Assembly: GCF_003201205.1 (NCBI RefSeq)
Contig: NZ_QICN01000001.1
Location: forward strand, 620,001 to 684,000
Reading direction: 5' to 3'
From: Sinimarinibacterium flocculans
Lineage (GTDB): Bacteria > Pseudomonadota > Gammaproteobacteria > Nevskiales > Nevskiaceae
DNA: 64,000 nt
Shown here: positions 1-64,000 of the stretch, one piece after another
Numbering within the stretch: position 1 is the stretch's first letter
Layout: every line of letters begins with the position of its first letter
Position numbers and translations under genes: made by a program
The notes under the pieces: model-generated
Told to the model about the DNA's origin: nothing
Databases searched by the model: none
What the model saw: the letters and a program-made list of their open reading frames with translations, nothing else

Positions 1-1752
<1,752 letters not shown>

Positions 1753-1791
1753 AAGGGGCTCGCTCGTCTGCTTGTCGGCTGATGCTCCTGC

Positions 1792-1819
1792 AGATGCGGG
1801 CCCCGGCGTCCGATTCAAG
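1792..1819 (-). promoter_or_regulatory. Sigma-32 (heat-shock) type promoter of clpB
   Basis: On the minus strand CTTGAA (1819-1814) and CCCGCATCT (1800-1792) are separated by 13 bases. This closely fits the sigma-32 pattern CTTGAAA-N13-15-CCCCATNT, about 40 bases before the clpB ATG. A sigma-70-like TTGACA lies a little further upstream. The match and spacing are seen; the sigma assignment rests on clpB being a classic RpoH target. Confidence 0.7.
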
Positions 1820-1957
1820 TAGGCGCTTCTGTTGTCAAGTGTCAGTCCAGCGATTACATTGCGTCGGATACAGAGCGGGTCGGACGATCCGCTCCTTCAC
1901 ACGTCAAGGACCCGCAAGAGGTCCCGTGTGCGGCCATCAATGGCGGAGAGACGATAG

Positions 1958-3421
1958 ATGGGCGGGACCTCGCTTCTGCGTGGAGGGATGCGCAGCAGGA
2001 CATCGGTCCGGTCGGTCGGCGCAGGCAGGATGGGGGCTCGAATGGTGCGGTCGGGCATCACGACGACAATGATGCAGGGCGCGCTCTATGCAGCCGTTCC
2101 GGCCCTGCTGCTGATGGCGATCGTCGATGCCTACGGCTATCCCTTCGAGCCGCCGTACCAGGTCATGGCGATGCTCGGCGCCGTGTTCTCGTTCCTGCTG
2201 CTGGGGCGCTACGACCTGCTGGCCGAATGGCGCATGGACCGCCCAGGGTCCGTCGGCACGCAGCTGCTCTACAGCTGGGGGGTGATCGTGGGGCTGATGC
2301 TGTTCATCGCCTACGTCTCCCGTTACACCGGCTACTTCTCGCGCGTGATCGTGACCGCGTGGTTCGTCATGACGCCGGCGGCGCTCGCACTGCTGAACTT
2401 CTTCGCGCGATGGTTCACCCGCCGCTTCGTGCCGCACGCGCTGGCGCAGCGCAGCGCCGTGATCGTCTTCGCGAACGAGTCCGCGCAGATGCTGGCGCGC
2501 AGCCTGCAGGAGTCGGAGCTGTACCGGCTCGAGGGCTATTTCGACGACCGGGCGGGCGACCGCGACGCTCAGAACGCGCGGATCGGCCGCCTGCTCGGGC
2601 GCGTGCAGGACCTCGTTCCGTACGTTCGCGAGCACCACACGGAAGTCGTCTTCATCATGCTGCCGGAGCAGGGCATCGGCCGCGCGACGGAGCTGCAGGA
2701 CCTGCTCGGCGACACCACGGCGTCGGTGTACTTCGTGCCGAACTTCGCGCTGTACGACCTGATCGGCGCCGAGCTGTCGGAGGTCGAGGGCGTACCGGTT
2801 CTGCGGGTTTCGGAGACGCCCTTGTTCGGCATCGACGGCGTGTACAAGCACGTCTTCGACTTCTGTGCCCCGGCCGTCGGTCTGGTCCTGCTGGCGCCGC
2901 TGATGCTCGCCATCGCCGCCGCCGTGCGGCTCGATTCGCGAGGGCCCGCCCTCTACCGGCAGCGGCGTTACGGACTCAACGGGCAGGAGTTCGTCGTCTA
3001 CAAGTTCCGCACGATGCACGTCAACGATCCGGACGACCGCATCGTCCAGGCGCGGCGGGACGACGCGCGCGTGACGCGGATCGGGCGCTTTCTGCGTCGC
3101 ACCTCGCTGGACGAGCTGCCGCAGCTGTTCAATGTGCTCAAGGGCGAGATGAGCCTGGTCGGACCGCGTCCGCACGCCGTGCAGCACAACGAGTACTACC
3201 GCAAGGCCGTCAAGCACTACATGGTGCGCCACAAGGTCAAGCCGGGCTTGACCGGCTAGGCGCAGGTCAACGGTCTGCGCGGCGAAACCGGCGAGCTGAC
3301 GTTGATGGAGCAGCGCGTGCGCTACGACCTCGACTACATCCGGCGCTGGTCGCCGCTGTTCGACATCCAGATCATCCTGAAGACCCTGCTGATGATCCTG
3401 CGCGACCGCAACGCGTACTGA
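1958..3421 (+). pseudogene. Undecaprenyl-phosphate sugar phosphotransferase (WcaJ/PssZ type), interrupted by in-frame TAG
   Basis: Polyprenyl glycosylphosphotransferase that would start exopolysaccharide synthesis by moving a sugar-phosphate to undecaprenyl phosphate. It has N-terminal membrane segments (about residues 45-145), a CoA-binding-like central domain, another membrane hairpin near 300 and the bacterial sugar transferase domain (KFRTM, SLDELPQLFNVLKGEMSLVG, PRP). After KPGLTG the frame meets TAG at 3257-3259 and then continues perfectly as AQVNGLRGET and 53 residues to TGA at 3421. The family has GW at this place, so a single TGG-to-TAG change explains the stop. The last ~54 residues are lost unless the codon is read through. 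Start could also be the ATG at 2043. Sequencing error is possible. Confidence 0.85.
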
Positions 3422-3529
3422 GACTCGCCGAAGGGCGGGCTTGCCCGGCCCCGGGCGTGAAGATATTGTCCTATCTATGTCATTTCGATGAGGTTTACTC
3501 GGCGCTTCGGGCTTTAGAGCCGGGCATGG

Positions 3530-4093
3530 ATGGACACGATTCCCGCAATTCTCAAGGTCGACGCCGGCGGCATGCCGGTTTCGTGGATCCACTGGCAGAC
3601 CGCCGTGGTGCTGTACGCGCGCGCGCGCGTGCGATGGGAGGCGGGGGCCGAACGTTTCCTGATCCGTGGCGGAACCAATGCCTCGACGGGGCGCCGCTCG
3701 GAGCTGCGGATCGGCTCCATCATCGCGGTGGCGGACCGTTCGCGCCGGCACGCGCGTGTGGTGCCGCTGCTGACCAACCGGACCCTGTTCCAGCGGGATC
3801 GCCAGCTGTGCCTGTACTGCGGGCGACAGTTCGCCGCCTCGCAGCTCACGCGTGACCACGTGTTTCCGGCCTCGCGGGGCGGCCGCTCGGTCTGGGAGAA
3901 CTGCGTGACGGCATGCCGGTCCTGTAATCAACGCAAGGACGACCGCACGCCGGAAGAGGCCAACATGAAACTCATCGCCGTGCCGTATACGCCGAATCTC
4001 GCGGAGTACCTGATTCTGTCGAACCGGCGGATACTGGCCGACCAGATGGAGTTCCTGCTGGCCCATGCGCCGAGTCCGGCGCGCTGCGGCTAG
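3530..4093 (+). CDS. HNH endonuclease family protein
   Basis: 187-residue protein with a C-terminal HNH domain: CLYCG, then TRDHVFPASRGG with the catalytic His, WENCV with Asn, CRSCN and a basic tail KDDRTPEEA. The two CxxC pairs would hold a structural zinc. The N-terminal ~100 residues are a conserved partner region without a domain I know. Stand-alone HNH proteins of this size are common chromosomal genes in proteobacteria; the biological substrate is not established. It follows the broken sugar transferase by 108 bases and precedes a DUF1631 gene. Confidence 0.8.
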   Translation: MDTIPAILKVDAGGMPVSWIHWQTAVVLYARARVRWEAGAERFLIRGGTNASTGRRSELRIGSIIAVADRSRRHARVVPLLTNRTLFQRDRQLCLYCGRQFAASQLTRDHVFPASRGGRSVWENCVTACRSCNQRKDDRTPEEANMKLIAVPYTPNLAEYLILSNRRILADQMEFLLAHAPSPARCG

Positions 4094-4262
4094 GGACCTT
4101 CCAGCGCGGGATTGCCACCGTGCGGCGGAATCGGACAATATTTGTCACGCAGTTGTGGTACAAAACTGACACGATGTTCACCTCCCGCTAAGGAAGGCAG
4201 GGTCGGAGGCCGATGGGCGGCTACCGGCAGGAGGATCGGGGACCGAGGTCAGAGCAAACAAC

Positions 4263-6449
4263 ATGAACGCGCACGCGCACGCGACAGTGGAATCCGAGGC
4301 GCCGGCGGCCAATGCCGGCGAGCCGTCGGAGCGGTCCAATCCCATCGTTTCGGCGTTGTACGAGATGGCGGTTTCCGTCCTCGGCGACCAGCTGCGCGAG
4401 ATGTTCGACAAGGCCGACGACATCCTCTTCGACTCGGCCGAGAAAGCCCGCGCGGGCGACGAGCAACGCCTGTACCTCGACACGATGCGCATCGTGCGCG
4501 TGCAGCGCGCCAAGATCATCAACGCGTTCCAGGGCTCCCTGCGCGAGGCGCTGGCCAGCATCGGCAACGACGACGAAGCGGGAACACGCAATCACCTCGA
4601 CGACATGTCGCAGTGGTCGCTGCAGGACGGCGACGCGCTCGAGGAGCGCATCGCGGTCAGCAACATGGAGACCAAGGCGGCCTCGCTGCATGCGCACGAA
4701 CTGGTCGAGTTGCAGCGTCGCCTCGCGCGCCTGTCGGACATGTCCGGCGACGGCATCACGTCGGAGTCGATGGCGCCGGCGCGCATCATCCGCGCGTTCC
4801 AGAATTCGATGCGGGACCTGTCGGTCGATTTCCCGATCAAGCTGGTCATCTACAAGCTGTTCGATCGCGTCGTGATCGGGCGCCTGTCGGAGGTCTTCGT
4901 CGGTGCCAATCAGCTGCTCGCGGTGCACGGCATCGAGCCGCGCACCGACGGCCCTGCGCAGGCGCGCAAGCCGGCCGCGCAATCGTTCGGCAGGCCGTCG
5001 CCGGGCGCTGCGCCCGGCGTGCCGTCCTGGGCGAACGGCCTGGATCAGTCGACCCTGGGCGCGTTCTCGGGGCCGGCCTATGGCGGCGGGTCACCGCAGA
5101 TGACGGGCGGCAGCGCATCGGCCGGCGGTTCTCCGGCGCCGTGGCCCTCGCAGCCGGGAAGCTGGGGCGCCGCCGCAGTGCAGGGCAGCTACGGCGATGC
5201 GATGCTCTCGCAGGAGATCGCGCAGATTCTCGGCGCCTATGCACAAGGACGGGCACCGCAGGCGCCGAACTGGCTGCCGCCCGAGAACGTGGCGCTGGTC
5301 GCGCGCATGTTCGACGGGTTCTATCGGGACGCGCGCCTGCCGGACCATCTCAAGCCGATGCTCTCGCGCCTGCAGTTGCCGGTGATGAAGGCGGCGCTGT
5401 CCGACCGGCGCTTTTTCGTCGATCCGCAGCATCCGGCGCGACGGACGGTGAACGACCTGTTCGAGATGCTGTTGCAGTTCGGCACCGCCGAGTCGGCGCC
5501 CCAGCCGCAGATGATCAGCGAGCTGCAGGGACTCATCGATGCCGTGTCGCGCTCGTTCAACCTCGATCCCGAGAAGCTGCGCGCGCACCAGTCGGAGCCG
5601 GTCGACGAGCGCACCGCCGACAGCTTCCTGCGCGAGCAGGAGGAGCTGCAGCAGAAGAAGAACCGTGCACGCGTCGAGCGTGTGCGCCGTGTCGTGTCGC
5701 ACGAACTCAAGCGGCGCATCGGCGAGCGTCGTCTGCCGCCGGGTGTCATGCGCCTGATGCTGTCCGGCTTCGGGCCGCTGCTGTGCCTCGACTACATCCG
5801 CAACGGCATCGACGGCGCGTCCTGGACGCAGACCATGCAACTGGTCGACCGCGTCATCGACAGCCTGCAGCCCAGCCGCGGAAGCACGGCAGAGCGGGCC
5901 GCAGCCGAGGCCGAGATCGTGGCCCACATCTCGCGCCGTCTGGCCAACATCGGATTCTCCGATGCGCGCCTCGAGGAAGTGCTGTCCGGCTTGCTGCAGG
6001 CCTATCTGGAACTGGCGGACAACGACGACGAGGCCATCTTCGAGGACGCACAGGACGGCACCCTGCGGGTGTCGGTGCCCGAGGCGGCGCCGGCGATGAG
6101 TCTCGAGCTGAGCCCGGAGAAGGAGCTGCAGGGGCTGCTGTCGATCCTGCTGGTTCCGGGCGGCTGGTTCACGGTGTGGGAGCCGGCAACCCAGACCAAG
6201 CACTGGGTGCGGGTCAAGGGCTACTACCCGGTGCAGAACGCGGTGATGTTCGGGCACTACATGGAAGAGCGCTTCCTGCGCATCCGCGCATCCGCATTCG
6301 CGACGGACCTGATCGAGGGGCGTGCCTCGCCGATCGATCCGTCACCGGAACTGCAGGCGGCGGTCGCACGGGTTGCGGAGCTGCCGTTCGAGCGTGGTTC
6401 CGATGCGCTGGTCTGGACCAGCGTGGACGGCAAGCCGATCGAGGGCTAA
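4263..6449 (+). CDS. DUF1631 family protein
   Basis: 728-residue cytoplasmic protein of the DUF1631 family, whose role is unknown. The N-terminal part (ALYEMAVSVLGDQLREMFDKADDILFDSAEKA) and the C-terminal part (RRVVSHELKRRIGERRLPPGVMRLML onward) are the conserved blocks. A Gly/Ser/Pro/Ala-rich linker occupies roughly residues 235-300. No signal peptide or membrane segment is visible. A diverged second family member is at 34786-36552 on the opposite strand. The start was chosen because the conserved N-terminus follows directly and a purine-rich GAGGTCAGAG lies upstream. Confidence 0.85.
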   Translation: MNAHAHATVESEAPAANAGEPSERSNPIVSALYEMAVSVLGDQLREMFDKADDILFDSAEKARAGDEQRLYLDTMRIVRVQRAKIINAFQGSLREALASIGNDDEAGTRNHLDDMSQWSLQDGDALEERIAVSNMETKAASLHAHELVELQRRLARLSDMSGDGITSESMAPARIIRAFQNSMRDLSVDFPIKLVIYKLFDRVVIGRLSEVFVGANQLLAVHGIEPRTDGPAQARKPAAQSFGRPSPGAAPGVPSWANGLDQSTLGAFSGPAYGGGSPQMTGGSASAGGSPAPWPSQPGSWGAAAVQGSYGDAMLSQEIAQILGAYAQGRAPQAPNWLPPENVALVARMFDGFYRDARLPDHLKPMLSRLQLPVMKAALSDRRFFVDPQHPARRTVNDLFEMLLQFGTAESAPQPQMISELQGLIDAVSRSFNLDPEKLRAHQSEPVDERTADSFLREQEELQQKKNRARVERVRRVVSHELKRRIGERRLPPGVMRLMLSGFGPLLCLDYIRNGIDGASWTQTMQLVDRVIDSLQPSRGSTAERAAAEAEIVAHISRRLANIGFSDARLEEVLSGLLQAYLELADNDDEAIFEDAQDGTLRVSVPEAAPAMSLELSPEKELQGLLSILLVPGGWFTVWEPATQTKHWVRVKGYYPVQNAVMFGHYMEERFLRIRASAFATDLIEGRASPIDPSPELQAAVARVAELPFERGSDALVWTSVDGKPIEG

Positions 6450-6517
6450 TGCGCGCCGCGCCGCGCCGCGCCGCGGAGCGCGAGGTTTCCGGGCAGCGGC
6501 GTTTCGCGGCGTTCGAG

Positions 6518-6742
6518 CTAGTAGTCTTCCAGGTCGAGGTCGTCGTCGACGAGGCGGCGAAGCAGCCGTTCTTCCTTGTACTTCTCCACGTCGCGCCAGT
6601 CGCGCAGCTTGGTGCTCGGCGTCGCCAGCGACTCGTCGACGTTGGGCAGCTCGTCGTCGCTGCCGTCGGCGTCATCGACGAACTCGTCGAAGCTCTTCGG
6701 GGCCTCGGTCTGAGCGGGGGCTTTCTTCGGCTTGCGGGGCAT
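6518..6742 (-). CDS. Small acidic protein, PA3496 family
   Basis: 74-residue acidic protein with a basic start (MPRKPKKAPAQ), an Asp/Glu-rich middle and the family signature TPSTKLRDWRDVEKYKEERL followed by an acidic end DDDLDLEDY. Pseudomonas PA3496-like proteins share the RDWR-x-E-x-Y pattern and have been called putative envelope-integrity proteins, although the function is unproven. It converges on the DUF1631 gene across a 68-base GC-only spacer. Confidence 0.7.
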   Translation of the reverse strand: MPRKPKKAPAQTEAPKSFDEFVDDADGSDDELPNVDESLATPSTKLRDWRDVEKYKEERLLRRLVDDDLDLEDY

Positions 6743-6832
6743 CTTTGGCGAGCATCCTAGGCGGGCGGCTCCTGCGACAGCCGCCCTTGGCGCGCGTTTT
6801 TAGCAGGCTTTCCGGCCCGCGGGAAGCCCCCG

Positions 6833-9172
6833 TCAACGGCGGCCCGGAATCGCGGCCGCGAGGCGTCGTCGTCGACGCACGGCCGGCCCGGCGAATGCCA
6901 GCATTGCGAGCGTCGCCAACAGGCCGGATGACAGCGCGCCGCCACCCCCGCCGCCCTGCGGCTGGCGCGCGATGCAGGCCGGACTGCCGGCGCCGACCGC
7001 TTCGCCGCCGTCCGCTTCGAAGAACGCCGCGAGCGTGTAGTCGAGCGACTCGGTAAGGTCGAAGTTGACCACCGTGACGTAGTAGGTGCCGGCGCGCGGG
7101 TTGGCGACGACCTCTGCTTCGTTGCCGTCGGCTTCTCCGGCAACCGTATCGGCATCGGTGAAGAACGTGGGGTCGTCTTCGGGATCGGCGCCCAGGTCGA
7201 TGTCGTATTGCGCCGGTGCCCCGTACTTCACGAGCACGTCGATGTCGGTCTGTGCCCGCGTGCATACGACGAGGCGCTGGCCGGCCGGCACGGCATCGAC
7301 GTCGAGGTGGTAGGTGTGGAACTCGTCGTGGAGCCCGAGCGACAACACGCCTTGGGCAGGCTCGGCGAGCGCGAGTTCGGCGAGCTCCGCACGAAACGGA
7401 CGCAGCGCCTGATAGCCGCCCGCGGCGCCGAGTTCCAGCCAGAACCCCAGTTCCTCGTAGTCGCTTTCGGCATCCAGGATCTCGATGGAATAGCTCAGCG
7501 TGGTCGACTCGCCCTGCGCGAGGGTCGGGATGGTCTGCGGGCCGGTCAGTACACGGATGCGGTCGGTCGGCGCCAGCAGCCGCGCCTGCGTATCGATCGC
7601 GGTCTGCCACAGGTTCTCGACACGAAGCTGGACGGCGAGCGTTTCGCCGGCATCTAGCCGACCGTTACCGTCGCCGCCCTGCAGCGAAACCGCGCGCAGC
7701 ACGAGTGAGGGGCGCGGCGCGAGGTCGAGGCTCGCGGCGGCGTCCAGGCGTCCGCCGGCGGTGAGCAGATGCGCGTCCCCGCCGTCGACGCCGGCTTCGG
7801 CGCCCTCGATGAGCCGGGCCTTGAGCTCGAGCATCGACGCCTGCGGGTTCTCGCTGAGCATCAGCGCCGCGATGCCGGCGGCGTACGGCGATGCGAACGA
7901 GGTGCCACTGGTGCCGCAGGTGCCGCCGTCGAGACAGGTGTCGCCGGTGACGTAGGCGTTGCCGGGCAGGGTGGTGACGATCTGCAGGCCCGGTGCCGAG
8001 ATGTCGGCGCTGACAGGGCCGAACTGGCTGAAGCTGGCGATGTTGTCCTGGCGGTTGGTGGCCGCGACGGTGACGATGTTGTCGAGCTTGTCGGCGGACG
8101 GATCGACGACGAAGCGGCCGCCGTTGCGGCTCGTGCATCCGCCTTCCCGATAGTTGGCGGGAAAGGCGGCGACCGAGTAGTCGAGGTTGGAGTTGAAGTT
8201 GCCCGCCGAGGTCACGAACAGGATGCCGGCTTCGCCCAATCGCCTGATGGCCTCGTACTCCGCCTGCGAGCAGCTCGGGCCGCCGTAGCTCGCGTTGACC
8301 AGTTTCGCGCCGCGCGTGCGTGCGTACTCGTAGGCGGCGAGGATGGAGCCGGAGTCGAGCTCCACCTGGCCGTCCCTGACGCGGCCGACCTTCAACGGCA
8401 TCATGCGGACATCCCAGATGGTGCCGGCGACGCCGATGCCGTTGTTGCCGACGGCGCCGAGACTGCCGGCAACCAGGGTGCCGTGATCGAGCAAGCCGTT
8501 CTGGTCGGGTCTCACGTCCGTGTTGCAGCCATCGAGATTCTGCGCCGAGCACGTCGTCAGGTCGGCGCCGGCCACGAAGTTCGCCGCGAGATCTTCATGA
8601 TCCACGTCGAAGGCGTCGTCGATCACGGCGACCAGCACGCTGCCGTCGCCGGTGCGGTCGGCAACGCCATCGCCATCGCGATCCCAGGCGGCCGGCATGT
8701 TCATGTCTGCGCCGGGCTTGCTCGCCAGCGCTGCGGCCTCGGGATCGTCCGCCGGTACGGCGAAGTTCGCCTGCCCGGTACTCAGCAGGCCCCAGAGCTG
8801 ATCGAACAGCGGATCGTTGGGGATCGCCGCGAGGCGGCGCCGGATGAAGTTGGGCTCGACATAGGCAACGGCGGGGTCTGCGGCCAGCAGTGCACCTGCG
8901 GCCTGTACGCTGGTGATCGCCGGCAGGCGCAGGACCTGGACGCGGCCGCCATCGAGGCTCAGGCGTGTCTGCAGACCGAGGCTGTCGCGCAGCGTCGAGG
9001 CGCTCTTGGCCGCGATCGCCGAGCGGTAACCCACGATCAGCTCGTCCGCGACGTGACGATCGCCGATCCGCGCGGCGGCGGCCAGGGCGGCGCTCGGGAG
9101 TGCGGCCAGCATCAGCGTTGCGGCAAGGGATGCGCGGCGGCGCCACAGAGCGGTCTTCTCAGGGTCGATCAT
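6833..9172 (-). CDS. Secreted subtilisin-like serine protease with PPC domain and GlyGly-CTERM tail
   Basis: 779-residue S8 peptidase. A signal peptide (basic WRRR then a hydrophobic stretch to ALAAAA) is followed by an inhibitor-I9-like propeptide and the catalytic domain with Asp185/186 (VAVIDD), His230 (DHGTLVAG), oxyanion Asn325 (SAGNF) and Ser425 (GTSFASP). A pre-peptidase C-terminal domain lies at about 620-735. The end is a run of Gly, a hydrophobic helix and RRRRR, the GlyGly-CTERM architecture cut by rhombosortase before surface release. Several Cys pairs fit an extracellular fold. Transcribed away from the tRNA-Ala gene. Confidence 0.92.
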   Translation of the reverse strand: MIDPEKTALWRRRASLAATLMLAALPSAALAAAARIGDRHVADELIVGYRSAIAAKSASTLRDSLGLQTRLSLDGGRVQVLRLPAITSVQAAGALLAADPAVAYVEPNFIRRRLAAIPNDPLFDQLWGLLSTGQANFAVPADDPEAAALASKPGADMNMPAAWDRDGDGVADRTGDGSVLVAVIDDAFDVDHEDLAANFVAGADLTTCSAQNLDGCNTDVRPDQNGLLDHGTLVAGSLGAVGNNGIGVAGTIWDVRMMPLKVGRVRDGQVELDSGSILAAYEYARTRGAKLVNASYGGPSCSQAEYEAIRRLGEAGILFVTSAGNFNSNLDYSVAAFPANYREGGCTSRNGGRFVVDPSADKLDNIVTVAATNRQDNIASFSQFGPVSADISAPGLQIVTTLPGNAYVTGDTCLDGGTCGTSGTSFASPYAAGIAALMLSENPQASMLELKARLIEGAEAGVDGGDAHLLTAGGRLDAAASLDLAPRPSLVLRAVSLQGGDGNGRLDAGETLAVQLRVENLWQTAIDTQARLLAPTDRIRVLTGPQTIPTLAQGESTTLSYSIEILDAESDYEELGFWLELGAAGGYQALRPFRAELAELALAEPAQGVLSLGLHDEFHTYHLDVDAVPAGQRLVVCTRAQTDIDVLVKYGAPAQYDIDLGADPEDDPTFFTDADTVAGEADGNEAEVVANPRAGTYYVTVVNFDLTESLDYTLAAFFEADGGEAVGAGSPACIARQPQGGGGGGALSSGLLATLAMLAFAGPAVRRRRRLAAAIPGRR

Positions 9173-9230
9173 GGCGTCTCCGTTGTGCTGGTGTTTTACG
9201 CGGCGATGAGTAGAATACGCGTCCTCGCGT

Positions 9231-9306
<76 letters not shown>

Positions 9307-9370
9307 CACGACAAGGTCTTGTAGAGGTCTGAGCTCGCAACAGCGAGCCGGCAGTGACCAGGCGATTTCA

Positions 9371-9390
9371 GGCGGCTTCGGCCGCCTTTT
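9371..9390 (+). terminator. Intrinsic terminator after tRNA-Ala
   Basis: Stem GGCGGC / GCCGCC with loop TTCG followed by TTTT, 65 bases after the tRNA 3' end and before argD. Confidence 0.75.
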
Positions 9391-9511
9391 GTCGTTCTGG
9401 ATGACATAGGCTTCGAAACGACGGAGCGAACCGGGCGAGGGTCTCGGGAACCAGCAACGGCACCGCATCGGTTCCCTCGTCCAGTGGTCTGAAAACGAGA
9501 GGTCGACAGAC

Positions 9512-10729
9512 ATGTCCAGCGTCACCCGTAGCACCTTCGACGAAGTGATGGTTCCCAACTACCAGCCCGCGGCGCTGATACCGGTGCGCGGGCAGGGGTC
9601 GCGCCTGTGGGATCAGCAGGGGCGCGAGTATCTCGACTTCGCCTGCGGCATTGCCGTCACCGGCCTCGGTCACGCTCATCCGCGCCTGCTGTCGGTGCTG
9701 GCCGAGCAGGCCGGCCGTCTGTGGCATCTGTCCAATGTGATGACCAACGAACCGGCTCTGCGCCTGGCGCGGCGGCTCACGGATCTGACGTTCGCGGACA
9801 AGGTGTTCTTCTGCAACTCGGGCGCGGAAGCGAACGAAGCCGCCTTCAAGCTGGCGCGGCGTTGGGGCAGCACGCAGTTCGGGCCGCACAAGAGCACGAT
9901 CGTGTCGTTCTACAACGCCTTTCACGGGCGCACGCTGTTCACGGTCAGCGTCGGCGGGCAGGCCAAGTACACGAAGGGCTTCGAGCCGCTGCCGGGCGGC
10001 ATCCGCCATGTCGCGTTCAACGACCTGGCCGCGCTCGAGGCGGTGATGGACGACAGTGTCTGCGCCGTGGTCATGGAACCGGTGCAGGGCGAGGGTGGGG
10101 TGTTGCCGGCCACGCGCGAGTTCGCGCAGGGCGTGCGTGCGCTCTGCGATCGCTTCAAGGCGCTGCTGGTGTATGACGAGGTGCAGACCGGCAACGGTCG
10201 CAGCGGAACCCTGTTCGCCTACGAGCAGTACGGGGTGACGCCGGACGTGCTGACGACCGCCAAGGGCCTGGGCGGCGGATTCCCGATCGGGGCGATGCTG
10301 ACCACCGACGCCCTCGCCGGCGTCCTGGCGTTCGGGACGCACGGCTCCACCTATGGCGGCAATCCGCTGGCCTGTGCGGTGGCGGATGCGGTGGTCGAGG
10401 AAATCGCCCGCCCCGAGTTGCTGCGCAACGTCGGCGAGCGTGCGGCGCAGTTGACTGCGCGGCTCGAGGAGATCGGTGCGCGCTACGGCCTGTTCTCGAC
10501 GACCCGCGGCATGGGACTGCTGATCGGAGCGCCGCTGTCGGATGCGTGGAAAGGGCGGGCGAAGGACGTCGTCAACGCAGCGCTGGCCGAGGGCCTGTGG
10601 TTGCTGGTGGCCGGGCCGGACGTGTTGCGGTTCGCGCCGGCGCTGAACATCAGCGAGGCGGACGTGGCGGAGGGGCTGCGACGCTTCGAACGTGCCTGTG
10701 CCGTACTGACGAGCGCCAGCCCGTCCTGA
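9512..10729 (+). CDS. argD: Acetylornithine/succinylornithine aminotransferase
   Basis: 405-residue class III PLP aminotransferase. Typical features are [22 protein letters not shown], the EPVQGEGG block, the cofactor Asp in [15 protein letters not shown] and the Schiff-base Lys in [16 protein letters not shown]. It converts N-acetylglutamate semialdehyde to N-acetylornithine in arginine synthesis; the same enzyme often serves succinyl-DAP, and AstC/AruC paralogues act in arginine breakdown. With no arg or ast neighbours the sequence alone does not separate these roles. It ends at its own terminator. Confidence 0.88.
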
Positions 10730-10746
10730 CGTTTGCAGCACTCCCG

Positions 10747-10778
10747 AACGGCGCGAGGCCTCTCGCGCCGTTCTTTTT
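10747..10778 (+). terminator. Intrinsic terminator of argD
   Basis: Long stem AACGGCGCGAGG / TCTCGCGCCGTT, followed by CTTTTT. It lies 18 bases after the argD stop. Confidence 0.85.
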
Positions 10779-10826
10779 GTGTTGGCTCCGTTGACTAACA
10801 TACCCTGTTAGGTGAGAATCGCCGCT

Positions 10827-11078
10827 ATGAACTTCAGCGTGCACTTCGACGAGCCCACGCTCGACCGTCTCAATCTCGCGGTCGAGCGCTCCGGCATGAC
10901 GCGCAACCGCATCATCGTGACGGCGGTGCAGGCCTGGCTGGCGCAGAACGAAGAGAAGGACTGGCCGGAGACGCTGAAGGCCCATTTCCGCAACCCGGCG
11001 CCGGAGCTGACCGAGGACACGCTGGATTTCCAGGCCTGGCGCAGTGCGCTGGGCGCCGGTAGTGAGCTGCGCTGGTGA
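10827..11078 (+). CDS. Ribbon-helix-helix-type antitoxin of a VapBC-like pair
   Basis: 83 residues: a short beta strand FSVHFDEPTLDRLNLAVERSG then helix MTRNRIIVTAVQAWL, the CopG/RHH pattern, followed by an acidic Trp-containing C-terminus (TEDTLDFQAWRS) of the kind that binds a toxin. It would bind its own promoter and neutralise the PIN toxin encoded next. The stop overlaps the toxin start (GTGA). I prefer the ATG at 10827 over one at 10812 because the RHH strand begins right after it. Confidence 0.75.
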   Translation: MNFSVHFDEPTLDRLNLAVERSGMTRNRIIVTAVQAWLAQNEEKDWPETLKAHFRNPAPELTEDTLDFQAWRSALGAGSELRW

Positions 11079-11473
11079 AATACCTGCTCGACTCCGATGT
11101 GCTGGCCGGCGCGATCAAGGGGCGGCTGCCGGTCGTGCTGCGGCTGGCCGAACTCAAGCCGACTGACATCGCGATCTCGGTGTTCGCGCGCATGGAGGCG
11201 GAGACGGCGCTGCGCCTGCAGCCGCGTGCCCAGGCCCGATTCGGGCGCCTGCTCAAGGAATTTCTCGCCAGCGTGACCGTGCTCGAGTTCGGTGCTGCCG
11301 AGGCACAGCAGGCGGTGAGCCTGGGGGCGTATCTGCAGGCGGCGGGCGAGCGGCTGGCGGCGCTGGACCTGCTGCAGGCAGCGACCGCCCTGACCCATCA
11401 GCTCGTGCTCGTCACCGATCGCGTCAACGATTTCGCCGGTGTGCCCAATCTCGATGCCGAGAAATGGGCATAG
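11075..11473 (+). CDS. PIN-domain ribonuclease toxin, VapC-like
   Basis: 132-residue PIN protein beginning with GTG inside the antitoxin stop. The acidic residues expected of VapC are seen as LLDSDVLAGA (Asp), ARMEAETAL (Glu), AALDLLQAATAL (Asp) and LVTDRVNDF (Asp). VapC toxins cut tRNA or rRNA. It closes just before serC, so the pair is a two-gene insertion between argD and serC. Confidence 0.82.
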   Translation: MKYLLDSDVLAGAIKGRLPVVLRLAELKPTDIAISVFARMEAETALRLQPRAQARFGRLLKEFLASVTVLEFGAAEAQQAVSLGAYLQAAGERLAALDLLQAATALTHQLVLVTDRVNDFAGVPNLDAEKWA

Positions 11474-11510
11474 CAGGAATGACTTCAGATATGCAACGCA
11501 AGGTAATGAA

Positions 11511-12593
11511 ATGAAAAGAATCGTGAACTTCAGTGCCGGTCCGGCCACGCTGCCGTTCGAGGTGCTCCAGCAAGTGCAGGCTGAGTTGCTCGACTGGAAC
11601 GGCTCGGGCATGTCGGTAATGGAGATGTCGCATCGCGACAAGGAGTTCATGTCCATCGCCCAGGCCGCGGAACAGGACCTGCGGGAGGTCATGGGCATCC
11701 CCGCGAACTACAAGGTCCTGTTCATGCAGGGTGGGGCCACCGCACAGTTCAGCTTCGTGCCGATGAACCTGCTGCGCGGCAAGGCGGGCGCCGACTACAT
11801 CGTCACCGGCGACTGGGGCAAGAAGGCCGCGAAGATCGGCGGGCAGCTGTGCAAGGTCAACGTTGCCGCGAGCGCCGAGGCCGACAAGTTCACGCACATT
11901 CCCGAGCGCGGGAGCTGGAACCTCGATCCGGATGCGGCCTACGTGCACATCACGCCGAACGAGACCATTCACGGCGTCGAGTTCCATGCCGAGCCGGATA
12001 CGGCCGGTGTGCCGCTGGTGGCCGACATGTCCTCGAACATCCTGTCGCGGCCGATCGACGTGTCGAAGTACGGCCTGATCTACGCCGGAGCGCAGAAGAA
12101 CATCGGCCCGTCGGGCGTGACCATCGTTGTCGTGCGCGAGGACCTGCTCGGCGAGACACTGCCGAAGACGCCGGCGATCTTCGACTACAAGCAGGTGGCC
12201 GACAACGAGTCGATGCTCAACACGCCGCCGTGCTTCGCCTGGTACGTGGCCGGCCTGGTCTTCAAGTGGATGAAGCAGCAGGGCGGCATGACCGCGATCG
12301 GCGAGCGCAACGCCGCCAAGGCGGCGCTGCTGTACGACTACATCGACAGCGAACCGTTCTACACCAACCCGGTGCGCAAGGCCGACCGTTCGCGAATGAA
12401 CGTGCCGTTCACGCTGGCCAACCCGGAGCGCGATGCCGACTTTCTCAAGGGCGCGAAGGCGGTTGGCCTGTCGGGACTCAAGGGCCATCGCTCGGTCGGC
12501 GGCATGCGCGCATCGATCTACAACGCGATGACGATCGACGGCGTGCAGGCGCTGGTCGATTACATGAAAGAGTTCGTTCGCACCCAGTCCTGA
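11511..12593 (+). CDS. serC: Phosphoserine aminotransferase
   Basis: 360-residue class V PLP aminotransferase. It starts MKRIVNFSAGPATLPFEV, has the ligand motif MQGGATAQFSFVPMNL, the PLP Lys in YAGAQKNIGPSG, and the end KGHRSVGGMRASIYNAM. It makes 3-phosphoserine and also serves pyridoxal phosphate synthesis. The frame is open upstream of 11511, but the family starts here and the upstream part overlaps the toxin gene. serA follows after 23 bases. Confidence 0.95.
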   Translation: MKRIVNFSAGPATLPFEVLQQVQAELLDWNGSGMSVMEMSHRDKEFMSIAQAAEQDLREVMGIPANYKVLFMQGGATAQFSFVPMNLLRGKAGADYIVTGDWGKKAAKIGGQLCKVNVAASAEADKFTHIPERGSWNLDPDAAYVHITPNETIHGVEFHAEPDTAGVPLVADMSSNILSRPIDVSKYGLIYAGAQKNIGPSGVTIVVVREDLLGETLPKTPAIFDYKQVADNESMLNTPPCFAWYVAGLVFKWMKQQGGMTAIGERNAAKAALLYDYIDSEPFYTNPVRKADRSRMNVPFTLANPERDADFLKGAKAVGLSGLKGHRSVGGMRASIYNAMTIDGVQALVDYMKEFVRTQS

Positions 12594-12616
12594 AGACGTC
12601 CCTACCAAGATCCGAC

Positions 12617-13792
12617 ATGTACAAGATCCAGACCCTGAACAACATCTCCGTCGTTGGCCTCGAGCGACTGCCGCGCGATACCTACGAGGTCGCCTCGGAC
12701 ATCGCCCGCCCGGATGCCGTGCTGGTGCGTTCGGCCGACATGCACAAGCTCGACATCGCCGACTCGATCAAGGCGATCGGACGCGCCGGCGCCGGCACCA
12801 ACAACATCCCGGTCGCGCAGATGTCGAAGCGGGGGGTGCCGGTGTTCAACGCGCCGGGCGCCAACGCCAATGCGGTCAAGGAACTGGTGCTGGCCAGCCT
12901 GTTCATGGCGGCGCGCAACATCCCGCAGTCGCTGGATTTCGTGCGCAAGCTGGACGGTGACGACAAGGCGATGCACGAGGCCGTCGAGGCCGGCAAGAAG
13001 AAGTTCGTCGGCTTCGAGCTGCCGGGACGCACGCTCGGCGTGATCGGCTTGGGGGCCATCGGCGTCAAGGTCGCCAACGCCGCGCTGGAACTGGGCATGA
13101 CGGTCTACGGCTTCGATCCGGCAATGACCGTGCAGAACGCCTGGCAGCTCAACTCCGGGGTGCGTCAGGCGGTGTCGGTCGACGACCTGATGGCCAAGTC
13201 GCAGTTCGTGTCCGTGCACGTGCCGCTGCTCGATGCGACGCGCAAGCTGATCAATGCCGAGCGCATCGGCCTGATGAAGAAGCAGGGTGTCGTGCTGAAC
13301 TTCGCGCGCGACGCCATCGTCGACGAGCAGGCAGTGATCGAGGCGTTGAACGGCGGCAAGCTGCACGCCTACGCCTGCGATTTCCCGTCCAACGCACTCA
13401 AGGGCCATCCGCGCGTGATCGCGACCCCGCATCTGGGGGCGTCGACGGCCGAGGCCGAGGACAACTGTGCCGTGATGGTGGCGGACCAGATCCGCGAGTT
13501 TCTCGAGGCCGGCAACGTGCGCAATTCGGTGAACTTCCCGGAGGCGGTGCTGCCACTGCTGCCGGGCAAGACGCGCCTGTGCGTGGTCAACGAGAACGTG
13601 CCGAACATGGTCGGACAGATCTCCACCGCGCTGGCCAAGCGCCAGCTCAACATCGCCGACCTGCTCAACAAGTCGCGCGGCGATCTGGCGTACACGATCG
13701 TCGACGTCGACACCGACATTCCCGGCGACGCGGTTGCCGAGATCGCGGGCATCGGTGGCGTTCTCGCGACCCGGGTGATCGCCGCGCGCTAG
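12617..13792 (+). CDS. serA: D-3-phosphoglycerate dehydrogenase, short ACT form
   Basis: 391 residues, catalysing the first step of serine synthesis. The NAD-binding motif GLGAIGVKVANAALELGM is near residue 140, the substrate and catalytic region includes AGAGTNNIP, NFARDAIVDE and the His in ATPHLGAST, and the C-terminus is an ACT domain (RLCVVNENVPNMVGQISTAL) for serine feedback. It lacks the large insert of mycobacterial-type enzymes. The ATG at 12617 is the only start that does not run through serC in another frame. It forms a serC-serA pair at the head of the amino acid run. Confidence 0.93.
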   Translation: MYKIQTLNNISVVGLERLPRDTYEVASDIARPDAVLVRSADMHKLDIADSIKAIGRAGAGTNNIPVAQMSKRGVPVFNAPGANANAVKELVLASLFMAARNIPQSLDFVRKLDGDDKAMHEAVEAGKKKFVGFELPGRTLGVIGLGAIGVKVANAALELGMTVYGFDPAMTVQNAWQLNSGVRQAVSVDDLMAKSQFVSVHVPLLDATRKLINAERIGLMKKQGVVLNFARDAIVDEQAVIEALNGGKLHAYACDFPSNALKGHPRVIATPHLGASTAEAEDNCAVMVADQIREFLEAGNVRNSVNFPEAVLPLLPGKTRLCVVNENVPNMVGQISTALAKRQLNIADLLNKSRGDLAYTIVDVDTDIPGDAVAEIAGIGGVLATRVIAAR

Positions 13793-13868
13793 CGTCAGCA
13801 CGCCGGGGGCGGATGCGAAACTGCGTACAATTCCGCCCCCGGCCGCCCGCGGCTGCCTGGCAGACGCC

Positions 13869-14969
13869 ATGACGCAGAACGAACTGGTTTCCGCTCGCGA
13901 GCAGATCGACACGCTGGACGAACAGATCCAGGCGCTGATCTCTCGGCGCGCACGCATTGCCCAGCAGATCGCGCTGATCAAGCAGGGCATGGGCGACGTC
14001 GGCGACCACTACCGGCCGTCGCGCGAAGCCGAGGTGCTGCGTGCCGTGATCGCGCGGAACCGGGCGGCCGGCGGGCCGCTCACCGACGAAACCATCGCGC
14101 GCCTGATGCGCGAGATCATGTCGGCATGCCTGTCGCTGGAATCGCCGCTGACAATCGCGTACCTAGGACCCGAGGGGACCTACACCCAAGCAGCGGTGCT
14201 CAAGCACTTCGGCGACAGCGTGCGGGCCCGCGCCGCCAATGCGATCGACGAGATCTTCCGCGACGTGGAGTCGGGTGCGGCGGACTACGGCGTCGTGCCG
14301 GTCGAGAACTCGATCGGCGGCGTCGTCAGCCATACACTCGACGAGCTGGTCCACACGACCTTGCGCATCTGCGGCGAGGTCACGCTGCCGGTCCATCATC
14401 ATCTGCTGTCACGGGCCGATGCGCTGGCCGGCATCAGGAAGGTCTACGCGCACCCGCAGTCGTTCGCCCAGTGCCGCAAGTGGCTGGACGCCCGGCTGCC
14501 GCAGGCCGACCGCGAAGCGGTGTCGAGCAACGGCCAGGCAGCGGCACAGGCACGACAGGAGGGGGCGGGGGTTGCGGCCATCGCCAGCCTGCAGGCCGGG
14601 CGGATCAACGATCTCAACATTCTCGCCTCCAACATCGAGGACGACCCGAGCAACACGACGCGTTTCCTCGTGCTGGGTAAACAGGATCCCGCGCCGACCG
14701 GTCAGGATCTGACCTCGATCGTGCTGACCGGCCATCGCAACCAGCCGGGCGCGCTGCTGCGCCTGCTGCAACCGCTGTCCGATGCGGGGCTGGACATGAC
14801 GCGGATCGAGTCGCGTCCGGTCAAGGGCTCGGCCGTGCGCGACTACTACTTCTTCATCGACTTCACCGGACATGCGGCCAGCGAAAAGGTCCGGGACGTG
14901 CTCGACGCGGTCAGCGGCACCGCGGCCTTCTTCAAGGTGCTCGGCTCCTATCCGCGCGCCGTCGTTTGA
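13869..14969 (+). CDS. pheA: Bifunctional chorismate mutase/prephenate dehydratase (P-protein)
   Basis: 366 residues. The N-terminal ~90 form the AroQ chorismate mutase helix bundle (REQIDTLDEQIQALISRRARIAQQ split over residues 8-35). The prephenate dehydratase domain starts YLGPEGTYTQAAVLKHF and has the TTRFLVLG motif. The C-terminal ACT domain (GALLRLLQPL, ESRPVKG) is for phenylalanine feedback. It converts chorismate to phenylpyruvate. A long GC hairpin (13807-13841) lies between serA and this gene. Stop overlaps the weak TTG upstream of hisC. Confidence 0.95.
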   Translation: MTQNELVSAREQIDTLDEQIQALISRRARIAQQIALIKQGMGDVGDHYRPSREAEVLRAVIARNRAAGGPLTDETIARLMREIMSACLSLESPLTIAYLGPEGTYTQAAVLKHFGDSVRARAANAIDEIFRDVESGAADYGVVPVENSIGGVVSHTLDELVHTTLRICGEVTLPVHHHLLSRADALAGIRKVYAHPQSFAQCRKWLDARLPQADREAVSSNGQAAAQARQEGAGVAAIASLQAGRINDLNILASNIEDDPSNTTRFLVLGKQDPAPTGQDLTSIVLTGHRNQPGALLRLLQPLSDAGLDMTRIESRPVKGSAVRDYYFFIDFTGHAASEKVRDVLDAVSGTAAFFKVLGSYPRAVV

Positions 14970-14986
14970 CTGTTTACGGCAGAACC

Positions 14987-16120
14987 ATGACGCAGACGCT
15001 TTTCAAGCATGCCGCCACCGGGGTGCTCAGTCTCGAAGCCTACTCGCCCGGGATGCCGATCGAGGAGCTGCAGCGGCGGCTGGGGGTTTCCAGCGCGATC
15101 AAGCTCGCCTCCAACGAGAACCCGCTCGGCTGCAGCCCGCGGGTGCGCGAAGCCCTGGCGGCCGCCGTGTCCGGCGGCGACATGGCGCGCTATCCCGACG
15201 GCAGCGGCCATCGCCTGAAGCAGAAACTCGCCGCGATGCACGGGATCGAGCCCGAGCGCATCACGCTGGGCAATGGCTCCAATGACATCATCGAGCTGCT
15301 CGGGCGCGTGTTCCTCGGCCCCGACCGCGCGGCGATGTTCTCGGCGCACGCCTTCGCGGTCTACCCGATCATCACCCAGGCGCAGTGCGCGCGCGCCGTC
15401 GTCGTACCCGCGCTGCCGGCCAGTGCCGATCAGCCATACGGGCATGACCTCGACGGCTTCGCGCGGGCGCTCGCCGCCCATCCGGACGTTGCGCTGATCT
15501 TCATCGCCAACCCGAACAACCCGACGGGCACCTGGCTCGACGCGGCGCGCATCGAGGCGTTTCTGTCGCAGGTGCCGGACGACGTCATCGTCGCGCTCGA
15601 CGAGGCCTACTACGAGTACATGGCTCCGGCGATCCGCGGTGACTCACGCGCCTGGCTGGATCGTCACCCGAATCTCGTGGTGTTCCGTACGTTCTCGAAG
15701 ACCTATGGCCTGGCGTCGTTGCGCGCTGGTTACTCGCTGTCGAGTGCGGCGCTCGCCGACCTGCTCAACCGCGTGCGGCAGCCGTTCAACAACAACAGCC
15801 TCGCGCTGCTGGCGGCCGAGATCGCGCTCGGCGACCAGGATTTCGTCGAGGCGTCGGTCGAGCTCAACACGCGCGAGCGCGAACGGCTGACGAAGGCGCT
15901 GCGTGCCAGGGAGCTGAACGTGCTGCCGTCGCAGGCGAACTTCCTCGCCATCGATTTCGGCCGGGACGCGAAGCCGGTGCACCAGGGATTGCTCGAGCGC
16001 GGCGTGATCGTGCGGCCGCTGGCGTCGTACGACCTGCCGCGCTTCTTGCGCGTGAGCATCGGAACCGCGGCGGAGAACGATCGCTTCCTCGAGGCGCTCG
16101 GGGAGGTCCTGGCGGCGTGA
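14987..16120 (+). CDS. hisC: Histidinol-phosphate aminotransferase
   Basis: 377-residue class I/II PLP aminotransferase: KLASNENPLG, NGSNDIIELLGR, IFIANPNNPTGTW, VALDEAYYEY and PLP Lys in RTFSKTYGLASLRAGY. It makes histidinol phosphate, and in this pheA-hisC-tyrA context may also transaminate aromatic keto acids, as HisC2 proteins do. A TTG at 14966 is in frame, but the ATG at 14987 gives the normal N-terminus (MTQTLFKHA). It overlaps tyrA by four bases. Confidence 0.92.
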   Translation: MTQTLFKHAATGVLSLEAYSPGMPIEELQRRLGVSSAIKLASNENPLGCSPRVREALAAAVSGGDMARYPDGSGHRLKQKLAAMHGIEPERITLGNGSNDIIELLGRVFLGPDRAAMFSAHAFAVYPIITQAQCARAVVVPALPASADQPYGHDLDGFARALAAHPDVALIFIANPNNPTGTWLDAARIEAFLSQVPDDVIVALDEAYYEYMAPAIRGDSRAWLDRHPNLVVFRTFSKTYGLASLRAGYSLSSAALADLLNRVRQPFNNNSLALLAAEIALGDQDFVEASVELNTRERERLTKALRARELNVLPSQANFLAIDFGRDAKPVHQGLLERGVIVRPLASYDLPRFLRVSIGTAAENDRFLEALGEVLAA

Positions 16121-16986
16121 TCGTGCAGCGACTGGCCGTCATCGGCCTCGGACTGATCGGTGGTTCGCTGGCAAGGGCGCTGCGTTCGGCCGGCGCCGTG
16201 GCGCACATCTCGGGCTATGACCCCGACCCGTCCCGGCGCGACGACGCGCAGCGGCTGTGCGTCATCGACCGGGTCTGCGACACGCCGGCGGCGGCGGTGC
16301 GCGACGCAGACCTCGTCGTACTGGCCGTGCCGGTCCTGCATACCGTCGAGGCGCTGGTCGACTGCCTGCCGGCATGCAAGCTGGAAGTCGTCGTCACCGA
16401 TGTCGGCAGCACCAAGTCGTCGGTGCTCGGCGACGTGGCGCGCGCCTGCGGGGAGTTGCCGCCGTGGTTCGTCGCCGGGCATCCGATCGCCGGCACCGAG
16501 AAGAGCGGCATCGCACATTCGCAGGCCGACCTGTTCCGTCGCCACCGGGTGATCCTGACGCCGCACGAGCACCAGGACCGCACCGCGCTGGCCTTGGTGA
16601 CGCGCGTGTGGCAGGCCGCGGGCGCGCGCGTCGTCGAGATGGACGCGCGCCGGCACGATGCGATCTTCGCGGCCACGTCGCACCTGCCGCACGTGCTGGC
16701 CTACAGCTTCGTCGACATGCTCGCGCGGCTCGACGGCAGCGACGAGATCTTTCCGAACGCCGGTGGCGGGTTCCGCGATTTTTCGCGCATCGCGTCGAGT
16801 TCGCCGGAGATGTGGCATGACATCGTGCGCGCCAATGCGGCGTCGGTCGGCGAGTTGCTCGACCGGCAGATCGGCGAGCTGCAGCAGATCCGCGCGATGA
16901 TGCACGAAGCCCGCTGGGACGAGCTCAAGGCGCTGTTCGAGCGCGCGCGAAGCGCACGCGAGCGCTATCTCGCGCAGATCGAATGA
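16117..16986 (+). CDS. tyrA: Prephenate dehydrogenase
   Basis: 289 residues. The Rossmann motif [15 protein letters not shown] is at the very start (GTG codon overlapping the hisC stop), with [16 protein letters not shown], the catalytic His in [12 protein letters not shown] and the C-terminal helical dimer domain ([17 protein letters not shown]). It oxidises prephenate to 4-hydroxyphenylpyruvate. It has no chorismate mutase or ACT domain. Four-base overlaps with hisC and aroA indicate one transcript. Confidence 0.93.
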
Positions 16987-18320
16987 ACCCGGCCCCGGTC
17001 GCCGCAGGGGACTCGATCGAGCTGACGCCGATCCCGGCGGCGCGTGGCGAACTGCGGCTCCCGGGATCGAAGAGCATCTCGATCCGTGCGCTGCTGCTGG
17101 CGAGCCTCGCCGAGGGCGAGACACGGCTGAGCGGTCTGCTCGACGCCGACGACACGCGCGTGATGCGGGCGGCGCTGCTGGCCTGCGGCGTGTCGCTGAT
17201 CGATGCCGGGGGCGGTGACTGGTCCGTGCGCGGTGCGTCGCGCTTTCCGCATCGTACGGCGGACATCTTCGTCGGCAACTCCGGGCTGTCGATCCGCACG
17301 CTGGTGGCCGTGCTCGCCTTCATGGACGGTCGCTACCGGCTGTCCGGCGTGCCGCGCATGCACGAACGCCCGATCGGCGATCTGGTCGACGCGCTACGCC
17401 CCTTGGGCGCCAACATCGATTACCTGCAGCAGCCGGGCTTCCCGCCGCTGCAGATCGAACCGGCGGGGCAGCGCGCGGCGCAACCGGCCCGGGTGCGCGG
17501 CAATGCGTCGAGCCAGTTCCTCACCGGTATCCTGCAGGCGGCGCCGCTGCTGGCGCGCGAACACGACCTGGTGATCGAGGTCGAGGGCGAGTTGATCTCG
17601 AAGCCGTACATTGACCTGAGCCTAGCCCTGATGCAGCGCTTCGGCGTCGAGGTGAAGCGCGCGCAGACGGCCGCCGGCAGCCCGCGCTACACGGTGGCGC
17701 GGGGTGCCGGCTATCGATCGCCCGGCTGCTTCGCGGTCGAGGGCGACGCGTCGTCCGCATCGTACTTCCTGGCACTCGGCTTGCTCGCCGGCGGACCGGT
17801 GCGGGTCCGCGGCATGGGGCGCGCGAGTCTGCAGGGCGACGTACGCTTTGCCGACGTCATCGCGGCGATGGGGGGCGAGGTCGTGCAGGGCGACGACTGG
17901 ACCGAGGTCTGCTCGCAGGGGCTGCGCAACGGCTTCCGGCCGAAGGCGATCGATGCCGATTTCAACCACATCCCCGATGCGGCGATGACGGCGGCGGTCG
18001 TCGCCCTGTTCGCCGATGGACCGAGCGTGCTGCGCAACATCGGCAGCTGGCGGGTCAAGGAGACGGACCGCATCGCGGCCATGGCGACGGAACTCGCGAA
18101 GTTCGGCGCCGGAATCGAGGCCGGTGCGGACTTCCTGCGCATCACGCCGCCACCCAGCCTGCGTCCGGCGACGGTCGATACCTATGACGACCATCGCATG
18201 GCGATGAGCTTCTCGCTGGCCGCCTGCGGCGGCGTGCCGGTGCGCATCAACGATCCGGGCTGCGTCGCCAAGACCTTCCCGGACTACTTCGCGCAGCTCA
18301 CGGCGCTCACCGGCGGATAG
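16983..18320 (+). CDS. aroA: 3-phosphoshikimate 1-carboxyvinyltransferase (EPSP synthase)
   Basis: 445 residues. Substrate-binding blocks are [20 protein letters not shown] at the N-terminus, [31 protein letters not shown] and the C-terminal [24 protein letters not shown] replaces the more common GNAGTxMR. It joins shikimate-3-phosphate and PEP. It overlaps tyrA by four bases and is followed by cmk after four bases. Confidence 0.95.
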
Positions 18321-18324
18321 CACG

Positions 18325-19014
18325 ATGCCGGAAACGACGATCCCGGTCATCGCCGTCGACGGCCCCAGCGGCGTCGGCAAGGGGCTGGTCACGCGCTGGC
18401 TCGCGCAACGTCTGCCCGGCTGGCATCGGCTCGACAGCGGCGCGCTGTACCGCATCCTCGCCTTGAGTGCGCACCGCCGCGGCGTCGATCTGCATGAAGC
18501 GCGGGCGGTCGCCGGGCTCGCGCCGCGACTGGACATCCGCTTCGAGGGGGCGAGCGAGGATGACGAGCGCATCCTCGTCGATGGCGAGAACTGGACGCAC
18601 GACGTGCGTCGCGAATCGACTGGCGCGCTGGCCTCGAAGATCGCTGCCGCGCCCGAGGTCCGCGCGGCACTGCTGCAACGGCAACATGATTTCCGCCAGG
18701 CGCCGGGACTGATCGCCGACGGGCGTGACATGGGCACTGTCGTGTTCCCCGATGCGGCGCTCAAGATCTTCATGGATGCGAGCCCCGAGGAACGCGCGCA
18801 GCGTCGACTCAAGCAGTTGAGCGCAAAGGGGATACAGGCTACACTCGCGCCCCTTTGCGAAGAGATACGCGCCCGCGATGAGCGCGACCGCAACCGTCCG
18901 ATTGCTCCGCTCAAACCGGCAGAGCATGCGGAAGTGGTTGATACGACTGGGCTTTCCCCCGAAGCGGTGATTGCAAGGGTGGAGGAACTGGTACAGCGGT
19001 ACGGCTTGTCCTGA
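18325..19014 (+). CDS. cmk: Cytidylate kinase
   Basis: 229-residue nucleoside monophosphate kinase. P-loop DGPSGVGKGLVTRWLA is at the N-terminus, with LDSGALYR, IADGRDMGTVVFPDA and the lid Arg residues (DERDRNRPIAPL). It phosphorylates CMP and dCMP. The second Gly-Lys in place of GKGT is a minor change. The aroA-cmk-rpsA order is widely kept in gammaproteobacteria. Confidence 0.94.
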   Translation: MPETTIPVIAVDGPSGVGKGLVTRWLAQRLPGWHRLDSGALYRILALSAHRRGVDLHEARAVAGLAPRLDIRFEGASEDDERILVDGENWTHDVRRESTGALASKIAAAPEVRAALLQRQHDFRQAPGLIADGRDMGTVVFPDAALKIFMDASPEERAQRRLKQLSAKGIQATLAPLCEEIRARDERDRNRPIAPLKPAEHAEVVDTTGLSPEAVIARVEELVQRYGLS

Positions 19015-19043
19015 CGTCGTCTCCCTGCGCAGAAAAACCACGC

Positions 19044-19073
19044 GGACCGCATGGATGCGGGCCGTCTTTTTTC
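19044..19073 (+). terminator. Terminator between cmk and rpsA
   Basis: Stem GGACCGCAT / ATGCGGGCC with one A-G mismatch, loop GG, then GTCTTTTTTC. It separates the amino acid run from rpsA, which would need its own promoter in 19074-19129. Confidence 0.7.
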
Positions 19074-19129
19074 ATTTAACGGGCCCCCAAGCCGGATGCG
19101 CGGGGATGTTCAACTTTCAGAGCAATTGA

Positions 19130-20806
<1,677 letters not shown>

Positions 20807-20861
20807 TGCGCTGCATCAGTTAAGTTGTTGCGCCATCTCCCGGATATTTCTGGGAAAAAAG

Positions 20862-20888
20862 AAAGGGCCGCGCTTGCGCGGCCCTTTT
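20862..20888 (+). terminator. Intrinsic terminator of rpsA
   Basis: Twelve-base perfect stem AAAGGGCCGCGC / GCGCGGCCCTTT with a two-base loop, followed by TGTTTTC. Confidence 0.9.
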
Positions 20889-20935
20889 GTTTTCTTTAAT
20901 GTTCAATCTGTTACGGACCACCCGGCCGTCTGGCG

Positions 20936-21268
20936 ATGACCAAATCCGAACTGATCGAACGTCTGGCGGCGCGCCAGACGCACCTGATGCACAAAGACGT
21001 CGAGCTGGCGGTCAAGCTCGTGCTCGACCAGATCAGCATGGCCCTGGCGCGCGACGACCGTGTCGAGATCCGCGGCTTCGGCAGTTTCGCGTTGCACCAC
21101 AGGCCGGCGCGCGTCGGCCGCAACCCCAAGACCGGCGAAGCCGTCAGCATCCCCCCCAAGCGCGTCCCTCATTTCAAGCCAGGCAAGGAGATGCGCGAAC
21201 GCGTCAACGCCAGCACCGCAATGCCGGATCCGGCACCTGTGCCGGCGCCCACCGAACTGCCGCTCTGA
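20936..21268 (+). CDS. ihfB: Integration host factor beta subunit
   Basis: 110-residue HU/IHF-family DNA-bending protein: [61 protein letters not shown] with the DNA-intercalating Pro. The C-terminal Pro/Ala tail exceeds the usual ~95 residues. Next to rpsA as in pseudomonads and enterics. Confidence 0.93.
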
Positions 21269-21278
21269 GACGGACATC

Positions 21279-21590
21279 ATGGCGCGCATCCTGTTGCTGC
21301 TGCTGGTGATCCTGCTGTTGGCGCTGGGTGCGACGATCGGCTACTTCAATGCACAGCCGGTGACCTTCGATTATCTGCTCGGGGTCTGGGAGGTGCCGCT
21401 GGCCGGCCTGCTCGTCGCCGTGCTGGCGATCGGCGTTGTGCTCGCACTGGTCGCCGCCGCGGGGCGCATCCTTGCGCTGCGGCTGGAAGTCCGGCGCCTG
21501 CGTCAGCGGGTCCGCGACCACGAGATCGAATTGCGTAACCTGCGCGAACTGTCGCTGGATACGCCGTCACCCGGTCCGGGCCCCACATGA
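21279..21590 (+). CDS. lapA: Lipopolysaccharide assembly protein A domain protein
   Basis: 103-residue inner-membrane protein with two hydrophobic segments (LLLLLVILLLALGATIGYF and PLAGLLVAVLAIGVVLALVA) and a basic cytoplasmic coiled coil (LRLEVRRLRQRVRDHEIELR), the LapA/DUF1049 layout. It works with LapB to control LPS synthesis through LpxC turnover. Ten bases after ihfB and 33 before lapB. Confidence 0.85.
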   Translation: MARILLLLLVILLLALGATIGYFNAQPVTFDYLLGVWEVPLAGLLVAVLAIGVVLALVAAAGRILALRLEVRRLRQRVRDHEIELRNLRELSLDTPSPGPGPT

Positions 21591-21623
21591 GGGTCGCGGC
21601 AGTGTCGAAGCACGTGGCGGCGC

Positions 21624-22805
21624 GTGCGGCTCGCCGTGCTTGATCCGCTGTTCACCTGGCTGTTGCTGCCGCTGGGGCTGGTGCTCGGCTGGGCCCTGGC
21701 CCGGCGTCGCCCGGACGGTGGCGACAAGGCGGGCTTCACCGGAGAGCAGCTGGGTGGCCTGCTGACGCAGTTGTCGTCGGACGATCCCGACCAGGCGATC
21801 GCCGCGCTGACCACGGCCACCGAGATCGACCCGTCGACGGCCGAGCTGCATCTGACGCTGGGGCGCATGTTCCGCAAGCGCGGCGAGGTGGACCGGGCGC
21901 TGCGCGTGCATGAAGCGCTGGTCCAGCGCAGCGGCCTGGCCCCGCAGCAGTTGCTGCAGGCGCGCTACGAGCTGGCGCAGGACTACATGACCGCCGGTGT
22001 CATGGATCGGGCCGAGCAGCTCTTCGACAAACTGGCCGGCGACGGCGCCTTCGTCGTGCCGTCGCTGGATGCGATCCGCACCATCCACGAGCAGGCCCGC
22101 GACTGGCCGCTGGCGATCGAGGCTGCCCGACGCTTGCAGTCGGCCAAGGGTGAGTCCCAGCGCGCCGCGATCGCACAGTACTTCTGCGAGATGGCGGAGG
22201 AGGCCCGGCGCGGTCGCGATACGAAGGAGGCGTTGAACCTGGCCCGGCAGGCGCTCGACGAGGATCGAAGCTGCGTGCGCGCGCTGCTGCTGCTTGCGCA
22301 GTTGCACGAGGCGCAGGCGGAGTACCCGGCGGCGGCCCGCCACTACCTGAAGGCGTTCGAGCATGACCCGCGCTTTCTGCCCGAGGTGATCGAGCCGCTG
22401 CAGCGGTGCTTCTCGGCCACCGGCGACCGCGACGGATACCTGCTCTTTCTGCGCGACGCCAAGGAGATGACGTCGAGCAGCCTGCCTTTCGTCGCCGAGG
22501 CGCGTCTGCTTGCCGAGACCGGCATGGACCCGCTCGATCATCTGGCCCAGGGACTGGAGGCGCGGCCGAGTCGCGCGGTGCTGGCGGACTTTCTCGAGAT
22601 CCTGGAACGCCAGCCGAACGTCGTGGCGGCAGGGCTCGACAAACCGGCGGCCAGCCTGCGTCAGGCGCTGCTGCGGCTGATGGAGTCGACACCCCGCTAC
22701 CAGTGCAGCACCTGCGGATTCTCGCCGCGGCAGATGTTCTGGCAATGTCCCGGATGCAAGCAGTGGGGAACGACGGCGCCCGCCGACGACGTGCTGCGCG
22801 GCTAG
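21624..22805 (+). CDS. lapB: Lipopolysaccharide assembly protein B
   Basis: 393 residues: an N-terminal membrane anchor (FTWLLLPLGLVLGWALARRR), a series of TPR repeats and a C-terminal rubredoxin-like zinc knuckle, YQCSTCGF and WQCPGCKQWGT. LapB (YciM) is an adaptor that brings LpxC to FtsH. Start is GTG at 21624. The adjoining lapA supports the call. Confidence 0.92.
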   Translation: MRLAVLDPLFTWLLLPLGLVLGWALARRRPDGGDKAGFTGEQLGGLLTQLSSDDPDQAIAALTTATEIDPSTAELHLTLGRMFRKRGEVDRALRVHEALVQRSGLAPQQLLQARYELAQDYMTAGVMDRAEQLFDKLAGDGAFVVPSLDAIRTIHEQARDWPLAIEAARRLQSAKGESQRAAIAQYFCEMAEEARRGRDTKEALNLARQALDEDRSCVRALLLLAQLHEAQAEYPAAARHYLKAFEHDPRFLPEVIEPLQRCFSATGDRDGYLLFLRDAKEMTSSSLPFVAEARLLAETGMDPLDHLAQGLEARPSRAVLADFLEILERQPNVVAAGLDKPAASLRQALLRLMESTPRYQCSTCGFSPRQMFWQCPGCKQWGTTAPADDVLRG

Positions 22806-22894
22806 CGCTGCTGCGCAGGCCGCCCGTGCCCCGCAGGACATCCCCAGTCGCTACACTCCGGTAGTCGCCGCAACAGGTGCGCGGGAGGACAGGC

Positions 22895-23878
22895 TTGGCG
22901 AGGACGGCATTCGTCACCGGCGCCACGGGCTTTGTGGGCCTCAACTTGGTCGAAGCGCTGCTCGACCAGGGCTGGGAGGTGATCGCCCTGCACCGCGCGA
23001 GCTCGGAGCTCGGCGTCCTCGAGCGTTTCCGGAAGGTACAGCGGGTGGTGGGCGACGTGACGGACGCGCGCTCGGTCAAGCTGGCACTGCCGCGCGGTGT
23101 CGACTGCGTGTTCCACGTCGCCGGCAACACCAGCCTGTGGACGCGCACCCACGTTGAGCAGTTGAAGGTCAATGTGCGGGGCACCCGGCATGTGGTCCGT
23201 GCGGCGCTGGAGGCCGGCGTGCGCCGCTTCGTGCATACCTCCAGTGTGGTCGCCTACGGCCTGCACAGCGGAACCATCACCGAGGAAACGCCGACACGCG
23301 GCAGTGCGGTGACGCTCAACTACATCCGCAGCAAGGCGCTCGCCGAGCGCGAAGTGCGCAAGGCCATCGGCGCCGGCCTGCCGGCAGTGATCGTCAATCC
23401 CTCGCACATCATCGGACCGTACGACACCACCAGCTGGGCACGCATGTTCCGCCTGGTCAAGCAGGGGCGCTTGCCCGCCGTGCCGCCCGGAGGGGGCAGC
23501 TTCTGCCACGTGCAGGCGGTGGCGCAGGCGATGGTGACTGCGGCCGAGAACGGGCGCGTGGGTCACAACTACCTGCTCGGCGGTGCCCAGGCGAGCTATG
23601 TCGGTCTGGTCAAGGCGATCGCCGGCGCGCTCGGCGTGAAACGCCGTGTCGTGGCGGTGCCGCCAGCGGTGCTCAACGGCTATGCGCTGGTCGAGGAGTG
23701 GATCGCGCCGATGTTCGGGCGGGAGCCGGACGTGACCCGCGACGCGGTGGCGCTGCTGTCCCAGAACCTGTACTGCGACAGCCGCAAGGCGCAACGGGAG
23801 CTGGGCTACCGGCCGCGGCCGCTCGAGCAGATGGTCGCCGATTGCCGCGACTGGATGCTTCAGGCGAGGCTGCTGTAG
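22895..23878 (+). CDS. NAD(P)-dependent epimerase/dehydratase, dihydroflavonol-reductase type
   Basis: About 327 residues of an extended short-chain dehydrogenase. The nucleotide motif TGATGFVGLNLVEALLDQG is at the start; VFHVAGNTSLW, the catalytic Ser/Thr region VHTSSVVAYG, a YIRSKALAE motif (Tyr, Lys) and the substrate region VNPSHIIGPYD follow. The substrate is not evident. I took the TTG at 22895 because GGGAGGACAG sits just before it; a GTG at 22877 is in frame. Monocistronic, convergent with mltD. Confidence 0.82.
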   Translation: MARTAFVTGATGFVGLNLVEALLDQGWEVIALHRASSELGVLERFRKVQRVVGDVTDARSVKLALPRGVDCVFHVAGNTSLWTRTHVEQLKVNVRGTRHVVRAALEAGVRRFVHTSSVVAYGLHSGTITEETPTRGSAVTLNYIRSKALAEREVRKAIGAGLPAVIVNPSHIIGPYDTTSWARMFRLVKQGRLPAVPPGGGSFCHVQAVAQAMVTAAENGRVGHNYLLGGAQASYVGLVKAIAGALGVKRRVVAVPPAVLNGYALVEEWIAPMFGREPDVTRDAVALLSQNLYCDSRKAQRELGYRPRPLEQMVADCRDWMLQARLL

Positions 23879-23901
23879 GGCGGGCTGTTGCCCGGCCCCG
23901 G

Positions 23902-24957
23902 TCAACTGCTGGTGCCGGCGGGAACCTCGATGCGGGAGCCCGGACGGATCAGGCCCGCGTGTCTGAGCTTGTTGTGCTGCATGAGCGCGTCGACGCTGGT
24001 GTCGTAGCGGCGGGCGATGCGCCACAGCGACTCGCCCGGCTGGACGACGTGCACCCGGGCCTTCGGCGCCGGGGCGACGATGGGTGCAGGGGTGCGGTCC
24101 AGCGCCGCCCGCAGCCGCTGCGCATGGGCGGTGGGCAGCAGGATGCCGCGCTTGACCGACGTGCTGTCGAGGTTGCCGAGCCCCGGGTTGTAGACGGTGA
24201 TCACGGCCTCGGGCACACCGGCGATGCGGGCGGCTTGGCGCAGGTTCACGGGCCGGTCGAGTGCAATCGTCTCGGCCGCCGGGCGGTCGGCGATCGTCGG
24301 AAGGCGGATGCCGAAACGCTGCGGCTGCTCGACGAGCAGGGCCATGCCCATCAGGCGGCGGACGTGCTCGTGCGTTTCGCGCGGCAGTTGCAGCGCCCAG
24401 AAGTCGGTGCCCCGCGGCTGGGCCTCGAGCAGGCGCGACAGTCGGGCGGCGCCGATGTTGTAGGCCGCGAGCGCCAGATGCCAGTCACCGAAACGGGCGT
24501 AGTGCGAACGCAGGTAGCGTATGGCGGCGTCGGTGCTGGCGATCGGATCGCGGCGTGCGTCGTACTGGGTCGTCGTCGGCAGACCCAGGGCGCGACCGGT
24601 GGCGGGAAGAAACTGCCACAAGCCGTGTGCGCGCTGCGGCGACGCGGCGTGCGGGTCGAAGCCGGATTCGATCGCCGGTAGCAGCGCGATCTCTGCGGGC
24701 AGGTTCTCGCGTTCGACCGCCTCGACGATGTACCACAGGAACGGCTGCGACCGGGCCAGCAGGCGCTGCGTCGCGTCGGGTTTGCGTGCGTAGTACCGCG
24801 CCCAGTCGACGATCTCGCGCTGTTCGTCGTTGACCAGGCGCATGTTGGCAGCCACTCGCGGCCAGATCGAGTCCGGCGGCGAGCCTGGGGTGACCGGGCC
24901 GGCATGCAGCGAGCAGGCGAGCCAGCAGGCCGCAACGGCGGCCGGTATCGGGCGCAT
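23902..24957 (-). CDS. mltD: Membrane-bound lytic transglycosylase D-like with one LysM domain
   Basis: 351 residues. A signal peptide (PAAVAACWLACSLHAG, possible lipobox-like Cys) leads to the SLT domain: ALLPAIESGFDPHAASPQRA with the catalytic Glu, GLWQFLPATGRALGL, LALAAYNIGAARLSRL. It ends with one LysM (HVVQPGESLWRIARRYDTSV). It cleaves peptidoglycan to 1,6-anhydro products. E. coli MltD has two LysM repeats. The start at 24957 follows a strong AGGGGGG Shine-Dalgarno sequence. Confidence 0.9.
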   Translation of the reverse strand: MRPIPAAVAACWLACSLHAGPVTPGSPPDSIWPRVAANMRLVNDEQREIVDWARYYARKPDATQRLLARSQPFLWYIVEAVERENLPAEIALLPAIESGFDPHAASPQRAHGLWQFLPATGRALGLPTTTQYDARRDPIASTDAAIRYLRSHYARFGDWHLALAAYNIGAARLSRLLEAQPRGTDFWALQLPRETHEHVRRLMGMALLVEQPQRFGIRLPTIADRPAAETIALDRPVNLRQAARIAGVPEAVITVYNPGLGNLDSTSVKRGILLPTAHAQRLRAALDRTPAPIVAPAPKARVHVVQPGESLWRIARRYDTSVDALMQHNKLRHAGLIRPGSRIEVPAGTSS

Positions 24958-25065
24958 CGAACCCCCCTGAGTTGCGGTCTGCAAGAGTCCGTTGCAGCGA
25001 CGCAGCGGCCCCGGTACCGACTCTACCGCAACATGGCGCTTTTGTTACCCCCGGAACAAGGGGGC

Positions 25066-25842
25066 TCACGCGGCGCGAAAGCCGTCCTTCCACCGCCGCA
25101 GCACGCCGAAGACCTCGGCCTCGCTGCCCAGCGCGGTACCCGCTTTCTCGTCCGCAGCCGCGCGGATCTGGGGGACCCCGGCGCGCAGGAAGGGGTTGAT
25201 CGTGCGTTCCAGTCGCAGCGTTGTCGGCAGGCTCGGACGCCCCGCATCGCGCAGGGCGCGCACATGCTGGAGATGCGCCTGGATGTCGCCGTTGTGCGGT
25301 TCCACCGCGGCGGCGAAGGCCAGATTGGACAGGGTGTACTCGTGCGTGCAGTACACCAGCGTATCGTCGGGCAGCGCGGCCAGGCGCTGCAGGGACGCAT
25401 GCATCTGCTCGGGGGTGCCCTCGAACAGGCGCCCGCAGCCGGCGGAGAACAGCGTGTCTCCGCAGAGCAGGAATCCTCGTGCCACGGCGTGGTAGGCGAT
25501 GTGCCCCAGCGTATGGCCGGGCACTGCGATGACCGAGAACTGCGTGTTCAGCACCTCGACGGTGTCACCATCGGCCAGCGTCTGCGTGAGCTGCGGAATA
25601 CGCGGGAGTTCCGCCTGCGGGCCATAGACCGGGACGGGCCAGCGCTCGAGCAGTGCCGAAATGCCGCCGACGTGGTCCGGGTGATGATGCGTGACGAGAA
25701 TCGCCTCCAGGCGCAGTCCTTCGTGCTCGAGAAAGGCCTGTACCGGCGCTGCGTCGCCCGGATCGACGACCACCGCCCGTTCGCCGTCGACGAGCGTCCA
25801 AAGATAATTGTCGACGAAGGCCGGGATGGCATGCAGGTGCAT
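25066..25842 (-). CDS. gloB: Hydroxyacylglutathione hydrolase (glyoxalase II)
   Basis: 258-residue metallo-beta-lactamase fold enzyme. It starts [20 protein letters not shown], has the [10 protein letters not shown] metal motif, [26 protein letters not shown] and [13 protein letters not shown]. It hydrolyses S-lactoylglutathione in methylglyoxal detoxification. Two Met codons upstream are in frame, but family proteins begin at the MHLH-type position. Divergent from the methyltransferase, as in E. coli gloB-yafS. Confidence 0.95.
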
Positions 25843-25885
25843 CGGCGTTAACATGGCAGCGCAGGTTCCGCAGCAGGGTAGCGCC

Positions 25886-26659
25886 ATGCCGCTGACACGT
25901 CACGAAGGAGGCCGACCGCTCGATCGCCACGCCCTCGATCTGTGGCGCTCGTCGCCGCGCGCCGTGCGTCTGCTCGAACTCGAGTCGGCGGAGCTGGCGC
26001 GCCTGCTGCCGGACGTGTTCGGCCGGCACGTGCTGCAGATCGGCAGCTGGGGTATCGGCGGCGCGCTGGTCGATACGGCCGGCACGCTGCATCACGCGGT
26101 GCTCGGTACCTCCGGAGACGGTGCGGCAGCGGCGGTGATCGACCCGCAGCGCCTGCCGGTCCTGGCCAAGTCGGTCGACGCGGTCGTGCTGCCGCACACG
26201 CTGGAGTTCGCGCGCTCGCCGCACAACGTGCTGCGCGAGGTCAACCGCATCCTCAACGATCGTGGCCGCCTGTTCGTGCTGGGCTTCAGTCCGCTGGGGG
26301 TCTGGGCCTGGCGCAGCCGGCTCGGCCTCGGGCATCGCGCGTTTCCGCGCGGGGCCCGCTTCTACGGGGCGGGGCGGATCGAGGATTGGCTGGAGCTGCT
26401 CGACTTCGACGTCACCGAGGTGCGTCGCTACAGCGTCGGCTTTCCCTGGCTGGCGCCGCGCAGCGTCGGGGAAGGCTGGTCGCCGGCCAGTCTGGTGCTG
26501 CCGCTGGCGGAGGCCTACATGGTGTGCGCACGCAAGCGCGTGCTGCCGATGAATTTCGTCGGCCGCGTGCAGCGCGCGCAGGTCAAGCCTCTGGTCGGCG
26601 TCGGCCTTCCGGCCGCGCAGCGCGGTCTTGCCGATGGCGAGGCCGGACCGTCCGGTTAA
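25886..26659 (+). CDS. Class I SAM-dependent methyltransferase, YafS-like
   Basis: 257 residues. It has a degenerate glycine motif ([19 protein letters not shown]), an SAM-fold strand [24 protein letters not shown] and [14 protein letters not shown]. The position between gloB and rnhA matches E. coli yafS, a methyltransferase of unknown substrate. ATG 25886 gives the conserved start (MPLTRHEGG); 25853 is an alternative. Confidence 0.8.
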
Positions 26660-26696
26660 AATCGCGGATTGCCCACGGAATCTGTTCGTCGCCGCG

Positions 26697-27137
26697 TTGA
26701 AGCACATCACCATCCACACCGACGGTGCCTGCAAGGGCAATCCGGGCCCCGGCGGCTGGGGTGCCGTTCTGCAGTTCAACGGACACACGCGCGAACTCAA
26801 GGGCGGCGAGCGGCAGACGACCAACAACCGCATGGAGCTGACCGCCGCCATCCGCGCACTGGAGGCGTTGCGCGAACCCTGTGCGGTTACGCTCTACACC
26901 GACTCGGTGTACGTGATGCAGGGGCTGACGCAATGGCTGCCCGGCTGGAAGGCACGCGGATGGCGGACAGCCGACAGGAAGCCGGTGAAGAACCAGGACC
27001 TGTGGCAGGCGCTCGACGCCGCCGCCGCGCGGCACCGGATCGACTGGCGCTGGGTCAAGGGACACAGCGGTGATCCGGGGAACGAAGCCGCCGACCGCCT
27101 TGCCAACGAAGGCTGCGCCGAGACGCAGGCGATATAG
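26697..27137 (+). CDS. rnhA: Ribonuclease HI
   Basis: 146 residues. Catalytic Asp in [20 protein letters not shown], Glu in [13 protein letters not shown], Asp in [12 protein letters not shown] and Asp in [11 protein letters not shown] are all present. It removes RNA from RNA-DNA hybrids. The start is uncertain: no ATG occurs at the family position, and TTG at 26697 gives a protein of normal length; an ATG at 26628 would overlap the previous gene. Confidence 0.93.
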
Positions 27138-27164
27138 TCGTCACTCCACTAAGCCGCCCGCGAC

Positions 27165-27896
27165 ATGCGTCAGATCGTTCTCGATACCGAAACCACCGGC
27201 CTGGAAGTCGAGCAGGGCCACCGCATCATTGAGGTCGGCTGCGTCGAGCTGCGCAACCGGCGGGTGACGGGCAACGATTTCCACCAGTACGTCCATCCGC
27301 AGGACAAGCCGATCGATGCGGGAGCGGTCGACGTGCACGGGATCACGATGGAGTTCCTGGCCGACAAGCCGCATTTTCGCGATATCGCCGATCAGCTGTG
27401 GCAGTACCTCGCCGGTGCCGAACTGGTGATCCACAACGCCGCATTCGACGTCGGCTTTCTCGACCGCGAGTTCGCGCGCTGTGGTTACACCGACAAGCTG
27501 GCGGACGTCTGCCACATCACCGACACCGTGGCGATGGCGCGCAAGCTGCACCCGGGGCAACGCGTGAGCCTCGACGCCCTGTGCCGGCGCTACGAGGTCG
27601 ACAACTCCCAGCGCGACCTGCACGGCGCCTTGCTCGACGCCCGCCTGCTGGCGGACGTGTATCTGGCGATGACCGGAGGCCAGAGCCGCCTGGGGCTCGA
27701 GGACACCGGCGGTACGGCCTCGCGTCGCTCGCGCTTCGTCGAACTGCTCGGCAGCGGAGACGGCCCGCTGCACGTCCTGCAGGCCAGCGCCGACGAGCTG
27801 AGTGCGCATCGTGCGCGCCTTGCCCAGATCGCCGGCAAGGGCACCTGCCTGTGGGTCGCGGACCTGAATGCGGAAGAAGGGGTGGAGCCGCGGTGA
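27165..27896 (+). CDS. dnaQ: DNA polymerase III epsilon subunit (3'-5' exonuclease)
   Basis: 243 residues. ExoI motif VLDTETTGLEVE, HGITMEFLADKP, ExoII HNAAFDVGFLD and ExoIII LHGALLDARLLADVYLAM with the DEDDh His. It proofreads replication. A beta-clamp and alpha-binding C-terminal tail is present. rnhA-dnaQ is a conserved gammaproteobacterial neighbour pair; here they are co-oriented. Confidence 0.95.
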   Translation: MRQIVLDTETTGLEVEQGHRIIEVGCVELRNRRVTGNDFHQYVHPQDKPIDAGAVDVHGITMEFLADKPHFRDIADQLWQYLAGAELVIHNAAFDVGFLDREFARCGYTDKLADVCHITDTVAMARKLHPGQRVSLDALCRRYEVDNSQRDLHGALLDARLLADVYLAMTGGQSRLGLEDTGGTASRRSRFVELLGSGDGPLHVLQASADELSAHRARLAQIAGKGTCLWVADLNAEEGVEPR

Positions 27897-28588
27897 CGTC
27901 GCTGCGCACCGCGCTGATCACCGGTGCGAATCGCGGCATCGGCCTGCATGTCGCGCAGCAACTCGCGGCGCGTGGCATGCGTGTGGTGCTGACGGCACGC
28001 ACAGCCGAGGCGGCGCAACAGGCGCTCGCGGGGCTCCAGATGTCTGGCGCGCCGGCGGTCGCCCTCGGCGTGGACGTCGGCGACGTCGCTTCGATACGGG
28101 CCGCCGCCGATGAACTCGCCCGGCGGCAGATCGACGTCGACATCCTGATCAACAACGCCGGGATCTATCCCGAGGGCGGTCTGCTCACGACCGGCGATGC
28201 CGATCTGCGGCAGGCGCTCGACGTGAATCTGCTGGGGCCGGTGCACTGTGCGAGAGCCTGGATGCCGGGCATGCTCGCCCGGGGCTTCGGGCGCGTCGTC
28301 AACCTGAGCAGCGGCTACGGGTGCTTCTCGGGCGGCCTCGGCGGTCCGGCGGCCTACAGCGTTTCCAAGGCGGCGCTCAACGCCGCGACGCTGCATCTGG
28401 CCGCTGACTGCCGCGAGGACGTCAAGGTGGTCGCCGTGGACCCGGGTTGGGTGCGCACGCGCATGGGCGGCCCGCAGGCGCCGCGGGTAGTCGACGACGC
28501 GGCCGCCGACGTGGTCTGGGCCGCCACGCTCGGTGCCGATGCGCCCAACGGTGTGCTGTGGCGGCGGCGAGCCGTCGCGCCGTGGTGA
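27893..28588 (+). CDS. Short-chain dehydrogenase/reductase
   Basis: 231-residue classical SDR. TGANRGIGLHVAQQL cofactor motif, NNAGIYPEGG, catalytic Ser in VNLSSGYG, Tyr and Lys in AYSVSKAALNAATL and VDPGWVRTRMGG. Substrate unknown; similar proteins are annotated as carbonyl or C-factor-type reductases. The GTG start overlaps the dnaQ stop by four bases, so it is translationally coupled to dnaQ, an unusual pairing. Confidence 0.85.
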   Translation: MTSLRTALITGANRGIGLHVAQQLAARGMRVVLTARTAEAAQQALAGLQMSGAPAVALGVDVGDVASIRAAADELARRQIDVDILINNAGIYPEGGLLTTGDADLRQALDVNLLGPVHCARAWMPGMLARGFGRVVNLSSGYGCFSGGLGGPAAYSVSKAALNAATLHLAADCREDVKVVAVDPGWVRTRMGGPQAPRVVDDAAADVVWAATLGADAPNGVLWRRRAVAPW

Positions 28589-29527
28589 TCAGTTCGCCGG
28601 ACCGGCTTCGGCCATGGCGGTGATGACCTCGAAGTACGGTGGTCGCATCTCGCGCGAGCTCACCCGGCACTGCCGCACCTTCAATCCGCATCCCGTCATC
28701 AGGCGGCGCAACCGGTCCGGCGCGATACCCAGATTGAGGTGGTCGTAGGCACGCATCGTTTCCTCGTGCCCGTGCTCGGCCAGGGCGGCGACGATCAGCC
28801 GTCCGCCCGGTCGCAGCAGGCGTGCGGCTTCGCGCAGCACTGCCTGCGGCTCGCGCGTGTACGACAGGGCGTGCATCAGGAAGACGTGATCATAGGCCGC
28901 CGGCGGCAGCGGCAGCCGGTGCATGTCGCCTTCGCGCAGCTCGACGTTGGCCAGGCGCGAGAGGCGCTTGCGTGCAGCCGCCGTGACGGTCGGGCTGATA
29001 TCGATGCCGGTGACGCTGCGGGCCCGCTCGGCGATGAGTTCGGCCAGCACGCCGTCGCCGCAGGCCACATCGACCACGTCCCCCAGATCCAGCAAGCCGA
29101 TCAGCGCACGCGCCGTCGCCTCCCAGGTGCGCCCCGGCGAGTAGTGCAGATCCATGCGACCGGCGACCGACTCGGCCCAGGTCTGGCCGTGCTTGCGGCG
29201 GGCCACGACCTGTCCGGCGCGTTCGCGGTCCACCCGCAACTGGGTATCGTCCAGCCGCTCCCGCAGCAGCGCCCACAGGCTCGCCATCTCGTCGTCGTTC
29301 GCTGCCGCCGAGTACAGCGCGGCGTTGCCGCTGCGCTTGTCCTGGACCAGCCCGGCGCGCTTGAGGCGCGCCAAGTGGGTCGATACGCGACTTTGCGCGA
29401 GGCCAGTCACCTCGGTCAGTTCGGCGACGCTGAGTTCGTGCTGTTCGAGCAACAGCAGCAGCCGCAGGCGGCTGGCGTCGGCGAGCAGGCTGCAGATGGC
29501 GGTGCTCTGTTCGAGCGACAGGCTCAT
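28589..29527 (-). CDS. ArsR-type winged helix fused to a class I methyltransferase
   Basis: 312 residues. The first ~85 form an ArsR helix-turn-helix (LLADASRLRLLLLLEQHELSV, LAQSRVSTHLARLKRAGLV) without the usual metal-binding Cys. From ~130 a SAM methyltransferase follows, VVDVACGDGVLAELIAERA, VTGIDISPTVTAAA and FLMHALSYTREPQAVL. Such fusions are often found near methionine or SAM-cycle genes and may couple methylation to regulation, but no such gene is nearby. The stop abuts the SDR stop with no gap. Confidence 0.85.
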   Translation of the reverse strand: MSLSLEQSTAICSLLADASRLRLLLLLEQHELSVAELTEVTGLAQSRVSTHLARLKRAGLVQDKRSGNAALYSAAANDDEMASLWALLRERLDDTQLRVDRERAGQVVARRKHGQTWAESVAGRMDLHYSPGRTWEATARALIGLLDLGDVVDVACGDGVLAELIAERARSVTGIDISPTVTAAARKRLSRLANVELREGDMHRLPLPPAAYDHVFLMHALSYTREPQAVLREAARLLRPGGRLIVAALAEHGHEETMRAYDHLNLGIAPDRLRRLMTGCGLKVRQCRVSSREMRPPYFEVITAMAEAGPAN

Positions 29528-29578
29528 GCGGATGAACGGATGAAGGATGCCGGCATTGTGACCAGCGTGCCGGCAAAC

Positions 29579-29607
29579 AGAAAGCCCGCCGGCAAGGCGG
29601 GCTTTCT
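29579..29607 (-). terminator. Terminator of the histone-like gene
   Basis: Perfect stem AGAAAGCCCGCC / GGCGGGCTTTCT. It lies 27 bases after the histone-like stop on the minus strand. The symmetric A/T ends would let it act from either side. Confidence 0.8.
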
Positions 29608-29633
29608 CGATGCGGCGGTCGGCGTCAGTGGGC

Positions 29634-30296
29634 TCAGGTCTGCGGCGGCGTGTCCTGGTCGCCGGTCACCGGCGTCTCGGCCGGGACCTCGCCGGGCGCC
29701 AGGCCCAGTTCCGCCGCCTCTTTCTTTCCCTGCGAGGTGGCCAGGAAGGCGCGCGACAGGGGTGAGGGCGTGATCGACTGTGCCACGGCCAGCACCGGTG
29801 CGGCCGCTTCGGCGACCTTCTTTTCGACCTTTCGTGCCTGGCTGCGCGCCTGCACCTGGACCTTGCGGACCTGCTCTCGCACCTTGCCGACCGTGCGCTT
29901 GGCCTGGCTCACATCTTTCTTGACCGACGCGCTCGCCTTGCGGGCAGACGTCTTGGCTTTGGCCACGTCCTTCTTCACGGTCGCGCGAGCCTTCGTCACC
30001 GCCTTCTTGGCCTTGGTGACGGCCTTCTTCGCCGACGTGCGTGCCTTCGTGCGCAGCGACGACGCCTTGGCCGCGGGCTTGCTCGCGCCGGCATTCTTCG
30101 CGGCCTTTTTCACCGCTTTCTTGACGGGCTTCTTGGTCGTCTTCGGGGCCGCTTTCTTCGCGGCCTTCCTGGCTGGCTTGGCGGCTGGCTTGCGGGCAGG
30201 TTTGGCGGGCTTTCGGGCGGCGAGCTTCTTCGCAGGTTTCTTGGCGGCAGTCTTCTTGACGGCTTTGCCGGCCGTCTTCTTCACGGACTTCTTCAT
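29634..30296 (-). CDS. Histone H1-like Lys/Ala/Pro-rich DNA-binding protein
   Basis: 220 residues made mostly of Lys, Ala, Pro and Thr in degenerate short repeats (KKAVKKAA, AKPARKPA, VTKAKKAVTKA), resembling the C-terminal tails of eukaryotic H1, AlgP and bacterial Hc-type proteins. About the last 60 residues are not repetitive and end acidic. It probably coats or condenses DNA and is likely disordered. MKKSVKK at 30296 is the most natural start, although an in-frame ATG exists at 30314. A consensus-like promoter at 30548-30576 leaves a ~245-base leader. Confidence 0.8.
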   Translation of the reverse strand: MKKSVKKTAGKAVKKTAAKKPAKKLAARKPAKPARKPAAKPARKAAKKAAPKTTKKPVKKAVKKAAKNAGASKPAAKASSLRTKARTSAKKAVTKAKKAVTKARATVKKDVAKAKTSARKASASVKKDVSQAKRTVGKVREQVRKVQVQARSQARKVEKKVAEAAAPVLAVAQSITPSPLSRAFLATSQGKKEAAELGLAPGEVPAETPVTGDQDTPPQT

Positions 30297-30508
30297 AAGC
30301 GTGACGAACTCCATACGTAGGACGGCCGTGCGGGCCGGGACAAGGCGGGAACCCGAAGCATCGGGCGATACCGGAAAGCGGTGCGTGGGAGAGGGCGCCG
30401 ATGCCGCGGCGCGAGGGTGTTGTCAGGGGGCAGCGGCTTGCGCCAGGCTCGGTATGAGGACGGGCCGGGGCGGGATGGCAGCGGGGATCGCCGACTTGCT
30501 GCAGCCAT
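30293..30508 (-). CDS. Possible upstream ORF in the leader of the histone-like gene
   Basis: 71 codons starting ATG after GGGAGAACAG, a good ribosome site, and ending in TGA that overlaps the ATG of the histone-like gene (ATGA). The product would be Arg/Pro/Ser-rich and has no recognisable domain. The placement suggests translational coupling, but the composition could equally be that of noncoding GC-rich DNA. Confidence 0.3.
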   Translation of the reverse strand: MAAASRRSPLPSRPGPSSYRAWRKPLPPDNTLAPRHRRPLPRTAFRYRPMLRVPALSRPARPSYVWSSSRL

Positions 30509-30547
30509 CTGTTCTCCCTTGACTTTTCCCCCGAAAAGATGCTGGCG

Positions 30548-30576
30548 AGTGTAGGGTCCGGCAACAAAGCTGTCAA
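30548..30576 (-). promoter_or_regulatory. Sigma-70 promoter of the histone-like gene
   Basis: Minus strand TTGACA (30576-30571), 17-base spacer, TACACT (30553-30548). The spacing is ideal and the -35 perfect. Just downstream a short hairpin CTTTTC-GGGG-GAAAAG precedes the leader ORF. The rest of 30577-30812, toward fadB, holds no promoter I can assign with confidence. Confidence 0.7.
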
Positions 30577-30812
30577 AAAATGCACAAGCTGCCCACATCT
30601 GCGCCCAGCATGCCCTCAAAATCGCGAAAGCCGCGATGGATCATCGGTTTACGCCCGTGTCGCAGCGGGGCTATGATGCCCGCCCAACTTTCGGGTGCGG
30701 GCGCGTCTGCGCCGCCCGGCGATCCCTTCGGGACTGGCGGCCATGCCCAGGCGCGTTGCGCGCGCAGATTTCTCGGTTCTTCATCAATTTCATCCCAGTG
30801 AGGTGACCCAGC

Positions 30813-34172
<3,360 letters not shown>

Positions 34173-34210
34173 GCCCGGCGCGCTCAAGCGCGTCTCGATG
34201 TGTTCCCAAA

Positions 34211-34236
34211 GGCCGGGCAGTCGCCCGGCCTTTTTT
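34211..34236 (+). terminator. Terminator of fadBA
   Basis: Stem GGCCGGGC / GCCCGGCC around AGTC, followed by six T. Confidence 0.88.
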
Positions 34237-34326
34237 GTCGGGCGGCATGCATCGGGGGTTCATGAACGGGAAAGATCGTCGTGCTAGCGTAAGGGTGGGT
34301 CACCATCGCTTGTGGAGGTTCCCGCC

Positions 34327-34737
34327 ATGATCATCCAGCATCTCTTCCGTGGCTGCGCCGTGCTCGGCCTCAGCGTCGCCGGTCTGTTGGCCATGCCAGC
34401 CTTCGCGGAGTCACCGCCATCGGAACCGGCACCGGGCTGGTGCGCGAAGAATCCGCAGAAGTGCGAAGAGCTCAAGCGGCAGCGTGCCGAGTACTGTTCG
34501 CGCAATCCGCAGACCTGCGAAACGCGTGACGCCCGCCGCGATGCGCGCAAGGCCTACTGCGATCAGAACCCCGGAAAGTGCGAGGCGCTCAAGCAGGAGC
34601 GGCAGGATCGGATCGAGCGCACGAAGGAGTACTGCGCTGCACATCCGGCCGAATGCGAAGAGAAGAAGCAGGCGTTCCGCGATCGACAGGACGAACGTCG
34701 CGAGCGGTTCCGCGACGCCGTGGACGACGCGCCGTAA
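34327..34737 (+). CDS. Small secreted protein with four Cys-pair repeats
   Basis: 136 residues after a GGAGG site. A signal peptide (GCAVLGLSVAGLLAMPAFAE) is followed by four units of about 20-25 residues sharing [WY]C-x2-[NH]P-x2-CE: WCAKNPQKCE, YCSRNPQTCE, YCDQNPGKCE and YCAAHPAECE, joined by Arg/Lys/Glu-rich helices. Eight Cys suggests one disulfide per repeat in the periplasm. I know of no function. Stand-alone gene with its own ribosome site. Confidence 0.75.
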   Translation: MIIQHLFRGCAVLGLSVAGLLAMPAFAESPPSEPAPGWCAKNPQKCEELKRQRAEYCSRNPQTCETRDARRDARKAYCDQNPGKCEALKQERQDRIERTKEYCAAHPAECEEKKQAFRDRQDERRERFRDAVDDAP

Positions 34738-34785
34738 CCATCAGCGGGGCCCCCGCGCCCGCCGGTTTCGCTGCGGGCGCCAGTC

Positions 34786-36552
34786 TCAGAGCGTCTGGCG
34801 CGGCCTTGGCGCCTTGCGCGCGGCTTCCAGCAGACTCAAGGCGCTCTTGATGCGCGTGGCGTCGAGCTTGGCGCCGGCCAGGGCCGTCGACATCTTCGAG
34901 ATCAGTTCGCGCCATGCCGCCTGCGGGTCTTCCGGGGGCGTCTCGATCAGGTCGAGCAGGCGTTCCATCAGATCCAGGCCGTTGCGCCAGTGATCGTGAT
35001 CGGCTCCGTACTGCAGCAGCCCCTTGACCAGCAGCGGTCCCCAGAAGGTATTGAAGAAACGGATCACCGGCTGTGGGACGGCGCGACCGAAGGTGCGCAA
35101 TTCCAGTTCGCGCACGACCAGGCGCTTGGCCTCGTTGATGACGGTTTCGCGCCGTTTCTCGGCGTGCTGCTTCTGCGATGAGAAGAACGAGTTGATCTGC
35201 TTGTCGCTGATCGGCTCGGCGTTGAGCATCGCTTCGCGCACGAAGTCCGGCGCCAGATCGAACTGAACGAGCACTTGCTGCAGGACCGCCGCCATGTGGC
35301 GCGCCTCGGCCGTGCCGGTGATGCGCGAGGTCGCGGACTTGAGCATCAGCTCGTTGACCAGACTGCGCAGGGGGTGGGTGACGGCGGTGAACAGCGTCGC
35401 ATCGGTCAGCGCCGACTTGACCAGCGGGAATCGCACCGATTCGTGCTGCGGGCCGAGCTCCTCGGGCACGAACGGGTCTTCGATGGCCTCGTTGAGGAAC
35501 TGACCGGCCAGCGCGATGCGCTGCAGCGGCGCCTTGCGCTTGTCCACCGGCACCTCGGTGCCGGATGGCAGCGGCGTGTCGCCCTGCAAGGCGAGCAGAT
35601 CGCCGGCGAGCGAGCCGTCGTTGTACGTATCGTTGCTCACCGGCACGCGCTCGCGGACGGATGCGAGCATCGACGCCGTCTTGTCGTCGATGGTGTCGGT
35701 CTTGCGGCGGGCGGGCGTCGCGGCAGGCGAACCGTCTGCAGGAGGCGCAGGCGCAGGCACAGCCTCGGGCGCCGGGGTTTCACGGGTGGCGGCGGAACCG
35801 GCTGCAGGGGGCGCCGGTTTGGGGGCGGGGGACTCGGCAGGCGGCTGACGCCGGATCGCCTCGGAGCGCGCCTGCTCGTGTGCGAGCATCGCTTCCGCTT
35901 CCGCGGCGCGCGAGGCGATGTCGGTCAGCGAGCCCAGCAGCTTTTCGTACAGCGAGGGCAACTGGGGCAGAACCAGCGTGTCGAACTGGTCGAACAGCAC
36001 CCGCAGATGTGCGCTGCCGTAGTTCAGGGCTACCGCCGTGTCGCGGAGCGCACGGCACAGGCTGGCCGGCGCGAGGGCGCCGGCGTGAATCGGGAAGCGC
36101 ACCGAGCGCCGGATCAGGTCGAGCTGGGTGTCGAACTCGCCGATGAGTGCGGCAAACTGCGTTTCCGCACGCAGCTGCGGCGGCGTCAGCACCATGACGT
36201 CGTTGGCGGTGGCGCGACTCGTCGCCAGTTTCGCCGACTCTGCGGAGCCGGTCAGGCTGATGTCGACGCGTACCAGGACCTCATCGAGCCAGCGGCTGGG
36301 GTCGGAGGCCACCGCGCGGGCCAGTGCCGTGCAGTTGCGTTGTTCGGCAACCAGCACGGTGACCGAAGCGCGTCTGCGCAGCGCTTCGGGAAGCTGCGCG
36401 AAGAACGGCTTGAAGACCGAAGTCAGCGCGACGCTCACCGAACGCCGCAGGGCATTGATCGCCGGCGTGCCCATCTTCAGCACCTCGGACGAGGCCGGCC
36501 CCACTGCCGCCGCCGAGAGCCGCGTGGCATCCGAATCAGGCATCCTGCTCAT
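34786..36552 (-). CDS. Second DUF1631-like protein
   Basis: 588 residues. The C-terminal region (KRRETVINEAKRLVVRELEL, GRAVPQPVIRFFNTFWGPLL, DLMERLLDLIE) lines up with the C-terminal block of the DUF1631 protein at 4263, and a Pro/Ala-rich linker lies near 250-290. The N-terminal half is more diverged. The frame is open upstream to 36741, but that part runs into the tRNA-Glu remnant, so I start at 36552 (MSRMPDSD) after GGAGACC. Role unknown; last backbone gene before the island. Confidence 0.75.
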   Translation of the reverse strand: MSRMPDSDATRLSAAAVGPASSEVLKMGTPAINALRRSVSVALTSVFKPFFAQLPEALRRRASVTVLVAEQRNCTALARAVASDPSRWLDEVLVRVDISLTGSAESAKLATSRATANDVMVLTPPQLRAETQFAALIGEFDTQLDLIRRSVRFPIHAGALAPASLCRALRDTAVALNYGSAHLRVLFDQFDTLVLPQLPSLYEKLLGSLTDIASRAAEAEAMLAHEQARSEAIRRQPPAESPAPKPAPPAAGSAATRETPAPEAVPAPAPPADGSPAATPARRKTDTIDDKTASMLASVRERVPVSNDTYNDGSLAGDLLALQGDTPLPSGTEVPVDKRKAPLQRIALAGQFLNEAIEDPFVPEELGPQHESVRFPLVKSALTDATLFTAVTHPLRSLVNELMLKSATSRITGTAEARHMAAVLQQVLVQFDLAPDFVREAMLNAEPISDKQINSFFSSQKQHAEKRRETVINEAKRLVVRELELRTFGRAVPQPVIRFFNTFWGPLLVKGLLQYGADHDHWRNGLDLMERLLDLIETPPEDPQAAWRELISKMSTALAGAKLDATRIKSALSLLEAARKAPRPRQTL

Positions 36553-36728
36553 GGGTCTCCCTGGCGACGCTCCCTTCACCACCCGACATACGCGGTTCGC
36601 CGTCCGCCGGCAACCGTTCCCGGAGCGGAAGACTACGCGATCCGCGGGAATCTGCGTACTCGTGAGATCGGGATGAGGGCGCCGGGAGCGTGTGTGGCGC
36701 GGGCCATCGTGCCACGCGAAAGCGCGAG

Positions 36729-36777
36729 ATGGCGTCCCCACGGGGATTCGAACCCCGGTTACCGCCGTGAAAGGGCG
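36729..36777 (-). repeat. Left attachment repeat, displaced 3' end of tRNA-Glu
   Basis: 49 bases identical to 62478-62526, covering the tRNA-Glu T-arm, acceptor 3' strand, variable loop and anticodon arm. The sequence diverges exactly after GGGCG. There is no 5' half, so it is not a tRNA gene. It is the attachment-site copy left by integration. Confidence 0.92.
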
Positions 36778-36935
36778 GAAAATGGACGCCCATGGACATC
36801 CACGGATGACAGCAATGCCTAGGGAAAGGTCCAGATACGTCCATTGCCTATCGCATTGATTCGGGGTCGTCTATTACCTAAAATTACCTAAGAGATAATG
36901 TTGCCACACCAAGTGCGGGGACGTGGGAAGTAAAT

Positions 36936-38198
36936 ATGGCCAGAACACCTCGCGACGCGCGGATCGAAACTCGAAAGGCGCGGCTCAAACTGCAAGAGCG
37001 ACACGACCCGCATTGGCGGCAGGTTGTCCCGGGGCTATTTATCGGATACCGAAGAGCCAACGCGCGCAGCAATGGCGTCTGGTACTCGCGCAAGCTCGAA
37101 GCGGGCCGATACCGCAAAAAGCGGGTCGGGCAAGCTGACGATCACATCGACGCCGATGGAAAGGTGACCCTTACCTACACCCAAGCTGTGGATCGGGTTC
37201 GGGAAGTCGCGGCCGGCAAGTCGGTAAGTGCTCCACGACACTACGGCGATGGGGTCGTGCTCAATGATGTTATCGACGCCTATCTCTCGGCGCGGCAGAC
37301 AATTCCTGGCGGGCGGCAGAACCGGGTCATGAGCGAAGGCAACGCCAAGCTCACCAGACAAAGCTGGGATCGTTACGGTGCCACTATTGGCCAAATGCCG
37401 GTCACGGCAATCGACACCAAGACACTACAGACTTGGCATGCGGGAATCGCGAAGGCTCCTCCGACGAAGCGGGGCAAGGTAATGAGCTTCAATCCTCGTG
37501 AGCCTCAGCAGCTACGTGGTCGAAAGGCGACAGCCAACCGCGTTCTGACCACCGTCAAGGCGGCGCTTCGTTGGGCCCAGGTAGAGGGCTTGCTATCCGA
37601 TGCTCACCCAGATTACTGGGCACGAGTGAAACCTTTTGCAATTGACGAGGATCCGCTGCCGCGGATGCTCGAACCGGATGAGGTCAGCCGTTTGCTCAAA
37701 TCTGCTGCCCCGGAACTGCGTGAGCTGCTCACGGGCGCAATGATGACGGGCGCGCGCTATGGCGATCTCTGTGCTCTCAAGGTCGGCGATTTCAACGTTG
37801 AAGGCGGCGTCGTGCGAATTCAGCAAGGCAAGACGGGGAAGTTGTTGTGGCAGCCGTTGACGCCCGAAGGCAAGAAGTTCTTCGAACGGATAAGCGTCGG
37901 GCGAGAGCAGAATGAACCAATGTTCCGGCGAGAAGATGGGCGCCCGTGGCGCAAATCAGAGGCAGCACGCCCTATGCACGAAGCCGCTCAGACCAGCAAG
38001 CTGCAAGGGGTCACCTTCAAGGCAATGAGATCAACTTACGGCAAGCTGTTACTGTTGGCGACCCGTGACATCGAGCTAGTTGCCAAGGCGCTCGGCCACT
38101 CAGATAGTCGTATTACTCGGCGCCACTACGCACACCTGCTTCCGTCTGAAGTTGCTCGTGGCATCGCCAAACTGCCGGCACTAGGCATTGATGAGTAA
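36936..38198 (+). CDS. Tyrosine recombinase (island integrase)
   Basis: 420 residues. An N-terminal arm-binding region, a core-binding SAM-like domain (about 105-225) and a catalytic domain with Arg274 (GARYGDLCALK), Lys299, Arg365, His388 (LGHSDSRIT) and the nucleophile Tyr398 (RRHYAH). The usual His of HxxR is Lys362 here (KAMR). It would excise and insert the island at tRNA-Glu. Base composition is visibly less GC-rich than the backbone. The upstream gap 36778-36935 has AT-rich direct repeats ATTACCTA, possibly arm or promoter sites. Confidence 0.92.
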   Translation: MARTPRDARIETRKARLKLQERHDPHWRQVVPGLFIGYRRANARSNGVWYSRKLEAGRYRKKRVGQADDHIDADGKVTLTYTQAVDRVREVAAGKSVSAPRHYGDGVVLNDVIDAYLSARQTIPGGRQNRVMSEGNAKLTRQSWDRYGATIGQMPVTAIDTKTLQTWHAGIAKAPPTKRGKVMSFNPREPQQLRGRKATANRVLTTVKAALRWAQVEGLLSDAHPDYWARVKPFAIDEDPLPRMLEPDEVSRLLKSAAPELRELLTGAMMTGARYGDLCALKVGDFNVEGGVVRIQQGKTGKLLWQPLTPEGKKFFERISVGREQNEPMFRREDGRPWRKSEAARPMHEAAQTSKLQGVTFKAMRSTYGKLLLLATRDIELVAKALGHSDSRITRRHYAHLLPSEVARGIAKLPALGIDE

Positions 38199-38605
38199 CG
38201 AGAGAGTCGATTGGATCTCAGGGAGCCCATCAACTAAGGCCGTCGCACAGACCGTCGCTGAATTTTCTTCAGGGACTCGATCTCAAGCCTCAGCTTCTCC
38301 AACTGTAGCCGCTGATGTTCTGCCTCGGTTCATTCGTCCCCCGCTACCATCGCCTCCGGGCTGCTCAGCGTCGCTGGCGTGCCAGCTCCAGCCAGTGAAC
38401 ACCGGTTGCTTGCGGCAGATCCACCTCGGCAGTGCCTGTGCGCTTTTCGACCGATCCGGTGTATGCGCGCCTCTGCCTCGGAGATGATTGCGGGCTAGCT
38501 CTCCAGCTGAGGTCTCACGAGCAGCTGGAACACATCGGTCAGGACGTTAGCGTCCGTAAGCGTCGGCATCGGGGTGAGAGCGGGAATGGTCAGTGTTGCA
38601 CTGAC
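38199..38605. other. Gap between integrase and CRISPR array
   Basis: No credible gene. On the minus strand around 38230-38330 a short stretch reads EHQRLQLEKLRLEIESL, coiled-coil-like and faintly like the start of an IS66-type transposase subunit; it is too short to call. Judged by crRNA direction, the left flank (about 38500-38605) would be the leader side of the array. No degenerate repeat is visible there. Confidence 0.35.
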
Positions 38606-39697
38606 GTTCCGGCCTGAGCGCAATTCCCAATCGGTTACGCTGTCGGTGTCGCGCAGACTATCGGTAGCGGTGTTCCGGCCTGAGCGCAATTCCCAATCGG
38701 TTACGCTGGACGAGGCGGACATGCTCAGCGATCTGTAGTTCCGGCCTGAGCGCAATTCCCAATCGGTTACGCTACCACCATGATCTACACCCACGTCCTC
38801 AACGTTCCGGCCTGAGCGCAATTCCCAATCGGTTACGCTCTCTCCGCCTCCACGCTCATCAGCCGATCAGTTCCGGCCTGAGCGCAATTCCCAATCGGTT
38901 ACGCTCGAGCAGTTGATGACCTCGATGCCGCGGTGGTTCCGGCCTGAGCGCAATTCCCAATCGGTTACGCTCCACGGCGAGCAATTGCCCATCCCCGAGA
39001 TGTTCCGGCCTGAGCGCAATTCCCAATCGGTTACGCTCCTCGTCGTCGACGGTGTCACCCACATCGTGTTCCGGCCTGAGCGCAATTCCCAATCGGTTAC
39101 GCTCGACAACGGCGACCCCTTGCTCCACAGCATGTTCCGGCCTGAGCGCAATTCCCAATCGGTTACGCTACCACGGGCTCTCGGATGAGGGATCGGCGAG
39201 TTCCGGCCTGAGCGCAATTCCCAATCGGTTACGCTGTGCGGGTAGATGACGTCGCCGGTGACGAGGTTCCGGCCTGAGCGCAATTCCCAATCGGTTACGC
39301 TCAGTCGCGCGCGCACGACGGCGAACGATCCGTTCCGGCCTGAGCGCAATTCCCAATCGGTTACGCTAGCAGTCCCGATGTCCCACGAGTCATTTGAGTT
39401 CCGGCCTGAGCGCAATTCCCAATCGGTTACGCTTACCAGCACGTTGTTGTTCACGGCCCAACAGTTCCGGCCTGAGCGCAATTCCCAATCGGTTACGCTG
39501 TTCCTCGCCATCTCGACGATGCAGAACAGGTTCCGGCCTGAGCGCAATTCCCAATCGGTTACGCTCCCCGTAAGAGTGGCGCTCCCACGCCGACGGTTCC
39601 GGCCTGAGCGCAATTCCCAATCGGTTACGCTCGTGCCGGCGATGATCCGCGATCCCCAGCGGTTCCGGCCTGAGCGCAATTCCCAATCGGTTACGCT
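38606..39697 (+). CRISPR. Type II-C CRISPR array: 17 repeats of 36 bp, 16 spacers of 30 bp
   Basis: Repeats start every 66 bases from 38606 to 39662. Each begins GTTCCGGCCTGAGCGC and ends CGGTTACGCT, and I see no variant among the 17. All 16 spacers are 30 bp and all differ. Orientation is set by the tracrRNA anti-repeat (44290-44308), which is complementary to the repeat as read on the plus strand, so crRNAs come from the plus strand, toward cas2. The repeat end TACGCT weakly resembles a -10 box, so repeat-borne promoters as in Neisseria II-C arrays are possible. Confidence 0.98.
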
Positions 39698-39770
39698 GCG
39701 TGTAACAGAACCCCATGAAGTATCAGGGTTTTCTGTTATATGTGGCGCAACAAAGCGGAGTTCGCATGGG

Positions 39771-40097
39771 CTAGAACAAGTTGAACTGGTCTGGATTTTT
39801 TCTCGCGCTAGCTCGCTTCTTGCCGACGAAGGTGGCAATGCGTTCGTATTGTTTGTCGGTGAAATAGAGGATGTCCACCTTGCCGCCGTCGGGTAGTTCC
39901 GACTCGACGCGCTTGGTCAAGGTGTCAGCCTGCTCGGGGCCGGTGCAATGGCGCAGATATACCGAAAACTGCGCCATCTCGAAGCCTTGATCGAGCAGCG
40001 CCTTGCGGAATGCGGTCGCCGCCTTGCGCTCCTTGTCTTCGACCACGGGTAGGTCGAACATCACCAGCATCCACATCAGCCGGTAGCCGGTCAGCAT
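39771..40097 (-). CDS. cas2: CRISPR-associated endonuclease Cas2
   Basis: 108 residues with the ferredoxin-like start WMLVMFDLPV (Asp15) and KVDILYFTDKQYERI. It forms the spacer-integration complex with Cas1. The start overlaps the cas1 stop by one base (TGATG). Only 73 bases lie between its stop and the array. Confidence 0.95.
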   Translation of the reverse strand: MLTGYRLMWMLVMFDLPVVEDKERKAATAFRKALLDQGFEMAQFSVYLRHCTGPEQADTLTKRVESELPDGGKVDILYFTDKQYERIATFVGKKRASARKNPDQFNLF

Positions 40098-41020
40098 CAG
40101 AAGGCGCTACTGCCGCTCTCAGTGAAGAGCAGCGGACGCAGCGGCAGTGCGAAGTCCAGCTTGTCCCGCTCCCCCGCGAAAACCTGGGCCAGCGAGACCG
40201 CCAGCCGCTGCACGCAGACCATCAGGGGAGTCCGGCCGGCTTCGCTGTCCATGTCGAGATAGAGCGTGTGCGCGAGTTGGCGCTTGGCTTCAGGATTGAC
40301 AGTGCTCGCGCCCGCGCGATGCAACTCGCGCACGCGCCAGTCCATCACCGGGCGATAAGGTTCCATAAGGTCATCCACCAGACGCATGCCGTTCTGCCGG
40401 CTGCGGTGAAACAGCCCGAGCGAGGGATGCAGACCCGCCGCGAGCACCGCGCGCGCCGTCGCTGAGCGCAGGATGGTGTAGGCGTAGTTGAGCAGGGCAT
40501 TGATGCCGTCGCCCTCCTGATTGCGGGTGAAGCCTTCGCCCATCACGCGGCTCCAGTAGCGGCGGGCCGCCTGTGCCTCGATGTTGTCGGGGTCGCCGAT
40601 CCGAACCTTCGGGATGAGTGCGGTGATCAGCGCGGGTGATTCTCCGCATGCTTCTAGCACCGCCGCCTGCTGTTGCAGCTTGGCCTTGACCAGCTGCGAC
40701 CAGAGGCGCTTCTTGAGCGGCAGGCTGGCATCGAGCTGCGAGTCCATGCGGCCCGCTTGCTCGTGATGCCCCTCCAGCGGCCAGAGAAAGGCGACCGGAG
40801 AATGGTTGGCACCGCTAACGACCAGTGGCACCTTGCGCTCGGCCAGCGCTACCAGCACGTTCTTGGTGTAGCCGAGCCCGTGTGCGTTGCCGATGACGGC
40901 AGCGATGTCATCCAGCGGGATGCGACCAAGCTCCTGCTCATGATCGCGGATCACTAGAAAGCCGCGATCCACAGAGAGACGGCGGCCATCCTGGGCGATC
41001 TCGACAATGCGGCCGAGCAT
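40097..41020 (-). CDS. cas1: CRISPR-associated integrase Cas1, type II
   Basis: 307 residues. The metal-binding set fits Glu148 (IEAQAARRYW), His205 (GLFHRSRQNG) and Glu220 (DDLMEPYRP), the same positions as in type II Cas1 of Streptococcus. It integrates new spacers. Nine bases separate it from cas9. No csn2 or cas4 is present, which defines subtype II-C. Confidence 0.97.
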   Translation of the reverse strand: MLGRIVEIAQDGRRLSVDRGFLVIRDHEQELGRIPLDDIAAVIGNAHGLGYTKNVLVALAERKVPLVVSGANHSPVAFLWPLEGHHEQAGRMDSQLDASLPLKKRLWSQLVKAKLQQQAAVLEACGESPALITALIPKVRIGDPDNIEAQAARRYWSRVMGEGFTRNQEGDGINALLNYAYTILRSATARAVLAAGLHPSLGLFHRSRQNGMRLVDDLMEPYRPVMDWRVRELHRAGASTVNPEAKRQLAHTLYLDMDSEAGRTPLMVCVQRLAVSLAQVFAGERDKLDFALPLRPLLFTESGSSAF

Positions 41021-41029
41021 AGGCTTGGC

Positions 41030-44000
41030 TCAGGGCTTGAAGCCGGGGTCTAGGACGTAGCCCAGTTCGGTGACGAAGACGCGGCGGGCCTCTGCATCTT
41101 TCAGCGCGCTGGCCGCTCGAACCAGATACTTGAAGGAGTCATCCTTGTCGCGATCCCTATTTCTCAGGTCGCCGCCTTCGTGGTGTTCGGCAAGGATGAT
41201 CTTGCCTGCCGTCATTTGGGCAACGCGGTAGATTCGTCGATACGTTTCGGAACCGACAGCGACGAAGTCGTCTGCACACAACCTCATCACCAACGACATC
41301 CCATTCTGCGCCAGCGTCTTGTGCCGAAGCCGCGCCGGGTCTCTCCGCGCAATCTGCGCGGCCTCGAAGCTGGTGACGATGTGATCGCGCCAGCGCCCGT
41401 TCTCGTCGCGATAAATCTCCACGCAGTAGTTGCCGTCGCCCTTGTAGGCCTTATAGGGCGCGCCCCGCGCTTCGCTGCCACGGCCGGGATGAGAGCCGCC
41501 GCGCCCCATCGGTATCACGGTTAGCGTCTCAGCAACCCGCACGCGGCTGATGCCGGTCTGCTCGACAAATGCGGCCAGTTTGGCCGCGAACTCCTTGCCC
41601 TCGGTGCCAGCTACCGCAGCCTTGATGCGCTCGCGCAGCGCGCGGTCGCGAATGTCGTCAAGGTCGGTGGGCTTGGTCAGCGACAGCAGAGGCACACGAT
41701 GCACCACCTGAGAAGGCCTGCCGGGCTCATAGGGCTCGGCAAAGCCGTAAGCGGTGTCGTTGTGCAGACCGGCCTGATAGCCGTGGTCCGGCTTGTAGCT
41801 CACGACGATGCGCGGCAAGGCTTGCTCTAGCGCATCGCGAAAGCCCTCCCAGGGGTAGGGCACGAGGATGCGGTCCTTCTCTCGTTCGAGCCGCTCCTGG
41901 CCCGAGAGTGTGGCCACCTTCTGCAGCAGGCTGCGATCCGTCACGGCGATCGTCGCGGCATCGAGCGCGTGGTGACGATGGTCAGTGCGGTTCTTCTTGC
42001 CGCTGTCGGACAGCAGCTGGTTCAAGCCCCACTTGCCGCGCAGGAGCGCGGTCAGCCGGCCCGGCGTGACCCACACGTCGTTCGGATGGCACACGTAGCT
42101 GAGGTAAGCCTTGGCCGTGCGACTCAGATACGCGGTGTCGGTGAGGTGCCGTGCGAGGAAGTCACCGCCATGTCGCGTCTCGAACTGTTCCATCGCGCGG
42201 TCCGCGAAGCGCCACTTCTTGTTGCTGGGCATGTTCGCCGCGCGGTCCTGGATCGCCTGCCAGTCGAAGCCATGCAGCGACTGGCCGAAGGCCTCGAAGG
42301 GCGTGCTGTTCTTCTTGTAGCGATTGGCTTCTCGGTAGGCCAGTGTCTTGTTGGCGATGCTGTCGTCTAGCGTGCGGGCGAACGGCAGGATGTGTTCGAC
42401 CTCGACTTCCTCACTGAACAGCTTCTCGCGCCCAATCTGCCGGCCGGTGTAGGGGCAACGCCGATCCAGCGGGTCTCGGATGTTCAGTTCGCGCCATAGC
42501 TTGAGGCGTAACAGGTTCTCGCCGGTGTCGCGTAGGCCATGCCTTTGCAGTTCCTCGCGGTCGGCATCGCGCTGCTTCTGATTCTCAGCCTGCTCCTTCT
42601 GGATACGCTCCCTCTGATCCCGGCTCTGTTTGAGTTCGCGCGTCACTTCCAGTGCGATCTGGGTTGGTGGGCCGTAGCGCTCGATCACCGCATTGACCAG
42701 CCGCCGCAACTGATTCAAGCCGATGTGCACGGTGGGATTGGCGATGCGCCCGCACTGCTTTTCCTCGGAGTCTTCCGGATTGCCGGAGCCGAAACCCACC
42801 GCCGATTGCAGGATGCGACCGTAGTAGGGCAGTGCGCTGTGGCCGAAGTATTCGCCCGTGTGCAACTGGCTGTGGCTGGCATAGCCCGCCGCCAGAACGG
42901 CCTTGTCGTAGGTGACGACGTTGGCCGCCAGATGCGGCAACACCTTCGCCAAGGCCTTGCGGCCCAGATTGCTGTGGCTGTCGGCCAGCCCGGTGTTGGC
43001 GGCTCTCAGGGCAGCGGCTTCGTTTAGCCCATGCAGCTTCATGAGCCACTCGACAATAGCCGTCTCACGCTCCTCTTCCAGCAGCAGTTCAACCACTGCG
43101 TCCTGCTGCGCCAGTGAGAGTTGGTGCCAGGCGACGCCGAAGCGATCAGCCTTCGCCATCGCGAGGCTCGTAGCATTGCCCTTCAAGCCCTCGCGCTTGT
43201 CCGACTCGATGCTGAACTTGACTGTATCGGGCAGGCCCATCATCCGCCGCATGGTGTCGAAGCTGAGCTGACCCCGGGCATCGGCCTTGTCGCGCTTGCC
43301 GGGGCCGGTCTGGCCTTCGAGCAGGCGGGTAAAGAGATCGCGCTGCTCCAGCGTCAGCGCCCGCTCCTCGCCAACGCCGGTTTCGTAACGGAGGTGATTG
43401 AGCTCCTGCAGGATGCGAAAGCGTTGCGCGGAGGGCAGGGCGAGCGGCGCGCGCTCGTCATCGGGTTCCAGCGTGCAGCGGCCGGGTCGGACAGGCCGTA
43501 ACGGGCGCTGGTGCAGGAGGATGTCGCGCAGTTCATCCCTCGCCGCTGATGTGAGCGCAGAAGGGTTGAAACCGACCTGCGCCGACCACAGGGCATCGAA
43601 CTCGTCCGCGATCATGTCGCGCCCGACGTAAAGCTCATAGGCGGCTTTGGCGCCCTGGCCGCGCAGCCGCGCCCGCACCGGCTGGCGCTGTGCGTGACGG
43701 TCTGCCAGCCATTCGCCGACCGTGCGCGCGCCCTGCGCGGCCAGCCGATCACGAACCTCCTTGAGGGCGGACTTGATCTTGCCGCTCTCCTTCTCGTCGG
43801 CTTTGTCCACCTTGCGGTTGCTGCGGAAGCCGCGCCGTTGGTTGAGGTGGAACAGCGCACGGCCGAGTTCGTGCGGCGTGAGTGCTTCGCTGAGCCCCCG
43901 TTTGCGCAGTGCGTAGGGATCGATGGCAGCCAGTGCCCGGCGCGTATCAGCGTCCGCTGGCATCAATCCATGTTGGATCAGCGCTGCCATGAACCGCTTC

Positions 44001-44227
44001 TGGCGCTTGAGCCAGCGGTCGCGCCGCCGACGCATCCCGCGCGCCATTCTGCGGGCGACGGCGAGCGAGGCCTTGTCCTTGGGGTTGCGCCCATCCCGGA
44101 ACAGCCGCACTCCCAAGCGAACCAGGCCGACGGGCTCGTCGGCCTCGTTGATCTGCACGATGCACCAGCCCAGCGAATTGGAACCCAGATCAAGCCCCAG
44201 CCGATATCGGACCGCTTTCTTTCTCAT
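41030..44227 (-). CDS. cas9: CRISPR-associated endonuclease Cas9, subtype II-C
   Basis: 1065 residues, compact as for II-C. RuvC-I has Asp13 (LGLDLGSNSLGW), the arginine-rich bridge helix is at 60-80 (RRMARGMRRRRDRWLKRQK), RuvC-II has Glu527 (ALEVTREL), HNH has His612 with Asn626 and Asn635 (VEHILPFARTLDDSIANK), and RuvC-III has His753 and Asp756 (HRHHALDAATIAV). All nuclease residues are intact. The C-terminal ~250 residues form the PAM-interacting part (SHPGRGSEARGAPYKAYKGD). ATG 44227 follows GGAGGGAATCCG. The operon is cas9-cas1-cas2. Confidence 0.97.
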   Translation of the reverse strand: MRKKAVRYRLGLDLGSNSLGWCIVQINEADEPVGLVRLGVRLFRDGRNPKDKASLAVARRMARGMRRRRDRWLKRQKRFMAALIQHGLMPADADTRRALAAIDPYALRKRGLSEALTPHELGRALFHLNQRRGFRSNRKVDKADEKESGKIKSALKEVRDRLAAQGARTVGEWLADRHAQRQPVRARLRGQGAKAAYELYVGRDMIADEFDALWSAQVGFNPSALTSAARDELRDILLHQRPLRPVRPGRCTLEPDDERAPLALPSAQRFRILQELNHLRYETGVGEERALTLEQRDLFTRLLEGQTGPGKRDKADARGQLSFDTMRRMMGLPDTVKFSIESDKREGLKGNATSLAMAKADRFGVAWHQLSLAQQDAVVELLLEEERETAIVEWLMKLHGLNEAAALRAANTGLADSHSNLGRKALAKVLPHLAANVVTYDKAVLAAGYASHSQLHTGEYFGHSALPYYGRILQSAVGFGSGNPEDSEEKQCGRIANPTVHIGLNQLRRLVNAVIERYGPPTQIALEVTRELKQSRDQRERIQKEQAENQKQRDADREELQRHGLRDTGENLLRLKLWRELNIRDPLDRRCPYTGRQIGREKLFSEEVEVEHILPFARTLDDSIANKTLAYREANRYKKNSTPFEAFGQSLHGFDWQAIQDRAANMPSNKKWRFADRAMEQFETRHGGDFLARHLTDTAYLSRTAKAYLSYVCHPNDVWVTPGRLTALLRGKWGLNQLLSDSGKKNRTDHRHHALDAATIAVTDRSLLQKVATLSGQERLEREKDRILVPYPWEGFRDALEQALPRIVVSYKPDHGYQAGLHNDTAYGFAEPYEPGRPSQVVHRVPLLSLTKPTDLDDIRDRALRERIKAAVAGTEGKEFAAKLAAFVEQTGISRVRVAETLTVIPMGRGGSHPGRGSEARGAPYKAYKGDGNYCVEIYRDENGRWRDHIVTSFEAAQIARRDPARLRHKTLAQNGMSLVMRLCADDFVAVGSETYRRIYRVAQMTAGKIILAEHHEGGDLRNRDRDKDDSFKYLVRAASALKDAEARRVFVTELGYVLDPGFKP

Positions 44228-44249
44228 CGGATTCCCTCCACCTGTGCGC

Positions 44250-44300
44250 TTGTGCCGCGCATTTCAGGCCGATACTATTCCCACGCTAGCCGATTGGGAA
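44250..44300. promoter_or_regulatory. Overlapping divergent promoters for tracrRNA (+) and cas9 (-)
   Basis: Plus strand: TTGTGC (44250-44255), 17 bases, TACTAT (44273-44278). Minus strand: TTCCCA (44300-44295), 17 bases, TAGTAT (44277-44272). The two -10 boxes are the same ATACTAT seen from each side, and the cas9 -35 lies inside the tracrRNA anti-repeat. Spacing is seen; use is inferred. Confidence 0.6.
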
Positions 44301-44369
44301 TTGCGCTCTTTCCGCTAACAAGCAGCAAGATGCACAAACTGAGAAACGGGGCCGCGAGGCCCCGTTTTT
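44283..44369 (+). ncRNA. tracrRNA
   Basis: 44290-44308 (19 bases, CCGATTGGGAATTGCGCTC) is the exact complement of the repeat core, flanked by a G-U-compatible change and a mismatched bulge, then GCGG-type pairing near 44312. A short nexus hairpin GCA-GCAAGA-TGC follows, then an intrinsic terminator ACGGGGCC-GCGA-GGCCCCGT-TTTT (44346-44369). Length is about 85 nt, short for II-C. It sits divergent from cas9. Confidence 0.92.
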
Positions 44370-44574
44370 ATGTCGGCAGACGAGATCCGTGCGGGCGAGC
44401 GCGCAGAACGGCAAAGCCGCTCGATCGACCCCCACCCCCACGTCCAATGGCAGCTTTGCGGCGGTATTTTCTCGGCTGACGACTTCCGCTTCGGGTTGTA
44501 AGGGGTCGGTGACGGCTGTGGAGGACCATCTTCGCGAGTTCGCCCGCGGTGAGTGTCTTTGTGGCGGCTTGCAT
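44368..44574 (-). CDS. Possible small ORF downstream of the 256-residue gene
   Basis: 68 codons beginning four bases after the preceding minus-strand stop (MQAATKTLTAGELAKMVLHS) and turning Arg/Gly-rich and unlikely after residue 30. It ends against the tracrRNA terminator. It may be the start of a gene truncated when the CRISPR locus arrived, or chance. The rest of 44370-44578 shows nothing else. Confidence 0.3.
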   Translation of the reverse strand: MQAATKTLTAGELAKMVLHSRHRPLTTRSGSRQPRKYRRKAAIGRGGGGRSSGFAVLRARPHGSRLPT

Positions 44575-44578
44575 GATC

Positions 44579-45349
44579 TCAACCCGGGGGAATGCCAGTC
44601 GAGGGCAGGAGCGTTCCTGAACTCCTGTAGCGCGCGATCAGCGTCGATAGCGGAGTCGTCTTCACACCCGTCCGAACGCACCGCTCCAAGCTTCTCGTCC
44701 AGGGGTACGGAGATCCGTTGGGTGCCCGACAGAGAATGGCGTCAACGCAGCCGCGCAGCATTGCGATGTCTCGAACACATAGCGGGAAGGCATGCAGGCG
44801 ATCGATTTGATGGGCAATGACTCGCACTTCGATTTCGGGGTATCTGCTTGACTCTGCGAGATCGATGTTGCGGTTGAGGATGTTCTTCGCGGACGGCCTT
44901 AGCGCCCATGCTCTCCGGCAGAAAAGTTCCGCGTTCAGCTTCATTTGCGGCGTTTCGAAATCGGAGGGTCGGTCCGGGAAGCATCGAACTGCGGACGACA
45001 CTTCAATCAGCACCTTCCTCAGTTCGTACTTATCGCCCCAAGGCGCAACGAACAGTTCGTCTCGGGTGTCCATGAACAACAGGCCCTCGACCGGTTTCGT
45101 CGACAGCAGCGCCCAGTCGATCGAGTGAGCGTGCTGCGCATGTGCAATCAACAGTCCACGCGCGCCTCGGGGCTCGTGCTTCGGGCCGGCGAGCGGGCCG
45201 AGGGTTTCAAACTTCATCAGCAGTTCCTCTATCTCGTAGGGATGGGCAGATCCGTATGCAATGAACGGATATCGGGGTAGCGCTGCTTTAAGGTGCGCCA
45301 TGGCTCGAGGCTGAAAAAACCAGACGAGTGGATCGAAGGTGCTGGACAT
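44579..45349 (-). CDS. Hypothetical protein next to the CRISPR locus
   Basis: 256 residues, no domain I recognise. It is soluble, with WFFQPRAMAHLKAALPRYPF near the start, an Asp/Arg-containing middle (LLFMDTRDELFVAPWGDKYE) and many scattered Cys in the C-terminal half. A ribosome site GGAGATTCC precedes the ATG. It is read in the same direction as, and about 90 bases after, the terminator of the candidate large RNA, so it may be regulated by or co-inherited with that element. Function not inferred. Confidence 0.55.
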   Translation of the reverse strand: MSSTFDPLVWFFQPRAMAHLKAALPRYPFIAYGSAHPYEIEELLMKFETLGPLAGPKHEPRGARGLLIAHAQHAHSIDWALLSTKPVEGLLFMDTRDELFVAPWGDKYELRKVLIEVSSAVRCFPDRPSDFETPQMKLNAELFCRRAWALRPSAKNILNRNIDLAESSRYPEIEVRVIAHQIDRLHAFPLCVRDIAMLRGCVDAILCRAPNGSPYPWTRSLERCVRTGVKTTPLSTLIARYRSSGTLLPSTGIPPG

Positions 45350-45446
45350 TGGAATCTCCGTTTGCAGTGGGCGATGCGTGGGAGGTACCGGGCGTCCCGA
45401 TGCGGGGGAATTCGATGTCTCGATTGGGCGCGGCGGTGTAAGAAAG

Positions 45447-45475
45447 GTCCGATCGAGCCACAGGCTCGATCGGAC
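45447..45475 (-). terminator. Strong terminator hairpin of the candidate large RNA
   Basis: Perfect 13-bp stem GTCCGATCGAGCC / GGCTCGATCGGAC with a three-base loop. On the minus strand CTTTCTT follows; on the plus strand there is no T tract. It sits 98 bases before the next minus-strand gene. Confidence 0.8.
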
Positions 45476-45560
45476 TGGATAAGAACATCAAACGAAATGG
45501 CGGCGCGATATGCCGTCGCTCACTGCCGGCGACCATGTGGACTGGTCGCGTCCTCCCGAA

Positions 45561-45608
45561 TTAGCGCGTCGGGTCGCGGGCGAAGGGAGCCACCCGTGCA
45601 TTACGCAT
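45561..45608 (-). CDS. Possible 15-codon ORF inside the large RNA
   Basis: AGGAGG six bases before ATG, then MRNARVAPFARDPTR and TAA. The ribosome site is the best in the region. It may be a leader peptide, or the SD-like sequence may be part of RNA structure. Confidence 0.25.
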   Translation of the reverse strand: MRNARVAPFARDPTR

Positions 45609-46787
45609 TGCACACCTCCTGAACAATTGGACATAGAACCCGTTTCACTGGGGCCTGTACGTCGCAGACCGAAAGGGAATCGACAGCACCACCTGTTGCG
45701 ATTCCGGCCACGGCACCACCCGTGTGCCAGCTCCTTCTCAGCCGCGCCTTCCTGCCACGCTCGGTTGAGGAATCACCCTCCACACCTCTGCGCTCGCTGG
45801 GGACTTTCGTACCCGCCGAATACCGGCGGATGGACACGTGTTTCGACTGCATCGCACGTCATCCGCTCCTACTGATCCCCGCTCTTACCAATGGGGTTGG
45901 ATCCGGTGCCACCCGGCACCCACTGGTTTTTCCCGCGTTAGAACGCAGGTTCGCGGTTTAGCCGCTCAACATCACGACTCAAGTAGACCCTCTGGGTCTC
46001 CGCCTTTCGGCTTTCGGCAGCCCGAGCTTCCCAAGCAGCTGCTTACTCCTTTTCGTCGCTTCCATTGGCAGTCGCCCCAACTGAAGTGGGGACGACGGCA
46101 TCACCGTTACTCACGGAAGCATCCTTCTCGAGGACGCTGTTACACGTTTCAGCTATCACAGACCCCGCCGGCTTTCGCCCGCGGGTGCCTCCTGTCGCCG
46201 GCCTCGGCCCTCGCCGAAACCGCTAGGCCGGATCGCTTATAGGCTTGCGCCCTTTCGCCATCCGCACGAACCCACGTGCCGCGCACACGTCCGACCGTTG
46301 CCGGCCGCCCGTGGGTGGGACTGGCTACCCACTACTCCTGCGTCCGGGTTGGCATCGTTGCCGATGCGCCCGTGTCCGCGTCGCCCACGCTCAAAAATGC
46401 CGCCATCGATTGGGTCATCGCGGGGAATTTCACCCCGCGGTGCCCGTTGCCACGACGCGAGCCCTATTAGAGGCACGTCGCGACGGCGAGCTACCGCAGT
46501 TGGCGCTGCGGTGCTGGTGCACCGAACGGGGGCGTGGCTGCCCCGTTCGCAGGTCGGGTGGTTGCCCGACGAGAAAGCGGGTTGGTGGCCGCGCCCCGAA
46601 AGTCCGAGGCATTGATCAGGTACCGGCCGCGCAGCAAGGCTGAAATTGCGGCGCCGTGAGCCGTCCCGGCAGGTCCCGGAATGGTCGCGTGCCCATCAGG
46701 TACCTGTCCGGTGTGAGCGTGCGCGCGAAAAACGCGGAAGCTCTTTTGACCTCCTCGCATGAATCCCTTCCCTATAGTGACTTCGCA

Positions 46788-47558
46788 ATGCTCGACCCCG
46801 AGGTTCCTTCGTCCGTGACGGCCGCAATGCTGGATCTGCAGCACTGCATCTGCCGCGGTTATCGCTTCTACGTGACCGGCATCGTGCCGCTGGAAAAAGT
46901 GCAGGCAATGGTCCAGCGCTTCGCCGAGCGATACGAGCTTTCTGCTGGCAAGGACCGCCGCCACTACTTGCGGAAATCGGGCATTGCACGGTTCGATCTT
47001 GTCCTGTTTCCGCGTCCCGGCGAGACGGCATTCCAGTTCTGGCTGCTTAAGACCGAAGGGGATGATCCGCTCGCGTCTCTGGAGCGATGGCGCGATGCCC
47101 ATGCGGACTATCTGCCGTGGATCTGGCGCTACGAACTGGTCCGGCTTCCCGTGCCGGTCGGCCTGCAGAAGCGCTATCGCAAACCGCTCGAGGACCCGCG
47201 CGAGGCAAGGCGGACGCAGCGGATCCGGCCGGTGACATGGACGTGGCGGATTACAGCCCAGGCCATGGATACCATCCGTGCCCGGATCCGCTCGGCTGTC
47301 CAGCGTCCGGACGCCGAGCTGGAGCAGCTGCTGCACGGCCTGAAAACGACTCCCGGATTCCGCGGCAACCGCGACCAGCTTCGCCAGCTTTTCTACTACA
47401 TCGTCGAGCAATCGAAGAGGGCCGGGCGGCCCGTTCCAGCGCTGCCCAAGACCATCCGTTGGGTGCGCCCGATGCAGGTGGCTCGTGTGCCGCTTTCCGC
47501 GATTGTCAGACGCCATCGCCGCGGCGCACCGACATGGTTTGCTGGGCACAAACCGTAG
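46788..47558 (+). CDS. Hypothetical island protein
   Basis: 256 residues from ATG 46788. Conserved-looking core CICRGYRFYVTGIVPLEKVQ, KDRRHYLRKSGIARFDLVLF, FQFWLLKTEGDDPL and WRYELVRLPVP, then a helical region and a basic C-terminus (IVRRHRRGAPTWFAGHK). The pattern resembles uncharacterised proteins carried by integrative elements of gammaproteobacteria; I know no function. TATAGT ends ten bases before the ATG with no Shine-Dalgarno, so the message may be nearly leaderless. A longer frame back to 46656 is less likely. The gap 47559-47780 holds nothing clear. Confidence 0.65.
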   Translation: MLDPEVPSSVTAAMLDLQHCICRGYRFYVTGIVPLEKVQAMVQRFAERYELSAGKDRRHYLRKSGIARFDLVLFPRPGETAFQFWLLKTEGDDPLASLERWRDAHADYLPWIWRYELVRLPVPVGLQKRYRKPLEDPREARRTQRIRPVTWTWRITAQAMDTIRARIRSAVQRPDAELEQLLHGLKTTPGFRGNRDQLRQLFYYIVEQSKRAGRPVPALPKTIRWVRPMQVARVPLSAIVRRHRRGAPTWFAGHKP

Positions 47559-47780
47559 CGGTGCTGGCCTCTGCGGCGATGCCGAGCCGGTTGCGCCAGA
47601 CGCGGCGATGAGTGGTTGCAATATGCCCCTCGATAGCGGGCACAACGACGGCGTGAGCACGATCCGGCGGGCCCGTCGTTCAATAAGTTTGCAGCGGCAA
47701 CAATCGCCGTCGCCCGGGTCGCGGAGCTCTCTGCGTGATGGCCGGTACCTTGGAATCAGGTCAACACGGAAATCATTTCA

Positions 47781-47981
47781 ATGCAGCTGCAACTCAGTCC
47801 AAGAAAAGTGCGGGTCAAAATCGCCGTCATGCTGGCGGCGTCGATCGCCCAGGATCTCGAGTCCGTTCGCCGTGCACTTGTCGAAAACGGCTACGAGGAC
47901 GACCTCGAGGAGCGTGTGGGTAACCTGGTGACAAAATGGGTTGGCGCCGCCAAATCGCAGATGAATCAGACGGATAAATGA
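47781..47981 (+). CDS. Small hypothetical protein
   Basis: 66 residues, MQLQLSPRKVRVKIAVMLAA then helix SIAQDLESVRRALVENGYED and VGNLVTKWVGAAKSQMNQ. Mixed-charge, probably helical and soluble. Codon use is gene-like. First of three small ORFs in one direction. Function unknown. Confidence 0.55.
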   Translation: MQLQLSPRKVRVKIAVMLAASIAQDLESVRRALVENGYEDDLEERVGNLVTKWVGAAKSQMNQTDK

Positions 47982-47989
47982 CAAAAGAT

Positions 47990-48024
47990 GGTACCCGGAA
48001 AAAATCTTTATGAAAACGGGTACC
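47990..48024. promoter_or_regulatory. Inverted repeat, operator-like
   Basis: Arms GGTACCCG (47990-47997) and CGGGTACC (48017-48024). The right arm falls between a weak TTTATG and GATAAT (48030-48035), a possible -10, ahead of the 31-residue gene. Suggests repressor control or a hairpin. Confidence 0.4.
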
Positions 48025-48063
48025 TGTGAGATAATTACTCCCCTAAAAACGAAGGGAGGAACC

Positions 48064-48159
48064 ATGAAAGGCAGTCACATTATCTTCGGCGCGGGTATGG
48101 TCGCGGGAATGGCCTTGGCGGGCCTGATTCAGCTGGTTGTCATGGGGCTCGGCGCTTGA
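48064..48159 (+). CDS. 31-residue hydrophobic membrane peptide
   Basis: ATG after GAAGGGAGGAACC, a near-perfect ribosome site. Product MKGSHIIFGAGMVAGMALAG followed by LIQLVVMGLGA: one Gly/Ala/Met-rich membrane span. It is too short for most gene finders. It overlaps the next ORF by four bases (TTGA). Could be a small membrane subunit or a type I toxin-like peptide; nothing decides. Confidence 0.55.
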   Translation: MKGSHIIFGAGMVAGMALAGLIQLVVMGLGA

Positions 48160-48560
48160 CGAGACCGCGCAAGGGCACAGCCTCATCTGCCAAGGAAAGG
48201 AACGCACCAACAAGAATTCCCCGGGCATCCGCGCTGGCAGCCCGATTCCTCCGGACCGTTGTCTGGCTCGTTCAGTGGCGGAATCCACTACAACTGCTGC
48301 ATCGGCCGGATACGCGCACGCTCGTAGATGAGCTCATCTGGGCCGCGCTGGCCGGTGTACCGGCGGTTGTCATCTTCCTCAAGCTCGAAACGCCCGCGCC
48401 GTTCGCGGCGGCCGCGGCGGTGTCTGCTGCGAGGATCGTGGTGGCGCTGCAGAGCGCATGCGGCTTGCGGCTCCGCCACGCGCCGCTTCAATTTCTCGGA
48501 ATTTACGTCCTGTCAGCCGGACTCGCCGGGACGTGGACATTTGCGCTGCTGTCTACATGA
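48156..48560 (+). CDS. Putative small membrane protein
   Basis: 134 codons from TTG overlapping the previous stop. A basic N-terminal ~45 residues, then three hydrophobic stretches (LIWAALAGVPAVVIFLKL, FAAAAAVSAARIVVAL, LGIYVLSAGLAGTWTFALL). The start is weak but coupling is plausible. Function unknown. The gap 48561-48900 carries two copies of the AT-rich motif described at 48680. Confidence 0.45.
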   Translation: MTRPRKGTASSAKERNAPTRIPRASALAARFLRTVVWLVQWRNPLQLLHRPDTRTLVDELIWAALAGVPAVVIFLKLETPAPFAAAAAVSAARIVVALQSACGLRLRHAPLQFLGIYVLSAGLAGTWTFALLST

Positions 48561-48679
48561 TGCGGCAGTCCGCACGCCCCGACGGAAGACCTACAGCATC
48601 GGCCTTTGCTTTGTGCTCTAGCATCATCATGTACACGAGCATCGAAACCGTTGCGTCGCCGTCATTCCGCGGTCGGTCA

Positions 48680-48780
48680 GTGCTCTACTATAAACATGCA
48701 AATTGGGCCGGCGGGATCGCTTCAGCGCAATTCGGCGCGGCGGCGGGGCTTCCGCGGCGAGTGCTTTATTATTCCATTGC
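48680..48780 (+). repeat. Two copies of the island AT-rich motif
   Basis: 48680-48700 GTGCTCTACTATAAACATGC and 48761-48780 GTGCTTTATTATTCCATTGC, both on the plus strand, 81 bases apart, before the membrane protein at 48904. They match the pattern GTGCTnTAtcAAAATAnnGC found in two clusters further right. Confidence 0.5.
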
Positions 48781-48903
48781 ACGATCAGCGCATGCGGCGT
48801 GCAGCTCACGCAACGCGACCGATCTCCGGCCGGCGCTCCGGATTGATCGGCCGACTGCGGCCGAGGCCGGCGACCCTGCCGGTGTCTTCGGGGTACGGTC
48901 GTG

Positions 48904-49794
48904 ATGCCCCGGTTCGAGGTCCTGGCGTTCATCGTCGCCTGGGCGCCGGCAGCACTGTTGCTGGCGGGATGGGTCGTGTTCCGGATTCCCCGTCACAACC
49001 TTCCGCCACCGCTTCGCATCGCCCGACAGTGGTGGGGCCTGATGTCGGTGGTTCTGATGACGACCGGCGTTTACGCATTCGGGATCGCGATCAACGACGG
49101 CGATCCAATGATCGGACGCTTCGCGTTGGTGGTCCTTGGGAGCGGAGCACTGTGGGTGCCGGCCGCCTTCCTGTTCCTGGGCGTGAAGCGGGCGGCCGCG
49201 GATGGCGCTACCGGACGCCCGCCACACCCACGCGCCGTGCGTGCTGCGCTAATCCCGTGGTGGCTCTACTGGCTCGCGGGGATGATGTTCGTGGGGTACG
49301 ACGTCGGGCGCGACGAGGTGGTCCGGCTCGGCGCAATGCTTGCGGGTCTGACAACGCTGATGATCGGGCAGGGGTTGCTGATCTCGCTCGTTCCGAACGC
49401 CGCGCGGCGCGCCAGGCACCGCGCGCCGCAGCGGCAGCGTCGGCGGGAGGCAGGCCCCGAGGATGCGAGCGTCGCGTACGTGTCCGCTGGGGCTGCCCTT
49501 GCGCCGACGATGGTCGACGACTTCGATCCGTTTGCGAACGCATTCGCCCCCGGCGGTGCCGGGCTTGCGCTGGATGACAGCGAAAGCCGGGCGCGCTACG
49601 ACGAGTTCGATTCGTTTCATCCGTGGTCTGAGGACCACGCCACCGCGACCACGACGTGGGACTTCAATCCTGCGAGTGGCCTGCCGATGTTCGACGGGAC
49701 GATTGGCGTTGACGTTGCGGGCAATCCGTACGGAATGGATGACACAGGGTTCGACTTCGACCCGTGTGGTCCGATCTGCGGCGGGGATTTCTGA
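48904..49794 (+). CDS. Island membrane protein with acidic C-terminal tail
   Basis: 296 residues. Membrane spans at about 8-27, 45-65, 75-95, 120-137 and 145-165, then a basic loop (RARHRAPQRQRRREAG) and a ~120-residue acidic tail ending TWDFNPASGLPMFDGT, GVDVAGNPYGMD. That last pattern (NPxxGLPM...GxDxxGNPYG) recurs in small uncharacterised proteins of integrative elements. GTG at 48901 precedes the ATG directly. Function unknown. Confidence 0.6.
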   Translation: MPRFEVLAFIVAWAPAALLLAGWVVFRIPRHNLPPPLRIARQWWGLMSVVLMTTGVYAFGIAINDGDPMIGRFALVVLGSGALWVPAAFLFLGVKRAAADGATGRPPHPRAVRAALIPWWLYWLAGMMFVGYDVGRDEVVRLGAMLAGLTTLMIGQGLLISLVPNAARRARHRAPQRQRRREAGPEDASVAYVSAGAALAPTMVDDFDPFANAFAPGGAGLALDDSESRARYDEFDSFHPWSEDHATATTTWDFNPASGLPMFDGTIGVDVAGNPYGMDDTGFDFDPCGPICGGDF

Positions 49795-49863
49795 TGCAGC
49801 CCCGGAGACTGGGCAAGTCCGTTACTGCGACGCAGCACGAGGACCGCAGATCCGCATGCCAAA

Positions 49864-50024
49864 GGCGATATCAAAATATTACACAGCGGCCGCGCCATGC
49901 GCCGACCGGGCCGCAGTATTTTAGTAAAGCACTGATCGCGTCTGATGCAGCGCACGTGCTGTATTAAAACATCGGACTGCCACCACCGGTCGCGCCCGGA
50001 ACCCGGCTCTATTTTGATAGAGCA
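49864..50024. repeat. Left four-site repeat module
   Basis: Sites at 49864-49883 (+), 49913-49932 (-), 49956-49974 (+) and 50005-50024 (-) of the motif GTGCTnTAtcAAAATAnnGC. Plus/minus pairs ~49 bases apart form large imperfect inverted repeats. The last site covers the stop codon of the XRE gene and is itself palindromic (CTCTAT-TTTG-ATAGAG). Confidence 0.6.
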
Positions 50025-50296
50025 TTTGACTGTCGCCGCGCACGATTGGCCGGCGAGCGGGTGAGGTTCTGGCGGGTCATCGCCACCATGGCCTCCGGTG
50101 ACGTGTCCAGCACGGCGGCCAGCCGGAAGAGTGTTTCCAGGGTCGGCTGGCGCAGCCCGCGCTCGAGCAGCGATACGAAGGTGCGGTCGACACCAGCCGA
50201 AAGCGCCAGGGCCTCCTGCGAAATTGCGCAGGCGGTGCGGCACGACTTGAGTGCAAGTCCAAATGCGCGGCGGATCCGGTCTGCGTCCTGCTCCAT
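50009..50296 (-). CDS. XRE-family transcriptional regulator
   Basis: 95 residues. Helix-turn-helix: ISQEALALSAGVDRTFVSLL then ERGLRQPTLETLFRLAAVLD, the typical lambda-repressor-like domain. It probably represses or activates neighbouring genes, perhaps through the AT-rich motif that overlaps its own 3' end. Start MEQDADRIRRAFG at 50296; an upstream in-frame ATG at 50332 is less likely. Confidence 0.82.
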   Translation of the reverse strand: MEQDADRIRRAFGLALKSCRTACAISQEALALSAGVDRTFVSLLERGLRQPTLETLFRLAAVLDTSPEAMVAMTRQNLTRSPANRARRQSNALSK

Positions 50297-50446
50297 GCCC
50301 GCAGCGTGGTGCTGGCGAGACCATGGGTCCACGGACTATAGTCGCCAGAAAAGTTTTGACAGGCCTTTGCTGGTAGAGGGAGCAACGGCGGGTTCAGTAG
50401 GTGGCCAGGGAGCGGCGTCGGAATCGATACAGAACGGGAGGGTGCT

Positions 50447-52207
50447 ATGACAACGTGGATCTTGAGAGCCCTTGCGGGGCTGCTGTTCACTGGGGCAGCA
50501 CAGGCGGGCACAACCATCATCGAGCCGCCGGTGGGGTCGAAGGCGCTGGTTCCGCTGCTGCCGCCATACGAAGCCCATGTGCTCGACATGACGGTCCCAA
50601 AGGGCGCATTCGCGCGCCGCACGATTGGCGACTACGTGGTGTTCAGCCAGACCTTCGAATCCGATACCGCGGAGTCGATTGGCCTGCGTCTCGTTGACAT
50701 GGCCCTTCCGGAGGGCGCAGCGCTGGTGCTGACCCACGTCGGTGTGGACCGAGCACTCCCAGCCAAGTGGGCCTCCCGCAGTTCCGTGTGGCTACCGGCG
50801 CTTCGTCCTGGCACCACGCTCTCTGTGCAAGTGCCGAAGGCTTATTCCGACATTGCTCGATTCTCCGTCGGCGCGGTGGAGTACCGATCGCTCTCCAAGT
50901 CGCCGAAGTCGCCCAATCCCGGAGTAGATTCGATCAACTATTCGTGTATTCGCACTCCGGCACTTGACCTCAGCGCTCGATCGGTCGTCAACGTGCGCAT
51001 CGCAAAGCGGGACGTCACATTGTTTTGCAGCGGCACTTTGATGAACAGCGCAGCGGTGGATTACAAGGGCCTCATCATGGGCGCCGCCCACTGCGAGGAT
51101 GACCCGGACATGCTGGACAACAATCGAGTGGAGTTGGAGACAACGGAGTTCCGCCAGTTTACGTTTGATGGTCAGGTGGACTGTGGAAGCCCCGACTTCG
51201 ACATCCTCGCGCTTGGCCCGCAACTGATCGAGGCGACTGTGGTGGGAATGGCGGGCGACACGATCCTGTACGGTCTTCAGGAGCCAATCCAGCCCTCGTT
51301 CAACGCTCAGTTTGCGGGTTGGAATCGCTCGGCGACTGGCGCTGGCGCCGGGGGCGCTGGACGGCTTACGCAGTCCTATTCCATCCATCACACGTCGAAC
51401 CGTCCGCGCCAATGGTTTCGGGATACCGACGGCCACCTCGAGGCTTCCTCGCGCCCGAGGTTCGACTGCACAGACGTGAACTCAGGTTGCTTCATTTGGA
51501 TCTCGATTGCTGAGGACTCGGCCCAAGATGGACTCGTAGGTCCGGGCTCAAGCGGTGCTCCGATCTTCGACGGCGACGGGCGCGTTGTCGGCCAGATCGA
51601 AGGTGGCATCAACGAAGACATCCCAGGTGGCATCGGCGTGAGTTCGCGCGCGCTGGCTTCTCTGTGGGTCGACAATCTCGATGGCGCGCGTGCGATCGTT
51701 TCGGCTCTCGACCCGGCCGATTCGGGCATCGTCACGCTGGATTCCGTTGCACTGCCTCCCGTCCCGGCGCCGACGTTGTCGCTGGCGGTGAACCCTACTC
51801 AGATTCAGGTCGGGGGCGCGGTTCGCCTTACGTGGACTTCGGAACAGGCGGACTCGTGTTTCTCTTCTGGTGCCTGGGCCGGCAACCGTCCCCCAAGCGG
51901 CGAAGTGGAGTTAGTCATGGCGCAAGTCGGTACCAGCGAGTTCACTCTGGCCTGCTCCGGTGACGGTGGCGATGTCGAGCAGACTGTTGCTGTTGAGGTG
52001 GTTGCCGCGCCGGCGCCGACCGCCGCGCCTGCGCCGACGCCGACGCCGGATGTTGGCGATGGGGGATCAGGCGGCGGGGCCGTAACGTTCGTATGGTTCG
52101 GCCTGGCGGCTGCGATCGTGAATGCAATAGTGACAGCTGTAGGGCTGCGTCGACGGCGATTGTTAATGGTCCGAATGCACGCGATCTGGGAAAGGATCTG
52201 GTGCTGA
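50447..52207 (+). CDS. Secreted trypsin-like serine protease with GlyGly-CTERM-like tail
   Basis: 586 residues. Signal peptide to AAQA (residue 20). S1 peptidase residues His215 (GAAHC), Asp252 or 250 (SPDFDILAL) and Ser369 (GPGSSGAPIF), as in lysyl-endopeptidase-like enzymes. An Ig-like or Cys-containing domain at ~455-520 is followed by a Pro/Ala/Thr linker and GDGGSGGGAV, a hydrophobic helix and RRRR: the GlyGly-CTERM layout, here with ~17 extra residues after the Arg cluster. Surface or secreted enzyme carried as island cargo, divergent from the XRE gene. Confidence 0.85.
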   Translation: MTTWILRALAGLLFTGAAQAGTTIIEPPVGSKALVPLLPPYEAHVLDMTVPKGAFARRTIGDYVVFSQTFESDTAESIGLRLVDMALPEGAALVLTHVGVDRALPAKWASRSSVWLPALRPGTTLSVQVPKAYSDIARFSVGAVEYRSLSKSPKSPNPGVDSINYSCIRTPALDLSARSVVNVRIAKRDVTLFCSGTLMNSAAVDYKGLIMGAAHCEDDPDMLDNNRVELETTEFRQFTFDGQVDCGSPDFDILALGPQLIEATVVGMAGDTILYGLQEPIQPSFNAQFAGWNRSATGAGAGGAGRLTQSYSIHHTSNRPRQWFRDTDGHLEASSRPRFDCTDVNSGCFIWISIAEDSAQDGLVGPGSSGAPIFDGDGRVVGQIEGGINEDIPGGIGVSSRALASLWVDNLDGARAIVSALDPADSGIVTLDSVALPPVPAPTLSLAVNPTQIQVGGAVRLTWTSEQADSCFSSGAWAGNRPPSGEVELVMAQVGTSEFTLACSGDGGDVEQTVAVEVVAAPAPTAAPAPTPTPDVGDGGSGGGAVTFVWFGLAAAIVNAIVTAVGLRRRRLLMVRMHAIWERIWC

Positions 52208-52210
52208 TCG

Positions 52211-52374
52211 ATGCTTTATCAAAATATTGCGCGGCGGTTGCGTAGTGCCCCAAGCATGCGGCTTTATTTTAGTAGAGCGCCGATCGCGTCAGCGGAGGCG
52301 CAGGTGCCGTTCGAAAAAAAATCGCACTGGCGAGGCTTGGCCCGCGGCGCCTCTGGCTCTAAATTGATATAGCG
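52211..52374. repeat. Right four-site repeat module
   Basis: Sites at 52211-52230 (+), 52261-52280 (-), a degenerate one at about 52304-52322 (+) and 52355-52374 (-). Order, orientation and spacing (0, 50, 93, 144) copy the left module (0, 49, 92, 141). Between sites GATCGCGTC after site two is also shared. The remainder of 52375-52778 shows no gene or clear signal. Confidence 0.6.
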
Positions 52375-52778
52375 TTTGATCATCGTCCCGTGTGATCAGC
52401 GGACGAGCGCGCGACATTTCGTGCGTCATCACATTCAAGAGACCGGATGAAGTACTTTGCGGATGCCAGCCCAAGGCGCATTCTGAGACTTTCGAGCTGA
52501 CGAAAAACGCGAATGGATGGAAGGCGCTTCCGTCCACCTAGCCAAGACAGAAAACGGATGGTGGGTGCTTGACTAGGTGCCCCCGGGGGCGACGAATGGT
52601 TGAGGAGCTGACGAGGGCTTCTCGCGGGAGATGACCACTGGTCGTGGCATGCGCCGAATCATTCACTACGGCGTCAGTTGGACGTAGGGCAATACTATCC
52701 TAACAATCCTGCGTACTTGGCATCGGGGTGGAGGGCGGTCGGCGTGTTGCGGGGTGTCCGGTACCTGAAGGATCAGAC

Positions 52779-53420
52779 ATGCCTTTAGGTGCAGCTATGC
52801 CGATCACTGAGAGCGACCTCGCCACACTCAAGGATGAGATCGACCGGCGTCATTTTGGTGGTGCCCTGAAGGACGTCACGATACGCTTCGCGATGCTTCC
52901 GGTGGGACATTTTGGTAGCTACGCTCCGCGAGTCGGCGTCGAGATCTCAAGCGCACTCGCCGATGCACCTAAAGAGCTGCGCAAGACGGTCGTCCATGAG
53001 CTGATCCACGCGTTTCTGGCTCGCGTCAAGGATCCCAGCACCCAGCGTCGCAACGATCCGCATGGCGCGGCTTTTGCGGCGCAGGTGCGCCGGATCAGGA
53101 GTGCTGGCGAGGATCTGCGTGGCGAACTCGCGTATGCAACCTGCAGTAACTCGTCTGGCGCCGCGTTGCGTCGCGCGGCCGCGTGCTTCCTTGAGCGTTC
53201 TGAACGCAGGAGCAACCCGAGCGGGAGGTTCGACCATGGCGGCAGATGGTATCCGGACGCGGCGGAGCTGCAGGAGTGCTGTGCGGCGGTACGTGCGCCA
53301 ACTCGCAATTGGCCGTTCAGCCTCATGTCTCATTGCCGAACGATTGCGCACGTGAGCCGCCTGCACGGTGTCGATACCGTGGCGCTCCGTCGGTATCTGG
53401 CAAGCCTGGGGTCAGATTGA
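52779..53420 (+). CDS. SprT-like zinc metalloprotease domain protein
   Basis: 213 residues. HELIH (KTVVHELIHAFL) with a further His in DPHGAAFAAQVRRI fits the SprT/Spartan-like zinc site. The C-terminal half has several Cys (ATCSNSSGA, AACFLE, LQECCAA), perhaps a degenerate zinc ribbon, and ends in a short helix-turn-helix-like segment. In eukaryotes Spartan removes DNA-protein crosslinks; bacterial roles are unknown. ATG 52779 follows GAAGGATCAG; ATG 52797 is an alternative. Confidence 0.72.
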   Translation: MPLGAAMPITESDLATLKDEIDRRHFGGALKDVTIRFAMLPVGHFGSYAPRVGVEISSALADAPKELRKTVVHELIHAFLARVKDPSTQRRNDPHGAAFAAQVRRIRSAGEDLRGELAYATCSNSSGAALRRAAACFLERSERRSNPSGRFDHGGRWYPDAAELQECCAAVRAPTRNWPFSLMSHCRTIAHVSRLHGVDTVALRRYLASLGSD

Positions 53421-53437
53421 GTACTGGTCTAGCCCCC

Positions 53438-54079
53438 ATGGACAGAATTTCAAGGTCGGAACGAATTCGCGCAGCATTGCATCGTTGCGCCGGCAACGCT
53501 CAATCTTTGGTCGAGCTCGTGGTGCAGTTCAGGGAGCAAGATCGTGCTGGAGTAAGGAGGGCAGTCGAACTCGCTGAACTTGGCGCGTTCTCGGTTCTAT
53601 CCGAAGGCGAGCGCTGCGCAGCAGCACTTGTCGTGCCGCTATATGCCGGCCAATGCGGCTCTGTTGAGAGCGCCGCTCGCCGTTGTGGTCTCGAGTGGCT
53701 TCGCGCCGTGCGAGATGAATTCCCAGATGCTGAAGGCCTCGACCTGCTCCCGGTACTGGAGCGGGAGGAGGAGGAGGGCCATTCAGTGACCGGCCTAGAC
53801 GACCGGATCGATGGACATAACAGCGTCGGGACGGTGCCCGCAATCTGTTCGACTGAGCGTCGCGAGCTCTTACAGCTGGTTGCGGCAACTTACTTTCGCG
53901 AGAATCGGACCTTCGACAGGGTTGTCCTGTGGCAAGGACTGCCAGTTGGGGCTACAAACCGGACTGAGGTCGCAGCGTGGCGTCCGGGCTGCGTTGCGGT
54001 TGATAGGAGGGGGCGTCTGTATGTCGCCGTCTGTCGCGGCTTTGAAAATAGTGCAACGAAGTGGGAGCCCGTGCCGTAG
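53438..54079 (+). CDS. Hypothetical protein
   Basis: 213 residues. Helical N-terminal part (SERIRAALHRCAGNAQSLVE, EQDRAGVRRAVELAEL) and a C-terminal part with beta character (VVLWQGLPVGA, CVAVDRRGRLYVAVCRGFE). No domain recognised. The start is ambiguous: TTG 53417 and ATG 53438 are both possible. It follows the SprT-like gene closely and may share its message. Confidence 0.5.
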   Translation: MDRISRSERIRAALHRCAGNAQSLVELVVQFREQDRAGVRRAVELAELGAFSVLSEGERCAAALVVPLYAGQCGSVESAARRCGLEWLRAVRDEFPDAEGLDLLPVLEREEEEGHSVTGLDDRIDGHNSVGTVPAICSTERRELLQLVAATYFRENRTFDRVVLWQGLPVGATNRTEVAAWRPGCVAVDRRGRLYVAVCRGFENSATKWEPVP

Positions 54080-54170
54080 TGAAATGACGGAAACATGAAT
54101 GCCAATCGGTTGGACCGGGTCGCACGAGTCTGATGAGAGACTTGCTGACCAAGGGGGACCTTCGCCACAT

Positions 54171-54395
54171 TCATGGCGCCTCATCGACGCCCACCAACTG
54201 ATTAACATGCTTCATATCGATCCGATCGCGAATGCGCTGGTCGATCCAGTCCACCACCTCTGATTCGACCCATCCAACAGATCGCGCCGTTAGCCGCACC
54301 GGGGACGGGAAGCGGCGGCGTGCGACCTCGGCGTAAACGGTGCTGCGGCCGAGGCCGGTTCTTTTCATTACCTCCGGGAGCCTGAGAAGAGCCAC
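54171..54395 (-). CDS. AlpA-family regulator
   Basis: 74-residue winged-helix MerR/AlpA-type protein: LLRLPEVMKRTGLGRSTVYA, RRRFPSPVRLTARSVGWVE, SEVVDWIDQRI. AlpA proteins activate or control excision of integrative elements and prophages, so this is a candidate control gene for the island integrase, although it is 16 kb away from it. Confidence 0.85.
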   Translation of the reverse strand: MALLRLPEVMKRTGLGRSTVYAEVARRRFPSPVRLTARSVGWVESEVVDWIDQRIRDRIDMKHVNQLVGVDEAP

Positions 54396-54503
54396 GGCAA
54401 CGTACTCCAGATTCAGTGTGACTTTCAGTAGGTACCAAGGATCTTGAAGCTGCTGCCGCGGTGCAGGCGCAGTTGCCAGATTTTCGAGTTCGGCATTTGG
54501 CCG

Positions 54504-57500
54504 TTAATGAAAATCCCGCGACGCCATCGCCAGCTGCCCCATCCAGTGCGTGCGGTCATGCACCCGCTGCGCAATCACGTGGATCACGCCTTCCTCGTTC
54601 TGTAGCTCCCCCTGGACCACCATCAGCTGCGCCCCGAGGATCTGTTGTCGCTGCTCTTCCTGGATCGACGGCCAAATGATCAGGTTCGTGATCCCGGTTT
54701 CGTCTTCCAGCGACGCAAACATGACCCCCGATGCCGTCTCCGGCCGCTGTCGATGTGTCACGAGGCCGGCGACCCGGACCGGGCTGCCGGATCGCATCTG
54801 CACCAAATCGGCAGCACGCGAGACCTGCGCGGCCTCAAGTCGGTCCCGCAGCAAGGCGAGGGGATGGCGCCCCAGCGTCAGTCCGACCGCCTGATAGTCC
54901 GCGATCAGATCGTCGACTTCCGACGGTGCTCGCAGCTGCGCTGAGTCCTCTCCCGGCGGCGCATCCAGCAGCAGATCGACGATCCGGTCCGCCGCCATCG
55001 TGCGCCATCGGGCCTGGCGTCGATCGCCGGCAATTCCGGCCAGCGCCCCTGAATGTGCAAGCGCATCCAGCCCCCGGCGCGTCAGCTCGGTCCGCTTCCA
55101 CAGCTCGTCGACCTTGGCGTAGGCGCCTTGCCGGCGGCCGCTGACCACCGATGCGGCTTCCACCTCCGGCATGCCCCGGATCATCCGCATGCCCAGACGT
55201 AGCGCGTTGCGCGACTCGAGCGTGCAGTCCCAGTCGCTGCGATTCACGTCGACGGGCAGGACCTCGACGCCGGCGCGCCGCGCATCGGCGACCAGCTGTG
55301 CGGGCGCGTAGAAGCCCATCGGCTGCGAATTCAGCAGTGCCGCGCAAAACGTTGCCGGCTCATGGCACTTGAGCCAGGCACTGGCATAGATCAGCAGTGC
55401 AAAGCTCGCCGCATGGCTCTCGGGAAAACCATACGATCCAAACCCGAGAATCTGCTTGTAGATCTGCTCGGCGAAGGCATCGGAGTAGCCGCGTGCCTTC
55501 ATGCCGGTCAGCAGCTTGTCGCGGAAATGCTCCAGCCCACCCTTGCGTTGCCACGCCGCCATCGATCGTCGCACCTGATCGGACTCGCCGGGTGAAAAGC
55601 CCGCAGCGACCACGGCGATCTGCATCACCTGCTCCTGGAACAGCGGCACACCCATCGTGCGCGACAGCACCCGCTCCAGCTCCGGACTCGGATAGCTCAC
55701 CGACTCCTTGCCCTGACGACGGCGCAGATAGGGATGGACCATCCCGCCCTGGATCGGCCCCGGCCGGATGATCGCGGTCTCGATCACGAGGTCATAAAAA
55801 TTGCGGGGTTTGAGGCGCGGCAGCATCGTCATCTGCGCGCGCGACTCGACCTGGAACACTCCGGTGGATTCACCTCGACACAGCATGTCGTAGGTCTGGG
55901 AGTCCTCGGCCGGGATATCCGACAGCTCGAAGGGCTTGCCCCGAAGGGCCGACACCATCCCCAGCGCCCGGCGGATCGCCGAGAGCATCCCAAGCGCCAG
56001 GCAGTCGACCTTCAGCAGCCCCAAAGTCTCCAGATCATCCTTGTCCCACTGGATGATCGTGCGATCCGCCATGGCCGCGTTCTCGACGGGGACCAGGTGA
56101 TGCAGTGGCTGCTCCGAGATCACGAAGCCGCCGACATGCTGGGACAGGTGACGCGGAAAGCCGATCAGCGCCGGTACGAGCTTCATCAGCATCTGCACCG
56201 GTCGCTGATTGGGATCGAGACCGCACTCGGCAAGCCGGGTCTCGAGCGTGTCGATGCCGTCAAACCAGTACACCGACTTCGCCAATCGATCGACCACCTC
56301 AGGCGCAAAGCCCAAGGCCTTGGCGACGTCCCGGATCGCCGACTTGGGGCGGTAACTGATCACCGTCGCCGCCAGCGCGGCCCGATCACGGCCGTAGCGG
56401 TTATAGAGATACTGGATCACCTCCTCGCGGCGCTGATGCTCGAAGTCGATATCGATATCCGGTGGCTCGGCGCGCTCCTTCGAAATGAATCGCTCGAAGA
56501 GCATCTCCATGCGCATCGGATCGACCTCGGTCACCCCGAGTGCATAGCAGACGGCCGAGTTCGCGGCAGAGCCACGCCCCTGGCAGAGAATGCCCTTCGA
56601 GCGCGCAAAGGTGACGATATCGGCGACCGTCAGGAAGTAACTCTCGTAGCGCATCTCCGCAATAAGCTGCAGCTCGCGCCCGATCTGCGCCAGCACCTTG
56701 CCCGACGCGCCGTCCGGCCAGCGCCGACGGATGCCGGCCTCGGTCAGCTCGCGCAGCCAGCTGCTGGGCGTGCGACCTGGCGGCACGACCTCATGCGGAT
56801 ACTCGTAGCGCAGCTGGTCGAGTGAAAAGCTGCATCGATCCGCAATGTGCAGCGTCTCATCGAGCCAGTCCCGCGGATACAGCGACTGCAGATCGTCGAG
56901 GCTGCGCAGATGCCGCTCGGCATTGGCTTCCAGTCGCAGACCCGCCGTCTCGACCGTGCAGCCCAGGCGCGTGCAGGTGAGCACGTCCTGCAGCGGCCGC
57001 CGACTGGCGTCGTGATACCAGGCGCCGCCGACCGCAACGATCGGCAGTCCGGTGCGTGCCGAGAGGTCCTGCGCACGCTCGGAGCGCTGCGCATCAAATC
57101 CACGCCGCAGCAGCGACACGGCGATCCACGCCCGCTCGGCAAACGCATCGCGCACCCAGGCGGCCGTATCGATGCGCGCCTTGTGATCGGCGATCCACAG
57201 TGCCAGACAGCGATCGGTGTGCTGCGCGAGATCCTCACGCGAGATCCGGTACTGACCCTTCTCGGCATTGCGCCGCGCCATCGTGATGACCTGGCACAGC
57301 TGCGTGTACGCGACCTGGTCCGGCGCCAGCAGCACGAGTTGCAGCTCGTCGATGTGGAACGCCGCGCCGATGATCAGCTTCAGACCCGCCTGCTGCGCCG
57401 CCTCGTGGGCACGCACGATGCCGGCGAGCGAGCACTCGTCGGTAATGGCCAGCGCGGCATAGCCCTGCGCGTTCGCACGCTCGACCAGCTCTCGTGCACT

Positions 57501-57569
57501 GGAGGCCCCGCGCAGGAAGGTGAAGTTGCTGATGCAGTGCAGCTCGGCATATCCGGGAGTGGAGGACAT
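54504..57569 (-). CDS. dnaE2: Error-prone DNA polymerase DnaE2 (ImuC)
   Basis: 1021 residues of the C-family. N-terminal PHP domain (YAELHCISNFTFLRGASSAR, ALAITDECSLAGIVRAH), polymerase active-site region (CQGRGSAANSAVCYALGVTE, PDIDIDFEHQRREEVIQY), finger and thumb blocks and a C-terminal OB-fold. It lengthens mismatched or damaged primer ends in SOS mutagenesis together with ImuA and ImuB. It starts two bases after the imuB stop. Confidence 0.95.
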   Translation of the reverse strand: MSSTPGYAELHCISNFTFLRGASSARELVERANAQGYAALAITDECSLAGIVRAHEAAQQAGLKLIIGAAFHIDELQLVLLAPDQVAYTQLCQVITMARRNAEKGQYRISREDLAQHTDRCLALWIADHKARIDTAAWVRDAFAERAWIAVSLLRRGFDAQRSERAQDLSARTGLPIVAVGGAWYHDASRRPLQDVLTCTRLGCTVETAGLRLEANAERHLRSLDDLQSLYPRDWLDETLHIADRCSFSLDQLRYEYPHEVVPPGRTPSSWLRELTEAGIRRRWPDGASGKVLAQIGRELQLIAEMRYESYFLTVADIVTFARSKGILCQGRGSAANSAVCYALGVTEVDPMRMEMLFERFISKERAEPPDIDIDFEHQRREEVIQYLYNRYGRDRAALAATVISYRPKSAIRDVAKALGFAPEVVDRLAKSVYWFDGIDTLETRLAECGLDPNQRPVQMLMKLVPALIGFPRHLSQHVGGFVISEQPLHHLVPVENAAMADRTIIQWDKDDLETLGLLKVDCLALGMLSAIRRALGMVSALRGKPFELSDIPAEDSQTYDMLCRGESTGVFQVESRAQMTMLPRLKPRNFYDLVIETAIIRPGPIQGGMVHPYLRRRQGKESVSYPSPELERVLSRTMGVPLFQEQVMQIAVVAAGFSPGESDQVRRSMAAWQRKGGLEHFRDKLLTGMKARGYSDAFAEQIYKQILGFGSYGFPESHAASFALLIYASAWLKCHEPATFCAALLNSQPMGFYAPAQLVADARRAGVEVLPVDVNRSDWDCTLESRNALRLGMRMIRGMPEVEAASVVSGRRQGAYAKVDELWKRTELTRRGLDALAHSGALAGIAGDRRQARWRTMAADRIVDLLLDAPPGEDSAQLRAPSEVDDLIADYQAVGLTLGRHPLALLRDRLEAAQVSRAADLVQMRSGSPVRVAGLVTHRQRPETASGVMFASLEDETGITNLIIWPSIQEEQRQQILGAQLMVVQGELQNEEGVIHVIAQRVHDRTHWMGQLAMASRDFH

Positions 57570-57571
57570 CG

Positions 57572-58978
57572 CTACTCCCACAGCCCGTGCAGAAACCACT
57601 GACCCGACTCGCGATCCTGATAGACCCACTGACGGGTACCGTCGCGGGCCTGCGCGATCGCGTAGTCGCGATCGACTGGCGACCACCAGCCGCCCTGCAG
57701 ACGCTCATGCGCGAGCAGGCGCGGCGTGCGCGACAGCGGCCGGGGCTTGCGCAACAGCCAGACGGGTCGCGGTGGAAAGCTCGCCTTCACCCCCTTGGTC
57801 CCCGGCGTCAGCGGCGCACAGGCCTGCTCCGGCCGGTGATCGGCCACCAGGCCCGGCGTCCACACCGCGTCCTTGCCCAGACGCGCGGTGAGCCGCTCAA
57901 GAAGCGTTGCCCAGTCGCGCTCGTGCTGATGCACGGTGTCGAACAGGTCCAGCTGTGCGGTGTCCGGTGCATCGAAGCGGTCCGCACGCAGAAACAGCTC
58001 GACGACCGGTGAGGTGATCGTCGTGCGCGCGAGCCGCTCGCGCGTGATCAGCAGGAAATGATTGGCGCTGCGCGTCGGCGCCATCAATGCGATCGGCACG
58101 GACGTGCGCGTCTTGTTTTCGTGCAGGAAGGCCAGCTCGAAAGCGGCAGCGCCGGTGTCCCGAGCGCGCAGGTAATGCGCCAGCTCGACCAGCAAACGCC
58201 GCACCGGAATCAGCAGGCCGTCTGTGGAATCGACGCCGCCGAGCAGCTCGAATCGCCGCTCGAAACGATCCGGCGGAACGACCGGCTCGCGCGGATCGGC
58301 GATCTCTCCGGTAAGCCGCGCGAGCAGGTCCGGTAGCTCGGCGCCGAAGCGTCGGCGCAGTGATCCAGCCGGCAGCGCCAGCAGATCGCCAATCCAGTGC
58401 AGCCCGCAGCCGTCCAGCTTGGCGAGCAGGTCAGGGCGCATCCGCAGCACGCCGATTGGCCGTCTGGCCAGCCACTGCCGCAGCGCCTCGCGCGTGCGCA
58501 GGTGCTGGCCGTGATCGGCGGCGAGCGCCGCGCCCTCGATCGTCGGCGCGGTGCCCAGCGCCATCGTCAGACCCAGACGCTCAAGCAGGGCTTGGGTCGC
58601 AGTGAGCAGCTCGCGCAGCCCGCCAAACAAGCGCAGGCTGGCCGAGGCCTCGACCCACACCGCATGAAACACCGATCCGCCGAAGGCGACCGGCGCCTTC
58701 GTCGCCAGATGCACGGGACTGCCGAGGCTGTATGCGAGATAGGCCAGCTGGCGTAGCGACTCCTGCTCGGCCTCGGGTCGCCGCGCGAGGGGCCGAATCG
58801 GATGCAGCGCCATCGCCGCGCCCAGGTCGGTCCCGGGCTCGATGCCGCAACGGGAATCGATGACCCAGCTGCGAGGGCCACGCCGCTCGATGATCGCGAG
58901 ATCCGGCACCTGGCCGGCATCAACCGCTTCGAGGCACAGGCGGGTAGGGCGCAGGCAGAGCCACAGCATGGCGGGCAA
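57572..58978 (-). CDS. imuB: ImuB, Y-family polymerase homologue of the SOS mutasome
   Basis: 468 residues. It has the Y-family fold without the usual catalytic acidic set (start MPAMLWLCLRPTRLCLEAVD). A clamp-binding motif QLDLF at ~339 and a C-terminal ImuB-specific region with PPRPVWLLRKPRPL and GGWWSPVDRDYAIAQA. It acts as a scaffold joining the beta clamp to DnaE2. Two bases after imuA. Confidence 0.92.
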   Translation of the reverse strand: MPAMLWLCLRPTRLCLEAVDAGQVPDLAIIERRGPRSWVIDSRCGIEPGTDLGAAMALHPIRPLARRPEAEQESLRQLAYLAYSLGSPVHLATKAPVAFGGSVFHAVWVEASASLRLFGGLRELLTATQALLERLGLTMALGTAPTIEGAALAADHGQHLRTREALRQWLARRPIGVLRMRPDLLAKLDGCGLHWIGDLLALPAGSLRRRFGAELPDLLARLTGEIADPREPVVPPDRFERRFELLGGVDSTDGLLIPVRRLLVELAHYLRARDTGAAAFELAFLHENKTRTSVPIALMAPTRSANHFLLITRERLARTTITSPVVELFLRADRFDAPDTAQLDLFDTVHQHERDWATLLERLTARLGKDAVWTPGLVADHRPEQACAPLTPGTKGVKASFPPRPVWLLRKPRPLSRTPRLLAHERLQGGWWSPVDRDYAIAQARDGTRQWVYQDRESGQWFLHGLWE

Positions 58979-58980
58979 CG

Positions 58981-59598
58981 CTACGCCGCTTGCCAGTGAT
59001 CGCCGATGCGACCGCCGCGCGCCTTGAGCACCTCGACATCAAGGCGCTGCTCGACGCGGGTCAGCTTCAGCCGCAGCGCCGCTGGCGAGGGCTGTAGCTC
59101 GGCCGCCATCGGGCGCATCAGCACGCCGATCGTGTGCCCCGTCACCGCCGCCAATTGCAGGCGCCGCAGGGCGTGCATGTCTGCCTCGCGAATCCAGCCG
59201 ACGATCGCACCGAAGACCCCGGCGCGCAGCATCTGCTCGACGCACCACAGCGGCTCGCCGCTCGCGGGCGGATCGACGACGACCAGGCGCGGCAGGACCA
59301 CGCTGGCGCGAGCCAGTGCCGGGGCGTAGGGGACATGGGGCGGCGCAATGAGGCCGACCCGGCTGCCGGCCTGGGTGAGGTGCCCGAGCATCGGCAGGAT
59401 CAGCCCCATCTCGCCGACGCCGGGGCGCGGGTGCAGGATCTCGGTCAGGGCATTGCACGGCAGCCCGCCGCCCGGCAGCAAGCGATCCAGATCCGCATGC
59501 CCCGTCGGCATCGCCTGCACCCGAAGCGCACGCTGGCCGCGCCAGATCCCGGGGATCTGGTCGAGGCGAGGGGCGGCGGCGCTCGGGGCTGAGGACAT
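58981..59598 (-). CDS. imuA: ImuA, RecA-like mutasome component
   Basis: 205 residues. The RecA/SulA-like fold shows in LDRLLPGGGLPCNALTEILH, ELMGL-type LGLILPMLGHLTQA context and RLQLAAVTGHTIGVLMRP. It is short for ImuA and lacks a canonical Walker A. First gene of the imuA-imuB-dnaE2 operon, 22 bases downstream of a perfect LexA box. Confidence 0.9.
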   Translation of the reverse strand: MSSAPSAAAPRLDQIPGIWRGQRALRVQAMPTGHADLDRLLPGGGLPCNALTEILHPRPGVGEMGLILPMLGHLTQAGSRVGLIAPPHVPYAPALARASVVLPRLVVVDPPASGEPLWCVEQMLRAGVFGAIVGWIREADMHALRRLQLAAVTGHTIGVLMRPMAAELQPSPAALRLKLTRVEQRLDVEVLKARGGRIGDHWQAA

Positions 59599-59620
59599 GT
59601 CCAGCTGGCGATTCGACGGG

Positions 59621-59636
59621 CTGTATACATATACAG
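59621..59636 (-). promoter_or_regulatory. LexA (SOS) box of the imuAB-dnaE2 operon
   Basis: CTGTATACATATACAG, a perfect CTGT-N8-ACAG palindrome of the gammaproteobacterial LexA type, centred 31 bases before the imuA ATG. Predicts DNA-damage induction controlled by the host LexA, since the island has no lexA of its own. Confidence 0.93.
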
Positions 59637-59779
59637 TCCAATAGCCCCGAGGCTACTGCACACGCCCCAAGCGCCTGAGTCGCCGCGAAAAATAGTTGGG
59701 TCCGGCGCCAGTCCCGGACCGTTGGCTGCGCGGCCAGCGGGTCGGATATAACGGGATCCCCGACCGAGGGTGCCTGCGC

Positions 59780-60166
59780 ATGACCCCGCTATCCGACGAT
59801 GCCGTCACCCAGTTCGCCCGGACCTTTGCCGAGGCGGTGGCCGCGTACCTGACCCGAGCCGACGGCCAGTCGGTTTTCGTGACCTTCAGCATCGCCGATG
59901 GGGTGTTCATCTGGGATATCGATGAAGGCGGCATCGCTGGCGACGACGTCGATCACCTGATCACCCCCGACTGGCAGCGCCACACCGGTCTGATCGATCA
60001 GCCCCTCGATCCGAAGCATCGGGAGTTTTCGCACGAGCGGCTGTGCAAGGCCATCGTCGAGGCGGTGCTGGCCAATGGCTTTGCCGCGCGCGTCGCCCGC
60101 CCCGCGCACGCGGCAGTCCTCGCCGAAATGAGCGAAGCCGGTGCACCGGACCGCTCGCTGCACTGA
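59780..60166 (+). CDS. Hypothetical protein
   Basis: 128 residues: MTPLSDDAVTQFARTFAEAV, FVTFSIADGVFIWDIDEGG, ITPDWQRHTGLIDQPLDP. Mixed alpha/beta and soluble. No domain recognised. Read divergently from imuA and 21 bases before the 2H phosphoesterase, with which it may form an operon. The ATG at 59780 is preferred to an in-frame start at 59696. Confidence 0.55.
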   Translation: MTPLSDDAVTQFARTFAEAVAAYLTRADGQSVFVTFSIADGVFIWDIDEGGIAGDDVDHLITPDWQRHTGLIDQPLDPKHREFSHERLCKAIVEAVLANGFAARVARPAHAAVLAEMSEAGAPDRSLH

Positions 60167-60187
60167 TCAAAAGGACCCGCTGCGCCG

Positions 60188-60757
60188 ATGGCTGGACGAC
60201 GACTCTTCATCGCGCTGATGCCGGACGCAAAAGTGCGCGGCCAGCTGCACGCGACCGCCAAGGATCTGGCGATCCGCATGAACCCGCAGCGCAGGCGGAT
60301 GATCGCCCCCGAGAACTACCACGTGACGCTGCAGTTTCTTGGTGATGGCATCACCGACGAGCAGCTCGCGGCCCTGCGCCAGGCGCTCAGTCTGGTCCGC
60401 GGCGATCCCGTCGAGATGACGATCGACCACGCCCGCACCTTCGGCGAGGGCGGGACCTGGTGGCTGGGCATGCGTCAGACACCGCCGGCGCTCGACGCGC
60501 TACGCGCGCAAGTGCTGCTGCGCACCGGCAGTGTCGGTTTCACCGGCGATCGGCGCTTCACCCCGCATGTCTCGGTGATGAAGGTGCCGGAGAAGCTGCC
60601 ACCGACGCGCACAATGGTCGTGACCTGGACCGCCGATACCTTCGCGCTGGTGAGCAGCACGCTGACGCCGGACGGATCGCGTTACGAGGTGCTGCAGCAG
60701 TGGCTGCTCAAGGGCGGGGCGGCGGCCTCAAGCACCGAGCAGCTGTCGCTGCTGTAA
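60188..60757 (+). CDS. thpR: RNA 2',3'-cyclic phosphodiesterase (2H family, ThpR-like)
   Basis: 189 residues. Two catalytic HxT/Sx motifs, HVTLQFLGD (~45) and HVSVMKV (~122), in the typical LigT/ThpR spacing, with start RRLFIALMPDAKVR. It opens 2',3'-cyclic phosphates; the true RNA substrate in bacteria is unknown. It ends EQLSLL, which looks like a clamp-binding peptide (QLxLF-type), unusual for this family and suggestive beside imuB. Confidence 0.85.
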   Translation: MAGRRLFIALMPDAKVRGQLHATAKDLAIRMNPQRRRMIAPENYHVTLQFLGDGITDEQLAALRQALSLVRGDPVEMTIDHARTFGEGGTWWLGMRQTPPALDALRAQVLLRTGSVGFTGDRRFTPHVSVMKVPEKLPPTRTMVVTWTADTFALVSSTLTPDGSRYEVLQQWLLKGGAAASSTEQLSLL

Positions 60758-60900
60758 ACAGCGAGAGCAAATCTCGCTGCGACCGAAAGTGCGGTGCGCC
60801 CCCGAGGGTTAAGGGAAGCCTCGGGGGGCAACCGCGGCCTCACCGCTAGAGGGAGGGAATGAGGCGAATTCAGAGTAGGCCCTTCATCACCGCCTGCCTA

Positions 60901-60916
60901 TTAGCCAAACGGCTAA
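60901..60916. promoter_or_regulatory. Palindrome TTAGCC-AAAC-GGCTAA
   Basis: A perfect 6-bp inverted repeat, repeated in weaker form just downstream (TTCCGGATT and AATATCCGG at 60917-60943). Lies in the 240-base gap before 60998 and may be an operator for that gene. The rest of the gap shows nothing. Confidence 0.4.
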
Positions 60917-60997
60917 TTCCGGATTAGACGTTCGGCCAATATCCGGCGCTGTGCGATCCCGTCATGCTGGTCTCACATCAACGAGACGGGGAATGCC

Positions 60998-61252
60998 ATG
61001 AGCCAGTCGAAGATCGTCGTATCCGAACTGTCGGTGCCTTCGGTCCAGCAGACGGATGTCGTGCGCTGCGGGGACAGGATCGTGGTCCTGATGGATGGCC
61101 AGCCGTTTGAGCTGGATGCGGACCGGGCGACCGCACTGGCCTGGGCCATCTGCACCCGCGTCGATGCGATCCGCACCGAGCAGGTCGAGCAGTCGATGCG
61201 CAATTTCGCATCCGCGCCGGCGCCCGACAGCGTGATGCGCTTCGCAGCCTGA
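60998..61252 (+). CDS. Small hypothetical protein
   Basis: 84 residues: beta-rich start IVVSELSVPSVQQTDVVRCG, DRIVVLMDGQPFELDADRA, then helix TALAWAICTRVDAIRTEQVE. No domain recognised. It has its own terminator and a palindromic candidate operator upstream. Island accessory gene. Confidence 0.5.
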   Translation: MSQSKIVVSELSVPSVQQTDVVRCGDRIVVLMDGQPFELDADRATALAWAICTRVDAIRTEQVEQSMRNFASAPAPDSVMRFAA

Positions 61253-61365
61253 CGCGAACAGAGCGGCTCGACGCGGATGGCCTGAGTGCTACGTCACGCT
61301 CCCGTCGAGATGGGCGACATAGAGTGATCTGGCCCCACACCCATGGGACGAACGCACCAATCTTC

Positions 61366-61400
61366 CCCCCGGTAGGCCCCGCAGCCACTGGGGGATTTTT
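61366..61400 (+). terminator. Terminator before the SRAP gene
   Basis: Stem CCCCCGGT / ACTGGGGG with one G-T pair and a 13-base loop, then ATTTTTC. Confidence 0.7.
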
Positions 61401-61431
61401 CTGTCTGCGTAAGCGGCGCTAAGCTCGGGGC

Positions 61432-62343
61432 ATGTGCTACTCCGCCCAACTCGTCGCCGCGTTCGAGGAATACCAGTTCTACGGCGGCACGCTGTCGATC
61501 AAGGACTTCGACGCGCTCTACGGACACCGCTTCGAGAGCAAGGCGAAGATCCCGAAGATGATCGACCGCTGGTTTGCGAATCCGCAGACCGAAGACGAGC
61601 GCCGCATCCGGCAGTCCATCGACGACTTCAACACGCAGAGCGTACGTGGCTGGGAGCAGGAGCTGTTCAAGCAGCGCAAGCGCCTGGCGGATGCGGAGCG
61701 AAAGCTCGCGGAGAAGCACACGAAAGCAGCGGCCGAGAGCCAGCGCATCGCCAATAACAAGGTCGAGCAGTTGCTGGAGTGGATCGACAGTGCCCAGCGG
61801 ACAACGGTCGAGTCCCGTGACTGCAGGATCTTCCCGAACTCCTATGCACCGGTACTGATCTGGCGTGACGGTCAACGCCAGATCGTGCCGATGCGATACA
61901 TGCTTCGCCCGGCCGGCAAGCCGCCGACCATCGACAAGCTCGCGACGCTCTACAACGCCCGGCGCGACAACCTCGAGAAGTTCTGGAAGGAGCAGTTTGG
62001 GCAGACCCACGGCGTGGTCCTGGCCTCGGCTTTCTTCGAGCACGTTGAGCGCGATGGCCAGAACGTCATCCTGAAGTTTCAGCCGCAAACCCGGCAGACC
62101 ATGCTGGCGGCATGTCTCTGGTCACGCTGGGTCGGACGTGACGGCGATGAGCTGTACTCGTTTGCAGCGATTACCGATGAGCCGCCGGCGGAAGTCGCAG
62201 AGGCGGGTCATGATCGCTGCATCATTCCGATCAAGGCCGAGAACCTTGATGCCTGGCTGCAGCCGAATGGGGATACGGCGGCGATGCAGCGGATTCTCGA
62301 TGATCGGGAGCGGCCCTATTACGAGCACCGGATCGCAGCCTGA
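61432..62343 (+). CDS. SRAP-family (YedK/HMCES-like) abasic-site protein with an N-terminal insertion
   Basis: 303 residues. Begins MCYS with Cys2, the residue that bonds to abasic sites in single-stranded DNA after Met removal. Asn in LATLYNARRDN, Glu in ASAFFEHVE and His in EAGHDRCIIPI match the SRAP active site. About 120 residues (18-140), including a charged coiled coil (QELFKQRKRLADAERKLAEK), are inserted after the first strand, making it longer than E. coli YedK (222). Last gene of the island; fits the SOS cargo. Confidence 0.85.
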   Translation: MCYSAQLVAAFEEYQFYGGTLSIKDFDALYGHRFESKAKIPKMIDRWFANPQTEDERRIRQSIDDFNTQSVRGWEQELFKQRKRLADAERKLAEKHTKAAAESQRIANNKVEQLLEWIDSAQRTTVESRDCRIFPNSYAPVLIWRDGQRQIVPMRYMLRPAGKPPTIDKLATLYNARRDNLEKFWKEQFGQTHGVVLASAFFEHVERDGQNVILKFQPQTRQTMLAACLWSRWVGRDGDELYSFAAITDEPPAEVAEAGHDRCIIPIKAENLDAWLQPNGDTAAMQRILDDRERPYYEHRIAA

Positions 62344-62440
62344 CGAGGCTGCTCCGAACCAAAGAGCGCAGGTGCGCAGAGCGGGGCTCCCCGCTGCATG
62401 ATCGGTCCCGAAATGACCTAGCGATTACCCAAAACAAGGA

Positions 62441-62462
62441 AGCCCGATCGTGAAATCGGGCT
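62441..62462 (-). terminator. Terminator of tRNA-Glu
   Basis: Stem AGCCCGAT / ATCGGGCT with six-base loop. On the minus strand TCCTTGTTTTGG follows, 16 bases after the tRNA 3' end. It belongs to the island end, so integration supplies a new terminator to the tRNA. Confidence 0.6.
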
Positions 62463-62477
62463 AAGTTCTTGAATCAT

Positions 62478-62526
62478 ATGGCGTCCCCACGGGGATTCGA
62501 ACCCCGGTTACCGCCGTGAAAGGGCG
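62478..62526 (-). repeat. Right attachment repeat within tRNA-Glu
   Basis: Perfect copy of 36729-36777. The identity covers the tRNA from its anticodon arm to CCA and one flanking base pair, so integration rebuilds a working tRNA. Confidence 0.92.
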
Positions 62527-62554
62527 ATGTCCTAGGCCTCTAGACGATGGGGAC
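62479..62554 (-). tRNA. tRNA-Glu (anticodon TTC), integration target
   Basis: 76 nt with encoded CCA. Acceptor GTCCCCA/TGGGGAC, D-arm CGTCTAGAGGCCTAGGAC, anticodon loop CTTTCAC, T-arm with TTCGAATC. Its 3' 48 bases are duplicated at the far end of the island. Confidence 0.96.
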
Positions 62555-62674
62555 GAGGCAAACGGCTTGCGAAGGCCCTGGGGACATTCGCGATTGCCGG
62601 ATCGGTGCACCGTGGGCAGCGCGGCTCGAGGCTGCGCCGGCTGCGGCTTGATCGTACAGACCCGGCAAACGATT

Positions 62675-62750
<76 letters not shown>

Positions 62751-62768
62751 ACGCGCTAGGGGCGCGCA

Positions 62769-63476
62769 TTATACCCAAACGTTTCTGGTTTGGAATGATT
62801 TTTTTGGGCGTCGGCGAACGACGCGTCCGCGCACCGGCCGAATGTGTACCTCGGAGCGGCAGCGATCCTCGACATCCAGCCCGCAGGCACGGGGACGGAA
62901 GTCACGATCGAGGCAGATGCGCACCTCGCGCAGCCAGCGTCCGCTGCACTGTACGGCCACGCTTTCGCGCGTGAGGCCGGGGGTCAGCTCGATGAAGCGA
63001 TTCTCGATGTCGCGCACGCTGGTGTGCATCGTCGTCTGCATGTCGCGGTACTCCGGCGGAACCACGACCGTTCGCCACGCACGTTCGACATTGAAGAAGT
63101 AGTCCTTCATGTCGAGGCCGCTGCAGGTGCCGTGCTTGCGCCACTGACCGTTGACCAGCGCGGCGCTCGGCATCAGCGGAGACATGCGCTCGATCAGCTC
63201 CTCGGGCACGCGCTCGCGCTGGCCGCAGGACTCCGGATAGCCGCGTTCGTGCTGCGGCCACAGCCCGTGCACGATGAAGCCGCGCGCCGTCTCGCACTGC
63301 TCGCTCGAAGGCTGGGCGCGGCAGAACTGCGGCGACCACGACAGGGCGAGGATCCAGTAGTCGAAGGCGCCAGGACGCTCCGACGATGCCGACCCGGCGC
63401 AGGCCGCCGCCGTCGCCAGGGCGACGATCGCGACCAGCGCTGCCTTCAGGCCTTTTGTCCGGCGAGGTAGAGCCAT
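62769..63476 (-). CDS. RNase T2 family secreted ribonuclease
   Basis: 235 residues. A signal peptide or lipobox-like start ([16 protein letters not shown]) and the CAS-1 motif [21 protein letters not shown]-2 is [12 protein letters not shown], where the usual catalytic HExxKH reads GQWRKH, so the assisting Glu seems replaced by Gln. Cys pairs fit a periplasmic fold. It ends in a basic tail ([12 protein letters not shown]). The start overlaps the ppsA stop by 31 bases. Confidence 0.85.
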
Positions 63477-64000
63477 GTTTCGACGACGGTGTCCGGGTTG
63501 AGCGACATCGACTCGATCCCCTGATCGAGCAGCCAGCGCGCGAGCGCCGGATGGTCGGACGGCCCCTGGCCGCAGATGCCGATGTACTTGCCGTGCTTGC
63601 GGCAGGCGCCGATGGCCATCGCGAGCATGGCCTTGACGGCTTCGTCGCGTTCGTCGAACAGGTGTGCGATCAGTCCGGAGTCGCGGTCCAGACCGAGCGT
63701 GAGCTGCGTCATGTCGTTCGAGCCGATCGAGAAACCGTCGAAGTACTCGAGGAAGCGTTCCGCGAGCACGGCGTTCGACGGCAGCTCGCACATCATGATG
63801 AGCTGCAGGCCGTTCTCGCCGCGCTTCAGACCGTTGTCGGCGAGGATGTCGACGACCTGTCGGGCTTCGTCCAGCGTGCGCACGAAGGGCACCATCACCT
63901 TGACGTTGGTCAGGCCCATCTCGTCGCGCACGTACTTCAGTGCACGGCATTCGAGCTCGAAGCAGGGACGGAAGGCCGGCGAGATGTAACGCGACGCACC
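63446..64000 (-). CDS. ppsA: Phosphoenolpyruvate synthase, C-terminal part
   Basis: Runs off the right edge; the last ~184 residues are present: [80 protein letters not shown] and the active-site Cys in [11 protein letters not shown]. The PEP-binding barrel of PpsA, which makes PEP from pyruvate in gluconeogenesis. Confidence 0.95.

What the first reader, a model, noticed from the sequence alone, without database searches (positions are those of the whole stretch)
45440..46610. A ~1.2-kb candidate giant structured RNA in the CRISPR island
No credible protein is encoded, yet at least ten perfect or nearly perfect hairpins occur in series, several closed by GNRA tetraloops only when read on the minus strand, and the whole ends in a 13-bp terminator hairpin. 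Size and density recall the GOLLD/ROOL/OLE class of ornate RNAs, which often travel on mobile elements, but it does not read as RNase P, tmRNA, a group I or group II intron. This is the best candidate for an undescribed system here.
Basis: partly seen in the sequence, partly recalled or inferred. Interest (0 to 1): 0.88.

Follow-up and report, generated by a model that had tools for sequence, protein, structure and literature searches.

The report
Rearranged self-splicing RNA with partner gene
The 1.1-kb non-coding stretch encodes a real, very elaborate RNA: a self-splicing intron of the group II kind whose parts are in swapped order, a type described in 2021 and of unknown purpose, and several plasmid-borne relatives sit where DNA-transfer plasmids normally keep their DNA-nicking enzyme, which suggests what it may be for.

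Summary
In detail: 45440-46610 encodes a structured RNA on the minus strand. It has ten perfect hairpins of 6 bp or more (shuffled mean 2.4). In 22 homologues 126 pairs are 89.5% canonical (71.4% shuffled, 34-44% slid) and 85 show two-sided changes.

It is not an undescribed class. Its 5' domain is a group II intron D5-D6: seven weak hits of a model of that domain, of seven checked, lie in Rfam group II introns. D5-D6 come first, splice-site motifs are reversed and internal, and the divergent neighbour gene belongs to the AcpG family: a circularly permuted (CP) group II ribozyme (Roth et al. 2021, PMC8637638). My model hits the pPNAP05 copy at E 1.5e-32.

New here: 26 of 26 plasmids found with this protein are typed non-mobilizable; 17 searched for four relaxase families gave none; 7 of the 17 have a coupling-protein gene beside the pair. 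In three related plasmids an unrelated protein and non-coding DNA fill that place. I propose a role in DNA processing for conjugation: untested, and one check found no reverse-splicing target.

The parts
45447..46560 (-). CP group II RNA gene (5' end estimated near 46560, 3' end at the terminal hairpin)
   Evidence: Profile of 24 RNAs (window included) matches 46512-45483; 22-sequence covariation; strand by G-U against A-C counts
46450..46482 (-). Domain 5-like hairpin, loop ..CUAAUA (GUAAUn in many homologues); triad position reads CGC in the window (AGC in 18 of 22 aligned RNAs)
   Evidence: weak model hits elsewhere overlap Rfam RF00029
46409..46445 (-). Domain 6-like hairpin with an unpaired A that is invariant in 22 of 22 (46415, candidate branch point); 3' splice site after ..CCCAAU (46409)
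   Evidence: splice-site rule NU from PMC8637638; branch point is inference
46387..46408 (-). 22-nt linker predicted to be released as an RNA circle
   Evidence: published range 15-86 nt
46382..46386 (-). 5' splice site GGGCG, start of the D1-like part
   Evidence: TGGGCGAC in 22 of 22 aligned sequences
45476..46381 (-). D1-D4-like remainder of the RNA (domain borders not assigned here)
   Evidence: covarying helices incl. long-range ones
45447..45475 (-). 13-bp terminal hairpin, likely intrinsic terminator
   Evidence: sequence
46788..47558 (+). AcpG-family protein gene (256 aa from the conserved Met; an upstream GTG at 46656 is possible), divergent from the RNA
   Evidence: homologues beside the RNA in pPNAP05 and in Thermus pTA14

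Best explanation
The stretch encodes a circularly permuted (CP) group II ribozyme on the minus strand, with its partner gene acpG divergent next to it. By homology with ribozymes assayed by Roth et al., the RNA folds into a group II intron core whose D5 and D6 come first; the D6 adenosine attacks the 5' splice site downstream of it, the freed 3' hydroxyl attacks the 3' splice site upstream, and a 22-nt circle plus a T-shaped branched RNA result. Shown here: existence, strand, structure, D5-D6 identity, splice-site motifs, partner gene. Inferred from the published relatives: catalysis. Inferred from genome context and not shown (I give this part about 0.4): on plasmids and integrated elements the RNA and AcpG form an RNP which serves DNA processing for conjugative transfer, in the place of an ordinary relaxase and oriT. 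In the window it lies on an island with an integrase and a type II CRISPR-Cas locus; no coupling-protein gene of the kind seen on the plasmids was found in the window. The stated confidence is for the identity.
For: Identity: weak hits of model R1 (positions 20-90 up to 20-134) were seen at 11 places; the seven with loci all lie in group II introns, six overlapping RF00029 and one (L101) downstream of a D1D4 match; four were not checked. R1 finds the RNA of pPNAP05, the plasmid on which Roth et al. report one (E 1.5e-32), and at E 1.8e-9 a Thermus plasmid beside an AcpG homologue. Linkers of 13-74 nt lie between NU and GGGCG (L009 with 13 is below the published range). Partner: 34 of 38 AcpG loci carry the RNA in the fetched stretch (five of the 38 were found through the RNA, so 29 of 33 otherwise), and pPNAP05 makes it 35. 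In 369 class genomes the strong RNA hits and the strong protein hits are the same 8 genomes; 6 of these 8 (the window's own among them) contributed to R1, the other two, G415 and G444, did not. Function: 26 of 26 plasmids with the protein (union) are typed non-mobilizable, against 137 of 1329, carriers included, among plasmids with a related coupling protein; 0 of 17 plasmid records match PF03432, PF08751, PF03389 or PF07514; 7 of the 17 have that coupling-protein gene beside the pair, four with T4SS genes listed; three relatives lacking the RNA hold an unrelated protein and non-coding DNA at that place. In E. coli the RNA is in 21 of 5426 genomes, 23 places on plasmids and none on chromosomes.
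Against: Identity: Rfam gives no group II hit in the window, D1-D4 were not matched to group II models, and the window's triad is CGC, not AGC. Conjugation role: no transfer experiment; the E. coli plasmids are near-identical and the Paraburkholderia ones close, so the carriers with a coupling protein are about four lineages; none of the chromosomal loci has this coupling protein within the fetched flanks (about 8-10 kb, less at contig ends); 10 of the 17 plasmids have no such gene beside the pair; only three RNA-less relatives of 1329 hits were inspected; MOB typing and four Pfam families can miss a divergent relaxase, and other families (PF01076, PF02486, PF13814) were not searched on the carriers; AcpG shows no conserved catalytic residues; the ligated-exon junction that reverse splicing would need as a DNA target is not enriched on 10 plasmids (8-mer: 0-1 copies in nine, 5 against 2.1 expected in L078). 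Two acetic-acid-bacteria plasmids have AcpG without detectable RNA. Roth et al. saw expression but no processing in P. naphthalenivorans cells, and report RNAs without acpG.
Confidence: 0.93

Rival explanations
1. The RNA and AcpG are a plasmid replication or copy-number module.
For: About 40% of two 4-kb plasmids is RNA plus AcpG; the pPNAP05 copy is called near the origin of replication by Roth et al..
Against: Most carriers list their own Rep gene (TrfA, RepL, RepA, RepC or replication initiation protein); none is listed for pMtBL and pAVS0947-C. pMtBL-derived vectors use 1918-2759 as origin (PMC10033558, passages), whereas the RNA lies at 3105-3878. Roth et al. cite that nearly all of the pTT8 ribozyme can be deleted without loss of replication, with the caveat of a chromosomal copy.
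Confidence: 0.05
2. Defence or counter-defence: the ribozyme attacks invading RNA or DNA, and its co-location with Cas9 here and with a reverse-transcriptase gene in Hydrocarboniphaga reflects a defence cargo.
For: Cas9, and ORFs read as Cas1 and Cas2, and an array lie next to it in the window; an RVT_1 ORF follows the RNA in L010; Roth et al. name defence as a possibility.
Against: The neighbours differ from locus to locus; two 4-kb plasmids carry the pair without an annotated defence gene; no partner nuclease was seen.
Confidence: 0.1
3. The pair is a plasmid-borne regulator: the RNA acts on expression of the adjacent transfer genes, and transfer itself uses a relaxase supplied in trans or not yet recognised.
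For: Adjacency to coupling-protein and VirB11-like genes on some carriers; Ll.LtrB restrains expression of its relaxase gene (PMC6003770, start of abstract in a listing only); SGI1 needs a self-encoded RNA for mobilisation (PMC9299015, abstract and passages).
Against: Small plasmids without listed transfer genes keep the pair; conservation of a whole catalytic core seems more than regulation needs (inference).
Confidence: 0.25
4. Selfish remnant: a rearranged group II intron without function that persists by hitch-hiking.
For: No known mobility route; some carriers lack acpG and some acpG loci lack the RNA (L021, L068).
Against: Structure kept over alpha-, beta- and gammaproteobacteria; members of five species were all active in vitro.
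Confidence: 0.08

Closest known systems
Circularly permuted group II ribozymes, formerly T-large RNA (Roth et al. 2021, PMC8637638) with AcpG
   Same: D5-D6 first, reversed internal splice sites (NU, GGGCG), linker length, size near 0.9-1.1 kb, plasmid and chromosome residence, divergent acpG; model hit on pPNAP05.
   Different: Window copy has triad CGC in place of AGC and lies on an island with a type II CRISPR-Cas locus; activity of this copy untested.
Canonical bacterial group II introns (Rfam RF00029, RF02005, RF02012)
   Same: D5-D6 sequence and structure (weak R1 hits), unpaired A in D6.
   Different: Domain order permuted, no internal reverse-transcriptase ORF, splice sites inside the RNA.
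SGI1 mobilisation module with sgm-sRNA (PMC9299015, abstract and passages)
   Same: Mobilisation module without a classical relaxase, using a self-encoded RNA.
   Different: Functional core under 300 bp, tyrosine-recombinase-like MpsA/MpsB, no ribozyme reported; a precedent for the role, not a relative (not compared by sequence).
GOLLD, ROOL, OLE
   Same: Large ornate bacterial RNA.
   Different: No Rfam hit; not known as splicing ribozymes (recalled).

Membership tests
CP group II RNA | D5-D6-like domains at the 5' end, followed by the rest | tested here: met
   5' domain is D5-D6 by overlap of weak model hits with RF00029 (fold); about 900 nt of conserved structure follows
CP group II RNA | AGC catalytic triad in D5 | tested here: inconclusive
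   18 of 22 AGC, 3 CGC (window, L054, L060), 1 AGU (L061); CGC occurs in some active group II introns (recalled)
CP group II RNA | Bulged adenosine in D6 | tested here: met
   Unpaired column 100 between paired columns 99 and 101; the A is invariant in 22 of 22
CP group II RNA | 3' splice site (NU) upstream of 5' splice site (GGGCG), short linker | tested here: met
   22-nt linker at 46408-46387; rule from PMC8637638
CP group II RNA | D1-D4 identity, EBS/IBS and pseudoknots | tested here: inconclusive
   Covarying helices found but not matched one by one to the published model; figures are not held
CP group II RNA | Sequence homology with a published member | tested here: met
   R1 on pPNAP05 121-283, E 1.5e-32; whole-RNA profile 113-867, E 2.7e-75; taken to be the copy that Roth et al. 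place on pPNAP05
[quoted passage not shown]
   Needs an in vitro reaction
AcpG (TTHC007 family) | About 260 aa ORF next to CP group II RNA, homologous to the Thermus protein | tested here: met
   256 aa, divergent; family profile matches a Thermus aquaticus pTA14 ORF at E 5.3e-29 beside an R1 hit; TTHC007 itself was not fetched
Canonical group II intron | Order D1 to D6 with splice sites at the borders, usually an intron-encoded RT | tested here: not met
   D5-D6 stand first; no RT ORF inside; no Rfam group II hit in the window
Conjugative relaxase (for AcpG) | Match to a relaxase family or a conserved catalytic site | tested here: not met
   In Pfam at E up to 10 no family is matched by more than 1 of 30 members (best E 0.0062, none a relaxase); the only invariant residue is an Arg
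RT thumb/maturase domain (for AcpG) | Structural match to a group II RT thumb | tested here: inconclusive
   Low-confidence model from 4 sequences (pLDDT 60.8); Foldseek nothing at E 0.001; VIA Z 7.3 (retron Ec86 RT, rmsd 2.3, 64 aligned), 5.9 (G2L4 RT, 2.5, 72), 4.8 (group II RNP RTs), below de novo helical proteins at 7.7 and within the range the tool calls common

The most novel reading that the evidence does not exclude
The CP group II ribozyme with AcpG is a ribozyme-based substitute for the conjugative relaxase: the branched RNA, whose free D6 3' hydroxyl can attack a DNA strand as in the first step of reverse splicing, would nick DNA, stay joined to the 5' phosphate and leave a free 3' hydroxyl, which is the chemistry of a relaxase, while AcpG and the coupling protein deliver the RNA-DNA to the T4SS. 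Small plasmids and integrated elements with only the pair would be mobilised in trans.
Probability: 0.18. Interest if true: 0.97.

Novelty: new member of a known kind. Interest (0 to 1): 0.62.

Why it matters
The authors of the class state that its biological role is unknown. The comparison made here, across 38 loci and 26 plasmids, points to transfer plasmids without a recognised relaxase, including 30-kb E. coli plasmids that can be studied with standard genetics. I saw no paper that makes this link in the listings; those listings are capped, preprints and most subscription papers are not held. If RNA and AcpG are needed for transfer, a ribozyme would take part in conjugation, and some plasmids now typed non-mobilizable would be mobile.

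Tried and rejected
Rfam on the window at gathering and at E up to 10 in 44200-46800: nothing relevant. DNA search in phages: none; protein in phages: none; five scans of viral contigs: no relative. The G003 DNA match lies in ordinary coding sequence and was dropped as chance. Replication module: see rivals. An inovirus reading of the genes right of the RNA was a guess from memory; Pfam gave it no support, PHROGs was run on only two of those genes. Ribozyme nick target: searched, not found. AcpG fold: no usable match. PDB sequences: nothing below E 0.6.

Rows dropped and limits of counts: the RNA alignments hold 24 of the 38 loci (near-duplicates, loci without a clear anchor, cut ones, and L067, which an IS256 gene interrupts, were left out); L057 and L059, the most divergent, were dropped from A7 and A8, so one search covers 22 of 24; L064 was in the first alignment only and was left out of the fold. 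The structure counted was derived from the same alignment and kept only pairs at least 70% canonical, which favours it over the slid control and over chance; the G-U and A-C counts use the same filter on both strands. R1 and the profile match their own members by construction. One search covered one strand only; searched both. L012, L019, L052, L056, L058, L064, L065 and L069 were left out of protein alignment A6. The coupling-protein profile was built from five of the carriers, so their hits are by construction; the independent evidence is the tblastn and, for two of three tested proteins, Pfam (the E. coli protein has no Pfam hit to a coupling-protein family). L066's linker of 15 nt is a false stop; one search gives 74 nt for that plasmid. 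That the non-coding DNA of L079-L081 is rich in inverted repeats was judged by eye.

Full report
What was checked. No credible coding frame covers it; ten perfect hairpins of 6 bp or more occur, against a shuffled mean of 2.4 and maximum of 6 in 100; a perfect 13-bp hairpin closes the 3' side. Only one hairpin has a GNRA loop by that rule. Rfam finds nothing relevant. Folding energy is below that of 25 shuffles, more so on the minus strand.

Homologues. A DNA search of 100 relatives gave matches in five genomes: the window's own, three real homologues (among them Hydrocarboniphaga effusa and an Abyssibacter assembly, named through) and one chance match in coding sequence. A Burkholderia glumae plasmid was found as well. 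These four homologues have a homologous protein gene beside the RNA, and that family led to 26 plasmids and further genomes: 10 of 369 of the class, two of them weak, 11 of 85 of the order, one weak, and 2 of 398 of the phylum, the window's own genome counted each time. Stretches upstream of the gene match one another in the RNA sense, the only strand searched. A profile of 24 RNAs, searched on both strands, finds the RNA in 34 of 38 loci; of the other four, pPNAP05 has it across the record start, one contig is cut (L056), and two acetic-acid-bacteria plasmids lack it (L021, L068; also absent from the whole records L021 and L076). In 33 of the 34 the gene is on the opposite strand and divergent; in pMtBL both lie on one strand.

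Structure and strand. On 22 aligned RNAs, 126 pairs in 25 helices are 89.5% canonical; shuffling gives 71.4%, sliding 34-44%; 85 pairs have two-sided changes. The structure was derived from the same alignment. In the first domain, column pair 33-55 has four pair types and no break in 22 sequences. In the sense structure G-U cells number 393 and A-C cells 64; in the antisense structure 135 and 119. The RNA is therefore read from the minus strand of the window.

Identity. A covariance model of the first domain (R1) was run over 85 and 369 genomes. Besides strong hits it gave 11 weak ones that begin at the same model position. Seven had loci; Rfam puts a group II intron in all seven, in six overlapping the D5-D6 family RF00029. 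The first domain is thus a group II D5-D6, standing at the 5' end. A library search then found Roth et al. 2021 (PMC8637638; I read the abstract, parts 1-3 of 9 of the text, sections 16 and 17, the first of two parts of the Discussion and search passages). They describe circularly permuted group II ribozymes with domain order D5-D6-D1-D2-D3-D4, splice sites NU and GGGCG around a 15-86 nt linker, branched and circular products in vitro, and an associated protein AcpG. The window agrees: linker 22 nt at 46408-46387, GGGCG at 46386-46382, invariant unpaired A in D6. The model finds a copy on pPNAP05, where they report one (E 1.5e-32), and a Thermus copy next to an AcpG homologue. One difference: the triad position reads CGC in the window, as in two other homologues.

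Partner. In the 369 class genomes, strong RNA and strong AcpG hits are the same eight genomes; members from six of them are in R1, two are not. In the 85 genomes of the order, ten have strong AcpG and nine strong RNA, seven shared; the three without an R1 hit (G006, G010, G053) do have a diverged RNA by the longer profile (L057-L059), and the two RNA-only genomes have an AcpG remnant (G009) or an RNA near a contig end with no AcpG in the held stretch (G023, L090). AcpG has no convincing Pfam, PHROG or NCBIfam relative and only one invariant residue in 30 sequences, which suits an RNA-binding protein better than an enzyme (inference). A low-confidence model has a C-terminal bundle whose middling matches include reverse-transcriptase thumbs; this is a lead only.

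Context and function. The 26 plasmids found with the protein are all typed non-mobilizable. Of 1329 plasmids with a coupling protein like that of pBN5, 137, carriers included, are so typed. In 17 carrier records no relaxase of four Pfam families was found (each search rang in at least one control genome). Seven of the 17 have a coupling-protein gene beside the RNA-AcpG pair, with Pfam support for two of three tested; T4SS genes are listed for pBN5, pGDIPal5I and two E. coli plasmids, and the B. glumae plasmid lists TraG and TraH. Several others list no transfer genes (for example), as small mobilizable plasmids do apart from their mob region. Three plasmids with a related coupling protein but no RNA, chosen from the best non-carrier hits, have VirB11, a protein of 237-290 aa, 0.86-1.06 kb of non-coding DNA rich in inverted repeats (by eye) and the coupling protein, in the order seen in pGDIPal5I; neither protein nor DNA is related to ours; one of the proteins matches Replic_Relax below its cut-off. 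I read this as a swap of DNA-processing modules at one place. Replication is an unlikely role: most carriers list Rep genes, and pMtBL-derived vectors use 1918-2759 as origin (PMC10033558, passages), outside its RNA at 3105-3878; that paper also reports that almost all of pMtBL is transcribed, with transcription of both strands. An RNA in a relaxase-free mobilisation module has a precedent in SGI1 (PMC9299015, abstract and passages).

Against the role. No experiment; few independent T4SS lineages; no coupling protein of this family in the fetched flanks of the chromosomal loci or in the window; no enrichment of the ligated-exon junction on ten plasmids; Roth et al. found AcpG absent from some carriers and no processing in P. 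naphthalenivorans. The words conjugation and type IV secretion do not occur in their main text.

Verdict. A real and well-placed observation; the RNA is a new member of a known, unexplained class. The added value is a testable proposal for what that class does.

Noticed in passing
L075 (pTunz1) 33183-32178 and 17792-16868: Two copies of the RNA on one plasmid, one of them without an AcpG gene beside it.
   Followed up: partly
L067 (Pandoraea pPO70-4) 3278-5529: An IS256 transposase gene (4062-5327) interrupts the RNA within its first domain.
   Followed up: partly
L079 26749-27608, L080 10946-12010, L081 14063-14966: Non-coding DNA rich in inverted repeats (by eye) between a coupling-protein gene and a 237-290 aa protein (one weakly Replic_Relax-like) on plasmids typed non-mobilizable: a candidate second kind of oriT plus relaxase.
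   Followed up: partly
L010 7776-10736: A 986-aa ORF with a reverse-transcriptase domain (RVT_1) directly 3' of the RNA in Hydrocarboniphaga, possibly a defence RT (recalled).
   Followed up: no
window 38867-39838: CRISPR array of the type II locus; the long frame there looks like the repeat array read through, not a gene.
   Followed up: no
window 44579-45349: 256-aa minus-strand ORF between cas9 and the RNA without a family match.
   Followed up: no
L018 100-789 and L019 982-1497: An ORF with weak matches to membrane-protein families sits between AcpG and the RNA in the Halomonas and Azotobacter plasmids.
   Followed up: no
window 45920, 45730, 45695, 45580 (approximate): The 3' half of the RNA repeats short GGGUGG(C/U)ACC-like elements, also in homologues (by eye); perhaps multiple protein-binding sites.
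   Followed up: no
L020 1282-1425: An RsmZ/PrrB sRNA (61.2 bits) on Azotobacter plasmid pAcX50a.
   Followed up: no
L021, L068: AcpG with a C-terminal extension (389 aa frame) on two acetic-acid-bacteria plasmids that lack a detectable RNA.
   Followed up: partly
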